A stretch of 64,000 bases of DNA. Origin: Acidimicrobiales bacterium. GTDB lineage: Bacteria > Actinomycetota > Acidimicrobiia > Acidimicrobiales > RAAP-2. Location of the stretch: positions 1 to 64,000 of the forward strand of contig JANXWA010000021.1 in assembly GCA_025351385.1 (NCBI GenBank), written 5' to 3'. Position numbers and translations under genes: made by a program. Under the pieces are notes generated by a model. That model saw only the letters and a list, made by a program, of their open reading frames with translations. It was not told the origin of the DNA and made no database searches. Positions 1 to 64,000 of the stretch are shown here, in pieces (the first letter of the stretch is position 1; every line of letters starts with the position of its first letter).

Positions 1-208
1 ATTGGACACCCCGCGACGAGGGCAAAAACGGCCACAAGGGAGAGTGAACCACGCCGCACGACGTCAGTATGTCACCAAACATGTCTAACTACCCGAGCTG
101 GAACCTATACAAGTTTGTCTGCCGATCCTTCATCGAACTAATTGGGCCGCGCTTGGAACTCGTCCGAATGCACGCCTGCTGTTGGCACATTCAATCTCAG
201 TGTTGCCA

Positions 209-555
209 TCAGGCCTGATCTTCGTGGGCGACGTAGACCCAAGCCCGGCGCCCTGACGCCAGGGTTACTTCAATTCGGTGGTAATCGTCCACCTCGTACG
301 CATCGGCCGCTCGCATCTCGTCCGACGTGAGTTCGAGCACGAATCCGTCAACATCGTCGGCCGCATTCGCGGAGCGCCGGAAGATTGGGTGTTGGTCTGA
401 TCCGCTCGTCTCGATCACGTCAGGATCAGTGATCGTGATCGTTTCGATACGAAATCCGGTAGCACATGAGGATTTATCGGCAGGGCGCGGCCGAAATTCG
501 CTTCCTGAACTGTCGCCGACTGGAGGGTTCCATAGGAGAACAAGTACTCAGGCAT
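209..555 (-). pseudogene. Gamma-glutamylcyclotransferase/AIG2-like gene broken by a one-base frameshift
   Basis: Read on the minus strand from the ATG at 555, the frame opens with MPEYLFSYGTLQ, the glycine-rich substrate-loop signature of AIG2/gamma-glutamylcyclotransferase-like proteins, but it stops after about 45 codons. The rest (ELTSDEMRAADAYEVDDYHR, then GRRAWVYV) lies in another frame ending at 209. Adding one base near 456-457, where CTACCGGATTT would become CTACCGGGATTT, restores one frame of about 115 codons with the expected Leu-Pro-Gly-Phe join. So the gene is either truly inactivated or carries a sequencing error. The family includes enzymes of glutathione turnover and many uncharacterised members; the substrate here is unknown. 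Nothing convincing is seen at 1-208 or 556-664. Confidence 0.7.
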
Positions 556-664
556 GGGCCGAGCCTACCCACGGGCTGCGCTCACTAATTCGGTGAAGAA
601 ACGACAGGAACTCGGTTCTCGATGAGGTCTCGGACGACAACGTTGTAAATCTGTCAACACTCGG

Positions 665-737
665 TGGAGGTGATGGGATTCGAACCCACTGCCTCTACAT
701 TGCGAACGTAGCGCTCTACCAATTGAGCTACACCCCC
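665..737 (-). tRNA. tRNA-Ala, anticodon CGC
   Basis: The reverse complement folds as a 73-nt cloverleaf. The acceptor stem is GGGGGTG/CACCTCC, the D arm is GCTC...GAGC, the anticodon loop is TTCGCAA (anticodon CGC), and the T loop is TTCGAAT. The third acceptor pair is G3:U70, the classic alanine identity element, and the discriminator base is A. The 3' CCA is not encoded. It lies 15 bp downstream of the SepX-like gene on the same strand and may share its transcript. Confidence 0.95.
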
Positions 738-752
738 GAAGAGGCTCTAACT

Positions 753-1517
753 TTAGCCGAACGCTCGCGATTGCGGTTCGCGCTGCCAGCGCACGTCACT
801 GTCGGGCTCGTAGAACTCCGACCGGTACTCGTCCTCATACTGCTCGGGGTACTCGTCGTAGAGGGGCTGGACAGTGGCGAGCGACCGGCGTTGGGGCAGG
901 TGCAGCGGGAGCGACGACTCGTGGAGGTACCCCTGGCTGACCGAGTAGAGGGCGAGGGCGACGAAGGCGACGACGCCCACCCACAGGACGAGGGCGAGGT
1001 CCATCACGGGTGAGAAGCCCGAGATGAAGGCCATGGCCGTCATCACGACGGCCGCGAGCACGAGTCGGCTGAACATCATCCGGCGCTGCGACCTCATCGA
1101 GCGGCGACGGATCGGCGGCTCGTACTCGTAGCGGGCGGTTGGCGTGTGGGGCGCCGACGAGTAGGCGGCGGCGTAGCGGTTCGCCGGCGCTTGGCGAGTG
1201 CCCGGTCCGTCGTCGTAGTCGTAGTCCTCGCTCCACTCGTCCCACGAGTTGCGCGACTCGAGTGAGCGGTAGGTGTCATCGGCATGAACGACCGTCAGAC
1301 GGGGTCGACGGGGCGAATCAGGGCCGCCGAACGAGGGGAGCTCGTCGGGCTGGTCCAGGCGATGGGCCGGCGGGACGGTGTACTCCTGGCGGCTCAGGAC
1401 CTGGTGCTCGGCGTGGAACGACTCGATCGAGCGCTCGGTGCCGTTCTCACGGAACCGTCGCACCACCGTGGGCGCCAGCAGCGCCACCCAGAAGAGGGCG
1501 AGGATTATCAGGAGCAT
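753..1517 (-). CDS. SepX/GlpR-like divisome-associated membrane protein (putative)
   Basis: From the ATG at 1517 this is a 254-aa protein. It has an N-terminal membrane helix (MLLIILALFWVALLAPTVV), a long charged linker rich in Asp, Tyr, Arg and Pro, and then two hydrophobic segments at roughly residues 147-192. The tail is acidic and Tyr-rich. An N-terminal helix followed by RRFRENG, a polar linker and a C-terminal membrane pair matches the layout of actinobacterial SepX/GlpR proteins, which work with FtsZ and SepF in division. That assignment rests on architecture and start-region resemblance, so it is tentative. A longer frame runs upstream to 1613, but the hydrophobic N-terminus favours the ATG at 1517. 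Confidence 0.5.
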   Translation of the reverse strand: MLLIILALFWVALLAPTVVRRFRENGTERSIESFHAEHQVLSRQEYTVPPAHRLDQPDELPSFGGPDSPRRPRLTVVHADDTYRSLESRNSWDEWSEDYDYDDGPGTRQAPANRYAAAYSSAPHTPTARYEYEPPIRRRSMRSQRRMMFSRLVLAAVVMTAMAFISGFSPVMDLALVLWVGVVAFVALALYSVSQGYLHESSLPLHLPQRRSLATVQPLYDEYPEQYEDEYRSEFYEPDSDVRWQREPQSRAFG

Positions 1518-1591
1518 TCGCACGACCCCATTGCACGCCACGTTGACATTGCAGTCAAAGATACAAGGATGTTGCCTTTTTTTGGTGGATA

Positions 1592-2269
1592 TCAGGCCTC
1601 GTGGAGGCCACACTCCTCTTTGTCAACACCAACCCAACGACCCGACCTGCGGTCGCCCGGGACCTGCGGCTTCTCGGTCATCGCGGCACACCCGATCGAC
1701 GCGTAGCCCTGCGCCCACAGTGGGTGCTCGGGCAGGCCGTTCGATCTCAGGTAGTACGCGACGTCGTCGTCGCTCCAGGTCGCCAGCGGGTTGACCTTGA
1801 CCAAGTCGAATTTCTCATCCCACATCAGGGTTTTCATATTCGCACGGGTCGGGGCGTCGGCGCGCTTCACCGATGTGATCCAGGCGCTTCGTCCGGCCAG
1901 TGCCCGGCCGAGCGGCGCGACCTTGCGCAACTCGCAACAGCGCTCGGTGCCGCACGGCCACTCGTCGGCTTCCGGCCCCGGAACCGTGCGCGTCATGTTG
2001 AGCGACCACTCGCGCTCGATGCGCGACGCGAACTCGAGGGTCTCATCGAAGTGGCCCCGCGTGTCGAGGAAGATGACCTCGGTCGACGGGCGCTGCTGAT
2101 GGACCATGTGCAAGAGCGCCACGTCCTCGAAGGAGCAGGCCATCGCGACGTCGCCGTCGAAGCGCGCGAAGGTCCATTCAAGTATCTCGAGCGGCGTGGA
2201 ACGCTCGAAGCGGTCATTCACTGCGCTCAGCTGTTCGAGCAGCGCGGGGGTGGGGGCAATCACGGTCAT
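1592..2269 (-). CDS. cysH: Thioredoxin-dependent adenylyl-sulfate (APS) reductase CysH
   Basis: A 225-aa PP-loop reductase that reduces adenylyl sulfate to sulfite and AMP in assimilatory sulfate reduction. The core segment MACSFEDVALLHMV, the pair in GTERCCELRKVAPL and the C-terminal catalytic ECGLH are all present. The CC pair plus GYASIGC is typical of iron-sulfur APS reductases rather than PAPS reductases, which fits the absence of cysC here. The second cluster pair, normally CxxC, reads Cys-Ala-Ala-Met, so one of four expected [4Fe-4S] ligands is missing. It is divergent from cysDN across a 65-bp gap, so the two units can be co-regulated. Assignment is secure; cluster status is uncertain. 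Confidence 0.92.
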   Translation of the reverse strand: MTVIAPTPALLEQLSAVNDRFERSTPLEILEWTFARFDGDVAMACSFEDVALLHMVHQQRPSTEVIFLDTRGHFDETLEFASRIEREWSLNMTRTVPGPEADEWPCGTERCCELRKVAPLGRALAGRSAWITSVKRADAPTRANMKTLMWDEKFDLVKVNPLATWSDDDVAYYLRSNGLPEHPLWAQGYASIGCAAMTEKPQVPGDRRSGRWVGVDKEECGLHEA

Positions 2270-2289
2270 TCCCAGCGAAGTCTAAGGGA

Positions 2290-2318
2290 ATTCTCCATGG
2301 AATCACATTCTCCAGTGG
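2290..2318. promoter_or_regulatory. Direct repeat in the cysH/cysD divergent promoter region
   Basis: The 65-bp gap between cysH and cysD holds ATTCTCCATGG at 2290-2300 and ATTCTCCAGTGG at 2307-2318, two near-identical copies 17 bp apart, start to start. The first copy is part of a longer inverted element around TCCATGGA. The placement suits a regulator controlling both sulfur-assimilation units. No known operator was matched, so the role is inferred. Confidence 0.35.
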
Positions 2319-2334
2319 TTTACTAGGATATTTA

Positions 2335-3273
2335 ATGACCCAACGGACCATGACCACGACTCCCCTGCGCCCCTCGCACGCCACCGACCATCTCGACCTG
2401 CTCGAGTCCCACGCCATCTTCATCCTGCGCGAGGTGGTGGCCGAATGCGAACGGCCGGTGCTGCTCTTCTCGGGCGGCAAGGACTCGGCGGTGCTGCTGC
2501 ACCTCGCTGTCAAGGCCTTCGCGCCCCAGCAGCTCCCTTTCCCGGTGATGCACATCGACACCGGCCAGAACTTCCCCGAGGTCCTCGCCTTTCGCGACGC
2601 CACCGTGGCCGAGATTGGCGCACGCCTCGTGGTGGCGAAGGTCCAGGACACCATCGACCAGGGCAAGGTCGTCGACCCGGGACTCCTCGGCTCACGCAAT
2701 CGACTCCAGACCGTGACGCTGCTCGACGCGATCAACGACAACATCTTCGACGCGGCCTTCGGCGGAGCGCGCCGCGACGAGGACAAGGCCCGGGCGAAGG
2801 AGCGCATCCTCTCGTTCCGCGACACCTTCGGCCAGTGGGATCCGCGCCAGCAGCGTCCCGAGCTCTGGCAGCTCTACCAGGGGAAGGTCAATCCCGGCGA
2901 GCACGTTCGCGCCTTCCCCCTGTCGGACTGGACCGAGCTCGACATCTGGCAGTACATCGAGCGCGAGAAGATGGCGCTGCCCACGATCTACTTCGCCCAC
3001 GAGCGCGACGTCGTGAAGCGCGATGGCATGTGGCTGGCCGTCGGCCCGTTCGTCGAGCCGCGCGAGGACGAGCCGATCGAGCGACTCACCGTGCGCTTCC
3101 GCACGGTGGGCGACGCCAACTGCACGGGCGCCGTGCTGTCGGACGCCGACACTCTCGAGGCGATCATCGACGAGATCACCCTCGCCAACGTCTCCGAGCG
3201 GGGCGCGACCCGGGCGGACGACAAGTTTTCCGAGACGGCGATGGAAGACCGCAAGCGCGAAGGGTATTTCTAG
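2335..3273 (+). CDS. cysD: Sulfate adenylyltransferase subunit 2 (ATP sulfurylase small subunit) CysD
   Basis: A 312-aa member of the PP-loop ATP pyrophosphatase family that forms adenylyl sulfate from ATP and sulfate together with the GTPase CysN. The PP-loop motif LLFSGGKDSAV is near residue 45, followed by HIDTGQNFPEV and the family tail EDRKREGYF. Length matches the usual 300-310 residues. Start choice is between the ATG at 2335 (AGGATATTTA upstream) and an in-frame ATG at 2350. The stop is one base before the cysN start, so the pair is translationally coupled. Confidence 0.97.
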   Translation: MTQRTMTTTPLRPSHATDHLDLLESHAIFILREVVAECERPVLLFSGGKDSAVLLHLAVKAFAPQQLPFPVMHIDTGQNFPEVLAFRDATVAEIGARLVVAKVQDTIDQGKVVDPGLLGSRNRLQTVTLLDAINDNIFDAAFGGARRDEDKARAKERILSFRDTFGQWDPRQQRPELWQLYQGKVNPGEHVRAFPLSDWTELDIWQYIEREKMALPTIYFAHERDVVKRDGMWLAVGPFVEPREDEPIERLTVRFRTVGDANCTGAVLSDADTLEAIIDEITLANVSERGATRADDKFSETAMEDRKREGYF

Positions 3274-3274
3274 G

Positions 3275-4534
3275 ATGCTCGTCGTTGCGAAGGACCTCCT
3301 GCGACTGGCGACGATCGGCTCGGTCGACGACGGCAAGTCGACACTGATCGGACGGCTCCTCGTCGACACCCGCCAGCTCTTCGACGACCAGTTGGACGCG
3401 GTCGCCGCCGCGTCGGAGAAGCGCGGCGTCGGGGACCTCGACCTCAGCTTCGTCACCGACGGGCTGCGCGCCGAGCGTGAGCAGGGCATCACCATCGACG
3501 TCGCCTACCGCTACGCCACGACTCCCACACGCAAGTTCATCATCGCCGACTGCCCGGGCCATGTTCAGTACACCGGCAACATGGCGACCGGCGCCTCCAC
3601 CGCCGACCTCGCCCTCGTGGTGCTCGACGTGGCGTCCGGTCTGAAGGAGCAGACCCGTCGGCACCTCTGCATCGCGGCCCTGCTCGGGGTGCGCTCGATC
3701 ATCGTGGCCGTGAACAAGATGGACGCCGTCGACTGGTCCCAGACGGCCTTCCAACGGGTCGTCGACGAGATCCAGACCCTGTCGCGCCAGCTCGGCTTCA
3801 AGAAGGTGCACATCATCCCGATCTCGGCGCTGCTCGGCGACAACGTCGTCGAGACGTCGTCGAACCTCCCCTGGTACGAGGGGCCGTCGGTCCTCGAGGC
3901 CCTCGAGAGCTCGGAGGCCGGCGCGTGGGAGCACACGAATACCCAAGGGGCCCGCCTCCCGATCCAGTGGGTGCTGCGCCAGCCCGGGGGCGGACGAACC
4001 TACGCGGGGATGGTCTGCGGGGACACCCTGCACGTGGGCGACCGAGTGACCCTGCTGCCCGCCAACATCGAGACGACGATCACCGGTCTCAACTTCGGCG
4101 GCGAGGCGATCGACGAGGCGACCGTGGGACTGGCCGCCGACGTCGCGCTGGCGGCCGAGACCAATGCCGGGCGCGGCGACATGATCGTGACCTCGCCGCT
4201 GCCTCAGGTCGCCAACGAGATCCACACGACGATCTGCTGGTTCGGCGAGAGACCGCTCCACGTCGGCCAACGCCTTCGCATGAAGCACACGACGAAGGTC
4301 TCACCCGTTCGGGTGAAGACGATCAACGGGGTCATCGACATCGAGAAGCTCGACGTCGACGAGTCCACCTCGCTCGCGACCAACGAGATCGGGCTCGCCA
4401 CATTGAACACCGCCGACCTGATGGTCGTCGACGACTACCGATCGAACCGCGTCACCGGAAGCTTCGTGCTGATCGACGAGGCCACCAACGCCACCGTCGC
4501 GGCCGGCATGGTCGGGCGGGCTTCGTTCCTCTAG
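3275..4534 (+). CDS. cysN: Sulfate adenylyltransferase subunit 1 (regulatory GTPase) CysN
   Basis: From the ATG at 3275, one base after the cysD stop, this encodes 419 residues. The GTPase motifs are GSVDDGKSTLIGRL (G1, near residue 15), DCPGHVQYTGN (G3) and NKMD (G4), followed by EF-Tu-like beta-barrel domains. It couples GTP hydrolysis to APS synthesis by CysD. There is no APS kinase (CysC) fusion at the C-terminus, in keeping with APS being reduced directly by CysH. The frame is open for 84 codons upstream of the start, but that part overlaps cysD and is unrelated. It ends 2 bp from the convergent gene that stops at 4537. Confidence 0.96.
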   Translation: MLVVAKDLLRLATIGSVDDGKSTLIGRLLVDTRQLFDDQLDAVAAASEKRGVGDLDLSFVTDGLRAEREQGITIDVAYRYATTPTRKFIIADCPGHVQYTGNMATGASTADLALVVLDVASGLKEQTRRHLCIAALLGVRSIIVAVNKMDAVDWSQTAFQRVVDEIQTLSRQLGFKKVHIIPISALLGDNVVETSSNLPWYEGPSVLEALESSEAGAWEHTNTQGARLPIQWVLRQPGGGRTYAGMVCGDTLHVGDRVTLLPANIETTITGLNFGGEAIDEATVGLAADVALAAETNAGRGDMIVTSPLPQVANEIHTTICWFGERPLHVGQRLRMKHTTKVSPVRVKTINGVIDIEKLDVDESTSLATNEIGLATLNTADLMVVDDYRSNRVTGSFVLIDEATNATVAAGMVGRASFL

Positions 4535-4536
4535 CT

Positions 4537-4989
4537 CTAGAACTGGACCAGCATCGCGACGAGTGCGACGCCAATCAGCCCCAGCAGCACGTCGACCGAC
4601 CTCACCAACTGACGGCCCCGGTCGGGTGACGCCAACCCGTGGTGGGCGATCGTGTCGGCCACGACCCGCTCGAGCGGCAGCGTCCTCGCCTCGAGGTGCC
4701 CGGCGGCGGCAAGGTAGCAGAGCAGCCCGACTCCGATCCAGGGCCGCGACAGTGACACCGAGCTGTCGCCGCTGAGCGACAGCACGAACCCGGTCGCCGG
4801 CAGCACGTGCACGACGCGTGCCGCCCAGTTGCGCCGCTCCGGGAAGCGGCGGAGCTGTTGGTCGGCGTCGGCGCCGCGCAGCACCGCGACGGCCGAGAAC
4901 CTCATCGTGATCAGCACGACCAGCGTGGCGATCGCCGCCAGGATGTGCACGAGGAAGACGAGGTCGTAGGCGACCGAGGCGGCGATCAC
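4537..4989 (-). CDS. Four-helix integral membrane protein, function unknown
   Basis: Starting at GTG 4989, which overlaps the meaB stop as GTGA, this is a 150-aa protein with about four membrane helices. The first segment is DLVFLVHILAAIATLVVLIT and the last is LLGLIGVALVAMLVQF. The general pattern recalls DUF2269-like small membrane proteins, but I see no functional motif. Translational coupling to meaB and murA suggests only that it is expressed with them. A longer upstream frame lies inside meaB and is Arg-rich, so it was not used. Confidence 0.7.
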   Translation of the reverse strand: MIAASVAYDLVFLVHILAAIATLVVLITMRFSAVAVLRGADADQQLRRFPERRNWAARVVHVLPATGFVLSLSGDSSVSLSRPWIGVGLLCYLAAAGHLEARTLPLERVVADTIAHHGLASPDRGRQLVRSVDVLLGLIGVALVAMLVQF

Positions 4990-5948
4990 TGGTCGTCCAG
5001 CAGGGCCTGTGCGGCCCGGTAGGGGTCGGTCGAGCCGGCGAGCAGTGCGCTCACCTGCTCCTCGTACGACTCGCCGTGCGCGAGCTCGCCGATCCGTGCT
5101 CGGACCATCGCCGCGATCACCTTGTCGAGCTCGGCGCGCATTCGCCGGCGGCGATGCTCCTCGAGGCGAGCGCCGCTGACGAACCGTCGATGATCGCCAA
5201 TGGCGTCCCAGAGCGCCTCGGTGCCCGTGTCGGAGGTGGCGACGGTCTCGAGGATGGTCGGTCGCCACTCCTTCGCGCCGCCCAGGTCGAGCATCTGCTC
5301 GAGGTCACGTCGGGTTTCGCGCACGCCGGCCCGATCGGCCTTGTTGATGACGAAGATGTCGGCGACCTCGAGCAGCCCGGCCTTGTTGGCCTGCATGGCG
5401 TCGCCCCAGCCCGGGTTGGTGACCACGATGGTCGTGTCGGCGGCCGAAGCGATCTCCACCTCCATCTGACCGACGCCGACGGTCTCGACCATCACGAGGC
5501 GGAAGTTCGCGGCGCCGAAGACCCGCACGGCGTCCGGTACGGCCAATGAGAGCCCGCCGAGGTGGCCGCGCGTCGCCATCGAACGGATGAAGACGTGGTC
5601 GTTGGTGGCGTGGTCCTGCATCCGGATGCGGTCGCCGAGGATCGCCCCTCCGGTGAAGGGAGAGCTCGGGTCGACGCAGAGCACGCCGACCTCGTCGAAG
5701 TCGGCCGTCCCGTCGAACGAGCCCCGCTTGAGGGCCGTCGTGATCAGCTGGTCGGTGAGGGTCGACTTGCCGGCGCCCGGCGGACCGGTGAGACCGACGA
5801 CGTACGGGGCCGGAGCCGCGTAGGCGAGCGCTGCCGTGGCCAGTTGGGCCGATCCGCCCGACTCCACGTAGGTGAGAAGTCGCGCGAGCGCCGTGCGCGA
5901 GCCCACGCGCGCCAGGCCGACCAGTTCGGCGGGGTCGCGCGGAATCAT
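4986..5948 (-). CDS. meaB: Methylmalonyl-CoA mutase-associated GTPase MeaB
   Basis: A 320-aa P-loop GTPase of the MeaB/ArgK family (G3E group), which guards loading and repair of the adenosylcobalamin cofactor of methylmalonyl-CoA mutase or related mutases. The Walker A motif GLTGPPGAGKST lies near residue 53, then VLCVDPSSPF with the conserved acidic residue, ETVGVGQMEVE (G3) and FVINKADRAG (G4). It overlaps murA upstream by 4 nt and the membrane protein downstream by 4 nt. No mutase gene is in the window, but a B12-riboswitch-controlled transporter is, consistent with a B12-dependent mutase elsewhere. Confidence 0.93.
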   Translation of the reverse strand: MIPRDPAELVGLARVGSRTALARLLTYVESGGSAQLATAALAYAAPAPYVVGLTGPPGAGKSTLTDQLITTALKRGSFDGTADFDEVGVLCVDPSSPFTGGAILGDRIRMQDHATNDHVFIRSMATRGHLGGLSLAVPDAVRVFGAANFRLVMVETVGVGQMEVEIASAADTTIVVTNPGWGDAMQANKAGLLEVADIFVINKADRAGVRETRRDLEQMLDLGGAKEWRPTILETVATSDTGTEALWDAIGDHRRFVSGARLEEHRRRRMRAELDKVIAAMVRARIGELAHGESYEEQVSALLAGSTDPYRAAQALLDDQ

Positions 5949-7210
5949 TGTGTCCGCTCGATGTTGGCGCCGAGACCCTGGAGCCGGCCGACGAAGTCCT
6001 CGTAGCCGCGGTCCACGTGCTCCAATCCCGCGACGGTCGTCTCGCCTTCGGCCACGAGCCCCGCGAGGACCAGTGCGGCTGCGGCGCGGATGTCGGTGGC
6101 GCGCACGGTCGTCCCGACGAGTCGCTCAACGCCTCGGATCATGGCGTGATGCCCCTCGGTCGTGATGCTGGCGCCCATTCGCACCAGCTCGTCGACGTAG
6201 CGAAAGCGGCCGACGAAGAGGTTCTCCGTCACGACCGAGACTCCGTCGGCCACGCTGAGCATGGTCGTGATGAGCGGCTTGTAGTCGGTCGCGACCCCCG
6301 GGAACGGCAGGGTGGCGACGTCACAGGCGTGCAGTTGACTCGGCCCCTGGGCGAGGATGCCGGGTCCGGTGAGGTCGAGCTCGGCGCCCATCGCCTGGAT
6401 CTTTCGCAGCAGCATCTCCATGTGCTCGGGGCGCGCGTCGAGAACCCGCACCCGGCCGCCGGTGATGAGGGCCGAGGCGAGGTACGTCGCCGACACGACC
6501 CGGTCGGTTACGACCTCGTGGGTCGCCGGTGCGAGCCGCTCGACGCCGTCGATGGTGAGCCGCGACGTGCCAAGCCCATCGATCTGGGCGCCCATAGCGA
6601 TCAACTGTCGGCCCAGGTCCTCCACCTCGGGCTCCCGTGCGGCGTTGTCGATTACCGAACGGCCGTCGGCGAGCACGCACGCCATCAAGAGATTGTCCGT
6701 GGCGGTGTGGCTGGGGTACTCGAGAGTGATCCGGGTCGCGCGCAGGCGGGGGCGGTCGGAGGAGGCGTGGATGGAGTTTCGGTCGTTGTGGAAGGTCGCG
6801 CCCATCGCGGTCAGCCCGTCGGTGTGGAAGTTGATCGGGCGCTGTCCGAAGTCGTCGCCGCCCGGCAGCGCCATGTTGGCCCGTCCGCAGCGCGCCAGCA
6901 GCGGTCCGAGGACCACAATGGAGGCGCGCATGGCCTCGAAGAGGTGGGCCGGGGCGACGGGGTTGATTTCATCGCAGTCGGGCACACCAATCAGGAGCTC
7001 GTGGTGCGCCGGTCGATCGACCGTGCAGCCCAGCGCCACGAGCAACTCACTCATCACCCTGACGTCGGTGATGTCCGGGACGTTGGTCAGGTGATGACGC
7101 CCGGTGGCGAGCAGACAGGCTGCCATCTGCTTCAGCACCGCGTTCTTGGCGCCGTGTGCGCGCACCTCGCCTTCGAGGGCTCCGGCCGGCTTCACCACGA
7201 GAGAGCTCAC
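5945..7210 (-). CDS. murA: UDP-N-acetylglucosamine 1-carboxyvinyltransferase MurA (Cys-to-Asp type)
   Basis: A 421-aa EPSP synthase-fold enzyme that transfers enolpyruvate from PEP to UDP-GlcNAc, the first committed step of peptidoglycan synthesis. The N-terminal segment [18 protein letters not shown] carries the conserved Lys-Asn. The active-site loop, usually GGCxIGARPVD, reads [11 protein letters not shown], so Asp replaces the catalytic Cys. The same change in mycobacterial and chlamydial MurA gives fosfomycin insensitivity. The start is GTG at 7210. The gene lies at the end of the conserved ATP-synthase neighbourhood, separated from atpC by the divergent glpX and CBS genes. Confidence 0.95.
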
Positions 7211-7276
7211 CCCTCAAGTATTGCCGGTATCGCCCGCAGGGCGAGATTCCCGAGCGGGCACGGTGCGACCGCCGAG

Positions 7277-7282
7277 TACTCT
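7277..7282 (+). promoter_or_regulatory. Predicted -10 box of glpX (leaderless)
   Basis: TACTCT fits the TANNNT -10 consensus and ends exactly 6 nt before the GTG start at 7289, so transcription would begin at or near the start codon. There is no clear Shine-Dalgarno sequence. The same geometry recurs before five other genes here. Confidence 0.5.
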
Positions 7283-7288
7283 TTGACC

Positions 7289-8278
7289 GTGCAGCCACCA
7301 TCGAGGCCCGATCGCAATATCGCGCTCGAGATGATCCGTGTCACCGAGGCCGCGGCGATCGCAGCCGCCCGCTGGTCCGGACGGGGGGACAAGAACGCTG
7401 CCGACGGCGCCGCCGTCGACGCGATGCGCTTCGTGCTCGGCGCGGTCGCGATGGACGGCATCGTCGTCATCGGCGAGGGCGAGAAGGACGAAGCCCCGAT
7501 GCTCTACAACGGTGAGCACATCGGCGACGGCCGCCCTCCCCAGGTCGACATCGCCGTCGATCCCATTGACGGCACCCGCTTGACCGCCATGGGCCGCGAC
7601 GGCGCGATCTCGGTCATCGCGCTCTCCGAGCGCGGGACGATGTTCAATCCCGGTCCCTGCTTCTACATGAAGAAGGTGGCCGTGGGTCCGCGCGGACGTG
7701 GATCGGTCGACATCAACGCCTCGGCGACGGACAACCTCACGGAGCTCTCGAAGCGGCTGAAGAAGCCCGTCCAGGAACTCGGCGTCGTGATCCTCGACCG
7801 ACCGCGCCACACCGACCTGATCGCCGAGGTGCGAGAGGCCGGAGCGAGGGTGCTCTCGATCACCGACGGCGACGTCGCGGGCGCCATCGCCACCGGTTGG
7901 CCCAACTCGGGCGCCGACGTGCTCTTCGGGATCGGCGGCACGCCCGAAGGCGTTATCGCCGCGGCCGCCCTGAAGGGACTCGGCGGCGAGATCCAGGGCA
8001 TCTTGCACGCGTCGAGCGACGAGAAACGTCGAGAGGCCGAGGCCCTCGGCTACGACTTCACGCGCGTGCTCTCGACCGACGACCTCGTCGCGAGCGACAA
8101 CTGCTTCTTCTCCGCGACGGCCATCACCGACGGCGACTTCCTGCGCGGCGTGCGCTTCCACGACTTCGGCGCGACGACGCAGTCGATGGTGGTGCGATCG
8201 CGTTCGGGCACCGTGCGCACGATCGAGACGTTCCACCGGCACAACAAGCTCGAGGAGTTCACGTCCGCGGGCTTCTAA
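7289..8278 (+). CDS. glpX: Class II fructose-1,6-bisphosphatase GlpX
   Basis: 329 aa from the GTG at 7289; it hydrolyses fructose 1,6-bisphosphate in gluconeogenesis. Family signatures include the N-terminal [21 protein letters not shown], the metal-binding [12 protein letters not shown] and [10 protein letters not shown], and later [11 protein letters not shown] and GIGGTPEGV. Length matches GlpX-type enzymes (about 330 residues). The frame stays open far upstream to 5948, but that part is antisense to murA and is an artefact of high GC. It is divergent from murA with a 78-bp gap. Confidence 0.95.
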
Positions 8279-8338
8279 GTCTCGTGAGAACTTTCACGAC
8301 GTGTGCGAAACCTTTATCCCGTTTTGCCACTTCCCATG

Positions 8339-8367
8339 TTGCGCCTTTAATGTCCTGCGCGTAAGGT
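8339..8367 (+). promoter_or_regulatory. Predicted promoter of the CBS-domain gene
   Basis: TTGCGC at 8339-8344 and TAAGGT at 8362-8367 are separated by 17 bp, a good vegetative promoter match. It implies a leader of about 45 nt before the ATG at 8420, which has its own AAGGAGAG ribosome binding site. Confidence 0.5.
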
Positions 8368-8419
8368 CCGACGTAGAACCGATGCAGTACTGTGGTCGGC
8401 GATTGAACAAGGAGAGAGC

Positions 8420-8851
8420 ATGCGAGTCTCGAATCTTCTGACCACCAAAGGTCGCGACGTTGCCACCATCTCCCAGGAGCGAACGGTCACCGACGCCCTG
8501 CAGGTCTTGAAGGAGCGCGGCATCGGAGCGCTCGTCGTGACCGGCCCGACGGCCCCGCTCGTTGGCATATTCAGCGAACGCGACATCGTGCGCGCCCTGG
8601 CCAGTCGGGGTGAGGGGGCCCTCCAGGCGAAGGTCTCCGAGCTGATGTCGACCGACGTCACCTCGTGCGTCGAGTCGACCACGGTGATCGAGCTGATGGG
8701 CCTGATGACCGAACGCCACATCCGCCACGTCCCCGTGGTCCAGGAGGGAAACCTGGTCGGGATGATCTCGATCGGCGACGTCGTGAAGGCCCGCTTCGAC
8801 GAGCTCGAGCACGAGAAGAAGGACTTGCTGGACTACGTCTCGTCCTGGTGA
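8420..8851 (+). CDS. Tandem CBS-domain protein
   Basis: A 143-aa protein made of two CBS motifs and little else. The first half contains LKERGIGALVV...LVGIFSERDIVRAL; the second contains MTERHIRHVPVV...LVGMISIGDVVKAR. A strong AAGGAGAGAGC ribosome binding site precedes the ATG. Such paired CBS modules bind adenylates as energy sensors; stand-alone forms such as mycobacterial Hrp1 have no settled biochemical role. It is convergent with atpC, with only 4 bp between the two stops. Confidence 0.85.
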   Translation: MRVSNLLTTKGRDVATISQERTVTDALQVLKERGIGALVVTGPTAPLVGIFSERDIVRALASRGEGALQAKVSELMSTDVTSCVESTTVIELMGLMTERHIRHVPVVQEGNLVGMISIGDVVKARFDELEHEKKDLLDYVSSW

Positions 8852-8855
8852 CGGG

Positions 8856-9287
8856 CTACTTGCTCGCCGCGCTCAGACGCAGTTCGGCGCGCGCGAGGTC
8901 GGCGTGAGCGAGTAGGTGCGACGCGGTGTCGTGCTGCTCGTTCCTCGTCTCCAACGCGATCTGTGCCTCGGCGACCTCCTTGGCGACCTGAGCCCGCGCG
9001 ACGTCGATGTCGGACGTCCGCTCCGCGACGCCGGCGAGGACCGTGGCGAGGGTGACGCCCTCGGTTTCGTCGGGACCGACCTGGAAGTAGCCGCCGTGCA
9101 CGGCGAAGGCGACCTCACCGTCGGCCGTGTCGACGCGCACGACGCCCGCGACGATGTCGCCGACGGTGTCGGTGTGCTGGGGCAGGATCGTGAAGTCACC
9201 GTCGGACGAGCGCGCGACGAGGGCCTTGGCCTCTCCGACCCACAGCGCCGACTCGGGCGTGACGATCTCTACCTTCAACGTGGCCAC
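8856..9287 (-). CDS. atpC: ATP synthase F1 epsilon subunit AtpC
   Basis: A 143-aa epsilon subunit, last gene of the atp operon, two bases after atpD. The N-terminal beta-barrel is clear (LKVEIVTPESALWVGEAKAL, then FTILPQHTDTVGDI and FAVHGGYFQV). The C-terminal helical part (VARAQVAKEVAEAQIALET) is present. It links the rotor to the catalytic head and can brake ATP hydrolysis in the cytoplasmic F1 sector. Confidence 0.95.
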   Translation of the reverse strand: MATLKVEIVTPESALWVGEAKALVARSSDGDFTILPQHTDTVGDIVAGVVRVDTADGEVAFAVHGGYFQVGPDETEGVTLATVLAGVAERTSDIDVARAQVAKEVAEAQIALETRNEQHDTASHLLAHADLARAELRLSAASK

Positions 9288-9289
9288 GT

Positions 9290-11624
<2,335 letters not shown>

Positions 11625-11657
11625 CGCTCCTCCTCTCTCGTTCGACTGCTTCGGTTG

Positions 11658-13181
11658 CTACTGGACGCTGACGGCGAAGCCGTCGCTGAATGACTTCATC
11701 GCCGCGTCCAACTTCGACGCCTCGGGCAGCGTGCCGGTGCTGCGGATCTGCTCGAGCAGGTCGGCGTGCTGGGCGCGGAAGTTGGTCAGCAGCTCGGACT
11801 CAAAGCGACGCACGTCCTCGACCGGGACCTCGTCGAGCCACCCCTTGGTGCCGGCGTAGATCGCGATGCACTGCTCCTCGACCGGGACGGGGGCGTTGAG
11901 GCCCTGCTTCAACAGCTCGGTGAGCCGGTAGCCCCGGTCCAGCTGCTGCTGGGAGGACTTGTCGAGCTCGGAGCCGAACGTCGCGAAGGACTCGAGGTCG
12001 CGGAACTGCGCGAGGTCGATCTTCAAGGTTCCCGCGACCGACCGCATCGCCTTGATCTGGGCGGCGCCACCGACCCGCGACACCGAGTTGCCCACGTCGA
12101 TCGCCGGGCGCACCCCGGAATAGAAGAGGTCCGACTGCAGGAAGATCTGACCGTCGGTGATCGAGATCACGTTGGTCGGGATGTAGGCCGAGATGTCGCC
12201 AGCCTTGGTCTCGATGACCGGCAGCGCCGTCAGCGAGCCCCCACCGCGCTCGTCGCTCAACTTGGCCGCGCGCTCGAGCAGGCGACTGTGGAGGTAGAAG
12301 ACGTCGCCGGGGTAGGCCTCGCGGCCCGGCGGGCGGCGTAGCAGCAACGAGATCTGACGGTAGGCCTCGGCCTGCTTCGAGAGGTCGTCGTAGACGACGA
12401 GGGCGTGCTCACCCGAGTCCATCCACTCCTGGCCAATGGCGCAACCGGCGTAGGGCGCGAGGAACTTGAACGGCGCGGGGTCGCCGGCCGAAGCGACGAC
12501 CACGACCGTGTACTCGAGGGCGCCGAAGTCGTCGAGGGTTTTCACGGTCTGGGCGACCGACGAGTTCTTCTGTCCGATTGCCACGTAGATGCACTTCACA
12601 CCCTGACCCTTCTGGTTCAGGATCGTGTCGACGGCGACGGTCGTCTTTCCGGTCTTGCGGTCGCCGATGATGAGCTCACGCTGGCCGCGTCCGATCGGGG
12701 TCATCGCGTCGATGGCCTTGATGCCGGTCTGCAGCGGCTGGCCAACGGGCTGACGCCCAGTGATCCCCGGCGCCTGGATCTCCATGCGTCGCTGCTTGGG
12801 GTTGACGAGCGGACCCTTGCCGTCGATCGGCTCGCCCAGTGCGTTCACCACGCGGCCCAGTAGGGCATCGCCGACGGGCATCGAGAGGATGCGCCCGGTC
12901 GAGCGAACGATCTGCTCCTCTTCGATGGAGTCGACCGACCCGAGCACGACCGCGCCGATGGTGTCCTCGTCGAGGTTCATCGCGAGCCCGAGCGTGCCGT
13001 CCTCGAACTCGAGGAGCTCGTTCACCTTCGCCGACGGCAGGCCCGAGACTCGTGCGATGCCGTCACCGACCTCCACGACGCGTCCCACCTGCTCGGCGCC
13101 GACGGCCGGGTTGAACTCGGACACGTGCTTGCGCAGCGCGTCGGTGATCTCAGTGGCACTAATGGTGAGCTCAGTCATCAC
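11658..13181 (-). CDS. atpA: ATP synthase F1 alpha subunit AtpA
   Basis: A 507-aa non-catalytic nucleotide-binding subunit. The P-loop [15 protein letters not shown] lies near residue 170, followed by [11 protein letters not shown], and the signature [14 protein letters not shown] near residue 365. It pairs with AtpD in the F1 hexamer. Met1 and Met2 are adjacent, so the start is uncertain by one codon. It lies 12 bp after atpH. Confidence 0.99.
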
Positions 13182-13193
13182 AGCTTCCTTTGC

Positions 13194-14105
13194 TTAGTCG
13201 TTTCGATTCAATGCGGATTCGTACAGCCGTCCGGAGGCGACCGCGTCGCGCAGTGCGCCGAGGCGCCCGCGGGTGGTGGCGTCGAGGCGAAGGTCTCCGA
13301 CCTCGATCAACAGGCCACCCAGTAACGAAGGGTCCTGAGCGACCTGCAGTTCCACCGACCGGCCGGTGACCGCCATCAGCGAGGCGACGAGCTGCGCCCG
13401 ACTGGTCTCGTCGAGCGGCTGCGCGGAGTGGATCCGGGCGATGCGCCAGTCGCGAGCCCGGGCGATGTAGTCGACCAGGTGGTCGATGCTGCCCGTGACG
13501 TCGCGGGGCCGACCGCCGACGATGACGAAGCACGCCAGCGCGAGGGCGATTTCGTGGACCTTGCCCTCGAGGAGCGAACGGGTGATGCCGAGGCGCTCCT
13601 CGAGCGGGGCGTCGCGGTCGGTGAGCAAGCGTCGCAGCTCATTGTTGTTGCGAACGATGTGCGCCCACCGGAAGAGGTCGTGCTCGATCTCGGTGAAGTT
13701 GTCGGTGGTCACGTCGTCGAGTAGCGCGTCGGCGTAGCCGCTCACGCGCTGGCGCGCCGCGAGCAGCCCGAGACTGGCGAACTCCGCGACGCCGGACTCC
13801 TGGCGCAGGTGGATCGAGGATGCCAGCTCGGCGATGGCGTGGGGGACCTCCTGGGCCGGGACCTCCACCGCGGCGTATACGGCGAGGTCGGCCGCGAGGT
13901 CCGTCACCTTCCCGGCGAGCAGGTCGCCCAGCACCTGACCGCGCGCGATCGGGTTGATGGAGGTGTCGGTCAGCAGTCCGTGCAGGTCGGCGTTGCCCAG
14001 GATGGTCTGCTCGAGGGTCGCGAAGTCACGGGCGACCGTGGCGACCACGGTCCGATCCAGTGGGCCCAATCGAGCCGCGACGTATCCTTCGAGCTTTGGC
14101 TGCAT
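13194..14105 (-). CDS. atpH: ATP synthase delta subunit AtpH with a duplicated N-terminal domain
   Basis: A 303-aa delta subunit, far longer than the usual ~180 residues. The C-terminal part (SVELQVAQDPSLLGGLLIEV near residue 260) is the normal delta tail. The N-terminal helical domain occurs twice: residues ~21-80 (LLTDTSI...RGQVLGDLLAGKV) and ~137-197 (LLTDRDA...RLGITRSLLEGKV). It attaches the peripheral stalk to the top of F1. Extended or duplicated delta subunits are known in Actinobacteria, for example within the mycobacterial b-delta fusion; here delta is not fused to b, because atpF is separate and ends 2 bp before it. Confidence 0.93.
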   Translation of the reverse strand: MQPKLEGYVAARLGPLDRTVVATVARDFATLEQTILGNADLHGLLTDTSINPIARGQVLGDLLAGKVTDLAADLAVYAAVEVPAQEVPHAIAELASSIHLRQESGVAEFASLGLLAARQRVSGYADALLDDVTTDNFTEIEHDLFRWAHIVRNNNELRRLLTDRDAPLEERLGITRSLLEGKVHEIALALACFVIVGGRPRDVTGSIDHLVDYIARARDWRIARIHSAQPLDETSRAQLVASLMAVTGRSVELQVAQDPSLLGGLLIEVGDLRLDATTRGRLGALRDAVASGRLYESALNRND

Positions 14106-14107
14106 GA

Positions 14108-14629
14108 CTAGTGGTTCGTCCCCTTGGCGGCCTCGGCGTTGAGGGCGGCCACCGCCTCGCGGATCAGGTCCTGATGAGCGGTCTGGTCGACCTCGCGGCC
14201 GACGATCTTGGTGACGAGCTCGAAGACGATCTCGCCGATCCGCGCCGACGCCTCGTCGATGGCCCGCTGGCGGGCCGTGACGACTTCGGCGTTCGCCGTG
14301 GCCACGATTCGGTCGTATTCGGCCTGGCCCCGTCCCCCGGCCTCGGCCTTCACCTGGTCCGAGGTCGCCTGGGCACTTGAGACGATGTCGCGAGCCTGGT
14401 CGCGGGCCAGGGTAAGGACCTGGGCCTTCTCGTCACCGGCTGCGGCGGCCTCGGCACGGGCCTGATCGGCCGCCACAAGGGACGAGCGAATCTTCTCTTG
14501 ACGAGACTCCATGGCCTTGTTGAGGGGCGGCAGGATGTACTTCGTCACGAGGAACAGGATCACCACCACTGCGACCAGTTCGACGACGAACGTGCCGTTG
14601 GGGAGGAGGAAGACTGACGTGGCAATCAT
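14108..14629 (-). CDS. atpF: ATP synthase Fo b subunit AtpF
   Basis: A 173-aa peripheral stalk subunit with one N-terminal membrane helix (VVELVAVVVILFLVTKYI) and a long Ala/Glu/Lys/Arg-rich coiled coil starting at MESRQEKIRSSLVAADQAR. Only one b-type gene is present, so the stalk is presumably a homodimer. It is separated from atpE by 72 bp. Confidence 0.97.
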   Translation of the reverse strand: MIATSVFLLPNGTFVVELVAVVVILFLVTKYILPPLNKAMESRQEKIRSSLVAADQARAEAAAAGDEKAQVLTLARDQARDIVSSAQATSDQVKAEAGGRGQAEYDRIVATANAEVVTARQRAIDEASARIGEIVFELVTKIVGREVDQTAHQDLIREAVAALNAEAAKGTNH

Positions 14630-14701
14630 CTCAATGGACCTTCTATCTAGTGGACGACAAACGCTGGCGCGCCAGCCGAAGCGGTGCGAACGGCGTCGGG
14701 G

Positions 14702-14965
14702 CTATTGCTTCTTGAAGACGTAAACGAAGACAACCATGAACAAGAGGTTGATGAAGTACATCGCCTCGACGAGACCGACGGTCAAGAAGAAGTACTGACG
14801 GGCCTTGTTCTCGATCTCGGGCTGGCGAGCGATCGCCGCAATCGTCTGGCTACCGGCCAAGCCGTCACCAATCGCCGCGCCAATGGCACCGCCGCCAAGG
14901 GCGAGTCCGCCGCCGACGAGTGCACCGGCGATGCTGATTGCGCCTTCAATGGTCTGTGCTGCCAT
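14702..14965 (-). CDS. atpE: ATP synthase Fo c subunit AtpE
   Basis: An 87-aa hairpin of two membrane helices. The polar loop ARQPEIE contains the conserved Arg-Gln-Pro, and the second helix carries the ion-binding Glu in [10 protein letters not shown]. Surrounding residues do not show the extra ligand pattern of sodium-type rings, so proton coupling is likely. The first helix is Gly/Ala-rich, as needed for tight ring packing. AGGAGG precedes the start. Confidence 0.98.
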
Positions 14966-14988
14966 GTTTCTATTCCTCCTGGTTGGTT

Positions 14989-15771
14989 TTAGTGCGAAGC
15001 TTCGAGTGCCACGGTACGGGGTGATTCGTGCTCGACTTCGTGTTCCTCGTCATGGCTCATGGCCATGCCGAAGTACATGATCGTCAGCAGCATGAAGATG
15101 AAGGCCTGGATCAACCCGATGAACAGGTCGAAGGGCTTCCACACGATCTCGAATGGTCCAAGGGCCAGTGGTGCGAGAGCCGCGACGACGACGATCATGA
15201 GGCCGCCCGAGAAAAGGTTGCCGAAGAGACGGAAGGTCAGGGTAATGGGCTTGGTGATCTCCTCGACGAGGTTGATCGGCGTCAACGCGGCGTAGGGCTG
15301 CGTGTAGTGCTTGAAGTAGCCCGTGAACCCTCGCGCCCGGAAGGCCTCGACGTGAGCCCAGATGATGACCAGCAGTGCCATTGCGAGAGGGAGATTCACG
15401 TCACTCGTTGGCGCGGGAAGGATCTCGCCCGAGACACCGGGGTGCATCGCCGAAGGGATGAAGCCGATCCAGTTGCAGATAAGGATGAACAGAAAGACGG
15501 TGACGCCGATGGGCACGAATCGCCGACCCTTCGGGCCGATGGCGGACAGGGCCAGTTCGCTCACCTGCTCAACGAGAATCTCCCAAAAGAGTTGCAGCTT
15601 GCCCGGCACGCCGTCGGTGACTTTCGCGCGCATCCGGAATCCGAGGAAGATGAAGATCGCCATGGCCAGCAGGGTCGAGAGAACGACGTCGTAGTCGACG
15701 GTGAGGCCGAGGATGCTCAGGTGCGGGTGGACGCCGACTTCGATGTTCTTGACGGCGACCAGCATCTTCAC
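14989..15771 (-). CDS. atpB: ATP synthase Fo a subunit AtpB
   Basis: A 260-aa multi-helix membrane stator. It shows [20 protein letters not shown], which contains the essential Arg facing the c-ring, and the C-terminal [17 protein letters not shown]. It overlaps the AtpI-like gene by 4 nt (start ATG inside the previous stop), so the two are coupled. Confidence 0.97.
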
Positions 15772-16181
15772 TCCGCTCCTCCCGAACCGGTCACTGCTCG
15801 CATGACGTTGATGACGAACACGATCTGATAAATAACAAGCCCTGACACAATACCGATTCCCAGGGGGGCGTTCAAAAAGACGACGACGATGACGATCACG
15901 GTCATCGCGGCGAGGCGCAACGTGGTCTTGCCCCCGAGCTGACGGCGGATCGCCTTGGTGCTCTGTTCGCCCCGCAGTTCGACCTTCGCTGCCTGGCTGT
16001 CGAGGAATCGAAGATTGAGGACCGCCATGCCGACGCCGATAACGAGGCCGAGGGCCGCGAGCGGCGGGGCCACAATGATCGCCACAATGAAGCCGACGGC
16101 GCCAGCCGCCACCGCGGAAACGGTGGTGCGACGGAGCAGGCGCGGCAATGTGTCGGTGGGGAGGTTATCGAGCATCAGCAA
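15768..16181 (-). CDS. atpI: AtpI-like ATP synthase assembly protein
   Basis: A 137-aa protein with four predicted membrane helices, including AAGAVGFIVAIIVAPPLAAL and TVIVIVVVFLNAPLGIGIVS. Position directly before atpB, size and topology match ATP synthase subunit I, which helps c-ring assembly. Sequence conservation in this family is low, so the call relies partly on context. Confidence 0.8.
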   Translation of the reverse strand: MLMLDNLPTDTLPRLLRRTTVSAVAAGAVGFIVAIIVAPPLAALGLVIGVGMAVLNLRFLDSQAAKVELRGEQSTKAIRRQLGGKTTLRLAAMTVIVIVVVFLNAPLGIGIVSGLVIYQIVFVINVMRAVTGSGGAE

Positions 16182-16188
16182 TGGGTTT

Positions 16189-16449
16189 CTAGAGGAAACG
16201 CCGGACTTGCTTCACTACGCTCACCACGGCGGCGACCGTTCCCAATGCTATCCCGATTAGGAGACCCCACGGCGAGGTGCCCCAGGCGTGGTCGGCCCAG
16301 AGTCCGACCAGAACGCCGACGGCGATCACGATCGCGGCGGTCATGCCCATCGTGGCGAAGGCCGCCGTTCCGGGAAGGTCCGAAAACGGCCGTTTTGCCT
16401 GTTCAGGCGTAATGGGGACCACAACGTCGTCGTCATCGTCGTCGCTCAC
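16189..16449 (-). CDS. AtpZ-like two-helix membrane protein
   Basis: 86 aa from GTG 16449, which overlaps the wecA stop as GTGA. The acidic N-terminus (SDDDDDD) is followed by two hydrophobic segments, AAIVIAVGVLVGLWADHAWG and LLIGIALGTVAAVVSVV. The size, GxxADxxWGTSPWG loop and place before atpI match AtpZ, a small partner of AtpI in ATP synthase assembly. A longer frame upstream overlaps wecA and was not used. Confidence 0.75.
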   Translation of the reverse strand: MSDDDDDDVVVPITPEQAKRPFSDLPGTAAFATMGMTAAIVIAVGVLVGLWADHAWGTSPWGLLIGIALGTVAAVVSVVKQVRRFL

Positions 16450-17588
16450 CTCGATAGACGCTCCTCGTCGCGTTCGATGGCCTCGCGCCGCGCGAACCGT
16501 CGATTCGCACGGGGACTGAACCAGGTGAAGAGACCGACGAGGAGCAGTCCCACGCCGAGCGGAATGAAGACGTTGGCCTGGGTGTCGTAGAGCGGGAAGA
16601 GGACGAATCCGCAAAGGAGCGCTGTCCAGAGCCACAAGATGATGACGGTCCGGCGATGCCCGTGGCCGAGGCGCATGAGCCGGTGGTGGATGTGGTTCTT
16701 GTCAGGGGTGTGGAATCCCTGACCGGAGGCGGTGCGGCGCACGAAAGCCCAGACCGCGTCGATCAGCGGGACGCCCAGGATGAAGACCGGAATCAGCAGC
16801 GGCGCGAAGAAGAAGAACGTTACGCCGCTCGCGGGAGGAGTGCGCCCGCCGATCACCATCGTCGAGGCGCTCATCAAGAGGCCCAGCATGAGCGCACCGG
16901 CGTCACCCATGAAGAGCTTCGCCGGATGGAAGTTGTCGCGCAAGAAACCGAGGCAGATGCCGCAGGTCAACGCCGCGATCAGTGGCCCGACGTTGGTGAC
17001 CGGCAACAGGCCCAGGTCCTCGAGGCGCAGACCGTAGAGGCAGAGGGTGCCCGAGGCGATGGCGACGATGCCCCCCGCGAGGCCGTCGAGTCCGTCGATG
17101 AGGTTGACGGCGTTGGAGAGGGCAAAGACCCAGATCGCGGTGATGATGGGGAGTATCGACGGTCCGAGGACGACGAATCCGGCGAACGGCAGCTTCAGCT
17201 GGTACATCGTGCAGCCGCTGAAGTAGAGGATCGACGCGGCGAGGAACTGCCCGGCCACCTTGGCCGGGGCGCTCATCTCACGAAAGTCGTCGAGGACGCC
17301 CACGACGAAGATCACACCGGTGGCGAGCAACACGCCGAGCATCTCGTGGCTCGACGTGATGACGTTGCGCAACGTCGGGATCACCATGGCCACCATCAGC
17401 GCGACGCAGAACCCCACCAGCATCGCCGCGCCGCCGCCGTAGGGAGTGACAACCTGGTGCACCTTGCGCTCGTCAGGTTGGGCGGTGTAGCCCACGCGCA
17501 CGGCGATCCTGCGCGCCGGGATGTTCGCCGCCAGGGTCACGAATGTCCCCACGAGCACCACCGCGAGGTAGGCGACGATGTTGTCCAT
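16446..17588 (-). CDS. wecA: WecA/TagO-type undecaprenyl-phosphate glycan phosphotransferase
   Basis: A 380-aa polytopic membrane enzyme of the MraY/WecA family that loads a sugar-1-phosphate (usually GlcNAc-1-P) onto undecaprenyl phosphate for envelope glycans. Motifs include VGVLDDFREM, NLIDGLDGLAGG, FMGDAGALMLG and the His-rich HIHHRLMRLGHGHRR loop that separates WecA-like from MraY enzymes. A WecA homologue next to atpI is a typical actinobacterial arrangement. The exact sugar is not determinable. Confidence 0.92.
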   Translation of the reverse strand: MDNIVAYLAVVLVGTFVTLAANIPARRIAVRVGYTAQPDERKVHQVVTPYGGGAAMLVGFCVALMVAMVIPTLRNVITSSHEMLGVLLATGVIFVVGVLDDFREMSAPAKVAGQFLAASILYFSGCTMYQLKLPFAGFVVLGPSILPIITAIWVFALSNAVNLIDGLDGLAGGIVAIASGTLCLYGLRLEDLGLLPVTNVGPLIAALTCGICLGFLRDNFHPAKLFMGDAGALMLGLLMSASTMVIGGRTPPASGVTFFFFAPLLIPVFILGVPLIDAVWAFVRRTASGQGFHTPDKNHIHHRLMRLGHGHRRTVIILWLWTALLCGFVLFPLYDTQANVFIPLGVGLLLVGLFTWFSPRANRRFARREAIERDEERLSR

Positions 17589-18881
17589 CTACAACTTGGT
17601 GAAGGAGCCGTAGGGGTTGAAGTCGGCGCACAGTGCAGCGACGTCCGAACGCACTTGGACGATCTCGGCATCGTCGTCACGGTGGCGCAACGCTCGGGCC
17701 ATCATGGCGGCGATCGCGGCGAACTCCCGTTCCTTCATCCCCGCGGTCGTCTGCGCGGCGGTGCCCACCCGCAGTCCCGAGGTAATGAACGGACTGCGGG
17801 GGTCGTCGGGGATGGTGTTGCGGTTCGTCGTGATGCCCGCACGATCGAGGACCTCCTGGGCGACCTTGCCGGTCAGCTCCTCGTCGAACTGGCGCAGGTC
17901 CAAGAGCACCATGTGGTTCTCCGTTCCGCCCGACACGTTGCGAAAGCCCTCCGCGCCGAGGGCCGCCGCGAAGGCTTTCGAGTTCGCGACGATCTGGTTG
18001 GTGTACGTGGCGAAGCTGGGCAGCGACGCCTCCTTGAACGAGACGGCCTTGGCGGCGATCGCGTGCTCGAGGGGCCCGCCCTGTTGGCCGGGGAAGACCG
18101 CCGAGTCGATCTTCTTAGCGAACTCCTCGCGACAGAGGATCGCCCCGCCACGGGGACCGCGCAGCGTCTTGTGCGTCGTGAAGGAGACGACGTCGCTGAA
18201 GGGCACGGGATTGGGATGCGAGCCGCCAGCGATAAGTCCCGCGACGTGGGCCGAGTCGAACATCAGGAGCGCGCCAACCTCGTCGGCGATTTCGCGGAAC
18301 GGCGCCGGGTCGATGATGCGGGCGTAGGCAGTAGCGCCGGCGAGGATCATCTTCGGACGGTGCGCGTGGGCCAGCTCGCGCACGTTGTCGAAGTCGATCA
18401 GCTCACCGGGGTGGGCGGGGTCGTCGGACCGGGGGGTGACTCCGTAGGAGACGAAGTTCCACCACTTGGACGTGATCGAGGCGGGTGAACCGTGGGTCAG
18501 GTGACCACCCTGGTCGAGGCGCATGGCGAGGATCGTGTCCCCGGGTTCGAGCAACGCCTGATACACGGCGACATTGGCGTTGGCTCCGCTGTGGGGCTGC
18601 ACGTTGGCGTGGTCGGCACCGAACAGCGACGTCAACCGGTGCCGGGCCAGCTCCTCGACCTCGTCGACGACCTGATTGCCGCCGTAGTAGCGACGCCCGG
18701 GGTAGCCCTCCGCGTACTTGTTCGTCAGGATCGAGCCGGTTGCGGCCATCACCGCCGGTGAAGCGAAGTTCTCGCTCGCGATGAGTTGGAGGGTCGTGGT
18801 CTGTCGCTCCCACTCGCGGGCCAGCAGCGAGGTCACCTCTGGGTCATTGGTGATCCAGGCGTCGAAGGGTGAAGAACCCAT
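17589..18881 (-). CDS. glyA: Serine hydroxymethyltransferase GlyA
   Basis: 430 aa from the ATG at 18881 ([10 protein letters not shown]). It interconverts serine and glycine with tetrahydrofolate. It has [38 protein letters not shown] and the PLP-lysine segment [14 protein letters not shown]. Length is normal for the family. A longer upstream frame is Arg-rich and overlaps rpiB, so it was rejected. It lies 5 bp after rpiB and just before wecA. Confidence 0.96.
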
Positions 18882-18886
18882 GAGGG

Positions 18887-19345
18887 CTACCTTTCTTCCT
18901 CGAGGTGCTCGTCGAGCGCGTCGATCTTGGCGATTCGAGCGACGTGGCGGCCCCCGGAGGGCGTGGCGTTCAGCCAGGCCGCAACGGCGTCGAGTGCGAC
19001 GGCCGGACCGGTCAGCCGGGCACCGAGGCACAGGACGTTGGCGTGGTTGTGCTCACGAGCGAACCGCGCCGAGGTCACGTCGTGCACGACGGCGGCGCGC
19101 ACGCCAACGACCTTGTTGGCGGCAATCGAGATCCCGATGCCCGTGCCGCAGACCGCGACTCCGAGATCGGCTCCGCCCGAGGTGACACACCGACCGACCG
19201 CGGCACCGAAGTCGGGATAGTCAACGGACGTCTCGGCGCTGTCGGTGCCGAGGTCGACCACTTCGTGGCCCCAGTCAGCCAGTGTCGTGGCGACAAGTGC
19301 CTTCAAGTCATAGCCGGCGTGATCAGAACCAAGGGCGACGCGCAT
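18887..19345 (-). CDS. rpiB: Ribose-5-phosphate isomerase B
   Basis: 152 aa from the ATG at 19345 ([15 protein letters not shown]); a GTG start three codons upstream is possible. It interconverts ribose 5-phosphate and ribulose 5-phosphate. The catalytic Cys lies in [17 protein letters not shown], and DYPDF and [14 protein letters not shown] are family-specific. A TAGGGT box ends 7 nt before the ATG, so this may be another leaderless or near-leaderless transcript, and the promoter of the glyA-wecA-atp run. Confidence 0.95.
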
Positions 19346-19508
19346 CGACCCCACCCTACCCGTCGCCCTCGAGTGGTCCGGGGCGACACCGCGGCGCGAA
19401 TGGCGCTACGACGGTGTGTTGACACTCGCTCGACGCGCCGCTTCGAGCCTCGCCGAACCTCACGACTCTCGCGCCAGACACCTCAAAACTCCTCGTGAGC
19501 CCCGTCAG

Positions 19509-19514
19509 TAGTAT
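19509..19514 (+). promoter_or_regulatory. Predicted -10 box of the acyl-CoA carboxylase operon (leaderless)
   Basis: TAGTAT ends exactly 6 nt before the ATG at 19521, and no Shine-Dalgarno sequence is visible (CGGCTC precedes the start). This predicts a leaderless mRNA for the five-gene operon. Confidence 0.5.
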
Positions 19515-19520
19515 CGGCTC

Positions 19521-21167
19521 ATGAAGCAAGTTCTGCTGGCGCCGCCCTATCCTTCGACGCTCGACACGTCGTCGGAGCAGTTCGTGAAGAACCGCGCCGA
19601 CATGCTCGAGCAGCTCGAAGTGATCGACGGACTCCTCGACGAGGCCGAGGCCGGGGGGGGCGAGAAGGCCACGGAACGGCTGCGGTCGCGAGGGAAGTTG
19701 CCGGTGCGCGAGCGGATCGCCCAAGTCCTCGACCCCGACTCCCCGTTCCTCGAGATCTCCGCGCTCGCGGGCTACGACTCGGACTACGCGATGGGCGGCG
19801 GGATGATCGTCGGCATCGGCGTCATCGCCGGCACCGAGTGCGTGATCATGGCCAATGACCCCACGGTGCTGGGCGGCGCCCTGACCGCCTATTCGGCCAA
19901 GAAGTGGGCCCGAGCCCTGGAGATCGCGCGCGACAACGCGATCCCCTACGTGAGCTTCGTGGAGTCGGCCGGCGCCGACCTGCGCGTCGGGGCCGGCGGG
20001 GGTGGCGGAGGTGGCCGGATGCACACCGCCCACTTCGCCGAGAGTGGTCGGTTCTTCTACGACCTCATCGAGCTCTCCAAGATGCGCGTGCCGACGGTCT
20101 GTGTCGTCTTCGGTTCCTCGACGGCGGGCGGCGCCTACCAGCCGGGGCTCTCGGACTACAACATCGTCGTGAAGAACCAGTCGAAGGTCTTCCTCGCCGG
20201 GCCACCGCTCGTGAAGATGGCGACGGGCGAGGAGTCCGACGACGAGACGCTCGGTGGCGCCCAACTGCACGCCGAGGTCTCGGGACTCGGTGACTACTTC
20301 GCCGAGGACGAGATGGACGCGATCCGGATGTGCCGCGAGGTCGTGTCGCACCTCAACTGGCGAAAGCACGGTCCGACCCCGGCCCTTCGCGGCGACGAGC
20401 CGGTCTACGACGCGGAAGACCTGCTCGGGGTCGTGAGCCGCGACCTTCGTCAGCCGGTCGACGTGCGCGACATCATCGCGCGCGTCGTCGACGGGTCGCG
20501 CTTCGAGGAGTTCAAGTCCCGCTACGGCGCGACCATCGTGTGCGGCTGGGCCAGCATTCACGGCTACCCCGTGGGGATCCTTGGCAACAACGGCGTCATC
20601 TACCCCCGAGCGGCGGAGAAGGCCGGTCAGTTCATTCAGCTGTGCAACCAGATCGACGTGCCGCTCGTCTTCATCCAGAACATCACCGGCTACATGGTGG
20701 GAAAGGACGCCGAGGCCGAGGGCATCATCAAGAAGGGTTCGCAGATGCTGAACGCGGTCACCAACTCGACCGTGCCGCACCTCACGCTCATCGTCGGCTC
20801 CTCCTACGGCGCGGGCACCTACGGCATGTCGGGACGGGCCTTCGGCAACCGCTTCACGTTCCTCTGGCCCACGGCGAAGATCGCCGTCATGGGCCCCAAA
20901 CAGATCGCCGGGGTGATGTCCCAGGTCCGACGGGGTCAGTCGGAGCGCAAGGGTCTCCCCTTCGACGAGGACGAGGACCGCGCCATCGTCGCGATGGTCG
21001 AAGAGGCCCAGGAGAAGGGCTCGCTCGCTCTCGCCGCGACCGGCGCGATCAGCGACGACGGCATCATCGACCCTCGCGACACCCGCACGGTGCTGGGTCT
21101 ATGCCTGTCGGTCGTTCGCTCCAAGCCGATCGAGGGCGCGACGAGCTACGGGGTCTTCCGACTGTGA
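19521..21167 (+). CDS. Acyl-CoA carboxylase, carboxyltransferase (beta) subunit
   Basis: A 548-aa crotonase-fold carboxyltransferase of the AccD/PccB/MccB/AtuC class. It moves carboxyl from carboxybiotin to an acyl-CoA. Family segments include RERIAQVLDPDSPFLE, VANDPTVLGG-like IMANDPTVLGGALT, the Gly-rich GSSTAGGAYQPGLSD and NITGYMVGKDAEAEGIIKKG. The last segment and SSYGAGTYGMSGRA resemble 3-methylcrotonyl-CoA and geranyl-CoA carboxylases more than propionyl-CoA ones. The biotin carboxylase subunit follows with a 4-nt overlap. Confidence 0.88.
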   Translation: MKQVLLAPPYPSTLDTSSEQFVKNRADMLEQLEVIDGLLDEAEAGGGEKATERLRSRGKLPVRERIAQVLDPDSPFLEISALAGYDSDYAMGGGMIVGIGVIAGTECVIMANDPTVLGGALTAYSAKKWARALEIARDNAIPYVSFVESAGADLRVGAGGGGGGGRMHTAHFAESGRFFYDLIELSKMRVPTVCVVFGSSTAGGAYQPGLSDYNIVVKNQSKVFLAGPPLVKMATGEESDDETLGGAQLHAEVSGLGDYFAEDEMDAIRMCREVVSHLNWRKHGPTPALRGDEPVYDAEDLLGVVSRDLRQPVDVRDIIARVVDGSRFEEFKSRYGATIVCGWASIHGYPVGILGNNGVIYPRAAEKAGQFIQLCNQIDVPLVFIQNITGYMVGKDAEAEGIIKKGSQMLNAVTNSTVPHLTLIVGSSYGAGTYGMSGRAFGNRFTFLWPTAKIAVMGPKQIAGVMSQVRRGQSERKGLPFDEDEDRAIVAMVEEAQEKGSLALAATGAISDDGIIDPRDTRTVLGLCLSVVRSKPIEGATSYGVFRL

Positions 21168-23113
21168 CGTTCTCCACCCTCCTGATCGCGAACCGCGGCG
21201 AGATCGCCCGGCGCATCATCCGGGGTGCCCGGTCAATGGGCGTTCGCTGCGTCGTCGTCTTCGTCGACGCCGACGAGCGGGCCCCCTTCGTCAGTGACGC
21301 CGACGAGGCGATCCGCCTTCCTGGCGGCTACCTCGACGGCGACGCCATCCTCGAGGCCGCGAGACGGTGCGGTGCCGAGGCCGTCCACCCGGGCTACGGC
21401 TACCTTTCGGAGAACGGCCCGTTCGCCCAGCAGGTGCGAGATGCCGGCCTCGTCTGGGTGGGACCCTCGCCCGAGGTCATCGCCACGATGGGCGACAAGC
21501 TGGCGGCGAAGCGCCTGGCCAGCGAGGCCGGACTGCCCGTGCTGGTCTCCAGCGAAGACCCCGGTGACGCCAGTGCCGTGGGCTACCCGCTCATGGTGAA
21601 GGCGGCCGGCGGCGGGGGCGGCAAAGGGATGCGCATCGTCACCGATCCCGGCGGTCTCGACGAGGCCGTGGCGGCGGCGCGCCGCGAGGCCCAGAGTGGC
21701 TTCGGCGACGACCGGGTCTTCCTCGAGCGCTATGTCGCGCGCTCGCGCCACGTCGAAGTCCAGATTCTCGGCGACCATCACGGCAATCTGGTCCATCTCG
21801 GCGAGCGCGAGTGCTCGATTCAACGTCGCCACCAGAAGCTCGTCGAGGAGAGTCCCTCCCCGGCCGTCGACGGCGCCATGCGCTCGAAGATGGGCCAGGC
21901 GGCGCTCGAACTGGCGCGCGCCATCGGCTACCAGTCGGTCGGCACGGTCGAGTTCATCGTGGACGATGTCACGCGCGAGTTCTTCTTCCTCGAGGTGAAT
22001 GCGCGCTTGCAGGTCGAGCATCCGGTCACCGAAGAGGTGACCGGCATCGATCTCGTGCGCGAACAACTGCGAGTGGCGGCCGGCGAACCGCTCGGCTACG
22101 GGCAGGACGACGTCACCTTCGTCGGTCACGCGATCGAAGTCCGACTCTGCGCCGAGGACCCCCTTGCTGGGTTCCTGCCAGCGACCGGGACCATCGTCGC
22201 CTTCGAGCCGGCGAGCGAGCCGGCCGTTCGCCTCGAGTCGGGGGTCAGCGCCGGGTCGGTCGTCACCGTCTCGTTCGACCCCCTGCTCGCCAAGGTGATC
22301 GCCCACGCCCCGACCCGCGCCGAGGCGGCGTCGCGCCTCGCGCTCGCCCTGGAGCGTCTCCACCTGGGTGGGGTCACCACGAACCGCGACTTCCTCGCCG
22401 CCACCCTGCGCCACGAGCGATTCCTCGCCGGCGACACCACCACCGACTTCATCGAACGCGCCCGGCCGACGCTCGCGCTCGAATTGAGCGACGAGGAGCT
22501 GCGCGTGGCGACCACCGTGGGCGCGCTGTGGCTCCAGGGCCAGAACCGGTCACAGGCCCCGGTGCTCGCGAACGTTCCGAGTGGGTGGCGCAACGCCCGG
22601 CTCCCGCGTCAGAGCACGTGGCTGCGCTTCGGCGACCGACTGGTCGACGTCACCTACCGGTTCCGGCGCGACGGGTCCTTCGACGTGGGGGCCGGATCGG
22701 TCGCGCGCGTGCACCACTGGAGCCAGTCGCACGTCGACGTCGAGGTCGACGGGGTCCGCACGAACACTCGGGTGACTCGCGACGGTGCCGCGCTCTACGT
22801 CCAGGTGGCGCGCGGCACCGCAGCCCTCGCGATCGTCCCGCGCTTCGTCGCTCCCGGCGTCGAACTGGTCCACGGCGGCCTGGTGGCTCCGATGCCCGGG
22901 GCCATCATCGACGTTCGGGTCGTGGTCGGCCAGGAGGTCAGCGCCGGCGAGACGCTCGTCGTGATGGAGGCCATGAAGATGGAGCACGTCATCAGCGCAC
23001 CGAGCTCGGGCACGGTCACCGAGCTGTTCGTCGCCGTCGGTCAGCAGGTCGACGGCGGGGCGGCACTGCTCGCGATCGACTCCGTCGACGACGCGCAGAA
23101 GGACCAGCCGTGA
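21164..23113 (+). CDS. Acyl-CoA carboxylase, biotin carboxylase/BCCP (alpha) subunit
   Basis: 649 aa from GTG 21164, inside the stop of the beta subunit gene. The N-terminus is a biotin carboxylase (LLIANRGEIARRIIR, ATP-grasp loop KAAGGGGGKGM, then EVNARLQVEHPVTEE), a central BT-like region follows, and the C-terminal biotinyl domain carries VVMEAMKMEH with the biotinylated Lys near residue 608. This two-subunit layout is shared by methylcrotonyl-, geranyl- and propionyl-CoA carboxylases; the neighbours favour the first two. Confidence 0.92.
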   Translation: MTFSTLLIANRGEIARRIIRGARSMGVRCVVVFVDADERAPFVSDADEAIRLPGGYLDGDAILEAARRCGAEAVHPGYGYLSENGPFAQQVRDAGLVWVGPSPEVIATMGDKLAAKRLASEAGLPVLVSSEDPGDASAVGYPLMVKAAGGGGGKGMRIVTDPGGLDEAVAAARREAQSGFGDDRVFLERYVARSRHVEVQILGDHHGNLVHLGERECSIQRRHQKLVEESPSPAVDGAMRSKMGQAALELARAIGYQSVGTVEFIVDDVTREFFFLEVNARLQVEHPVTEEVTGIDLVREQLRVAAGEPLGYGQDDVTFVGHAIEVRLCAEDPLAGFLPATGTIVAFEPASEPAVRLESGVSAGSVVTVSFDPLLAKVIAHAPTRAEAASRLALALERLHLGGVTTNRDFLAATLRHERFLAGDTTTDFIERARPTLALELSDEELRVATTVGALWLQGQNRSQAPVLANVPSGWRNARLPRQSTWLRFGDRLVDVTYRFRRDGSFDVGAGSVARVHHWSQSHVDVEVDGVRTNTRVTRDGAALYVQVARGTAALAIVPRFVAPGVELVHGGLVAPMPGAIIDVRVVVGQEVSAGETLVVMEAMKMEHVISAPSSGTVTELFVAVGQQVDGGAALLAIDSVDDAQKDQP

Positions 23114-24876
23114 CCTCGCCGATTCGCATCGCCAACTGCTCGGGCTTCTACGGCGACCGGCTGTCGGCCGCCGCCGAGATGGTCGGGGGCGGGCCCATCG
23201 ACGTTCTCACCGGGGACTGGCTCGCCGAGCTGACCATGCTCATCCTCGCGCGGACCCAGGTGAAGCACCCCGGAGCGGGATACGCGCGCAGTTTCGTCGC
23301 CCAGATGGAGCAGGTAATGGGCACGTGCCTCGACCGCGGCATCAAGGTCGTGTCCAACGCCGGCGGCCTCGATCCCGGTCACTGCGCCGAGGCAGTCGCC
23401 CAGGTCGCTTCGAGGCTCGGCCTCTCGCCGCGGATCGCCTACGTCAACGGTGACGACCTCCTCCCGCGCCTCGCGGAGCTCCAATTGGCCGGCATCGACC
23501 TCGCCCACTTCGAGACGGGCGAGCCCGTCGGCGACACGAGTCGCTTCATCACCGCCAACGCCTACCTGGGGTGCTTCGGCATCGTCGAGGCGCTCGGCCA
23601 GGGAGCCGACATCGTCATCACCGGACGGGTCACCGACGCCGCGGTCGTCTGCGGGCCGGCGGCGTGGCACCACGGATGGGCCCGCGACAACTGGGACGCC
23701 CTCGCCGGGGCGGTGGTGGCCGGCCACGTCGTCGAGTGCGGCGCCCAGGTGACCGGCGGCAACTACTCGTTCTTTACCGAGGTGGAGGGCATGGAGCGGG
23801 TCGGGTTCCCCTGGGTCGAGGTCGCCGAGGACGGCTCATCGATCGTGGGCAAGCACGACGGCACCGGTGGCGAGGTCTCGATCGGCACCGTGACCTCACA
23901 ACTCCTCTACGAGATCGCCGGCCCGTCGTATCTCGGCCCCGACGTCTCGGCGAGGTTCGACACCATCCGGCTCGAGCAGGTCGCCAAGGACCGCGTTCGC
24001 ATCAGCGGCACCAAGGGCGAGCCGCCGCCGCCGACCTTGAAGGTCGCGATGAACGAGATCGGAGGCTTCCGCAAGGACCTGAACGTCGCGCTCACCGGTC
24101 TCGACATCGAGAAGAAGGCCCGGCTCGTCGAGGAGGCCTTCTGGGTGGCGTGCCCCTTTGGCCCCGACGACTTCGACAGCGTGTCCTTGCGGCTCATCCG
24201 CACGGACAAGCCCGACCCCGCGACCAACGAGGAGGCTGTCGCGCTCTGGCGGCTCACCCTGAAGGACCGCGATGAGCAAAAGGTCGGCCGGGCCGTCGCC
24301 GACGCGGTCGTGGAGCTCGCCCTGTCGACCGTGCCGGGATTCTTCATCACCGGGAGCGCTCCCTCGGCCGGCTCAGCGTTCGGTGTCTACCGCCCGGCCC
24401 TGGTGCCCGCGGACCTCGTCCCCCAGTACGTGACGATGCTCGACGGCGAGCGCACCATGGTCGAGTCGGTCGCGCCCCCCGGTTCGGTCACCGTGGTCGG
24501 CGACGAGGGTCCTAACGTATCGGCCCCCGTCGGCCCCACGACCCCGATGCCGCTCGGCGACCTCTGCGGTGCCCGCTCGGGCGACAAGGGCGGCAATGCC
24601 AACCTCGGAATCTTCGCCCGCAGCGACGAGGTCTGGGCGTGGCTGGACGGGTACCTCACGCTCGACGAGCTCCGACGGCTCCTGCCCGAGACGGCCGACC
24701 TGGCGATCGAGCGCTACCGACTCCCGGCGTTGCGGTCGCTCAACTTCCTGATCCACGACCTGCTGGAGGAGGGTGTCGCCGCCTCCACGCGTCAGGACGC
24801 CCAGGCGAAGGGACTGGGCGAGTGGCTGCGCAGCCGCGTCGTCGAGGTCCCGATCGCGCTCTTGAGCGAGCCATGA
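23110..24876 (+). CDS. AtuA-like acyclic terpene/acyl-CoA utilisation protein (DUF1446)
   Basis: 588 aa from GTG 23110, overlapping the previous stop by 4 nt. The large N-terminal domain shows the DUF1446/AtuA pattern (IANCSGFYGDRLSAAAEMV, VSNAGGLDPGHCAEAV, ITGRVTDAAVVCGPAAW). The C-terminal ~100 residues form the small AtuA-like domain (LCGARSGDKGGNANLGIFAR). AtuA is needed for citronellol/geraniol use in Pseudomonas but its reaction is not established. In the same operon as a carboxylase and a hydratase, it likely acts on a branched acyl-CoA intermediate. Confidence 0.88.
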   Translation: MTSPIRIANCSGFYGDRLSAAAEMVGGGPIDVLTGDWLAELTMLILARTQVKHPGAGYARSFVAQMEQVMGTCLDRGIKVVSNAGGLDPGHCAEAVAQVASRLGLSPRIAYVNGDDLLPRLAELQLAGIDLAHFETGEPVGDTSRFITANAYLGCFGIVEALGQGADIVITGRVTDAAVVCGPAAWHHGWARDNWDALAGAVVAGHVVECGAQVTGGNYSFFTEVEGMERVGFPWVEVAEDGSSIVGKHDGTGGEVSIGTVTSQLLYEIAGPSYLGPDVSARFDTIRLEQVAKDRVRISGTKGEPPPPTLKVAMNEIGGFRKDLNVALTGLDIEKKARLVEEAFWVACPFGPDDFDSVSLRLIRTDKPDPATNEEAVALWRLTLKDRDEQKVGRAVADAVVELALSTVPGFFITGSAPSAGSAFGVYRPALVPADLVPQYVTMLDGERTMVESVAPPGSVTVVGDEGPNVSAPVGPTTPMPLGDLCGARSGDKGGNANLGIFARSDEVWAWLDGYLTLDELRRLLPETADLAIERYRLPALRSLNFLIHDLLEEGVAASTRQDAQAKGLGEWLRSRVVEVPIALLSEP

Positions 24877-25676
24877 CCGAGCTCGACCAGCTGCGCGAAG
24901 ACCTCTTCGCCGAACAGCACTCACTCGACCTGTTGGTGGTCGGCATCGACGAGGCGCAGTGGCACCTGGCGACGCCCAGCCCCGGCTGGGACGTCGCCGA
25001 CCAGATCGGCCACCTCACCTTCTTCGACGGCATCGCGACAGTCGCGATCAGGGACCCCGAGGCCTTCCGGGCGAGCATCGGCGACCTCATCACCGGGGCC
25101 AGCGCCGTTGGCTACGACGAGTTCACTCTCGGCCGGTTCCGCGCCCTCGAGCCGCGAGCGCTCCTGACAGTCTGGCGAGCCAACCGCACCGCCCTGCTCG
25201 ATGCGGCGCTCTTCTTGCGTCACGACGCCCGCATCGAGTGGTACGGACCGTCAATGTCGGCTCGGTCGTTCCTGACGGCCCGGTTGATGGAGACCTGGGC
25301 CCACGGAACCGACGTCGCCGACGCGTTGGGCACGAGGCTGCCCGCGACCGACCGGCTGCGCCACGTCGCCCAACTCGGCTTCATCACCCGCACGTGGTCC
25401 TACACCGTGCGCGGCGAGGACGTTCCGGAGGGTTCGGTCCGGGTCGAGGTGACCGGACCGATGGGCGGGCTCTGGACGTGGGGCCCCGACGACGCCGACG
25501 ACGTCGTGCGCGGCCCGGCCGAGGACTTCTGTCACGTCGTCACGCAGCGACGTCACGTCGACGACACGTCGCTCGTGACCGGCGAGCTTGGCCGCCACTG
25601 GCTGCTTCGCGCCCAGGCTTTCGCCGGCGGCCCCTCCGAGGGACCGCGATCAGGGGGCGGCCGTGGCGCTGGTTGA
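24873..25676 (+). CDS. TIGR03084-like DinB/MDMPI-fold metal-binding protein
   Basis: 267 aa from the ATG at 24873, overlapping the AtuA stop as ATGA. The start TELDQLREDLFAEQHSLDL, the TPSPGWDVADQIGHL segment and the METWAHGTDVADALG segment, with paired His and Glu/Asp, match the DinB/mycothiol-dependent maleylpyruvate isomerase fold. Those His/Glu residues would bind a divalent metal. It is most like the TIGR03084 group, often found beside acyl-CoA carboxylase and AtuA genes in Actinobacteria. The substrate is unknown; a thiol-dependent isomerase or transferase step is possible. Confidence 0.75.
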   Translation: MTELDQLREDLFAEQHSLDLLVVGIDEAQWHLATPSPGWDVADQIGHLTFFDGIATVAIRDPEAFRASIGDLITGASAVGYDEFTLGRFRALEPRALLTVWRANRTALLDAALFLRHDARIEWYGPSMSARSFLTARLMETWAHGTDVADALGTRLPATDRLRHVAQLGFITRTWSYTVRGEDVPEGSVRVEVTGPMGGLWTWGPDDADDVVRGPAEDFCHVVTQRRHVDDTSLVTGELGRHWLLRAQAFAGGPSEGPRSGGGRGAG

Positions 25677-26451
25677 GACGACGTTCGCCGGGGGCGTCGT
25701 GACGATTACGCTCTGCGACGAGGAGCGTCGAAACGCCCTCGGCCGTCAACTACTCGGCGAGCTCGTGGACGCGATCGACGAGGTCGAGCGCGATCCTGAG
25801 GTTCGCGTCGCCGTCCTGACCAACCGCGGCCACGTCTTTTGCGCCGGCGCCAACCTCGCCGAACGCTCCGCTGCGCCAACTACCCACGAAGGCCGCAGCG
25901 TCGAGCTGAGCGACCTGTTCATGAGGATCAAGAACTCCCCGACGCCGTTCGTCGGTCGCATCGCGGGACACTGCGTCGCCGGAGGCGTAGGGCTGGCTGC
26001 GGTCCTGGACGTCTCGATCGCACTCGAGTCGGCCAAGTTCGGGTTCACCGAGGTGCGCGTCGGGGTGGCGCCGGCGATGATCTCGGTCGTCTGCCTGCCC
26101 AAGATGCGCCTGGGCGACGCCCAATCGGCTTTCCTGCGCGGCAACCGCTTCGACGGCGCCGAAGCGGCGCGCATCGGCCTCATCAACCAGGCCGTGGCGG
26201 CCGAGGAACTCGACGCCGCGGTGACAGCAGTTGTCAACGACCTGTTGGCCGGCGAGCCCCGAGCAATCGCCGCGGCCAAGCGACTGACGGTCGTCGTGCC
26301 CACGATGCCCCTCGACGAGGCATTCGCCTGGACGACGGAACTGTCGCTCGGCCTGTTCGCGAGTGACGAGGCCCGCGAGGGGATGACCGCATTCCTCGAG
26401 AAGCGACCGGCCGCTTGGGTGCGGCGCCTCGACGGACGCGACGCGACGTAG
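25663..26451 (+). CDS. Enoyl-CoA hydratase/isomerase family protein
   Basis: 262 aa from GTG 25663, overlapping the previous gene by 14 nt. Crotonase hallmarks are LTNRGHVFCAGANLAE (oxyanion hole) and GHCVAGGVGLAAVLDVSIA, then FGFTEVRVGVAPAMISVVC with the usual Glu position. The last gene of the carboxylase operon fits a 3-methylglutaconyl-CoA or isohexenylglutaconyl-CoA hydratase (LiuC/AtuE role), which acts right after the carboxylase. Specificity is inferred from context only. Confidence 0.82.
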   Translation: MALVETTFAGGVVTITLCDEERRNALGRQLLGELVDAIDEVERDPEVRVAVLTNRGHVFCAGANLAERSAAPTTHEGRSVELSDLFMRIKNSPTPFVGRIAGHCVAGGVGLAAVLDVSIALESAKFGFTEVRVGVAPAMISVVCLPKMRLGDAQSAFLRGNRFDGAEAARIGLINQAVAAEELDAAVTAVVNDLLAGEPRAIAAAKRLTVVVPTMPLDEAFAWTTELSLGLFASDEAREGMTAFLEKRPAAWVRRLDGRDAT

Positions 26452-26532
26452 ATCCGTCCACCTCGACGTCGAAGAGCTGCTGCCCGAACCAGTCATCACC
26501 GACCACGGCGACGACGCTCTCCTGCGCAGTCC

Positions 26533-26994
26533 CTAGGCGGTTTCGTCGCTCGAGACCGGGTCATCAGCCGGCGAGACGAACAGTCGCCCCATCAAGACGA
26601 ATCCGATGAACGTGGCCGCGGCACCCACCGCCTCCAGCCACCACGGGGCGACGTACGCGAAGTTCGCGACGGGCGACGGCCACAAGCCGCTCAACAGAGC
26701 GATGGACGACGTGGCCACGGCGAGGTAGACCGTCGCCAGGCCGTAGAAGGCCTTGCGCATGATCGAACGCTGCTCGTCGCCCGTCACCTCCACTTTCGAG
26801 AGCCACATCCAGGCCCACAGGGCCACGAGTGACTGCACCGGCGCGAGGACGAACTCCAGCGACGTGTTGAATGACGTGAGGTCGAAAGCGCCGTGTGCGA
26901 CGAGGTGCGCGAAGTTGTACAACGACGAGGCCGCGATGGTGCTGAATCCCGAGAGCACCCACCGCCGCGCCAGGGTTCTCGGGGAGGTCGGCAT
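26533..26994 (-). CDS. Four-helix membrane protein, function unknown
   Basis: 153 aa with about four hydrophobic segments (for example FVLAPVQSLVALWAWMWL, YGLATVYLAVATSSIALLSG, AVGAAATFIGFVLMGRLFV) and a polar acidic tail. No recognised family or catalytic motif is seen. It is monocistronic, convergent with the hydratase gene 81 bp away. The start is supported by a TAGCCT box 6 nt upstream of the ATG. Confidence 0.65.
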   Translation of the reverse strand: MPTSPRTLARRWVLSGFSTIAASSLYNFAHLVAHGAFDLTSFNTSLEFVLAPVQSLVALWAWMWLSKVEVTGDEQRSIMRKAFYGLATVYLAVATSSIALLSGLWPSPVANFAYVAPWWLEAVGAAATFIGFVLMGRLFVSPADDPVSSDETA

Positions 26995-27000
26995 GACCGC

Positions 27001-27006
27001 AGGCTA
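27001..27006 (-). promoter_or_regulatory. Predicted -10 box of the membrane-protein gene (leaderless)
   Basis: On the minus strand TAGCCT ends exactly 6 nt (GCGGTC) before the ATG at 26994. There is no ribosome binding site, so a leaderless mRNA is predicted. Confidence 0.5.
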
Positions 27007-27078
27007 CCCGTCAACGAATCTCGTGCCGGGTCTTTGATCGACTGCGCATGCAAGTCCTTCGCGGACGGAGCTGACGGA

Positions 27079-27696
27079 CTACGCCGTCACGCTGGGGCCC
27101 AGGATTCCCGCGATGACCCCGTGACCAATCGATCCTTCGCGGACCAATCGCCACCCTCTCTCGGAAAGGTCGACCACCGTCGACACCACGCCGGAGCGCT
27201 CGCCGTCGTCGAGCACTCCCCCCAGCTCGGGCCTGTCACCGAGGGCCTCGATCACCTCATCGGCCGTCGTGCAGGGTCGCTCGCCGTGCTCATTGGCGCT
27301 CGTCAGCGCCAGAGGTCCGCAGCGGTCGAGGACATTTCGCAGCACGCCGTCGTCGGGGATGCGAAAGCCGGCCGTGTCCGTGACACTGCCGACCCGCGCG
27401 GCGAGTTCGTGGGGGACGCGCACGACGATGGTCAACGGGCCCGGCCAGAAGGCCTCGGCGAGGCGGCGAGCGTCTTGGGGCCACGTGACGCCCAGACGTG
27501 AGATCTGCCTCAACGAGTCGATCAGGATCGGCAGTGCAGTCGAAGCCGGGCGGTGCTTGAGGGCGAACAGCTCGGCCACCGCGGCGACGTCACCGAGGGA
27601 CGCCGCAACGCCGTAGACGGTGTCGGTCGGCAGGGCGACGACCCTGCCACCTTCGAGCATCGCGATCGCCTGGTCGACGCTGAGCAACTCAGTCAC
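27079..27696 (-). CDS. tsaC: L-threonylcarbamoyladenylate synthase TsaC
   Basis: 205 aa from GTG 27696, which overlaps the prmC stop as GTGA. It makes threonylcarbamoyl-AMP for the t6A37 modification of ANN-decoding tRNAs. YrdC/Sua5 motifs: RVVALPTDTVYGVAAS, ALKHRPASTALPILI, FWPGPLTIVV, and LALTSANEHGE. There is no C-terminal Sua5 domain, so it is the short TsaC form. The prfA-prmC-tsaC order is conserved in many bacteria. Confidence 0.94.
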   Translation of the reverse strand: MTELLSVDQAIAMLEGGRVVALPTDTVYGVAASLGDVAAVAELFALKHRPASTALPILIDSLRQISRLGVTWPQDARRLAEAFWPGPLTIVVRVPHELAARVGSVTDTAGFRIPDDGVLRNVLDRCGPLALTSANEHGERPCTTADEVIEALGDRPELGGVLDDGERSGVVSTVVDLSERGWRLVREGSIGHGVIAGILGPSVTA

Positions 27697-28520
27697 GATC
27701 GTCGCGCCACGAGGATTCTCGGCCATCCCGACATGTCATCGAGGTCGCGCACGTCGCCGAAGCCGGCGCCGACCGCAGTCGTCAAGACCGCGTCTCGTTG
27801 CATGTTGCCATGCTCACATATCAAGAGTCCACCGGGGGCCAACCACGAAGGAGCTTCGACGATGATCGCTTCGAGGTCGGCGAAGCCGGGCGTCGCCGAC
27901 GTATCCCCGGCGACCAGCGCTCCGAGTGGCTCGTATCGAAGTACGGGCTCCAGGGAGGCGAACTCCTCGGCTCCGACATACGGGGGGTTGGCGACGACGA
28001 GGTCGACGCGACCGCGCAGCGATCGGTCGAGTGCCTCGAACCACGACGACTGGACAAACGAGACCGCGTGCAGGCCGTGCTTTGCGGCGTTGTGACGAGC
28101 GACCGCCAGCGCGTCGAGTGACTCGTCCACCGCGACCAGGCTGGCGACGACGCCGCGCTCGAGCAGCTCCGCCAACAGAGAGAGTCCGATCGCGCCCGAG
28201 CCGCAGCCGAGGTCGACGATTACCGGGACGGTGACGTCCGCTCGCGCCAACTCGGCGATGGCGACGCCGACGAGTTCCTCCGTCTCGGGGCGGGGTATCA
28301 GCACCCGGGGGTCGAGGTCGAGGTCGAGTGAGCGGAAGGGCCAGTGTCCGAGAACGTACTGCAGGGGCTCGCCGGCGAGGCGCCGCTGGGCGCCACGGCG
28401 CAGCGCGGCGATGGACTCGTGGTCGTCGGCGCCGAACTCCTCGAGCAGCCAGCGGGCCTCACGCCGGTTGAGGCCGGCGTCGATCAGCTCGGCGACGAGG
28501 TAGGGGTTAGCGTCCGTCAC
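27693..28520 (-). CDS. prmC: Release factor glutamine methyltransferase PrmC
   Basis: 275 aa from GTG 28520, overlapping prfA by 14 nt. It N5-methylates the Gln of the GGQ motif of release factors. The N-terminal helical domain is followed by RIPRPETEELV-like LIPRPETEELVG, the SAM motif DLGCGSGAIGLSL and the catalytic NPPYVG. The tight coupling to its substrate gene prfA supports the role. Confidence 0.95.
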   Translation of the reverse strand: MTDANPYLVAELIDAGLNRREARWLLEEFGADDHESIAALRRGAQRRLAGEPLQYVLGHWPFRSLDLDLDPRVLIPRPETEELVGVAIAELARADVTVPVIVDLGCGSGAIGLSLLAELLERGVVASLVAVDESLDALAVARHNAAKHGLHAVSFVQSSWFEALDRSLRGRVDLVVANPPYVGAEEFASLEPVLRYEPLGALVAGDTSATPGFADLEAIIVEAPSWLAPGGLLICEHGNMQRDAVLTTAVGAGFGDVRDLDDMSGWPRILVARRS

Positions 28521-29586
28521 TCTCGGCCAGTTGGCGCGCGCGCTTCTCGGCGAGCAGCGCGTCGACGTAGGGGTCGAGGTACCCGACGAGCACGGTGTCG
28601 AGCGTGTAGGTCGTCAGGTTGATCCGGTGGTCGGTCACCCGGTTCTCCTTGAAGTTGTAGGTGCGGATCTTCTCGCTGCGTCCGCCACTGCCGAGCTGGG
28701 AGCGCTTGAGGTCACCCTGCTCGCTCGCCTGGGCGTCCTGGGCCGCCTTCAGCAACCGCGAGCGCAGGACGATCAACGCCTTGGCACGGTTCTGTATCTG
28801 GCTCTTCTCGTCCTGCATCGCCACGACGATGCCGGTCGGCAGGTGCGTGATGCGAACGGCGGAGTCCGTCGTGTTGACGCTCTGCCCACCGGGGCCCGAC
28901 GAGCGGTAGACGTCGATCTTGAGGTCGCCCGGGTTGATGTCGACGTCGACCTCCTCGGCCTCGGGCAGCACCGACACGGTCGCCGAGGACGTGTGGACGC
29001 GGCCCTTCGCCTCGGTGACGGGGACTCGCTGGACGCGGTGCACGCCGGCCTCCTGCTCGAGACGGGCCCATGCGTCGTCGCCCTTGATGAGGTAGATGGC
29101 CTCGTCGAGGCCGCCCTGCTCGGACTCGCGCTCTTCGATGACCTCGAGCTTCCATCCGCGCAGCGCCACGTAGCGGCGGTACATCTGGGCGAGGTCGCCG
29201 GCGAACAGGTTGGCCTCCTCGCCGCCCTCGGCGCCCCGAATCTCGAGGATGACGTTGCGCCCCTGGTTGGGGTCGCGCGGCAACAGCAGCGTCTCGAGGG
29301 TCGATTCGAGGTCCGGCAGGCGGGCCTCGGCCGTGTTCACCTCGTCGCGCCAGAGCTCGCGGTCGTCGCCGCTGCTCTCGTTAAACATCTCCTTCGCGGT
29401 CGCGAGGTCGTCACGGGCCGACTTCAGCTCGTGCCAGGCGTTGTTGATCTCGGCCAGTTCCTTGTGTCGGCGCGAGAGGTCCCGAAGACGGTTGAGGTCC
29501 GACGCCACGTCGGGCTCGGAGAGAGCCGCCTCGACGTCGTGAAGCTCGTCGGCGAGGACGTTCAGAGTCTCGTCAACGGAGCGCAC
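28507..29586 (-). CDS. prfA: Peptide chain release factor 1 PrfA
   Basis: A 359-aa class I release factor that ends translation at UAG and UAA. GGQ lies in SSGPGGQSVNTTDSAVR, and the RF1-type anticodon tripeptide PVT occurs in VQRVPVTEAKGRVHTS. Length and domain order are standard. The start is GTG at 29586. It is co-directional with rpmE upstream and prmC downstream. Confidence 0.97.
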   Translation of the reverse strand: MRSVDETLNVLADELHDVEAALSEPDVASDLNRLRDLSRRHKELAEINNAWHELKSARDDLATAKEMFNESSGDDRELWRDEVNTAEARLPDLESTLETLLLPRDPNQGRNVILEIRGAEGGEEANLFAGDLAQMYRRYVALRGWKLEVIEERESEQGGLDEAIYLIKGDDAWARLEQEAGVHRVQRVPVTEAKGRVHTSSATVSVLPEAEEVDVDINPGDLKIDVYRSSGPGGQSVNTTDSAVRITHLPTGIVVAMQDEKSQIQNRAKALIVLRSRLLKAAQDAQASEQGDLKRSQLGSGGRSEKIRTYNFKENRVTDHRINLTTYTLDTVLVGYLDPYVDALLAEKRARQLAESDGR

Positions 29587-29610
29587 GAAGGGTGGTGGGC
29601 GCTCCGGGGC

Positions 29611-29835
29611 CTAGGCCTTGGGAGCGCGCGCCTTGGTCTTTTGCGCGTAGCGGCGCTGGAAGCGCTCGACGCGTCCTCCGGTGTCGACGAGCTTCTGCTT
29701 GCCGGTGAAGAACGGGTGGCACTCGTTGCACAGCTCCACGGTCATCGCGGGCCGGGTCGACTGCGTCGTGAAGGTGTTCCCGCACGAGCATTTGACGGTC
29801 GCTTCGCCGTACTGGGGGTGAATGTCTGGCTTCAT
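29611..29835 (-). CDS. rpmE: Ribosomal protein L31 (zinc-binding type)
   Basis: A 74-aa large-subunit protein. It retains the zinc ligands, CSCG near residue 16 and CNECHPF near residue 36, so it is the C+ type that acts as a zinc reserve. The body [22 protein letters not shown] is typical. The start has an AAGGAGCACTC ribosome binding site and lies 38 bp after rho. Confidence 0.98.
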
Positions 29836-29873
29836 GAGTGCTCCTTGTAGCGAATGGAGAGTTTATCGGAAAA

Positions 29874-31550
29874 TCAACTGGTCGATGCGGGGCCCCGGGC
29901 GATCTCGTTCAGAAACTCGTCGTTGGACTTGGTGGTCTTGAGTTTGTCGATCAAGAGCTCGAGTCCGGCGGCCTCGCGGCCCTCGGAGGCCAGTCCGTTG
30001 AGCACCCGGCGCAGCTTCCACACCTGGGCCAGGGCCTCGCGGCTGAAGAGCAGCTCCTCGTGGCGCGTCGAACTGGCATTCACGTCGATGGCCGGGTAGA
30101 TGCGACGCTCGGACAGACGGCGGTCGAGCTTCAGCTCCATGTTGCCGGTCCCCTTGAACTCCTCGAAGATCACCTCGTCCATCTTCGAGCCGGTCTCGAC
30201 GAGCGCCGAGGCGATGATCGTGAGCGAGCCGCCCTCTTCGATGTTGCGCGCCGCCCCGAAGAACTTCTTGGGGGGGTAGAGCGCGCCGGAGTCGACGCCA
30301 CCGGACATGATGCGCCCGGTCGCGGGCGCGGCCAGGTTGTAGGCGCGCGCGAGGCGCGTGATGCCGTCGAGGATGATCACGACGTCACGACCCTGCTCGA
30401 CGAGCCGCTTGGCACGCTCGATGCAGAGCTCGGCGACGTGGGTGTGCTCCTCGGCCGGACGGTCGAAGGTCGAGGAGATGACCTCGCCCTTCACGCTGCG
30501 GCGCATGTCGGTCACTTCCTCGGGGCGCTCGTCGACGAGCAGCACCATCAGGTGCACCTCGGGGTTGTTCGCCTCGATCGACTGGGCGATCTGCTTCATC
30601 ACGGTCGTCTTGCCGGCCTTGGGCGGCGAGACGATGAGTCCGCGCTGGCCCTTGCCGATCGGCGACAAGAGGTCCACGATGCGCGGCGTCAGGTCGGCCT
30701 TGCCCTCGTTGGTCTCGAGGTTCAGCTTCTCGTCGGGGAAGAGCGGCGTCAAATCCTCGAAGCGCGGGCGCAGTCGGGCGACCTCGGGGTCCATGCCGGC
30801 CACGCTGTCGACGCGCAGTAGCGCCGGGTACTTCTCGTTCGACGCGGCCGGGCGAAAGCCCCCGACGATCGCGTCGCCCTTGCGCAGGTGGTAGCGCCGG
30901 ACCTGGTTGATCGAGACGTAGACGTCGTTGGGCGATGGGTGGTAGCCCTTCGTGCGCAAGAAGCCGTAGCCGTCGTCGCGTAGGTCCAAAAGACCCTCGA
31001 TCTCGATGAGTTCGCCGGCGTAGGGCTGGTCGGCGTTGGGCATGGCGTCGCCCGCGAAGCGCTCACGACCGTTGCGGTTGCGACGGTTGCGACGGTTGCG
31101 ACCGCTGGCGTCGTTGCCGAAGTCACGGGGCTGGCGGTCCTCGCGGGGCTGACGGTCCTGTCGGGGTTGGTTGGACTGACGGGGGTTCGGCTGTGGCCGG
31201 TCGGCGGCGGGAATGGACGATGCGGACTGCTCGTCCGGTAACGACTCGTGGCCGTTTGACGACGCCGGACCGTCGGAGGCGACGTCGGCCACGAATTCGC
31301 CGAGCAGGTCGTCGAAGTCGTCGTCCGGCGTGGCCACCGTCCGACGAGAACGCACGGCCCGGGAGGGAGCGTCCGAGTCCCGGGGGCTCGACGTGAGTAC
31401 GGGGGCGGGATCGCCCATGATCGCCTCGATGAGTGACGCCTTGGATGCGCGGGCCGAAACGTCGACACCTTTCACCTTGGCGATGGTTTGGAGGTCTTCG
31501 CGAGTCTTCGACTCGAGATCCGACCGGTCTGGGGAGGGCCTTGCAGCCAT
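29874..31550 (-). CDS. rho: Transcription termination factor Rho with a basic N-terminal insert
   Basis: A 558-aa hexameric RNA helicase. Residues 1-50 form the N-terminal SAP-like helical region ([18 protein letters not shown]). A disordered segment follows, with Gln/Pro/Arg repeats and an Arg-Asn-rich stretch ([14 protein letters not shown]). Next come the RNA-binding fold ([18 protein letters not shown]) and the ATPase core ([16 protein letters not shown], then [12 protein letters not shown]). Such basic inserts are common in high-GC Actinobacteria and can widen RNA binding. Reading starts at the ATG at 31550 with AAAGGAACCTCC upstream. Confidence 0.97.
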
Positions 31551-31668
31551 GGAGGTTCCTTTCTCACCGCTCGCAAAAGTTCAGCCGAGCGAAGAAGAAA
31601 ATCAAGAAATGCCGTCTGGGAAGAGTTCCTCACGTCGGTGGAAAGGCCGGACGTGGACGACATCAAGC

Positions 31669-31696
31669 AGTGTAGCCGACTCCTCGCGAAATGCAA
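31669..31696 (-). promoter_or_regulatory. Predicted rho promoter with a long leader
   Basis: On the minus strand TTGCAT (31691-31696) and TACACT (31669-31674) are 16 bp apart. Transcription from here gives a leader of roughly 110 nt before the rho ATG. Rho genes are often autoregulated by attenuation in the leader, so the long untranslated stretch may be functional; no specific element is identified. The rest of the 279-bp gap 31551-31829 shows no gene. Confidence 0.4.
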
Positions 31697-31797
31697 GCCT
31701 TCGGTCGGCGGACGGCTCGCCGTCCCGCGACACGGGCCGCCCACTCGTCGCGCGGGCCTGATGGGAGTACCTGGTGTCACTTTGGATTGTGATGAAT

Positions 31798-31811
31798 CGC
31801 GGCACTCCGCG
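31798..31811 (-). terminator. Weak hairpin after the repeat-protein gene
   Basis: CGCGG-CACT-CCGCG forms a 5-bp, all-GC stem with a 4-nt loop, 18 nt downstream of the stop at 31830. No T-run follows, so it would be at best a weak or Rho-assisted terminator. Confidence 0.25.
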
Positions 31812-31829
31812 GGGCCCGAGTGGTAATGG

Positions 31830-33605
31830 CTACTTCACGGTGAACTGCGCAGAGACGACCGACCCCAGGTAGCCCTGGTCCCCCGAGTACGTCGCTTGGA
31901 TCGATCGGCGCCCCTTGGTGAACTTCCTCGGTGATGAGCACGAGGCTGACCCGTTGGTGACGTTCGCGCTGCAGAGGGTGACAGTCCCCCAGGTGAAGGT
32001 GACCGTGCCGGTCTCGGCCGTCGCGAGTCCCGAAACTGAGAGTCGAAGTCCCACTACGACGACCTTGTGCTTGACGACCTTCTTCACTTGAACGATCTTC
32101 TCCGCCATGGTGGTCGCCGTCTTCGTGAACACCTCGTCGACGGCGAAGGCCTGCCAGTTCCCGGTGGCGTCCTTGTAGAAGCCACCGGCGCCGCAGTTGC
32201 CGAATGTCGGGCACGAGAGCGCGTAGATCGTCGCGTCGCCACCGGCGTTGAGCGCCGCGGTGCCCGGGACTTCAATCGCCGAGCCCCACGTTCCGTTCAC
32301 CTCGTCGACGACGAGAGCCTGGGAGGTATTGACCGTATCGCTGTAGTAGCCACCCGCAGTGCAGTTGCCGGCAGACGGGCACGACACCATGAAGAGGTTG
32401 GCGTCACCTGCGGTGTTGAGACTGGCCGATCCGGGGACTTCGATTGCCGTGCCCCACGTGCCGTTCACCTCGTCGACGACGAAGACCTGCTTGAAGCTCG
32501 CCGAGTCGGTGTAGTAGCCCACGGCCGAGCAGTTGCCGTCCGCCGGACAGGACACATCTTCGAGCACTGCCTTGCCGGCGGCGTTGAGCGCCGCGGTGCC
32601 GGGGATATCCGTCGCCGTGCCCCACACGCCATTCGCCTCGTTGGCGACGAAGACCTGTTGGTGGGTGGTGGCGTCCGTGTAGTAGCCCCCGGTGCTGCAA
32701 TTCCCAAGCGATGAGCAGGAGAGACTGGTGGCGAGCGCCAGTCCGCCGGCGTTCAGCACCGCGGTGCCGGGGATTTCCGTCGCCGTACCCCACACGCCGC
32801 CAGTCTGACTGACGACGAAGGCCTGCTGGTGGGTGGACGCGTCCGTATAGAAGCCGCTCGCGGAGCAGTTGCCCGCCGAGGGGCACTTCACGGTCACCAG
32901 ACCGGCGGCGCCCCCGGCGTTCAAGGCGGAAGAGCCCGGGATCACGACGGCCGTGCCCCAGTTTCCGTTGGTCTCGCTGACGCCGAACGCCTGGATGGTA
33001 GTGGGGGTGTCAGAGTAGAAGCCGCCCGCGGTGCAGTTGCCCGCCGTTGGACACGACACCGAGAAGATCACCCCAAGGCCGCCCGCATTGAGCACGGGTG
33101 TGCCCGGAACTTCAATGGCCGATCCCCAGATCGAATTCGTCTCGTTGACGACGAAGGCTTGATACAGACCACTGATATCCCGGTAGCCACCGACGGCTGC
33201 ACAGTTACCGGCCGACGCGCACGAGATCTGAGAGAAACTGGCGTCGGCGCCCGCGTTGAGGAACGGGCTGCCGGGCATCTCCTTCGCGGTACCCCAGGTG
33301 CCACCCACCTCGTCGACAACGAAGAGTTGGAAGTTGCCCGCGACGTCCTTGTAGACGCCCCCGCCACTGCAGTTCCCCGGCGACGAGCACGAGACGTCGT
33401 CGAGCTCGTCATTGCCGCCGACGTTGAAGCTTCCGGTGCCGGGAACCTCGGTCGCAGTGCCCCAGGTGCCAAGGTACTTCTGAGCATGAAGCGTCGACGA
33501 ACCACGTGGGACTGGCGCGACAGCGGCGCCCGCGGGAACAAAAGCCCCGATGCACAATGCCGATACCGAAACGAACATGAGCGTACGTGCGGACCGTCTG
33601 AACAT
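31830..33605 (-). CDS. Secreted protein of eight 56-residue repeats with an Ig-like tail
   Basis: 591 aa from the ATG at 33605 (GGGAG upstream). Residues 1-30 form a signal peptide (RRSARTLMFVSVSALCIGAF, with A-x-A sites following). Residues ~46-493 are eight repeats of exactly 56 residues with no gaps; the pattern is GTWGTAxEVPG...LNAGG...SCPxxGNCxxGGYYxD...QAFVVDEVN. Each repeat keeps two Cys five residues apart in SCxxxGNC. The tail resembles a bacterial Ig-like domain (TGTVTFTWG...YSGDQGYLGS). The repeats look like the SCPSxxxCxAVG-type repeats of actinobacterial extracellular proteins and may fold as a beta-propeller; ligand and role are unknown. Confidence 0.8.
   Translation of the reverse strand: MFRRSARTLMFVSVSALCIGAFVPAGAAVAPVPRGSSTLHAQKYLGTWGTATEVPGTGSFNVGGNDELDDVSCSSPGNCSGGGVYKDVAGNFQLFVVDEVGGTWGTAKEMPGSPFLNAGADASFSQISCASAGNCAAVGGYRDISGLYQAFVVNETNSIWGSAIEVPGTPVLNAGGLGVIFSVSCPTAGNCTAGGFYSDTPTTIQAFGVSETNGNWGTAVVIPGSSALNAGGAAGLVTVKCPSAGNCSASGFYTDASTHQQAFVVSQTGGVWGTATEIPGTAVLNAGGLALATSLSCSSLGNCSTGGYYTDATTHQQVFVANEANGVWGTATDIPGTAALNAAGKAVLEDVSCPADGNCSAVGYYTDSASFKQVFVVDEVNGTWGTAIEVPGSASLNTAGDANLFMVSCPSAGNCTAGGYYSDTVNTSQALVVDEVNGTWGSAIEVPGTAALNAGGDATIYALSCPTFGNCGAGGFYKDATGNWQAFAVDEVFTKTATTMAEKIVQVKKVVKHKVVVVGLRLSVSGLATAETGTVTFTWGTVTLCSANVTNGSASCSSPRKFTKGRRSIQATYSGDQGYLGSVVSAQFTVK
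32127..33470 (-). repeat. Eight tandem 168-bp coding repeats
   Basis: The 56-codon unit is present eight times back to back, 1,344 bp in all. All units have equal length, though codons and residues have diverged, so the array is old rather than freshly expanded. Units 7 and 8 share the longest runs of identity with each other. Confidence 0.85.
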
Positions 33606-33741
33606 AGTGACTCCCACCGGGTCTTTTGTGTCGGGAGTGACCCCCCGCTTGGAGGATAGGTGAGAGGCGGGTTCGGCGCTAGGGCCAGGCAGTTCGCGGC
33701 CCAGTGACCAATGGCGCCGAAGGGGGCAGTGCAGCGCTCGG

Positions 33742-34779
33742 TTACGACAGCTTGGCGAGAAGTGCCTTCAATGTGGCGTCGACGACATCGGGGGTGTCAC
33801 TAGTGCTCACCGCCGTGTCGGGGTCCTTCAGGCCATTGCCAGTGAGGACGCACACGACGGTCGAGCCCTTCGGGACCCCGTACTTCAAGAGGCCCGCGAC
33901 CGAGGCGGCGGACGCCGGCTCACAGAAGATCGACTCGTAGCGCGCGACGTAGTGGTAGGCCTCGAGGATCTCGTCGTCAGTGACCGCGCGGATGTCGCCG
34001 AGCGACTCGTGGATCACCTCGAGCGCGGGGACCCAGCTCGCGGGATTGCCGATCCGGATCGCGGACGCGATCGTCTCGGGGTTCTTCACCGGGTGACCCA
34101 GCACGATCGGAGCGGCGCCCGCAGCTTGGAAGCCCCACATCTTGGGCAACGTCGTGCAGTTCCCGGCGAAGTGATACTGCGTGAAGCCCCGCCAGTAGGC
34201 GGTGATGTTCCCGGCGTTCCCGACGGGTATTGAGAGGATGTCCGGCGCCTTGCCCAGCACGTCGACGATCTCGAACGCGCCGGTCTTCTGTCCCTCGATC
34301 CGATCGGGATTAATCGAGTTGACAATGGTGATCGGCAGGTGCTGGGTGAGCTCGCGGGCTAGGTTGAGCGCCTGGTCGAAGTTGCCGCGAATCTGCAGGA
34401 CCTTCGCCCCGTAGACGATGGCCTGAGCCAGCTTGCCCAGTGCGATCTTGCCCTCGGGCACGAGGACCACGCAGTCCATGCCGGCCTTGCCCGAGTACGC
34501 CGCCGCCGCGGCCGAGGTGTTGCCGGTCGAGCCGCAGATGACGGTCTTGGCTCCGTTGGCCTTGGCCTTCGTGATCGCCATCGTCATCCCGCGGTCCTTG
34601 AACGATCCCGACGGATTGAGGCCCTCGTACTTCAGCCAGACGTCGGCCCCGAGTCGCTCCGAGAGCCGGTCGGCGTGGATGAGCGGCGTGTTGCCCTCCT
34701 GGAGCGTGATGATCTCGTCCACGCCGTCGAGGTCGAACCACTGGGCGTACTCGGCCAGGAGCCCGTTCCAGCCGGTCAC
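33742..34779 (-). CDS. thrC: Threonine synthase
   Basis: 345 aa from GTG 34779, overlapping the hom stop as GTGA. A PLP enzyme that converts O-phosphohomoserine to threonine. The N-terminal [14 protein letters not shown], the PLP Lys in [15 protein letters not shown], and [20 protein letters not shown] are diagnostic. Its length matches the short bacterial class. Homoserine kinase (thrB), needed to make its substrate, does not follow, unlike in many actinobacterial hom-thrC-thrB operons. Confidence 0.95.
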
Positions 34780-36077
34780 TGGCCACCTCCGTCGATCACG
34801 CGGATGCAGGCGCCGATCGAGTCGACCGACTCCAGTTGGGCGAGGTCGCCGACCGTCGCCTCGACGTCGCTCGTCTTGGCCAGGTGGGTGAGGAACGACA
34901 GCCGAGCCTCGTCGCCGAACCCGGACTGCTCCATTGACTGGATCGAGACCCCGTTGCTCCCGAAGATGCCCGCGACCGCGGCGAGCACCCCGGGCCGGTC
35001 GAGGACGTCGATGCTGATGTAAAAGACGCTGGAGAGCTCGCCGGCGGGGAAGCTGTGCAGGGTGTCGTCGACGGTGAAGGGGACGTCGTGACGTCCGCTC
35101 ACGCGGTTGCGCGCGGCGTCGAGGACGTCGCCGAGCACCGCGGTCGCCGTCGGCTCCCCGCCGGCGCCCTGGCCCAACCACATCAGGGGACCGCTGCGCG
35201 CCCCCTCGACGAAGACCGCGTTCATGGCTCCGTGCACCGAGGCGAGCGGGTGGTCGACCGGGACCATCGCGGGGTGGACCCGGCGCGAGATGCCCGACTC
35301 GCCGACGCGCTCGGCGACTCCGAGCAGCTTGATGACGTAGCCGGCCCGGCGGGCGAACTCGACGTCGATCGAACGGACCCGGGTGATCCCCTCTCGCGAG
35401 ATCTCCTCGCCGACCAGCTCGGTGCCGAAGGCGAGCGAGGAGAGGATCTGCACTTTGGCGGCCGCGTCGTAGGCCTCGACATCGGCCGTCGGGTCGGACT
35501 CGGCGTAGCCGAGGGCCTGGGCCTCGGCGAGGGCCACCGCGTAGTCGCTGCCCTCGCTCGTCATCTTGGAGAGGATGAAGTTGGTGGTTCCGTTGACGAT
35601 GCCCATGACACGGTTGATCCGCTCACCGGCCAGCGACGAGCGCAGCGCGCGAAGGATCGGGATGCCCCCGCCGACCGCAGCCTCGTAGAACAGGTCGGCG
35701 CCGTGCTCGTGCGCCAGCTGCGCCAGCGCCGTGCCGCTGTCGGCCATCAGCGCCTTGTTCGCGGTCACGACCGAGACGCCGTTTCGCAGGGCCGACTCGA
35801 TATAGGCGCGCGCCGGTTCGATGCCGCCGACGACCTCGACCAGCACGTCAAGGTCCTCGCGGGCGCTGAGCGCCTCGGCATCGGTCGTCAGAATCCCCGC
35901 GGGGATGCCCGGACGGGGCTTCGAGCCGTCGCGCACGGCGACGCCCACCAGTTCGATCGATCCGGTCGCCGCGTCCAGCAGGGCCGCGTGGCGGCTCGAG
36001 TCGGTCAGGAGCTGGACGAGGGCGCTGCCCACGAAGCCGGCCCCAATAATCCCGACACGAATGACCGGCTTGTCCAC
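34776..36077 (-). CDS. hom: Homoserine dehydrogenase
   Basis: 433 aa from GTG 36077. It reduces aspartate semialdehyde to homoserine. The Rossmann start [47 protein letters not shown] and [11 protein letters not shown] are typical. The C-terminal ACT domain ([21 protein letters not shown]) suggests feedback control by threonine. It precedes thrC with a 4-nt overlap and follows lysA with a 35-bp gap. Confidence 0.96.
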
Positions 36078-36083
36078 TCATCA

Positions 36084-36089
36084 AGGCTA
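36084..36089 (-). promoter_or_regulatory. Predicted -10 box of hom (leaderless)
   Basis: TAGCCT on the minus strand ends exactly 6 nt (TGATGA) before the GTG start at 36077. No Shine-Dalgarno sequence is seen. This would be a promoter internal to the lysA-hom-thrC run. Confidence 0.45.
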
Positions 36090-36112
36090 ACCGACACCAC
36101 CGCGAGCGCCGT

Positions 36113-37384
36113 TCAGACTTCGAGTCGCGCCAGGTCCTCGAAGGTCTCGCGTCGAAGGACCTCGCGCGCGTGGCCGTCGCCCACGAAGACGACCGCCGGT
36201 CGGGTGGCTCGGTTGTAGTTCGAGGCCATCGAGTAGCCGTAGGCGCCCGTCACCGGGGTCGCGATGACGCTGTCGACGCCGGTCGTCGACGGCAGCCACG
36301 CCTCGTCGATCAGGACGTCGCCACTCTCGCAGTGCTTACCGACCAGGCGCACGGCTTGGGGTCGGTCGGCGAGTGGGTCCACGACATCGAAGGCCTCGTA
36401 GCCCGAGCCGTAGAGGACGGGCCGGGGATTGTCGCTCATCCCGCCGTCTACGGCCATGTACGTACGTTGGGTGACCGGCTTGACCGCCCCGACCCGATAG
36501 AGCGTGAGGCCGGCCTGAGCCACAATCGAGCGGCCCGGTTCGGCGATGAGCCGGACCCTCTCGTCGAGTCCGGCCTGGCGTGCGGCGTCGCGAATCGCCC
36601 GCCCCCACTCGGTCAGCGACGGCGCCGACTCACCGGCGACGTAGGCGACGCCCAGTCCGCCGCCGACGCACAGCTCGCCGAAGTGGTCGTCGCGCGTGAA
36701 GCCCGCGAGGATCGACATGGACTCGACAAAGCCCGCGACGTCGAAGATCTGCGAGCCGATGTGGGCGTGGACGCCGTGCAGCGTCAGGCCGGGGATCTCG
36801 CCGAGCATCGATATGGCCTTTCGAGCCTCGCCCGTCGCCACCGAGAAGCCGAACTTGGTGTCCTCTTGGCCGGTGCGCACGAACTCGTGAGTGTGGGCCT
36901 CGACGCCCGGCGTGACCCGAACCAGGCAGTCGAGCGGCGCCGACGGGCTGACCATCGCGCGCAGCCGCTCGATCTCGTCGAAGTTGTCGACGACCACTCG
37001 GTGGACGCCGACGGCGACGGCCCGCTCCAGTTCGTCGTGGGACTTGTTGTTGCCGTGCATGATGACCCGGTCCGCCGGAATTCCCGACCTCAGCACGATG
37101 TCCAGCTCGCCGCCGGTCGCCACGTCGATGCAAAGACCCTCCTCGAACGCCAGGCGAGCCATGGCGCCACAGAGGAAGGCCTTGGAGGCGAAGGCGACGC
37201 CGTCGTCAAAGGCCGCGGCGGCCTCTCGGCACCGTGAACGCAGGGTCGCCTCGTCGTAGACGAAGAGCGGCGTCCCGTAGGCGGCGACGAGGTCGCGCAG
37301 CGAGACGCCCCCGATGGTGACGTCCGTGGCGCTGAGCGTCGCGGTGTCAGCCAGGAGTGAGGTGAGGATCGGTTCGGCACCCAT
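36113..37384 (-). CDS. lysA: Diaminopimelate decarboxylase
   Basis: A 423-aa fold-III PLP enzyme making lysine from meso-diaminopimelate. The PLP Lys lies in GVAFASKAFLCGAM near residue 70. GGGLGVAYVAGE and EPGRSIVAQAG provide phosphate binding, and CESGDVLIDEAWLP carries the conserved active-site Cys-Glu. Position beside hom matches the actinobacterial argS-lysA-hom-thrC order, though argS now lies about 16 kb away. Confidence 0.97.
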   Translation of the reverse strand: MGAEPILTSLLADTATLSATDVTIGGVSLRDLVAAYGTPLFVYDEATLRSRCREAAAAFDDGVAFASKAFLCGAMARLAFEEGLCIDVATGGELDIVLRSGIPADRVIMHGNNKSHDELERAVAVGVHRVVVDNFDEIERLRAMVSPSAPLDCLVRVTPGVEAHTHEFVRTGQEDTKFGFSVATGEARKAISMLGEIPGLTLHGVHAHIGSQIFDVAGFVESMSILAGFTRDDHFGELCVGGGLGVAYVAGESAPSLTEWGRAIRDAARQAGLDERVRLIAEPGRSIVAQAGLTLYRVGAVKPVTQRTYMAVDGGMSDNPRPVLYGSGYEAFDVVDPLADRPQAVRLVGKHCESGDVLIDEAWLPSTTGVDSVIATPVTGAYGYSMASNYNRATRPAVVFVGDGHAREVLRRETFEDLARLEV

Positions 37385-37390
37385 GCTTCA

Positions 37391-37396
37391 ACCTTA
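37391..37396 (-). promoter_or_regulatory. Predicted -10 box of lysA (leaderless)
   Basis: TAAGGT on the minus strand ends exactly 6 nt (TGAAGC) before the ATG at 37384. No ribosome binding site is present, so a leaderless mRNA is predicted. Confidence 0.55.
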
Positions 37397-37458
37397 GAAG
37401 TTGTCGTTGCTCGCCCGGAAGTGGTCTTGGAAAGTCCGTCCGGTAGGCTGGGTTCGCC

Positions 37459-37530
37459 GCCCCCGTAGCTCAGCGGATAGAGCATTGGCCTCCGAAGCCA
37501 TGTGCGCAGGTTCGACTCCTGTCGGGGGCA
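37459..37530 (+). tRNA. tRNA-Arg, anticodon CCG
   Basis: A 72-nt cloverleaf. The acceptor stem is GCCCCCG/CGGGGGC with discriminator A, the D arm is GCTC-AGCGGATA-GAGC, the anticodon loop CTCCGAA gives CCG, and the T arm is GCAGG-TTCGACT-CCTGT. The first anticodon-stem pair is a T-T mismatch. CCA is not encoded. It reads CGG codons, frequent in this GC-rich genome. It is a lone plus-strand gene between lysA and pyk. Confidence 0.95.
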
Positions 37531-37627
37531 CGTTCTTCACCGCCACGGCCTTGCCCACGAGGTCTATCACTCCACGCGACGCCGTCACCCGCGATGCGGG
37601 GCTCTCTGCTTCGTCCCTGCCCGGACC

Positions 37628-39043
37628 TCAGGGAACGATGACCATCCGAACGGTGTCGGTGATCTGCGCTCCGCCCGAGGCGGACCCCGCCATGATCACT
37701 ACGGGGTCGCCGGCCTTGGCGATGCCCGACTTCTTCAGCTCATCGATCGCGAAGGCGCACAGCTCGTCGATGTCGTGGGCCGACGAGATGTAGATCTCCT
37801 GAACGCCCCAGGAGCTGCGCAGTTGGCGAGCCGTCGACTCGTGCGGCGTGATGGCGACGATCGGCATCGGCGGACGGAAGCGCGAGATGGCTCGCGCGGT
37901 CATCCCCGAGCGAGTGCAGGCCACGATCGCCACGGCCTTCTCCTCCATCGCCGCGCGCCAGGCGGCGCCCGTGATGGCGGCGGTGATCCGGGTCGAGCGC
38001 GTGCCCATGCCGATCTGCTGGACGCCAAGGCCCGCACCCCAGGTCTCGTAGTCGAAGTACTCCTCGGCCCGCCGCACGATCCGGTCCATCGTGATGACGG
38101 TGCCCACGGGATCGTCCCCGATCGCGGTCTCGCCGCTCAGCATCACGGCGCTGGCGCCGTCCAGTACGGCGTTGGCGACGTCGGTCACCTCGGCGCGGGT
38201 GGGGACCTGGGCGTGGGTCATCGATTCGAGCATCTGGGTCGCCACCACCACCGGGCGGGCGTAACGCACGCCATGTCGGACGATCTCCTTCTGCAGGTGG
38301 GGGACCTCCTCAATGGGCATCCGCACGCCCAGGTCGCCGCGCGCGACCATGATCGCGTCCGACACCGCGATGATCTCGTCAAGGTTCTCGACACCCTCCC
38401 CCGTTTCGATCTTGGCCATCATCATGACGTCGTCGCGCGACAGGACCGTTCTCACCGACACCATGTCGAAGGCGGAGCGGACAAACGACACCGCCAGGAT
38501 CTCGAATGACTCGCCACGAAGCGCCTCGAGACGTTCGCGGTCGTCGTCGGTTGGCAGCCGGTCGTTGAGGATCGAGGTCGGCAACGAGAGGCCCGGCTTA
38601 CCCATGACGGCGCCGCCCGAGGAGACGCGCGCCAGCACCGTTGCGCCGGCGCGCTCGACGTCCAGGGAGACTCCCCCGTCGCCGATGTGGATCTTGTCGC
38701 CCGGCTTCAACTGCGAGAGGACGTTGAATCGCTCCACTGCAATGCGCGCCACCGTCGACGTCTCGTCGAAGGCCTCGACCAGCTCGACCTCGTCGCCGAC
38801 GTTGAGCGATACGGGTGTCGTACCGAACGATCCGGCGCGGATCTTCGGACCGGGAATGTCGACCATAATCGCCGCGTCCGGGGCCAAGGCCCGCACCCGA
38901 CGCAGGCGCTCGACGCCCGACGGGATGTCACCGTGGGCGAAGGAGAGTCGGAACACGTCGACGCCGGCCTCGACCAGCTCGAGGAGCGTCTCGTCGCTGT
39001 CCGATGCCGGTCCGATGGTAGCTACAATCTTCGTGCGCCGCAC
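37628..39043 (-). CDS. pyk: Pyruvate kinase
   Basis: 471 aa from GTG 39043 (RRTKIVATIGPAS), preceded by GAAGGGAG. It makes ATP and pyruvate from PEP and ADP. MMAKIETGEGVENLDEI contains the catalytic Lys-Glu and is followed by VARGDLGVRMP. MLESMTHAQVPTRAEVTDVANAVLDGA is the family signature, with His in place of a more common residue before AQVPTRAE. The C-terminal allosteric domain is present. Confidence 0.95.
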   Translation of the reverse strand: MRRTKIVATIGPASDSDETLLELVEAGVDVFRLSFAHGDIPSGVERLRRVRALAPDAAIMVDIPGPKIRAGSFGTTPVSLNVGDEVELVEAFDETSTVARIAVERFNVLSQLKPGDKIHIGDGGVSLDVERAGATVLARVSSGGAVMGKPGLSLPTSILNDRLPTDDDRERLEALRGESFEILAVSFVRSAFDMVSVRTVLSRDDVMMMAKIETGEGVENLDEIIAVSDAIMVARGDLGVRMPIEEVPHLQKEIVRHGVRYARPVVVATQMLESMTHAQVPTRAEVTDVANAVLDGASAVMLSGETAIGDDPVGTVITMDRIVRRAEEYFDYETWGAGLGVQQIGMGTRSTRITAAITGAAWRAAMEEKAVAIVACTRSGMTARAISRFRPPMPIVAITPHESTARQLRSSWGVQEIYISSAHDIDELCAFAIDELKKSGIAKAGDPVVIMAGSASGGAQITDTVRMVIVP

Positions 39044-39172
39044 GTCGCTCCCTTCGTTGTTTTCTTCAAGTCTACGAGACGTCCACAACGTGCCCGGTGG
39101 CCCTGAGCATCACGTCGCTACCGCTCGGTAAAGGACGTCGCAATCTGAACGAATGGGTTGCGGACGTCGGTC

Positions 39173-39946
39173 TCAGTGACGCACCGGCACCACGACGTCG
39201 GCACCGTCGACGTCGACGACCCGCAGGTTCATGCCGTAGCGAGAGGCCAGCTCGCCGCTGCGCACGACGACGCCGGCCGGTCCGTCAAGCACCACCTCAC
39301 CGCGGTCGAGCAGCACGAGGCGGTCGGCGAACTGACCGGCCAGCGTGAGGTCGTGCAGCGTCGCCACGACCGTGAGGCCGCAGTCGGCGACTTCGGACTT
39401 CAGCAGTTCGAGCAACTCCATCTGGTGGCGAAGGTCCAGTCCGGTGATGGGCTCGTCCAAGACGATGACCATCGTCGACTGGGCGAAGGCCCGTCCGAGC
39501 ACCATGCGCTGGCGCTCGCCGCCCGACAGCGTGGCGACGTCACGGTCCCGGAACTCCCCGAGTGTGAGGCGCTCTAGCACCGACTCGACGATGCGCCTAT
39601 CGGCGACGCTCGGCGGGCGGAAGAGCCCGTGGTAGGCGATCCGACCAAGGGCAACGTAGTCGTAGACCGTCATGCCGTCCGGTACGACCGGGTGTTGGGG
39701 CACGAGCGCGACGGTGCGCGCCCGCTCGCGGTCGCTCATGTCGGCGACCGACACGTCGCCAATCGAGACCGAGCCGCTCGATGGTCGACGCAGTCCGGCG
39801 ATGGTCTCGACGAGGGTCGTCTTGCCTGCGCCGTTCGGGCCGACGACGGTGCACCAGGTCCCGGCCTCGATCACAAGCGAGACGTCCGACACGAGGGCCT
39901 TCTTGCCGACGTGAACGCTGAGCGCGACGAGCTCGACTCCGCTCAT
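39173..39946 (-). CDS. btuD: BtuD/FecE-type ABC transporter ATPase
   Basis: 257 aa from the ATG at 39946, overlapping the permease stop as ATGA. Walker A GPNGAGKTTL, Q-loop PQHPVVPDGM, signature LSGGERQRM, Walker B MVIVLDEP and switch His in ATLHDL are all visible. It energises uptake of cobalamin or an iron chelate. Its membership in the riboswitch-led operon points to cobalamin. Confidence 0.87.
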   Translation of the reverse strand: MSGVELVALSVHVGKKALVSDVSLVIEAGTWCTVVGPNGAGKTTLVETIAGLRRPSSGSVSIGDVSVADMSDRERARTVALVPQHPVVPDGMTVYDYVALGRIAYHGLFRPPSVADRRIVESVLERLTLGEFRDRDVATLSGGERQRMVLGRAFAQSTMVIVLDEPITGLDLRHQMELLELLKSEVADCGLTVVATLHDLTLAGQFADRLVLLDRGEVVLDGPAGVVVRSGELASRYGMNLRVVDVDGADVVVPVRH

Positions 39947-40980
39947 ACGGCGACCGGACGGCGCAGACTGAGGATGAGGACGAAGACCGGCGCGCCGACG
40001 AGCGCCGTGACGACGCCGAGGGGCAGTTCCGACGGGGCCAGCACGGTGCGAGCGATGGTGTCGGCGAGCACGAGGAACGCTGCGCCGAAGAGGACCGAGA
40101 TCGGCAAGATCCGACGGTACGAGGTGCCGACCAGCAGGCGCACGATATGGGGCACGATGATGCCGACGAAGCCGATGAGCCCCACGGCCGACACGACGGC
40201 CGCAGTGCCGAGCGACGACGCCGCGATGACGGCGATGCGGACCTGGCGCACCGGTACCCCGAGTGAGCGCGACTCCTCCTCCCCGACGCTCATGACGTCG
40301 AGGGCCCGGCCGGCCGCCACGCACACGACGACGCAGACGGCGACGTAGGGCAGAACCATCCACACCGAGTGCCAGCTGGCGCTCGCCAGCGAGCCGAGCA
40401 GCCAGATGTAGACACGGGCGATCGAGCCGGTCGACTGCTGCTGGAGGAAGGTCTGGGCGCTCGTGAGGAGCGACGAGACCGCGACCCCCGCGAGGATGAG
40501 CGTCGCCGCGCCCGAACGCGAACTCCGCCCGCCGATCAGCCAGGTGACGATGACCGCGGCCATGGCACCCACGAAGGCGAGCAGCGGCGTCCACGAGGGC
40601 GTCCCGACGCCATTGCCCACGTTGACGATCGCGAACGTGGCACCGAGCCCGGCCCCGGCCGCGACGCCGAGCAGATAGGGGTCGGCGAGCGGGTTGCGAA
40701 AGACCCCCTGGTAGGTGCCCCCCGCGACGGCCAGCATCGCCCCGGCGAGGAGGCCCAGCACCATGCGCGGGGCGCGCAGTTGCCAGACGATCGTCGATTG
40801 GAGAGACGTGAGCGTACTGTGGCCGAGGCCGACGTGGGCGAAGGCCGAACCGACGACCCGCCACGTGCCGATCGACGTCGGGCCGACGACCAGCCCGACG
40901 ACGACTGCGACACCCAGTCCGACGACGCAGAGCCCCGCGACGACGCCCACACGGCGCGCGGTCGGAGGGTTGACCGGCAA
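39943..40980 (-). CDS. btuC: BtuC/FecCD-type ABC transporter permease
   Basis: A 345-aa polytopic permease of the FecCD family with about ten helices. RAPRMVLGLLAGAMLAVAGG and YQGVFRNPLADPYLLGVAAG are diagnostic for the family, and GFVGIIVPHIVRLLVG is the conserved late segment. It lies 4 bp after btuF, in the middle of the three-gene operon. Confidence 0.9.
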   Translation of the reverse strand: MPVNPPTARRVGVVAGLCVVGLGVAVVVGLVVGPTSIGTWRVVGSAFAHVGLGHSTLTSLQSTIVWQLRAPRMVLGLLAGAMLAVAGGTYQGVFRNPLADPYLLGVAAGAGLGATFAIVNVGNGVGTPSWTPLLAFVGAMAAVIVTWLIGGRSSRSGAATLILAGVAVSSLLTSAQTFLQQQSTGSIARVYIWLLGSLASASWHSVWMVLPYVAVCVVVCVAAGRALDVMSVGEEESRSLGVPVRQVRIAVIAASSLGTAAVVSAVGLIGFVGIIVPHIVRLLVGTSYRRILPISVLFGAAFLVLADTIARTVLAPSELPLGVVTALVGAPVFVLILSLRRPVAV

Positions 40981-40984
40981 GGGT

Positions 40985-41902
40985 CTAGCGCCAGAGCTTC
41001 GCGTTGTGCAAGGAGCCCTTCACCGCGAAGGCCATCTCGTGCAGCAAGAGCACCAGACGGGGGCCCCAGCGTGAGGCGACGTCGTCGTTCAGCGTGATGA
41101 CCTCGCCGTCCATCACGGCAGCGACCTTGGAGAATCCCGGTCGCTTCGCCAGTGACGCGGCCGACGCCTTGCAACAGACGCTGTCGGCGAGGAAGATCAA
41201 CTTGGGGTTCGCGCTCACGACGTACTCGCCCGACAGCTGCGGGTAGCCCGCGTCGGCCGACGTTCCCTTGGCGTCGGCGATGTTGACGACCCCGAGGGAC
41301 TTCAACAGCGTGCCAACGAACGTCCGGCTCGTCAGCGAGTAGTACGTCGTGTCGAGCTCGTAGTACGCGGTGAGGACCTTGCCGGGGTGGGCGGGGATCG
41401 AGCGCACCAGCGACTTCATCGACTGGTCGAGCGAACGAGCGAGGCGGCCGGCGGAAGTGCCGTGACCGGTGAGCTCACCGAGTCGCACGATCTGGCTGAG
41501 CGCGCCCGCTGTCGTCGTCGGGGCGTCCATCTCCACGACTCGTACGCCCACGGCGGCGAGCTTTGCCTTGATGGAGTTCGCGTCGTAGGAGATCACCACC
41601 AGGTCCGGCTTGGTCGAGGGGTGCGAAGCCGTCTTCTTGCAGATCCCGATGATCGCTTCGACACTCGGGTTGAGCGCGTCGACTCGCTGGGTGGGCAGGC
41701 CGGCCGTTGGGAAGTTGGCGTCCTTGTCGACCGCCTGGACCTGGTGACCGGCCCCGATGGCGTAGAGCGTCTCGGTCGCCGAGGGCGAGAGCGACACAAT
41801 GCACTGAGGGGTCGTCACGGCCAGAGCGGACGTGGAGCCGACGAGCGGCAGAGCCAGGGTGCCCACGAGGACCGCGAAGGTCAACCGGGGGATCTTGAAC
41901 AT
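40985..41902 (-). CDS. btuF: Cobalamin-type ABC transporter substrate-binding protein
   Basis: A 305-aa secreted binding protein. Residues 1-28 form a signal peptide (LTFAVLVGTLALPLVGSTSALA); no lipobox Cys is evident at the cleavage site. The BtuF/FhuD-like body starts with CIVSLSPSATETLYAIGAGHQV and contains PDLVVISYDANSIKAKL. The AAAGGAG ribosome binding site lies inside a hairpin of the upstream cobalamin riboswitch, the strongest reason to assign cobalamin rather than heme or siderophore as ligand. Confidence 0.9.
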   Translation of the reverse strand: MFKIPRLTFAVLVGTLALPLVGSTSALAVTTPQCIVSLSPSATETLYAIGAGHQVQAVDKDANFPTAGLPTQRVDALNPSVEAIIGICKKTASHPSTKPDLVVISYDANSIKAKLAAVGVRVVEMDAPTTTAGALSQIVRLGELTGHGTSAGRLARSLDQSMKSLVRSIPAHPGKVLTAYYELDTTYYSLTSRTFVGTLLKSLGVVNIADAKGTSADAGYPQLSGEYVVSANPKLIFLADSVCCKASAASLAKRPGFSKVAAVMDGEVITLNDDVASRWGPRLVLLLHEMAFAVKGSLHNAKLWR

Positions 41903-42089
41903 GGATATCTCCTTTCCGTCGAAGTGGGTTGGGCGACGGATGGATATCCGAACGACCGCTCCTTACCTCGAGAGCTGTCTTTCACATCTCCTCGCGGAAG
42001 GCGACCTGGCTACATGGTCTTCTCGCGATGACCACTTACAGTTGCGGGACAGCGTTGGAATCTCACCAACTTCGCTGCCGCGAGGCACC
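41903..42089 (-). ncRNA. Cobalamin riboswitch with Shine-Dalgarno-sequestering platform
   Basis: The minus-strand leader of btuF contains the conserved core GTTGGTGAGATTCCAACGC, CTGTCCCGCAACTGT and the B12 box AGCCAGGTCGCC (42000-42011). An 8-bp closing stem, CCTCGCGG (42078-42085) with CCGCGAGG (41990-41997), brackets it. Downstream, GGATATCC (41942-41949) pairs with GATATCC (41903-41909), and CCGTCG/CGACGG (41934-41939 with 41916-41921) extends the helix, enclosing the AAAGGAG site. This predicts translational control: high cobalamin should shut off btuFCD. The aptamer is secure; the platform is inferred from base pairing. Confidence 0.92.
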
Positions 42090-42198
42090 ATTGACCCTAC
42101 CGCATCGGATCGGCGACGTCTAGGGGACGTTCAATCGCGACGGCTCGACGCGTCCGCCGCGCAGTTCGATCGGTCAGCGAGCGACGCGGTGGTCGTGA

Positions 42199-43053
42199 CT
42201 AACGAATCACGTCCCACCAGATCGTCGCGAGTTCCCGCTCGATCGGTTCTGGCCGACGAGCAATGAACTCACGGACCTCGTCGTGACGCGCCGACGGCAG
42301 GCAGAGCCTGATGCGAACGAAGTGCGCCACCTGGTCGACGTCGACGAAGGAGCGAGGCGGACCCGACCAGCGCTCTTGTGATGCGGGATATCCCAACTCG
42401 TCGAGGACATCCATGAGGTCATCGGGTGTGGGACCGACCGGCCGTTCGAGTCCCCAGAAGAACTGCCACGCCTCGTTGAGGTTCGAGAGAGGGTGACTGG
42501 TGGGCATCTCCAACACGACCCGGTGACGGGCATGGACATCAAGTCCCACGAGGAAGGGGTCGATGTCGCCCACGTTGTAGACCACGTGATGTGCGGTGAC
42601 GACATCCGCGGTCGGCGCCGCGCCGGCCACCTCCGGCCAGTTGCCCTCGATGGTGCGAAACTCGAGACCGCGCGCGGTGGCGTTTCGCTCGAACATCGCG
42701 AGCATCTCCGCCTGATGGTCGACCCCGATCACGATCCGTACTTCGGGCACGAGGGCCAGGGCCGCCACGCCGCCACCACAGCCCACGTCGAGCACGCTCG
42801 CCTCGTCGCCCAAGGACTCCCTCGCGCGGTCGTGCGACGGCGAAGCCGTCGCGACCGCTGGCGCGTCGAAGAGCGTCGGAGGATGGATCCAGGGACTCTC
42901 CTCTGCCTGGCCCACGATCTCATCGGGGATCGCCCATGACTCGAGGGCCTGGCGCCACCGCGCCGAAGCGCTCAACGGTCCTGATGTCCACGAAGCCGCG
43001 AGAAGAACCCGCCGCTCGACGGCTCGGTGAGCGAGTTCTCGCGACATCGGCAT
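42199..43053 (-). CDS. Class I SAM-dependent methyltransferase, target unknown
   Basis: 284 aa if read from the ATG at 43053 (MPMSRELAHRAV), or two residues fewer from 43047. SAM motif I is VLDVGCGGGVAALAL near residue 90; VIGVDHQAEMLAMF and DVVTAHHVVYNVGDI follow. The C-terminal half (SFVDVDQVAHFVRIRLCLP) gives no substrate hint. The start overlaps the Cys-rich small gene by about 80 nt in another frame, so the true N-terminus is uncertain. It lies downstream of the CoA-disulfide reductase and before the riboswitch. Confidence 0.72.
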   Translation of the reverse strand: MPMSRELAHRAVERRVLLAASWTSGPLSASARWRQALESWAIPDEIVGQAEESPWIHPPTLFDAPAVATASPSHDRARESLGDEASVLDVGCGGGVAALALVPEVRIVIGVDHQAEMLAMFERNATARGLEFRTIEGNWPEVAGAAPTADVVTAHHVVYNVGDIDPFLVGLDVHARHRVVLEMPTSHPLSNLNEAWQFFWGLERPVGPTPDDLMDVLDELGYPASQERWSGPPRSFVDVDQVAHFVRIRLCLPSARHDEVREFIARRPEPIERELATIWWDVIR

Positions 43054-43154
43054 CGTTGGTCCTTCGCCACACCGGCCAACGCCTGTTCGACGTGGTTGCC
43101 GCAACCCTTCCACGTCGCCTTGGCGCATCGCTTGCACGTCGTCCTACTGCACAT
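42972..43154 (-). CDS. Cys-rich small protein (putative zinc-binding)
   Basis: A 60-aa protein from the ATG at 43154 with GAAAGGCAG upstream. The N-terminal 40 residues carry six Cys: MCSRTTCKRCAKATWKGCGN, then HVEQALAGV and QRCRC. This matches, from memory, a small actinobacterial protein of the pattern MCRxxTCKxCGKxTWxGCGxHVxQVLxxVPxxQRC, of unknown function. The CxxC-like pairs suggest metal binding. The last 20 residues overlap the methyltransferase start in a different frame and look unconserved. It lies 30 bp after the CoA-disulfide reductase stop and may be co-transcribed. Confidence 0.65.
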   Translation of the reverse strand: MCSRTTCKRCAKATWKGCGNHVEQALAGVAKDQRCRCRENSLTEPSSGGFFSRLRGHQDR

Positions 43155-43184
43155 CTGGTCACTGCCTTTCACTAGAAATCGGAC

Positions 43185-44828
43185 TCAGCCGACGGGGTGG
43201 AGCCTCTTCGCACTCGGTGAGTTTCGCCACGTCTCGTAGCCCCCGTCCAGGTTGCTGGCCCCGACGCCGAGTTCGTTGAGCAGCGTGACCGCGGTGTGGC
43301 CCCGCTTGCCAACCTGGCAGGTCACGATCACGTGATCGGCCTGGAACTCGTCGAGACGTTCACGCAGCTCGTCGAGCGGGATGTTGACCGCGCCCGGGAT
43401 CGAGCCGCCGGCGAACTCCTTGGCCGTGCGCACGTCGACGACCTGAGCGCCCGCCGACTGCATTGCCTCGACCTCGTTCCACTGGACCGTGCGCACGAGA
43501 CCGGTCAATACGTTCTCGGCGATGTAGCCAAGCATGTTGACGGGGTCCTTCGCCGAACTGAACGGTGGGGCGTAGGCCAGCTCTAGGTCCGCGAGCTCGG
43601 GGGCGGTGATGCCGCCGCGGATCGCGGTCGCGAGCACGTCAATGCGCTTGTCGACTCCTTCCGGCCCTACTCCCTGCGCTCCCAGGATGGTCCCGTCAGT
43701 GGGGTCGATCAGCAACTTGAGGGCCATGTCCTTGGCGCCGGGGTAGTAGGCAGCGTGCGAGCCGGGGTGGGCGTGGATGACGACGGGGGTGCGCCCCGCG
43801 GCGACCAGGCGCTTCTCGTTCCAACCAGTCGCGGCGATCGTCAGTCCGAACACCTTGACGATCACCGTCCCGATCGCCGGCAGTGGTCGAACCGGACGTC
43901 GCGCGATGTGGTCGGCGACCACCCGGCCCTGGCGATTGGCGATGTTCGCGAGAGGGACCAGGGTGGAACTGGCGTCGAGGGCGTCGAACTTCTCGACGGC
44001 GTCGCCAACGGCGTAGATGGTGTGGACGCTCGTCCGATTGAAGTCGTCGACGGCGATGCCGCCGCGAGGACCGATCGTGAGGCCGGCGTCGCGCGCGAGG
44101 CCGGTCTCAGGACGCATGCCAACGGCGACGACTACCAGGTCGGCCGCGAGCAGCTCGCCGGAGTCGAGCTCCACGGTGCTCTCGTGCACGGCCACGACGG
44201 CCGCGCCGAGGTGCAGCCTTATGCCGTTGCTTTCCAGCTCCTGCGCGGCCAGTTGGGCCATCTCCGGGTCGAGCGGGTCGAGGACCTGCGCGGCGACGTC
44301 GACGATCGAGGTGTCGATGCCGCGATGACGGAGGTTCTCCGCGACCTCGACGCCGATGAAGCCGCCGCCGATCACGACGGCGTGGCGGGGCGTGAGAGCG
44401 ACCGCCAGGGACATCCGCTCGACGTCCTCGACGTTGCGCAGCGGCAGGGCGCGGGCGATCCCCGGGATCGGCGGGATGATCGGCGATGCACCAGGACTGA
44501 GCACGAGCACGTCGTAGTCGACCGAGCTCGTCTCACCGGTGTCGTGGTTCACGACGGTGACCCGTTTCGCCTCGGCGTCCACCGCGACCACCTCGTGGTG
44601 CACCCGAACATCGATGCGGAAGCGTTGGTGGAGTGACTCGGGGGTCTGGAGCAGGAGCGCCGAACGCTCCTCGATCACGCCGCCCACGAAGTAGGGCAGG
44701 CCGCAGTTCGCGTACGAGACGTGCCCGCTCTTTTCGAAGACGATGATCTCCGCGTCGTTGTCCAGGCGACGCAAACGTGTCGCGGCGGACATCCCGCCCG
44801 CGACTCCACCCACGATCAGTACTTTCAT
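43185..44828 (-). CDS. CoA-disulfide reductase fused to a rhodanese domain
   Basis: 547 aa. Residues 1-440 are an FAD/NAD(P)H disulfide reductase: VLIVGGVAGGMSAATRLRR at the N-terminus, the single active Cys in VSYANCGLPYFVGG, a second dinucleotide fold HAVVIGGGFIGVEVAENL, and TIYAVGDAVE. Residues ~455-547 are a rhodanese with active Cys in VIVTCQVGKRGHTA. The CoADR-RHD type reduces CoA persulfide and polysulfides. In the sqr operon it would process sulfane sulfur made from sulfide. TAAGGAGC precedes the ATG. Confidence 0.9.
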   Translation of the reverse strand: MKVLIVGGVAGGMSAATRLRRLDNDAEIIVFEKSGHVSYANCGLPYFVGGVIEERSALLLQTPESLHQRFRIDVRVHHEVVAVDAEAKRVTVVNHDTGETSSVDYDVLVLSPGASPIIPPIPGIARALPLRNVEDVERMSLAVALTPRHAVVIGGGFIGVEVAENLRHRGIDTSIVDVAAQVLDPLDPEMAQLAAQELESNGIRLHLGAAVVAVHESTVELDSGELLAADLVVVAVGMRPETGLARDAGLTIGPRGGIAVDDFNRTSVHTIYAVGDAVEKFDALDASSTLVPLANIANRQGRVVADHIARRPVRPLPAIGTVIVKVFGLTIAATGWNEKRLVAAGRTPVVIHAHPGSHAAYYPGAKDMALKLLIDPTDGTILGAQGVGPEGVDKRIDVLATAIRGGITAPELADLELAYAPPFSSAKDPVNMLGYIAENVLTGLVRTVQWNEVEAMQSAGAQVVDVRTAKEFAGGSIPGAVNIPLDELRERLDEFQADHVIVTCQVGKRGHTAVTLLNELGVGASNLDGGYETWRNSPSAKRLHPVG

Positions 44829-44836
44829 AGTGCTCC

Positions 44837-45124
44837 TTACGCCAGGCTCAAGAAGAGCTTCTGCAGTTTCAGGGTCATCGCATCACCATCGATGGTGGGA
44901 TCGGCGATGCACTCGCGAAGGCTCGCCGAGATCAGCGTGAAGGCCGCCGTATTGATGGCCTTGCCGACCGCGGCCATCTGCATCACCACGTCCTCGCACG
45001 AGCGCCCCTCTTCGAGCATTCGCACGATCGCCCCCATCTGACCGTGGGCCCGCTTCAGACGCTTCGTGATGGCGATCACCTGCTCCTGGTCCTGGAGAAC
45101 GTGTGCCGTTGCCGTCGTGACCAT
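44837..45124 (-). CDS. CsoR/CstR-family repressor, likely persulfide-sensing
   Basis: A 95-aa all-helical repressor (DUF156 family). Conserved Cys occur in EEGRSCEDVVMQM and SLRECIADP, the two positions that form the sensing pair. The His next to the second Cys in copper-sensing CsoR (HxxHC-like) is not present; the segment reads SASLRECI. Lack of that ligand and the sulfide-oxidation neighbours favour a CstR-like persulfide sensor. A matching operator lies upstream of sqr. The start follows ATGAGGAGCATCA. Confidence 0.85.
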   Translation of the reverse strand: MVTTATAHVLQDQEQVIAITKRLKRAHGQMGAIVRMLEEGRSCEDVVMQMAAVGKAINTAAFTLISASLRECIADPTIDGDAMTLKLQKLFLSLA

Positions 45125-45172
45125 TGATGCTCCTCATCTTCTTCTGGCCGGCCCCGCCGACCCGATCTGTAG

Positions 45173-45319
45173 TTAGTGACTGCCCTTGGTGATCATGGTC
45201 AACATTCGCACGTTGATCGCGGCGAAGCGCCAGAGCTGGAACAGCAGGTTCTTTCGGCGCCTGAGCGTCTGGCCCGTCGGGAGAGGGGCGGCGGCGATAC
45301 TGGCGTTGGCGTTATCCAC
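45173..45319 (-). CDS. 48-aa basic small protein of the sulfide operon
   Basis: GTG 45319 with AAGGAG eight bases upstream opens a 48-codon frame ending TAA at 45173. The protein has a short Ala/Asn/Pro-rich start, PLPTGQTLRRRKNLLFQLWR in the middle, and FAAINVRMLTMITKGSH at the end. One amphipathic or membrane-associated helix is likely (LLFQLWRFAAINVRML). It sits between sqr and the repressor gene in the same direction with no room for anything else. From memory similar FQLWRFAA-type peptides accompany actinobacterial sqr genes. The function is unknown. Confidence 0.65.
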   Translation of the reverse strand: MDNANASIAAAPLPTGQTLRRRKNLLFQLWRFAAINVRMLTMITKGSH

Positions 45320-45346
45320 GGGGGCTCCTTGGTGGTGGTCGGCGGC

Positions 45347-46804
45347 TCATTCGGGGATCATGAACCAGAGCGGTCGAGCCTTGGCCTTGTAGATGAACAC
45401 CAGATGGAGCATGTACTTGATCCAGTGACCGGCGAGGCCGATCTCACCGAAGGTGTCCTTCAGGCTTCGCCCCGTTTCGGGGTACCGCTGGAAGTCGGGC
45501 ACCACCGGATACATCGTCATCGCGGCGGCCGATCCGTTACGCAGGCCGACACCGGCCGACGCGACGCACGCCGCGCCCATCGTGGCCATCGACGCCTTGT
45601 GGGGCGCCACGGACTCACCGGACTTGATCCGGTCCGCGATCGTCAGGGCCACGGTCTTTCCCATGACGCCCGAGGGCATGCCAGTGCGCGGGGGCGCCGG
45701 GGTGATGACGGTGCCGTTCGGACTGGTGCGCGGACGCGATATCTGGTGAGGCGGCGCGAAGGCGATCCCCACTCCGAAGACGTTCGCGAACCGTGCACTC
45801 TCGTACGTGGAGGGCCAGTCTTCGGCCCGCCACTCTTCGTACGGCGTCGCGGCGTAGTTCGCGTCGACCTTCATGAAGCCGCTCGGGGCGAAGACCTCCG
45901 AGGAGACCTCCTGGCCCGTCGCGTCGAACGCCTGGAGGTCGGCCCCCCGAAAGGGCGGGAGCAGCATGGCGAAATCGAATTCGAGCGTGCTCTTCGTGCC
46001 GTCGAGCTGCTCGTAGTGGATGACGCCCGGTTCGATCATCTCGACGTGCGCCTGCAGCACCGCGTGGACCCCGCGCTCGCGAAAGAGCGACTCGGTCCAC
46101 ATCTTGCTCGTCGTCTCGAACCCGCGCTGGGCGAAGACCATTCCTCCGACTCCGAAGTCACCCAGTTCGTACTCGTTCGTGAAGTAAGTGACGTCGGCCA
46201 TCTCGCGCACGCCGGCCGCGCGAAGCTCGTGCTCGACGTTGAAGGTGTACTCGAAGGCGGCTCCCTCGCACGTGCAGGTGCCGTGCCCGACACCGATGAC
46301 CAGGCGCTGGCGCTCGCCGTTCCTCATCCGCTCGATGACCGCGGCCAGCCGGGCCGCCGTCTCGGTCGCGTGCTGCGCGGTGCAGACCGAGAGTGTGTGG
46401 CCGTCGGGCCCGAGGCCGGGTGTGGCAGCGAAGTTGAGCTTCGGCCCGGTGGCGTTGATCAGGTAGTCGTAGCTGAGGGTCGCGCTCTCGTTCACCCGTG
46501 CCGGATCCGTGTACGTGATCGCGACGTGCGGTGACGCGACGTCGCTCGAGCCTTCGGGGTAGAGCGCCGTCGCGAGTGCCTGGTGGAACTCGATGCCCTT
46601 GCGGCGGTAGATCGGCGCGAGGGGAAAGGTCACCTGGTCGGAGGTCATCTTGCCGACGCCGACCCAGATGTTCGAGGGGATCCAGTTCCACTTCGAGTTG
46701 GGCGACACGACGACGACCTGGTCGCCCTTGCCCAGCATGCGGCGAAGGTGCAGGGCGGCCGTATGGCCCGAGATACCGGCGCCCAACACCACGACTCGTG
46801 CCAT
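45347..46804 (-). CDS. sqr: Sulfide:quinone oxidoreductase
   Basis: 485 aa from the ATG at 46804 with AAAGGAG upstream. A membrane-associated flavoprotein that oxidises sulfide and passes electrons to quinone. The FAD fold VVVLGAGISGHTAALHLRRM, the segment KWNWIPSNIWVGVG, and three Cys positions typical of SQR are visible: SVCTAQHATE, GTCTCEGAAFEY and GAACVASAG. The C-terminal amphipathic part (HWIKYMLHLVFIYKAK) could bind the membrane. It is the first gene of the operon and has the operator in its promoter. Confidence 0.9.
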   Translation of the reverse strand: MARVVVLGAGISGHTAALHLRRMLGKGDQVVVVSPNSKWNWIPSNIWVGVGKMTSDQVTFPLAPIYRRKGIEFHQALATALYPEGSSDVASPHVAITYTDPARVNESATLSYDYLINATGPKLNFAATPGLGPDGHTLSVCTAQHATETAARLAAVIERMRNGERQRLVIGVGHGTCTCEGAAFEYTFNVEHELRAAGVREMADVTYFTNEYELGDFGVGGMVFAQRGFETTSKMWTESLFRERGVHAVLQAHVEMIEPGVIHYEQLDGTKSTLEFDFAMLLPPFRGADLQAFDATGQEVSSEVFAPSGFMKVDANYAATPYEEWRAEDWPSTYESARFANVFGVGIAFAPPHQISRPRTSPNGTVITPAPPRTGMPSGVMGKTVALTIADRIKSGESVAPHKASMATMGAACVASAGVGLRNGSAAAMTMYPVVPDFQRYPETGRSLKDTFGEIGLAGHWIKYMLHLVFIYKAKARPLWFMIPE

Positions 46805-46869
46805 GTCGTACTCCTTTGCGTCTCGCGTCCCACGGTCTGAACGACGGGACCGAGTTGCCAATCGCGTCG

Positions 46870-46890
46870 ATTATATACCCCCTAGGGTAT
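46870..46890 (-). promoter_or_regulatory. CsoR/CstR-type operator overlapping a perfect -10 box of sqr
   Basis: ATACCCCCTAGGGTAT (46875-46890) has inverted arms ATACCC and GGGTAT around a 4-bp spacer, the shape of CsoR/CstR operators. It abuts TATAAT at 46870-46875 on the minus strand, 65 bp before the sqr ATG, so a bound repressor would cover the spacer region of the promoter. The -35 region is poor (GACTCC). The cognate repressor is encoded in the same operon, which predicts autoregulation and induction by persulfide or sulfide. Confidence 0.8.
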
Positions 46891-46986
46891 CAGGAGTCGC
46901 CCTCCGGCGCAAGTCACCTACGTGGGGCACGACGTCCCCACGTAGGTCATCGGTTCTGTCCAACTGCTCGCACGGGAAGGAACTGG

Positions 46987-47772
46987 CTAGCCGACGGTCA
47001 TGCCTCCGTCGACCGCGATGTCGGCGCCGATAATGGCCGACGAGGCCGGCGAACAGAGCCAGGCGATGGACGACGCCACCTCGATGGGCTCGAGCAGGCG
47101 CCCGATCGGCTGCTGGGACGCGAACTCCTCGCCACTCGAGAGGCCGTAGACCTTCGCCGAGGCCTCGAGGAGGGCGGTGCGAGTGGATCCCGGACTGACG
47201 GAGTTGACCGTGACCCCGTGAGGAGCGAGGTCCATCGCGGCGCTGCGCACGAGTCCGACCACGGCGTGCTTGGCGGCGGAGTAGGCGGCCAGGTGGAACA
47301 GGCCGGTGCGGCCGGCCGCCGACGCGACGGCGACGATGCGACCGTTGGCATCGGGGCCGTTGGCGATGAGCGTCGGCGCGGCCGCCTCGATGAGCCGGCG
47401 CGTGCCCAGCACGTTCACCGACCAGACGGCGTCCCATGCGGCGTCGCTGATCTCCCAGAGCGGCGCGCCGCCGGCGACGACTCCGGCGCAGGCGACGACC
47501 GCGTCAAGACGCCCGAAGTGGCGTACCGCGGTCTCGACGGCCAGCTGCATGTCGGTGGCGCTGCGCACGTCGCCGACGAGGCCGAGTACTGCGTCACCGT
47601 GTCGGGTGACCACCCCGTCGAGCTCGGCGGGGGTCGCAAGAGCGTAGGGAATCTCGGGGATGTCGCGACAGCGGTCGACGACGACGACCCGATAACCCTC
47701 GTTCACGAGGACGTCGACCGTGGCTGCGCCAATGCCCCGCGCCGCGCCGGTCACGATGGCGACGCGGCTCAT
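46987..47772 (-). CDS. Mycofactocin-coupled SDR family oxidoreductase
   Basis: A 261-aa short-chain dehydrogenase. The NAD-binding motif VTGAARGIGAATV is near residue 8, the catalytic Ser region is VASAAGRTG, and YxxxK lies in YSAAKHAVV. The start SRVAIVTGAARGIGAAT followed by RVVVVDRC and YALATPAELDGVV resembles the TIGR04504 subgroup, whose NAD is held tightly and re-oxidised by mycofactocin. It overlaps mftD by 4 nt, direct support for that link. The substrate is not known. Confidence 0.85.
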   Translation of the reverse strand: MSRVAIVTGAARGIGAATVDVLVNEGYRVVVVDRCRDIPEIPYALATPAELDGVVTRHGDAVLGLVGDVRSATDMQLAVETAVRHFGRLDAVVACAGVVAGGAPLWEISDAAWDAVWSVNVLGTRRLIEAAAPTLIANGPDANGRIVAVASAAGRTGLFHLAAYSAAKHAVVGLVRSAAMDLAPHGVTVNSVSPGSTRTALLEASAKVYGLSSGEEFASQQPIGRLLEPIEVASSIAWLCSPASSAIIGADIAVDGGMTVG

Positions 47773-48938
47773 CCCAGCCTTCGAAAGAAGTCCGCAGAGG
47801 CCACGACGTCGTCGCGGTCCAGCTCGCTGACGTCCGCCTTGCCCAAGGCGAGCAGAGCCGAGTCGATCCCGCCACGCAGTACGTCAAGCACGTTCTCCAC
47901 CCCGGCCTGACCCTCGGCGGCCAGTCCCCAAAGGTAGGCCCGGCCGATCATGACGGCCCGGGCGCCGAGCGCCAGGGCCTTGACGACATCGCCTCCGCGG
48001 CGCACCCCGCCGTCGAGCAGGACTTCGATCTGGTCACCCACCGCGTCGACGACGGCCGGCAACGCTCGGATCGGCGCCGGGGTTCCGTCGAGGTTGTTGC
48101 CACCGTGGTTAGAAACTGAGAGGGCGCTCGCCCCGAGATCGACGACCCGTCGGGCGTCATCAACGCGGCTGACGCCCTTCACCATGAAGGGACCGTTCCA
48201 CTGGCCGCGCAGCCACGCCACGTCGTCCCAGCTCGGCGGCTCGCTCTGCATCCACTCGTAGTAGGCGCCGAAGAAGGTCGGGGGCTTCTGGCCGGGCAAC
48301 GCCATGTTCGGCGTCGTGAGTGCGGGCAGGTGGCCGGTCCTCGCAAAGGACCAGAACCACCCCGGCCGGGCCAGCACCTCGGGCGCCAGCTTCACGGCGG
48401 CCTTCAGGCCGATCTTGTCCGGAATCCACGGGCTGCCCCAGTCGCGACCGTTCGCGAAGCTCCAATCGAGCGTGAGGATGATGCCCTTGGCGCCCGCGGT
48501 CTGCGCCCGCTCGAGGCGATGGAGCATGGTGTCACGATCCCCCGACCAGTACATCTGGAAGAGGACCTGTCCGTTGACCGCGCAGACCTCCTCGATCGAG
48601 CGACTAGCGAACGAGCTGAGCCCCATCGCGACTCCGCGATTGGCGGCCGCGCGCGCGACCGCCACCTCGCCTTGCGGGTGAACCGCCTGCACGCCGGTCG
48701 GCGAGAGCAGCACCGGCATCGACAGGGACTGGCCCATGACCGTCGTGGCCATGGAGCGCTTCGCGTGGTTGCCCGCCACGTGCGGGGCGAAGCCCAGCTG
48801 GTCGAACGAGTCGAGGTTGTCCCTCGCGGAGAGCCCCTTCTCCGAGCCGGCGACGAGGGCCCCGTAGACGGACTTTGGCAGGCGCGCTTGGGCACGGCGC
48901 TGGGCGACAGCCACAGTCTCGAACCACTTGCTCGCCAT
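47769..48938 (-). CDS. mftD: Pre-mycofactocin synthase MftD
   Basis: 389 aa from the ATG at 48938 (MASKWFETVAVAQRRA). An FMN-dependent TIM-barrel enzyme of the lactate/glycolate oxidase family that oxidatively deaminates AHDP to pre-mycofactocin. LSPTGVQAVHPQGEVAVARA, the catalytic-His segment SNHGGNNLDG, and LLDGGVRRGGDVVKALALGA for FMN phosphate are visible. It lies 58 bp after mftC. A longer upstream frame overlapping mftC was rejected. Confidence 0.94.
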   Translation of the reverse strand: MASKWFETVAVAQRRAQARLPKSVYGALVAGSEKGLSARDNLDSFDQLGFAPHVAGNHAKRSMATTVMGQSLSMPVLLSPTGVQAVHPQGEVAVARAAANRGVAMGLSSFASRSIEEVCAVNGQVLFQMYWSGDRDTMLHRLERAQTAGAKGIILTLDWSFANGRDWGSPWIPDKIGLKAAVKLAPEVLARPGWFWSFARTGHLPALTTPNMALPGQKPPTFFGAYYEWMQSEPPSWDDVAWLRGQWNGPFMVKGVSRVDDARRVVDLGASALSVSNHGGNNLDGTPAPIRALPAVVDAVGDQIEVLLDGGVRRGGDVVKALALGARAVMIGRAYLWGLAAEGQAGVENVLDVLRGGIDSALLALGKADVSELDRDDVVASADFFRRLG

Positions 48939-48996
48939 CGATCCCCCGTCTTGAACCCAACGCGACAATACCCGAGGGGTGGACGACCGTCCTCGG

Positions 48997-50112
48997 CTAC
49001 CTCGCCGAGATCGATACCGGCACCCGACGAGAGTGGTCCGGAGTCGGCGTCGGGCGGTGCACGACGCCCTTGGCCGCGAGCGCCGCCTCGCCGTGGCCAA
49101 AGACGCACTCGGGGTCGGGATCGGTCATCTCGAGACCGGTGAAGACCTTGGCCGCCATGCAGCCTCCGCGACACGCGTCGTATGAGCCGCACGACCCGCA
49201 GGCGCCGGGGCTCTCCGGTTCGCGCAATGACTCGAAGAGCTCACTCCGCGTCCACACCGCGGCGAAACCGGCGTCGCGCACGTTGCCCGCGCGGAACTCA
49301 TCGTGGATGACGAACGGGCACGCGTAGACCTCGCCCACCGGGTCGATCAGGCAGACCACGCGCCCGGCGCCGCAGAGGTTGAGCCCGTCGAGGGGGTCGC
49401 CAAGCGCGGAGAGGTGGAAGAACGAGTCGCCCGTAAGGACCTCGGGCCGCTCCACCAGCCATCGGTAGAGCCGGCGGTTCTGGGCGAGCGACGGGTGCAG
49501 CTCGTTCCACACGTCCACCCCCCGTCCCGAGGGGCGCAGCCGCGTGAGGCGCAGCTGCGCGCCGTAGCCGGCGGCCAGCTGCTCGAACTCGTCGAGCTGC
49601 TCGACGCTCTCGCGGGTCATCACGACCGAGATCTTGAACGGTCCAAAGTCGGCCGCGGCGAGATTGTCCATCGCCCGGCGCGCCGCGACGTAACTCCCGG
49701 TCCCCCGAATGCGATCGTTGGTCAGGGCATCGGCTCCGTCGACGGAGACCTGGATGTCGAGGTAGTCAATGCTGGCGAGTCGCTGCGCGGCGGCGCGGTC
49801 GATACGGGTGCCGTTGGTCGAGAACTTGACGCCGACCCTGCGGTCAACCGCGTGCTCGATCAGCTGGAAGAAGTCGCGGCGGATCATCGGCTCGCCACCG
49901 CCGATGTTGATGTAAAAGACCTTCATGTCAGCGATCTCGTCGATGATCCCGAGAGCCTCCTCGGTCGTCAGCTCCTTCGGGTCACGGCGCCCCGACGACG
50001 ACAGGCAGTGCGTGCACGCGAGGTTGCAGGCGTAGGTCAATTCCCACGTCAGGCAGATCGGCGCGGCGAGGCCCCGTTCGAACCGGTCGCGCAACGAGGT
50101 GTCAGCGCCCAC
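48997..50112 (-). CDS. mftC: Mycofactocin radical SAM maturase MftC
   Basis: 371 aa from GTG 50112, overlapping mftB by 11 nt. The radical SAM motif CNLACTHC is near residue 28, and GGGEPMIRRDFF follows. The C-terminal SPASM region has GEVYACPF and CGSCGSYDACRGGCMA for auxiliary [4Fe-4S] clusters. It decarboxylates the C-terminal Tyr of MftA and then cross-links it to Val. The C-terminal tail after HGEAAL is slightly extended and Pro/Arg-rich. Confidence 0.96.
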   Translation of the reverse strand: MGADTSLRDRFERGLAAPICLTWELTYACNLACTHCLSSSGRRDPKELTTEEALGIIDEIADMKVFYINIGGGEPMIRRDFFQLIEHAVDRRVGVKFSTNGTRIDRAAAQRLASIDYLDIQVSVDGADALTNDRIRGTGSYVAARRAMDNLAAADFGPFKISVVMTRESVEQLDEFEQLAAGYGAQLRLTRLRPSGRGVDVWNELHPSLAQNRRLYRWLVERPEVLTGDSFFHLSALGDPLDGLNLCGAGRVVCLIDPVGEVYACPFVIHDEFRAGNVRDAGFAAVWTRSELFESLREPESPGACGSCGSYDACRGGCMAAKVFTGLEMTDPDPECVFGHGEAALAAKGVVHRPTPTPDHSRRVPVSISAR

Positions 50113-50383
50113 GGAGCATCCCCGACCGATGGAGCGAGCGCAGGGCCCCGGTGTAGCGGCCACGCTCGTGCGCCGGCGCCACCGCTTCGACGGCGTCGTC
50201 GACGCTCTCGAACTCGTCCAGCCGTCGCACGAGGGCCACGAGCTCGGGCGACTTGAGGAACACCAGTCGTCGATTTCCGTGGTGGTAGGCCAGGGCGCCG
50301 AACGACTCGTCGCGAAGTGAGACCTGCTCGGAGAGGGACCAGGGCGCCGACGTGTCGAAGACGCCGGTCGTCGACGTCGTCAC
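50102..50383 (-). CDS. mftB: Mycofactocin precursor chaperone MftB
   Basis: A 93-aa PqqD-like peptide recognition protein from GTG 50383, 3 bp after the mftA stop. VSLRDESFGALAYHHGNRRL and VFLKSPELVALVRRLDEF match the MftB pattern of a beta-strand followed by helices. It presents MftA to MftC. Placed between mftA and mftC, it is certain in context. Confidence 0.93.
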   Translation of the reverse strand: MTTSTTGVFDTSAPWSLSEQVSLRDESFGALAYHHGNRRLVFLKSPELVALVRRLDEFESVDDAVEAVAPAHERGRYTGALRSLHRSGMLRGR

Positions 50384-50386
50384 GGT

Positions 50387-50494
50387 CTAGTAGACCCCGC
50401 AGAGTCCGTCGATGGAGACCTCCTCGACGAGGAGCTCCTCGACCTCTCCGATCTCCACTACCTCTTCATCAGCGATCAACGTCTCGGTCGACAT
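50387..50494 (-). CDS. mftA: Mycofactocin precursor peptide MftA
   Basis: A 35-codon gene read from the ATG at 50494; another ATG lies one codon upstream, and AGGAGG ends 4 nt before the preferred one. The peptide is acidic (MSTETLIADEEVVEIG...) and ends LLVEEVSIDGLCGVY. The usual C-terminus is IDGMCGVY, so Met is replaced by Leu while the essential Val-Tyr pair is kept. Val-Tyr becomes the redox cofactor after MftC, a peptidase (MftE) and MftD act. It is divergent from mftF, sharing a 73-bp intergenic region. Confidence 0.95.
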   Translation of the reverse strand: MSTETLIADEEVVEIGEVEELLVEEVSIDGLCGVY

Positions 50495-50567
50495 CATTCC
50501 TCCTCGGACTCATCCATTCTGTCGCGTGGCGCGATCGACGATCGGCCCATTGTGTCAAACTCGCCCC

Positions 50568-52034
50568 GTGAGCGCACTATTGCCCCTGGCCCCGGCGCCG
50601 ACCGAGGCACCGATCCCCGCAGGGACGCGAGTGGCGCTCGACGAGCACGCGACGTTCCTGGACCGGGACCTGCTGAGTGGCGGGTCGCCCTGGCGGCTGC
50701 TGCGCCTGCCCGGCGGGTCGCGGGTCGTCGCCGAGCGATGGCGAGGCGCCAGCGAAGTCGGCGCCGGCGAGGAGCGGTTCGCGCGCACGCTCCTTCAGCA
50801 GGGCCTGTTGCATCCGGTCCCCCCGCCGCGCGCCGATGTCGATCTGGTCGATGTCGTGATCCCGGTGCGCGACGACGTGGACGGGCTGGCCCGTCTGCTC
50901 GCCGACCTGTCGGGCTGGCACGTCACAGTCGTCGACGACGGCTCGGTCGACCCTGGGTCAGTCGAGGAGTGCGCTCTTCGTTTCGGGGCCTCACCCGTTC
51001 GACTGTCACAGAACCGAGGTCCGGGCAGCGCGCGCAACGCCGGAGTCTCCGCCACGTCTCGACCGCTGCTGTGGTTCCTCGACGTGGACGTAGGTCTCGA
51101 CAGTCCCCTCGACGTGCTCGGCCACCTCCAACCCCACTTCGCCGACCCCCTGATGGGCGCCATTGCCCCACGTGTTCGCGGAGGAGGTGGCCCGTCGGTG
51201 CGGGACCGGTTCGAATTGCGCTTCAGTCCGTTGGACATGGGAGCGCGCAGCGGCCTCGTCGTGGCCGGCGGACCGGTCGCCTACGTGCCGAGCGCCTGCC
51301 TGCTCGTGCGACGCGAGGCCTTCGGTGAGGGGTTCGACGAGTCGCTGCGAACCGGTGAGGACGTCGACCTGGTGTGGCGCCTCCACGACCGGGGATGGCT
51401 CGTGCGCTACGACGCCGACACCGTCGTCGCGCACCGCGCCCGTGCGACGTGGCCGCGTTGGTGGAACCAGCGGGTGGGCTACGGCGCCTCGACCGCCGAG
51501 CTCGCCAAGCGACACGGCGCGCGGATGGCACCGTTGCGCGTCGACGGGTGGACGTTGGCCGCCTGGTCTGCAGTGCTCTGGGGCAAGCCAATAGTCGGGG
51601 CACGCGTCGCCCGAGTGGCCCACGAACGCTTGCGTCGGCGACTGGCATCGACGACCGACGAACCGGGCAAGGTCGCGGGGGCGCTCGTCGGTCGAGGAAT
51701 GGTCGGCGCCGGAGGGCCGCTGGCTCGCGCCGTCGTTCGCACCTACGGCGTCCCGCTGCTCATGGTCGCCCTGCACCCGAGGATGCGCCGACGGGCTCTC
51801 GCCCTCTTCGCCGCGGGAACCACGTGGCGCTGGCGCTCGACGCGGCTGCGGATCACCGATATCCCGCTCGCCGTGGGCGACGACCTCGCCTACGGCTTCG
51901 GCGTGTTCTGGGGTGCGTGGCGCTCCAAGACCCTGGGAGCACTTCGCCCGCACGTCACGAAGTCGACGTTGGGCCTGCGAGAGGTCCTCGGGTTGAAGCC
52001 CCGCGGGATGGACCGCACCCCTAGAAGCGGATGA
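50568..52034 (+). CDS. mftF: Mycofactocin glycosyltransferase MftF
   Basis: 488 aa from GTG 50568. A GT2-family enzyme that adds beta-1,4 glucose units to mycofactocin. The N-terminus holds a PqqD-like part, and the GT-A domain begins at VDVVIPVRDDVDGL. VTVVDDGSVDPGS, the metal-binding LWFLDVDVGLDS and RTGEDVDLVWRLHDRGW are clear. The C-terminal part carries hydrophobic stretches suggesting membrane association. A CAAACT box 6 nt before the start hints at leaderless transcription. It overlaps the convergent dehydrogenase gene by 14 nt. Divergence from mftA-D is unusual. Confidence 0.93.
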   Translation: MSALLPLAPAPTEAPIPAGTRVALDEHATFLDRDLLSGGSPWRLLRLPGGSRVVAERWRGASEVGAGEERFARTLLQQGLLHPVPPPRADVDLVDVVIPVRDDVDGLARLLADLSGWHVTVVDDGSVDPGSVEECALRFGASPVRLSQNRGPGSARNAGVSATSRPLLWFLDVDVGLDSPLDVLGHLQPHFADPLMGAIAPRVRGGGGPSVRDRFELRFSPLDMGARSGLVVAGGPVAYVPSACLLVRREAFGEGFDESLRTGEDVDLVWRLHDRGWLVRYDADTVVAHRARATWPRWWNQRVGYGASTAELAKRHGARMAPLRVDGWTLAAWSAVLWGKPIVGARVARVAHERLRRRLASTTDEPGKVAGALVGRGMVGAGGPLARAVVRTYGVPLLMVALHPRMRRRALALFAAGTTWRWRSTRLRITDIPLAVGDDLAYGFGVFWGAWRSKTLGALRPHVTKSTLGLREVLGLKPRGMDRTPRSG

Positions 52035-53172
52035 CGCCCCGGATGTTCGCGCCCGACTCGAGATCGTCGTAGCCCCGTTGGACCTCGTCGATCGAGTACT
52101 CCTGGGTGACCAGCTCGTCGATCATGAACTTGCCCTCGTGGTGCAGTCGCAAGAGGCGCGGGATCTGGATGCGGGGGGCCTCGGAACCAAAGACAGTGCC
52201 GCGCAGCTCCTGATTCATCATCGAGAACATGAAGAGGTTCAGCTGGACGTCGCGCAGGTTGAACGCGGCCAGCGAGGTGAACACCACGACGCCGCCCTTC
52301 GCGGTGATCGATCGGGCCTCCTCGACAATCTCCCCCGTCGGAGCACCGACAGTGATGATCACGACGTCGCAGTTCTTGCCCCACGACAGGTCCGGCAGGA
52401 TGTTGAACGCGGCGTCGAGCGCGGTGGCGCAGCCGTGGGTGGCGCCGATCTTCATGGCTCGGTCGACCTTCGACTGATTGGTGTCGATGGCGATCACCGC
52501 CCGGGCGCCGGCGTGCACGGCCCCCTGAATCGCCGCCGAACCGAGACCGCCGCAGCCGATCACGGCCACGACGTCACCGGGCTTCACTCCGCCGCGGTTG
52601 ACGGCGGCGCCAAAGCCGGTCGAGACGCCACACGAGAGCAGTGCGGCGGCTCGTAGGTCGTACCACGGCTCCACCCGGATGACCGACGCCTCGTGCACGA
52701 CGATGTACTCGGCGAAGGTCCCGAGCTGACACATGCGATTCAGGTCGACGTCGCCGATGCGGTGGCGCCACGTGCCGTCCGACATCATCGGACCGGCCAG
52801 GGTCCCCGCGGCCATGTCGCAGATGTAGGGCCGGCCCGAGATGCAGTACTCGCACTTCCCGCACGAGGGGATGAAGGAGGTCGCGACGTGGTCGCCGGGC
52901 TTCACCGAGGTGACGCCTTCACCCACCGACTCGACGACTCCCGATCCCTCGTGACCACCGATGATGGGGAACATCGTGGGACGTCCCGAGACCAGCTCGA
53001 GCACGCCCGGGTCTTGGGAGAGGTCGCCGGTCCGCAGGTGCTCGTCCGAGTGACACAGGCCCGAGAAGGCCATCTTGACCTTCACCTCAAAGGCGTGGGG
53101 TTCGTCGATCTCGACGATCTCGGCGTGCCACGGTCCGTGGACTTCGGTCAGGATTGAGGCCTTGACTTGCAT
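52021..53172 (-). CDS. NDMA-dependent alcohol dehydrogenase (mycofactocin-associated)
   Basis: 383 aa from the ATG at 53172. A zinc-dependent medium-chain dehydrogenase: catalytic zinc region SGLCHSDEHLRTGD and IGGHEGSGVVESVG, structural zinc Cys in CGKCEYCISGRPYIC, and Rossmann motif VIGCGGLGSAAIQG. Its sequence fits the Rxyl_3153/TIGR03989 group, enzymes whose nicotinamide is not exchangeable and which pass electrons to mycofactocin (or the dye NDMA). Location beside mftF supports this. Likely substrates are simple primary alcohols. Confidence 0.88.
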   Translation of the reverse strand: MQVKASILTEVHGPWHAEIVEIDEPHAFEVKVKMAFSGLCHSDEHLRTGDLSQDPGVLELVSGRPTMFPIIGGHEGSGVVESVGEGVTSVKPGDHVATSFIPSCGKCEYCISGRPYICDMAAGTLAGPMMSDGTWRHRIGDVDLNRMCQLGTFAEYIVVHEASVIRVEPWYDLRAAALLSCGVSTGFGAAVNRGGVKPGDVVAVIGCGGLGSAAIQGAVHAGARAVIAIDTNQSKVDRAMKIGATHGCATALDAAFNILPDLSWGKNCDVVIITVGAPTGEIVEEARSITAKGGVVVFTSLAAFNLRDVQLNLFMFSMMNQELRGTVFGSEAPRIQIPRLLRLHHEGKFMIDELVTQEYSIDEVQRGYDDLESGANIRGVIRF

Positions 53173-53253
53173 GAATCCCCCAGGTTTCGAAGCGGTCGAT
53201 GTGACCCGCGGAATCACTCTACTGAGCAGTAGCCAACCGGCGCGAACCGTCGA

Positions 53254-54978
53254 TCACATCTGTTCGGGAGCGTCGATGCCGAGCACGGACAGACCCAGGT
53301 TCAGCGTGCGAGCGGTCAGGTCGCATAGCGCCAGTCGCTCGTCACGCAGCGGCCCCTCCGAGGAGAGCACCGGACAGGCGTCGTAGAATGCCGTGAATCG
53401 TTGGGCCAGGTCGAACAGGTAGACGCAGAGCCGGTGGGGCTGCAGTGCGGCGAGAGACATCTGAAAGGCCTCGGGGAACGCGAGCAGCCCGAGGGCCAAC
53501 CTCCGCTCCTCTGGCGCGTCGAGTCCGAAGGTGATCGGTCCCACGCTCCACTGCTCGCCCAGGCGGCGAAAGATCGAGCGGACCCGAGCGTGCGCGTACT
53601 GCAGGTAGGGGCCAGTGTCGCCCTCGAAGGCGATCATCCGGTCGAGGTCGAAGACGTAGTCGTGCTGACGCTCGGTCGAGAGGTCGGCGAACTTGATGGC
53701 GGCGCGCGCGATCTGCGTGGCGAGGTGGCGCCTCGCGTCCTCGTCGAGGTCGCTGTCGCGCTCGGCGAGCGACGCACTCGCACGCTCGACCGCCTCGTCG
53801 AGCAGCGTCACGAGCTTGACCGTCTCGCCGCTGCGGGTCTTGAACATCTTGCGGTCCGGCCCCAGCACGTTGCCGAAGGTCACGTGCTCGCAGCGCACGG
53901 ACTGGGGCAGCCAGTCGGCGAGGCGCGCCACGGCGTAGACCATCTCGAGGTGCTGGGCCTGGGGGGTCCCCACGACGTACAGCATCTCGTCGGCGTGCAG
54001 GGTGCCGACGCGGTCGCGCACGGCCGCGAGGTCGCTCGCGGCGTAGCCGTACCCCTCGTCGCGCTTCTGGACGATGAGTGGCAACGGCTCGCCGTCGCGG
54101 TTCGTGAAGCCCGGAGGAAAGACGCACAGTGCCCCGCCGCTCTCGACGAGCAGGCCCTGGGCGCCCAGGTCGCGAACCACGTCGTCGAGCATGTCGTTGT
54201 AGTACGACTCGCCCACGATGTCAGCGACCGTGAGCGTGATGTCCAGCTTCGCGTAGACCAGGTCGAAGTAGGCGATCGACTCGTCGACGAGGATCCGCCA
54301 GAGGCGGCGGGTTTCGACGTCACCCGACTGCAGCAGGACGACTCGTGCCCGACTGCGCTCCTTGAACGTGTCGTCGGCGTCGAACTTGACCCTCGCCGCG
54401 CGGTAGAAGCCGTCGAGGTCGCCAATGGAAAGCGACGCAACCGCCTCATCCTCGCCGAGGTCCAAGAGGTGCTCGATGAGCATGCCAAAGGGCGTGCCCC
54501 AGTCGCCCACGTGATTGCGCGCGATCACCCGGTGGCCGGCGAAGCGGTACATCCGCGCCAACGCGTCGCCGATGACCGTGGAGCGCAGGTGGCCGACGTG
54601 CATCTCCTTGGCGACGTTGGGCGCCGAGTAATCGATGACGACGGTGCGCGCCGTTGGCGACGCGGCGACGCCGAGGCGCTCGTCGGCGCGCTGCGCCGTC
54701 AACTGCTGGCTCAAGAACCCCGGACTGAGCGCCAGATTGAGGAATCCCGGCCCGGCGACCTCGACCGCGGCGACGCCCTCGAGGTCGGCGTGGCCCATGA
54801 CCTCCACGGCCACTTCGCGCGGCGACCGACCCACCCGCTTGGCGAGGGCCATCACGCCGTTCGCCTGGTAGTCCCCGCGGTCCGACGTGCGCAGCACCGG
54901 ATCGGCGCCGACCTCGACGACGTCGAAGGCGGCCTGGAGGCGTGAGAGCAGTACGTCATAGGTCGAAGCCATGGCCAT
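53254..54978 (-). CDS. argS: Arginyl-tRNA synthetase
   Basis: A 574-aa class I synthetase; start at ATG 54978 or the ATG two codons on (54972). The N-terminal additional domain is present, the HIGH motif is [12 protein letters not shown] near residue 128, and the C-terminal anticodon-binding domain ends [12 protein letters not shown]. It is normally the neighbour of lysA in Actinobacteria; here about 16 kb of accessory genes separate them. Confidence 0.96.
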
Positions 54979-55056
54979 CAGTCTCGCACCTGGTCCCCAG
55001 GGCCGCCCGCACGCTCGCCTGAGACGGGTCCTGCGCGAACACGGCAGAATGGTTGC

Positions 55057-57735
55057 ATGAACTCACTCAACTCCTTCGACTCGAAGTCCACACTCGAACT
55101 GTCGGACCGCTCGCTCACCTACTTCTCACTGCGCGCCGACGCCCTCGCCGGTTTCGGGGTGGACAAGCTGCCCTATTCGATCAAGGTCCTGCTCGAGAAC
55201 CTGCTTCGCCACGAGGACGGCGTCAAGGTCGACCGCTCCGATATCGAGGCGCTGGCCCGCTGGGCCGAGACTCCGACGCGCCACGGCGAGGCTGCGGGCG
55301 ACGACGCCCGAGAGATCGCCTTCACTCCCGAGCGGGTCCTGATGCAGGACCTCACCGGCGTGCCGGCGGTCGTCGACCTCGCCTCCATGCGCGACGCCAT
55401 CATCGCGCTCGGCGGCGACCCGAACAAGATCAATCCGCTCGTCCCGGTGGAGATGGTCATCGACCACTCGGTGATCCTCGAGCGAACCGGGACCCCGGAG
55501 AGCTACGAGGAGAACGTCGCGATCGAATACGACCGCAACGTCGAGCGCTACACCTTCTTGAAGTGGGCCCAGAGCTCGTTCCAGCAGTTCCGCGTCGTGC
55601 CCCCGGGCATGGGCATCTGCCACCAGGTCAACCTCGAGCACCTCGCGAGGGTGGTCTTCGAACACGACGGCGTGGCCTACCTCGACACGGTGGTGGGCAC
55701 GGACTCGCACACGACCATGGTGAACGGACTGGGCGTCCTCGGCTGGGGAGTGGGTGGCATCGAGGCCGAGGCCGGCATGCTCGGCCAACCGACGTCGATG
55801 CTGATCCCGCCGGTCGTGGGACTGCGCCTCACCGGGGCGACGCGCGAGGGCGTGACCGCCACCGACGTGGTGCTCACCATCACCGAGCACCTGCGCAAGC
55901 ACGGCGTCGTCGGCAAGTTCGTCGAGGCCTACGGACCGGGCATCTCGTCGCTTTCGCTCGAGACCCGCGCCACCATTGGCAACATGTCGCCCGAGTACGG
56001 CGCCACCTGCGCCATCTTCCCGATCGACCAGGTCACGGTCGACTACCTCAAGTTCACGGGCCGCCCGCAAAAGCAGCTCGACCTGGTCGAGGCCTACGCG
56101 AGGGCCCAGGGACTCTGGCACGATGAGCACTCCGTCGAGCCGACCTACTCCGAGCACGTCCGGTTGGACCTCTCGACCGTCGAGCCGAGCCTGGCCGGGC
56201 CCAAGCGGCCCCAGGACCGGGTCTCGCTTGCGGGGGCCCGTGGCGCCTTTCGCCACGCCCTCGGCCGGGAGCCGAAGGAGGTCCTCGGCTTCGGGGCGGC
56301 CGAGCGCCTGCGCGACGGCGCCGTCACGGTCGCCGCGATCACCTCGTGCACCAACACCTCGAACCCGTCGGTGCTCGTCGCCGCCGGGCTCGTGGCGCGT
56401 CGCGCGGTCGAACGCGGGCTGCGTTCCAAGGCCTGGGTGAAGACCTCGCTCGCGCCCGGGAGCCGCGTCGTGATGGACTACCTGGAACGCGCGAACCTCG
56501 TCGATCCCCTCGATGAGCTGGGCTTCTATCTCGCCGGCTACGGCTGCACCACCTGCATCGGGAACACGGGGCCCCTGCTCGAGGGCGTCTCGGAACTCGT
56601 GAGCGAACACGACCTCTCCGTTGTCTCGGTGCTCTCCGGGAACCGGAACTTCGAAGGACGCATCCACCCCGACGTGAAGCAGAACTTCCTCGCGAGTCCC
56701 CCGCTCGTCGTGGCCTACGCCCTCGCCGGCACCATCGACATCGACCTCACGTCCGAGCCGCTCGGAACGAGCTCGGACGGCCAGCCGGTCTTCCTCGCGG
56801 ACCTGTGGCCGAGCGACGCCGAGGTCGCCGAGGCCGTGCGCGCCTCGATCACTCCTGAGATGTTCGAGGAGCGCTACGCCAGTGCCTTCTCCGGCGACGA
56901 CCGCTGGCAGGAAGTGCCCACGACCAACGCCGTCACCTACGACTGGGACGCGAAGTCGACCTACGTGAAGCTGCCGCCCTACTTTGACGGTCTCACGATG
57001 GAGCCGGGGACCGTCAGCGACATCAGAGGCGCCCGGGTGCTCGCCAAACTGGGCGATTCGGTCACGACCGACCACATCTCGCCCGCCGGCAACATCCGAG
57101 CCAGCGTCCCCGCCGGGCGCTACCTGACCGACGGCGGCGTCGCCCAGTCTGACTTCAACAGCTACGGCACCCGCCGGGGCAACCACGAGGTCATGGTGCG
57201 CGGCACGTTCGCCAACATCCGACTGCGCAACCTCATGGCCCCGGGCACCGAGGGCGGCGTTACCGTCAAGCTGCCCGAGGGCACCGAGATGTCGATCTTC
57301 GACGCCGCCATGGCCTACGCCAACGAGGGGACTCCGCTGATGATCATCGGCGGCAAGGAGTACGGCAGCGGCTCGAGCCGCGACTGGGCGGCCAAGGGCA
57401 CCAAGCTGCTCGGCGTCAAGGCCGTCCTCGTCGAGAGCTTCGAGCGGATCCACCGCTCCAACCTCGTCGGCATGGGCGTCCTGCCGTTGCAGTTCCTCCC
57501 CGAGGAGTCGGCCCAGACCTACGACCTCGACGGCACTGAGACGTTCTCGATCATCGGGCTCGACCCGCTCAACCGGGGCGAGACGGTGCCGCGGGTCACG
57601 CTGAGCGCCACTCGCGTCAGCGGCGAGGTCGTCGTGTTCGAAGTGCGCTTGCGCATCGACACCCCCACCGAGGCCGAGTACTACCGCCACGGTGGCGTGC
57701 TCAACTTCGTGCTGCGCCAACTGGCCGCGAACTAG
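55057..57735 (+). CDS. acnA: Aconitate hydratase AcnA
   Basis: An 892-aa cytosolic-type aconitase of the TCA cycle converting citrate to isocitrate. The [4Fe-4S] Cys lie in [12 protein letters not shown] and [34 protein letters not shown] and [12 protein letters not shown] are diagnostic. A CAGAAT box ends 6 nt before the ATG with no ribosome binding site, so the mRNA may be leaderless. It overlaps the convergent sulP gene by 4 nt. Confidence 0.97.
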
Positions 57736-59435
57736 CTCTTCTTGTCGCCGAGGGCGTTCGAGGCGGCGGCGTCGGTGCTGTCGAAGAGCTGGATGTGGCG
57801 CACGGCCTTGATGGGCGAGTCGTTGAGCCGCGCCCGCACGACGTGGTTGGCGCGCGCGAAGGAGATCGAGACCTTGTCCTTGGTGAGGTCCTCGACGACT
57901 TGGCCCAGCATGACCATGCCGGTGTAGTCGATCTCGGAGATGGCGACCGCGTCGATGACGACGTGCTTGGTGTGGGGGTACCTGGCCAAGAGGTCGTGCA
58001 GCTCGCGGCGAAAGACCCCGGCGTTGGCGAAGAAGATGTCCTCGTCGAAGAGCACCGCGAGAATGTGGTCGACCCGGTCGACGGCGTGCTCGTCGTAGGG
58101 CTCCCAGCTCGTCGTCCCCTTGCGCCGGCCCATCACGACCATGCGAGGACGGGCCGATCGCCAGGTCTGGTCGAGGATCGCGAGGCCGACCGCGATGGCG
58201 AGGCCCTGCTCCACGCCGAGGAGCACGACTCCGAGCAGGGACACCATCGCGAGAGCGAACTCGATCGGGTTGGTGCGAAGTATGGCGCGGAACTGGCCGA
58301 CCTTGATGAGCCGCCCGGCCACGAAGAACAAAACGCCCGCCAGGGCCGCCAACGGGATCATGTGGGCGTACCTGGCGAACGGCGAAAGCAGCAGCGCGCC
58401 GAGGCCGGCGACCAGCCCGACCATCTTGGTGCGACCGCCGGCGAGCCGGGTGACGGTGGTGCGGGCGGGGCTGGCGTTCACCGGGAACGCCCCGGCGAGG
58501 CCCGCCGCGACGTTGGCGAGGCCGATGCCTACGAAGTCCCGACTGAGGTCGTCGGCGACGCCGAGCTCGTCGGCCGACGTTCGCGACGTCGCCGCGCTCT
58601 GGCTCACGATCACGATGACCAGCGTCAGCGCGGTCGTGGCGACGATCCCCCACTCGTGGGGGTGCAACCAGTGGAGGCGCCACGTCGGCGCCCCGGCGCT
58701 GACCGCGCCCAGTTCCAGGACCCCGTGACTTGCGAGCGACGCCAACGCGCTCAGCGCCGTGGCGGCCACGACGGCCCCGAGCGCCCAGGGCAGTCTCGCG
58801 TTCAACTTCTCGCCGACGACCATGATCAGGAGCGTCCCGGCGGCGATCATGACCGACCAGGCGCTGACGTGGCCCAGTTGGTGGCTGAGCGAGGCCAGTC
58901 GCTGAAAGAACGTCTCGCCGCCCGAAACGACCCCGAAGGCGCGGGGCAGCTGGTGCACGATGATAATGAGGCCAATGCCGGCCATGAAACCCGCGACGAT
59001 CGGCACCGAGAGGAAGTCGGCCAGCCAGCCGAGGCGCAGCAGGCCAATGGCCGTCACGATGAGGCCGGTGACGACCGCCGTCGCGGCGACCAGCTCCAGA
59101 TACTGGGCCGACGAGGCCGGTGCCACGCGCAACAGCGCGACGGCGAAGAGCGGGGCGATCGTCGAGTCGGCGCCCACGGAGAGGATCGGGTTCGATCCAA
59201 TGACGAAGAAGACGAGCGACGCCGCAATGAAGGCGATCATCGCCGTGAACGCCGGCACTCCGGCGAGCTGGCTGGTGGCCAGCTGCTCGGGGATGGCGAT
59301 CGCAAGCAACGTGATCCCGGCGAGGAACTGTCCGGGGAAGTTGCCCTTGGTCAGGCCGAGAAGGGTCTGACCAAGGCCGCGGGGGGCGACCCGACTGTCG
59401 ATGGGCGTTCGTTCGACGTCACGCTTGGGACCCAT
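57732..59435 (-). CDS. SulP-family anion transporter with STAS domain
   Basis: 567 aa. About 12 hydrophobic segments span residues 35-430, starting [20 protein letters not shown], which includes the SulP core motif. The cytoplasmic STAS domain ([18 protein letters not shown]) fills the C-terminus. SulP members carry sulfate, bicarbonate or other anions; nothing here decides the substrate. The ATG is 6 nt after TAAGGT. Confidence 0.88.
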
Positions 59436-59441
59436 AGCGAC

Positions 59442-59447
59442 ACCTTA
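59442..59447 (-). promoter_or_regulatory. Predicted -10 box of the SulP gene (leaderless)
   Basis: TAAGGT on the minus strand ends exactly 6 nt (GTCGCT) before the ATG at 59435, with no Shine-Dalgarno sequence, the same geometry as lysA. Confidence 0.5.
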
Positions 59448-59467
59448 CGACGGGGTCGCATCGGCGA

Positions 59468-60211
59468 CTAGCTGGTGACGATGACTCGGAAGCCCTCGGC
59501 GAGATGGCCCTTCTTAAGCCCCGCGTTCTTCGCGGTCAGCCGGGCCCAGTTCTTCAGCATCTTCTTGAGACCCTTGTTGTCGCCGACTTGGCTCTCGTGG
59601 CGCATGAGGGCAGCGTGCTTCTGATCGAATCGCTTGGTGATGTCCACGACCATCGTCGGACTGCTCCCGTTCAGCCAGACGAGCGGCACCGTGTGGGGCG
59701 AGAGGCCCTCGCGCAACAGCTCGGGGAAGGCGTGGGGGTTGCGCGCGTCGGGGTAGACGGCGCGCATCGTCGCCTCGCCGGTCGCCATGTGGTCGGGGTG
59801 GCTCGCTCGGATCCTCTCCCAGTTGCGTTCGGGGCTCTGGGTGATGACGAGGTCGGGCTTGTGGGTCCTGATCACGCGGGCGATCTCGCGGCGCAGGAGG
59901 AACGTCGGCTCGACCTGGCCGTCGGGCCAGCGAAGGAACGTGAGGTTCGTGACACCGACCTCCTCGGCGGCCGCGCGCTGCTCGGCCTCGCGGATCTCGG
60001 TGCGCTCCTCACGGGTGTGGCTCGAGTCGTCCCCTCCGGCGTCCCCGGAGGTGACGAGGCAGTAGGCGACGTCGACGCCCTTGCTCGTCAGCGTCGCCAC
60101 GGTCCCCGCCGAGCCGAAGTCGACGTCGTCGGGGTGGGCGACGACGACGAGGGCCCGCTTGATCGACTTGTCGTACTTGAAGACGGGCAGCGCCTTGCTC
60201 TTCTTGCTCAC
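59468..60211 (-). CDS. PIG-L/LmbE-family deacetylase
   Basis: 247 aa from GTG 60211, overlapping the helicase stop as GTGA. The zinc motif is VVVAHPDDVDFGSAGT and the third ligand is in RASHPDHMATG. The family includes MshB and Mca (mycothiol) and other GlcNAc deacetylases. TSGDAGGDD is typical. Here the motif reads AHPDDVDF rather than the commoner AHPDDEx, so an N-acetyl-glucosaminyl substrate is likely but not established. Confidence 0.85.
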   Translation of the reverse strand: MSKKSKALPVFKYDKSIKRALVVVAHPDDVDFGSAGTVATLTSKGVDVAYCLVTSGDAGGDDSSHTREERTEIREAEQRAAAEEVGVTNLTFLRWPDGQVEPTFLLRREIARVIRTHKPDLVITQSPERNWERIRASHPDHMATGEATMRAVYPDARNPHAFPELLREGLSPHTVPLVWLNGSSPTMVVDITKRFDQKHAALMRHESQVGDNKGLKKMLKNWARLTAKNAGLKKGHLAEGFRVIVTS

Positions 60212-61521
60212 AGTACCGAATCCTCCTTGGTCGGATCCCAACTGGCGAGGTCCTTCAGGTGCGGGTCGTTCGAGAATACTTCAATGATCGGGCGCTTCAA
60301 GCCGAGTCGGCGCATGATGACCTCGGCCTCGATGATCTGGTTCCAGAGCAGGAGCGACACGACGACCCCCGCGGAGCCGGCCCGAGCGGTACGCCCCGAG
60401 CGGTGGAGGTAGGCCTTGTGGTCTTCGGGCGGGTCGAAGTGCATGACGCAGTCCACGCCCTCGATGTGCAGGCCGCGCGCCGCGACGTCGGTCGCGACGA
60501 GCACGGCGAGGCGGTCCGCGGAAAAGTCGGCCAGCGCCTTCTCACGTTGGCTCTGGCGAAGGTCGCCGTGGATGGCCGCGGCGTCGACACCCTCCTTTTG
60601 CAGCTGCTCGACGAGGCGATCGGCGCCGCGCTTCGTGCGACAGAAGATCAGCGTCTTGTCGAAGGACTGGCAGATGGTGGCGGCGACCTTGATGCGGTCC
60701 ATCTGGTGGACGTTCAAGAAGTGGTGCACCATGAGAGACACCGTCTGGGTGTCGCTCGCCACCTCGTGGAAGACCGGGTCGGAGAGGTAGCGCTTGACGA
60801 GCCGGTCGATCGCGCCGTCGAGGGTCGCCGAGAAGAGCAGCGTCTGGTGGGGGTGCTCGGCGATGCGACGAAGCACCCACTCGACTTGGGGCATGAAGCC
60901 CATGTCGGCCATGCGGTCGGCTTCGTCGAGCACGAGCACGTCGAGGCCCTCAACGTTGAGCTCGCCGCGGTCGCCCAGGTCGATGAGACGTCCGGGCGTG
61001 GCGATGATGACGTCGCAGCCCTTGCGCAGCGACTTCACCTGTCGCTCGATGTCGGCGCCACCGTAGACGGCGTTCACGTGTAGGCCGAGGGCCGCGCCGA
61101 GCGGTTCGAGCACCTCGTGCACTTGGACGGCCAGTTCGCGCGTCGGGAGCAGTACGAGGCCGCGGGGCCGCGCTGGGCCGCCGGCCTTGGCGCGAAGAGA
61201 CTCGCCGGCCGAGATTCGCTGGAGCATCGGCAGGCCGAATCCGAGGGTCTTGCCCGACCCGGTCTTGGCCTTGCCGCAGACGTCGCGTCCCGCGAGGGCG
61301 TCGGCGATGGTCATGGCCTGGATCGGGAAGGCGGTGATGATGCCCTGTTCGGTCAAGACGGCGCACAACTCGGGCGAGACGCCCAGGTCGACGAAGGTCT
61401 TATTGGTCGCGTACAGGTCCTGTGCCGACGGCACGGACTCCTTGGTTTCACTACTCACGGACGGCGGTCTTTTCTCGGCTGGACCCGAAACCGGCGTTCG
61501 AAAGTGAGGGCCCAAGCTCAA
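60208..61521 (-). CDS. DEAD-box RNA helicase
   Basis: A 437-aa RhlE-like helicase. Q motif FVDLGVSPELCAVLTEQGI, motif I AKTGSGKTLGFG, motif II VLDEADRMADMGF, motif III LLFSATLD, motif VI HRSGRTARAG. The start is uncertain: TTG 61521 is the longest, and GTG 61458 (VSSETKESV) is an alternative. It lacks a long C-terminal tail. It likely remodels rRNA or mRNA structure. Confidence 0.9.
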   Translation of the reverse strand: MSLGPHFRTPVSGPAEKRPPSVSSETKESVPSAQDLYATNKTFVDLGVSPELCAVLTEQGIITAFPIQAMTIADALAGRDVCGKAKTGSGKTLGFGLPMLQRISAGESLRAKAGGPARPRGLVLLPTRELAVQVHEVLEPLGAALGLHVNAVYGGADIERQVKSLRKGCDVIIATPGRLIDLGDRGELNVEGLDVLVLDEADRMADMGFMPQVEWVLRRIAEHPHQTLLFSATLDGAIDRLVKRYLSDPVFHEVASDTQTVSLMVHHFLNVHQMDRIKVAATICQSFDKTLIFCRTKRGADRLVEQLQKEGVDAAAIHGDLRQSQREKALADFSADRLAVLVATDVAARGLHIEGVDCVMHFDPPEDHKAYLHRSGRTARAGSAGVVVSLLLWNQIIEAEVIMRRLGLKRPIIEVFSNDPHLKDLASWDPTKEDSVL

Positions 61522-61588
61522 TTCCCAGAGCTTCGCTCCTAGTCTACGTCAGATACCGCGATTTCTTGCGAAAACCTTGAGGAGCACC

Positions 61589-62053
61589 ATGACACGACTC
61601 GAAGTCGGCAACAAAGCACCGGCCTTCACGCTGATGGACCAGGACGGCGCGAGGTTCTCATTGAAGGACCTGGTCGGTCAACGCTTCGTCCTGTACTTCT
61701 ATCCCGCCGACGACACGCCCGGTTGCACGAGGGAGGCCTGCCAGTTCAATGACGAGTTGGGGGCGTTCAAGAAGCTCGGCGTGAAGGTCGTCGGGGTCTC
61801 GCCTGACGGCGCGGACCGGCACGTGGCGTTTCGCGCGAAGTACGGTCTCGACTTCGAGCTGCTGAGCGACCCCGACCATTCGGTGATGGAGAGCTACGGC
61901 GCCTTCGGCGAGAAGATGATGTACGGCAAGTGGGTCACCGGGGTGATCCGCTCGACGTTCGTGATTGGACCGAACGGCAAGGTCGAGCACGCCTGGTACG
62001 GCGTGCGCGCCGACGGCCACGCCGCGAAGGTGCTCAGTTCGCTCGGTGCTTAG
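61589..62053 (+). CDS. bcp: Thioredoxin-dependent peroxiredoxin (Bcp/PrxQ)
   Basis: 154 aa from the ATG at 61589, preceded by GAGGAGCACC. It reduces peroxides. The peroxidatic Cys and nearby resolving Cys lie in DTPGCTREACQFND (five residues apart, the PrxQ pattern). VLYFYPADDTPGC and RSTFVIGPNGKV are typical. It overlaps the convergent dedA gene by 20 nt. Confidence 0.95.
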   Translation: MTRLEVGNKAPAFTLMDQDGARFSLKDLVGQRFVLYFYPADDTPGCTREACQFNDELGAFKKLGVKVVGVSPDGADRHVAFRAKYGLDFELLSDPDHSVMESYGAFGEKMMYGKWVTGVIRSTFVIGPNGKVEHAWYGVRADGHAAKVLSSLGA

Positions 62054-62657
62054 GGGCGTAGTGGCGGCGCACCGTGCGAAGACGGTGCCAGAAGCCCCAG
62101 GCGAGTAGCAGCACGAGCACGATGATCGTCGGGGTCTGGAACATGTGGAAGTCCTTGCTCACGTTCTTCCAGTTGCTCCCGGCCGCGTAGCCGAGCCCCG
62201 TGAGCAGCGAGACCCACGCCGCCGAGCCGATCACCGTCAGCACCATGAACCGTCCTCGCTTCATCTCGGCGATTCCGGCGGGCACCGAGATGGCGCTTCG
62301 CACGACGGGCAGCACCCGACCGATCAGCACCGAGATCGATCCGTACTTCGCGAACCAGCGCTCGGCCGCGTCGAGGTCCTTGTGGGTCAGGAGAATCCAC
62401 TTGCCCCAGCGGTCCACGATGGTGCGCCCGGCCGTGCGCCCGACCTCGTAGGCGATGATCGAACCGACGAGCGAGCCGAGCGTGCCGATGAGGATGACGA
62501 GCCCGATGTTGAAGTGCGCCTCGCCGCCGACCGCGACCGTGCAGAACGCCCCGGCGAATCCGAAGGTGACCTCGGAGGGGATCGGCGCGCACGCCGACTC
62601 GACGATCGAGAGCACGACGAGGGCGAAGTAACCGTAGTTCTGCACGAATGACTGCAT
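62034..62657 (-). CDS. DedA-family membrane protein
   Basis: 207 aa from the ATG at 62657. The DedA/VTT-domain features are SIVESACAPIPSEVTFGFAG, LGSLVGSIIAYEVGRTAGR and GRVLPVVRSAISVPAGIAEM with the conserved Arg. These proteins act in undecaprenyl-phosphate recycling or lipid flipping and in membrane-potential homeostasis; the exact cargo is not decided here. An AAGAAT box ends 6 nt before the start. Confidence 0.9.
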   Translation of the reverse strand: MQSFVQNYGYFALVVLSIVESACAPIPSEVTFGFAGAFCTVAVGGEAHFNIGLVILIGTLGSLVGSIIAYEVGRTAGRTIVDRWGKWILLTHKDLDAAERWFAKYGSISVLIGRVLPVVRSAISVPAGIAEMKRGRFMVLTVIGSAAWVSLLTGLGYAAGSNWKNVSKDFHMFQTPTIIVLVLLLAWGFWHRLRTVRRHYAPKHRAN

Positions 62658-62727
62658 GGTCCCATTCTTGCCGACCCCGGCACCCCGGCGTGACAACCGC
62701 GTCGGGCAGACTGAATCGGGGGGAGCA

Positions 62728-63789
62728 ATGGTCAAGGTACCGCTATTTGAGGAACTGGACGCCCGGTGGGTGGGCGCACGGCTGGGCGTCGACGACGCGA
62801 CGTCGTTGACGTCGACGCCAATCGGCTCGGGCCAGGTGGCGAACTGCCATCGACTGCGCCTTGCGCGCCACGGCGCGCCCCCGATCGACGTGATCGCGAA
62901 GGTCCCCTCCCACGACGCCGTCAGTCGCACGACGGCGGCCGCACTGCACCTCTACGAGCGCGAGGTCGCGTTCTACCGAGAGTTGGCGCCGACAATCGAT
63001 ACGAGGACGCCGCGGTGCTACTTCGCCCAACGCGACGACGACGACGCCTTCGTGCTCCTCCTCGAGGACCTCGCTCCGTCGGCCGACATCGACCAGTTCA
63101 CCGGCGTGACGCTCGACGTGGCCCGTCACGGCCTCGACGCGCTGGCCGGTCTTCACGGTCCGACCCACCGTCGCAGCGACCTCCACCAGTCCCCGTGGCT
63201 CGGCGGGGTCAGTGAGTCGCTCGGACCCCTCTACGCCGCGGTACTGCCGTCGCTCTTCGAGCAGTTCCTCGAGCGCTACGCGGAGCGGATCGACAAGCTC
63301 ACCCGCGCGACGGTCGAGGCCCTGAAGGAGCGCCTGGCCCTCTACAGCGACTACGAGACGCCGCATCCCTGCGTGACGCACGGTGACTTTCGCACCGACA
63401 ACCTGCTCATCGAGGCGGCCGGCGGCACCGTTCCGATGGCGGTCGTCGACTGGCAGACGATCGCCGTGGGCAGTCCCCTGCTGGACGTCGCCTACTTCCT
63501 CACGACGAGCCTCTCACCCGAGGACTGCGCGCGACACGAGACCGACCTGTTGGACCACTACCTCGATCGCCTCGCACACTACGACGTGCGCTACTCGCCC
63601 GACGTTGCGCGCCACGAGTACGCCCGCTACACGCTCCAGCCGGTGCTGATGCTCGTGGCGGCCTCGGTGTACGTCGAGCAGACCGAGCGAGGCGACCAGA
63701 TGTTCCTCGAGATGATCGGGCGCGGAGTGGCGGCCGCGTCGCGCTGGGACGCCCTTGACGAATTGGAGCGACATGCTGCTGGCCAGTGA
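62728..63789 (+). CDS. CHK/ecdysteroid-kinase-like phosphotransferase
   Basis: 353 aa from the ATG at 62728 with GGGGGAGCA upstream. Protein-kinase-like fold: a Gly-rich loop GSGQVANCHRL, the Lys in VIAKVPS, LLLEDLAP, the catalytic HGD in CVTHGDFRTDNLL, and the metal-binding VVDWQTIAVGSPLLDVAY. It belongs with aminoglycoside-phosphotransferase/DUF227-type small-molecule kinases. The substrate is unknown. The next gene overlaps by 17 nt and is presumably a functional partner. Confidence 0.8.
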   Translation: MVKVPLFEELDARWVGARLGVDDATSLTSTPIGSGQVANCHRLRLARHGAPPIDVIAKVPSHDAVSRTTAAALHLYEREVAFYRELAPTIDTRTPRCYFAQRDDDDAFVLLLEDLAPSADIDQFTGVTLDVARHGLDALAGLHGPTHRRSDLHQSPWLGGVSESLGPLYAAVLPSLFEQFLERYAERIDKLTRATVEALKERLALYSDYETPHPCVTHGDFRTDNLLIEAAGGTVPMAVVDWQTIAVGSPLLDVAYFLTTSLSPEDCARHETDLLDHYLDRLAHYDVRYSPDVARHEYARYTLQPVLMLVAASVYVEQTERGDQMFLEMIGRGVAAASRWDALDELERHAAGQ

Positions 63790-64000
63790 CGACTACCCCC
63801 TGCACCAGACGGTGCTGCCGATCGCCCACGTGATGGACGGCCACCCCAACGCCTACGACCGGTTCTGGTTCAACGGATACACCGAGGACCTCTACTTCGC
63901 CCTCGCGCTTGGCCTCTACCCGAATCGTGGCGTCATCGACGGTGCTTTCTCGGTCGTCCAGGGAGGCCGCCAGTACTCGGTCTTCGCGAGCGACGTGCTC
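63773..64000 (+). CDS. N-terminal part of an uncharacterised protein, cut by the window end
   Basis: An ATG at 63773 opens a frame of 76 codons without a stop to the end of the window. It begins MLLASDDYPLHQTVLPIAHV and contains FWFNGYTEDLYFALALGLYP and GVIDGAFSVVQGGRQYSVFA. From memory this resembles proteins (DUF7064/7065-like) often encoded next to CHK-like kinases in Actinobacteria; no activity is known. The overlap with the kinase gene suggests coupled expression. Confidence 0.65.
   Translation, partial: MLLASDDYPLHQTVLPIAHVMDGHPNAYDRFWFNGYTEDLYFALALGLYPNRGVIDGAFSVVQGGRQYSVFASDVL

Follow-up and report, generated by a model that had tools for sequence, protein, structure and literature searches.

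How would a mycofactocin pathway release its peptide core when the gene for the releasing peptidase is missing? According to the available parts of two reports on Mycobacterium smegmatis (PMC7491314, PMC6529628), MftE releases AHDP and MftD deaminates it. The window examined here, by which we mean the whole 64,000-nucleotide stretch of DNA that was analysed, contains a single mycofactocin operon whose mftA-B-C-D-SDR genes lie on the minus strand, as does the gene for an NDMA-dependent alcohol dehydrogenase (ADH); mftF is on the plus strand. Every named gene scored above its curated NCBIfam cut-off. The operon order, the divergence of mftF across 73 bp and the convergent ADH with its 14-nt overlap, all of which the original prediction had described, were confirmed from the sequence and these scores.

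Table 1 Features of the mycofactocin locus in the window, with profile scores and cut-offs.
Feature	Position	Strand	Support
mycofactocin-coupled SDR	46987..47772	-	TIGR04504 330 bits, cut-off 250
mftD, pre-mycofactocin synthase (FMN dehydrogenase)	47769..48938	-	TIGR03966 669 bits, cut-off 471
mftC, radical SAM maturase	48997..50163	-	TIGR03962 593 bits, cut-off 265
mftB, MftA-binding chaperone	50102..50383	-	TIGR03967 90 bits, cut-off 33
mftA, precursor peptide, core ...SIDGLCGVY	50387..50494	-	TIGR03969 34.6 bits, cut-off 25
divergent intergenic region mftA/mftF, 73 bp	50495..50567	.	upstream-region alignment
mftF, mycofactocin glycosyltransferase	50568..52034	+	TIGR03965 305.5 bits, cut-off 280
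NDMA-dependent (mycofactocin-type) alcohol dehydrogenase	52021..53172	-	TIGR03989 462 bits, cut-off 440

The SDR start overlaps the mftD stop by 4 nt and the gap between mftC and mftD is only 58 bp, so there is no space for mftE in the operon. The mftD gene is the single match over the cut-off in its genome, the second match (273 bits) lying under it. Comparison with locus L088 suggests that the true start of mftC is more likely the GTG at 50112 than the ORF start at 50163. The longest mftF ORF runs from 50412; with the mftF start taken as the GTG at 50568 and the mftA start at 50494, 73 bp lie between the two genes, and the convergent ends of mftF (52034) and ADH (52021) overlap. The MftA translation is MSTETLIADEEVVEIGEVEELLVEEVSIDGLCGVY. 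In many congeners, the aligned regions upstream of mftA share blocks such as CAGAATG and GAGTyTGnCAC, which may be candidate promoter or operator sites.

The genome carrying the window (G000) is a draft of 2.18 Mb in 36 contigs, 97.08% complete and not closed. The MftE model (TIGR03964), which was positive in 9 of 14 control genomes, gave no match at E<=1 anywhere in it; the creatininase family PF02633 gave none at E<=0.01 and, of the accessory proteins, MftG (TIGR03970) gave none at E<=1e-40 and MftR (TIGR03968) none at E<=1e-25. The predicted absence of mftE, mftR and mftG thus held up genome-wide in a 97%-complete draft. The earlier suggestion that release is done by a distant gene or another protease survives in part: a distant mftE is excluded as far as the negative MftE and PF02633 searches of this 97%-complete assembly reach, and another protease is likely. 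MftC had exactly one match at E<=1e-60, so the window locus is not a secondary partial one as far as the draft shows, and we rejected a second mft copy on this ground, within the limit of 97% completeness. As far as the available text of Haft 2011 goes (PMC3023750), MftD and MftE are usual but not universal in the mycofactocin biosynthesis system, and the creatininase family occurs in most but not all mycofactocin species; a published survey, in the portion available, found mftG absent from about 25% of mftC genomes (PMC11778925).

Most of what had struck the original prediction as odd is inherited; the missing mftE is the real feature. The mftF gene diverges from mftA in those genus loci that show both, and lies on the opposite strand to mftC in 13 of 16 loci of other family genera (L176-L191); the three loci of genus g4 have mftF downstream of mftC in the same direction (3/16 outside our genus). 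MftR scored over its cut-off in 27 of the 120 family genomes, none of them in our genus, and MftG in 0/120. Divergent mftF and missing mftR and mftG occur across the genus and in several neighbouring genera; they are therefore ordinary for the lineage, and we rejected them as special features. ORFs that we take to be argS and aconitase often flank the genus mft loci, and ADH also often does so. The eight best named loci by MftC, a listing from which records of the own genome were possibly left out, are 81-84% identical; seven come from MAGs deposited as Acidimicrobiaceae whose isolate names contain palsa or bog, and the eighth is deposited as an uncultured actinobacterium.

The distribution of mftE was counted by hand from listings, both for the family and for the phylum. 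MftC was found at E<=1e-60 in 92 of 120 genomes of the family sample. Among the 32 mftC-positive genomes of our genus, our own included, 26 were without MftE, and the MftE model run over these 26, like PF02633 run over 18 of them, found nothing but a remote creatininase (77.5 bits) elsewhere in the genome of G098. A further congener (G069) has mftE with mftC cut by a contig edge, and it stands outside the 32. In the other family genera, 49 of 60 mftC-positive genomes had MftE over the cut-off, five had weaker or partial matches (G023, G051, G060, G080, G085) and six had none (G014, G030, G032, G074, G082, G083), four of the six being 64-81% complete. The phylum sample comprised 298 genomes of at least 95% completeness, with MftC at E<=1e-70 in 60; we set aside three with MftC of only 325-340 bits (G299, with a weak MftE match, and G392 and G403, with none). 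Ten of the remaining 57 strong mftC genomes were from our family, six of them without MftE. Outside the family, MftE was over the cut-off in 45 of 47 and just under it, at 169 bits, in G217; G310 was the sole genome without an MftE match (E<=1e-20). The gene is therefore missing in 26 of 32 mftC-positive genomes of the genus, compared with 1 of the 47 strong mftC genomes that the phylum sample contains outside our family.

Comparison of locus order in related genomes showed mftD at the place where close relatives keep mftE, and a loss that is clade-wide and apparently recurrent. Gene maps showed that in the genus the slot between mftC and the SDR gene is filled by either mftE or mftD. It holds mftE in L061, L062, L065 and L068; L071 has a contig edge at mftE, and the contigs of L092-L094 open inside mftC and run on through mftE and SDR. 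In all 26 mftE-less genomes of the genus, among them that of the window, the slot is filled by mftD; 24 have no insert there, and two have at least one inserted gene (L070, L088). The L091 contig breaks off inside mftD. The mftE-bearing congeners (e.g., L061, L062, L065) and the sister genera g7 and g10 resemble the window in their divergent mftF, mftA-B-C, SDR and adjoining ADH and argS, but have mftE in the slot after mftC and mftD elsewhere. In genus g14 (L176, L177), the SDR gene comes directly after mftC, with mftD elsewhere in the genome. In g4 the order is C-D-E-SDR-F in G035 and C-D-SDR-F in G083 and G074, and in G051 (G051:C96, L203) the mftE that follows mftD is a fragment aligning to no more than positions 87-224 of the model. 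A motif read by eye from intact MftE sequences, EQHG, was not found in this fragment, which is likely an intermediate of mftE loss in g4.

We also noted two mftE-SDR ends in one draft genome (L092 and L093; G117:C13 and G117:C4), both starting within mftC at a contig edge, which represent either a duplicated locus or an assembly artefact. Some mftC- and mftE-bearing genomes of other genera (e.g., G004, G015, G020, G024, G031, G076) gave no MftD match at E<=1e-60; in others the only matches are lactate-dehydrogenase-like and under the MftD cut-off. The ORF beside or near the distal mftD in L196, L199, L200 (G009, G069, G087) and L209 (G011) is presumably a PIG-L/LmbE deacetylase, and those beside it in L193, L198 and L201 we take to be cytochrome c maturation genes; no conserved peptidase was recognised among the neighbours of distal mftD copies when the ORF listing was read by eye.

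To place these states in a history we used a tree of concatenated MftC, MftF, SDR, ArgS and ADH covering the 45 of 54 loci that had at least three of these five markers. The tree, built with a quick method without bootstrap, contained 23 of the 26 mftE-less genus genomes, and their loci formed one clade (23 rows, SH-aLRT 99). The fewest changes of mftE state on it were three, which suggests three losses: one in the genus clade and two further ones in the family. G074 and G083 are about 70% complete, yet their operons are gapless across the mftE place. The mftD tree conflicts with the history of the other operon genes, as mftD of mftE-bearing lineages falls among the mftE-less ones; a single clade for 25 mftE-less genus mftD copies was disfavoured (AU p 0.017), with long branches and a bootstrap that had not settled. 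Exchange of mftD or long-branch effects could explain this conflict.

The window and every genus locus of L061-L091 in which an MftA core was found have the same core, SIDGLCGVY, with or without mftE, except for Ile in place of Leu in L063 and L075. The core reads IDGMCGVY in other genera, IDGLCGVY in our genus and IDGICGVY in those two loci. An altered MftA cleavage site was rejected, because the core does not differ with mftE and the Met-to-Leu change is genus-wide apart from the two Ile loci. We next defined discriminating positions as residues present in at least 85% of mftE-less genus rows and in at most 15% of mftE-bearing rows. MftB, MftC and MftD had none at these thresholds, which disfavours a specialised form of any of the three; MftF had five, SDR two and ADH four, and the only overlap with the g14 or g4 losses was MftF position 186, in one of two g14 rows. 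With an unchanged MftA core and no discriminating residue in MftB, MftC or MftD, the chemistry before and after cleavage looks unchanged.

The reading that we favour, with good though not full confidence, is that the sole mft locus found in the genome is probably functional, with stable biosynthesis in which one or more general housekeeping aminopeptidases would trim the leader. MftB would present MftA, and MftC would decarboxylate and cyclise the C-terminal Val-Tyr as usual; general aminopeptidases, of which M1 and M17 are encoded, would then trim away the leader, glycine included, to yield AHDP. MftD would deaminate AHDP to pre-mycofactocin, MftF would glycosylate it, and the cofactor would be used by the neighbouring SDR and NDMA-type alcohol dehydrogenase. 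The M. smegmatis ΔmftE mutant, as described in the available sections of PMC7491314 and PMC6529628, continues to produce mycofactocins, though less of them, with glycyl-AHDP forms building up and growth on ethanol being slow; its authors inferred that an unknown peptidase complements the deletion. On the simplest reading, the back-up release route seen in that mutant would now be the sole route here.

M17 had one match in our own genome and was present in 56 of 61 genus genomes, including 18/18 mftE-less and 4/4 mftE-bearing ones in that draw; M1 also had one match in our own genome and occurred in 116 of 120 family genomes. Because both are found in mftE-bearing relatives too, their presence is not specific to mftE-less genomes. 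Two M1 matches were seen in 6 of 7 mftE-bearing genus genomes (G069 counted) and one in 20 of 26 mftE-less genomes, our own included, which is the opposite of a gain of M1. Neither family discriminates the mftE-less state. The M61 glycyl aminopeptidase was found in 0/120 family genomes.

Among the alternatives, a dedicated unnamed peptidase elsewhere in the genome, recruited at the loss of mftE and specific to AHDP release, fares best, though we consider it unlikely. That a divergent clade has stayed without mftE suggests efficient release, and the glycine step is the apparent bottleneck in M. smegmatis ΔmftE, judging from the available text of PMC7491314. The searches argue against it: the MftE model over the 26 mftE-less genus genomes and PF02633 over 18 of them gave only the remote creatininase of G098, and no conserved or replacement peptidase adjoins the operon in the three inserts read (L070, L088, L127). 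These inserts, which lie between mftC and mftD, presumably encode a quinone oxidoreductase, CobQ, and LysR with cell-wall enzymes.

It is very unlikely that the locus is a decaying remnant in which mftE went first and the rest is on its way out. Signs of decay exist in relatives: 14 of 46 genus genomes (our own excluded) yield no match to mftC at E<=1e-60 and none to mftE at E<=1e-3, mftC is in two pieces in G110 and mftD in G100, and mftE is degraded in G051 of another genus. Against this, comparing the window pairwise with up to seven mftE-less congeners, not all of which have every gene, gave dN/dS well under 1 for MftB (0.21-0.29), MftC (0.11-0.22), MftD (0.08-0.14), MftF (0.17-0.27) and SDR (0.08-0.16), values that are approximate because pS is high (0.39-0.67). 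In addition, the MftA core is nearly invariant, and mftC and mftD stand together in 26 genus genomes.

A non-proteolytic release by MftD appears highly improbable. In this scheme the peptide-bound core would be oxidised by MftD at its C-N bond, and hydrolysis of the resulting acyl imine would give pre-mycofactocin and a leader amide; if true, the core would be cut oxidatively from the leader and the keto group formed in the same step, making a peptidase unnecessary. The position of mftD in the mftE slot of the mftE-less genus clade fits the scheme, and the same product would be expected. However, no MftD residue separates mftE-less from mftE-bearing lineages, and two mftE-less g14 genomes have mftD far from the operon. 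In the available text of PMC7491314, moreover, MftD is described as acting on AHDP, and glycyl-AHDP forms accumulate in M. smegmatis ΔmftE despite the presence of mftD. An assembly or binning error, or the assembly rearrangement raised in the original prediction, is extremely unlikely to underlie the missing mftE or the arrangement: although our genome is a 36-contig draft and its relatives are drafts too, in 26/26 mftE-less genomes of the genus mftC and mftD share one contig, in 24 cases uninterrupted by another gene (one of these being a 3-contig assembly, G072, L067), and the flanks are mostly the same.

The locus resembles the Mycobacterium mft cluster (M. smegmatis, M. tuberculosis) in MftA, MftB, MftC, MftD, MftF and the mycofactocin-coupled dehydrogenases, and in the A-B-C-D order given in the available part of PMC6529628, whereas it lacks mftE, mftR and mftG and has mftF divergent from mftA rather than after mftE. 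Like the window, the M. smegmatis ΔmftE strain has every core gene but mftE, and its mycofactocin production is reduced, according to the text available from PMC6529628 and PMC7491314; that strain is a laboratory deletion, whereas the state here is natural and clade-wide. A further precedent is the set of mycofactocin species without TIGR03964 in Haft 2011, where the creatininase family is likewise not in all species, but no clade, slot replacement or repeated loss is given in the portion of that paper available (PMC3023750). Literature searches found no paper describing mftE-less clusters as such, and among papers on uncultured or peatland Actinobacteriota none was listed with the word mycofactocin. 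Clade-wide loss, alternation of mftE and mftD in one slot and repeated loss did not appear in the literature listings found, whose sources were available only in part; the non-universality of mftE was already noted in 2011.

It seems that nature has deleted mftE about three times while retaining the pathway genes. The M. smegmatis ΔmftE work left open the identity of the peptidase that replaces MftE, as far as the available text goes (PMC7491314), and relatives paired with and without mftE offer a direct comparative route to the missing enzyme. In genome surveys, mftE should not be required for calling the mycofactocin pathway present.
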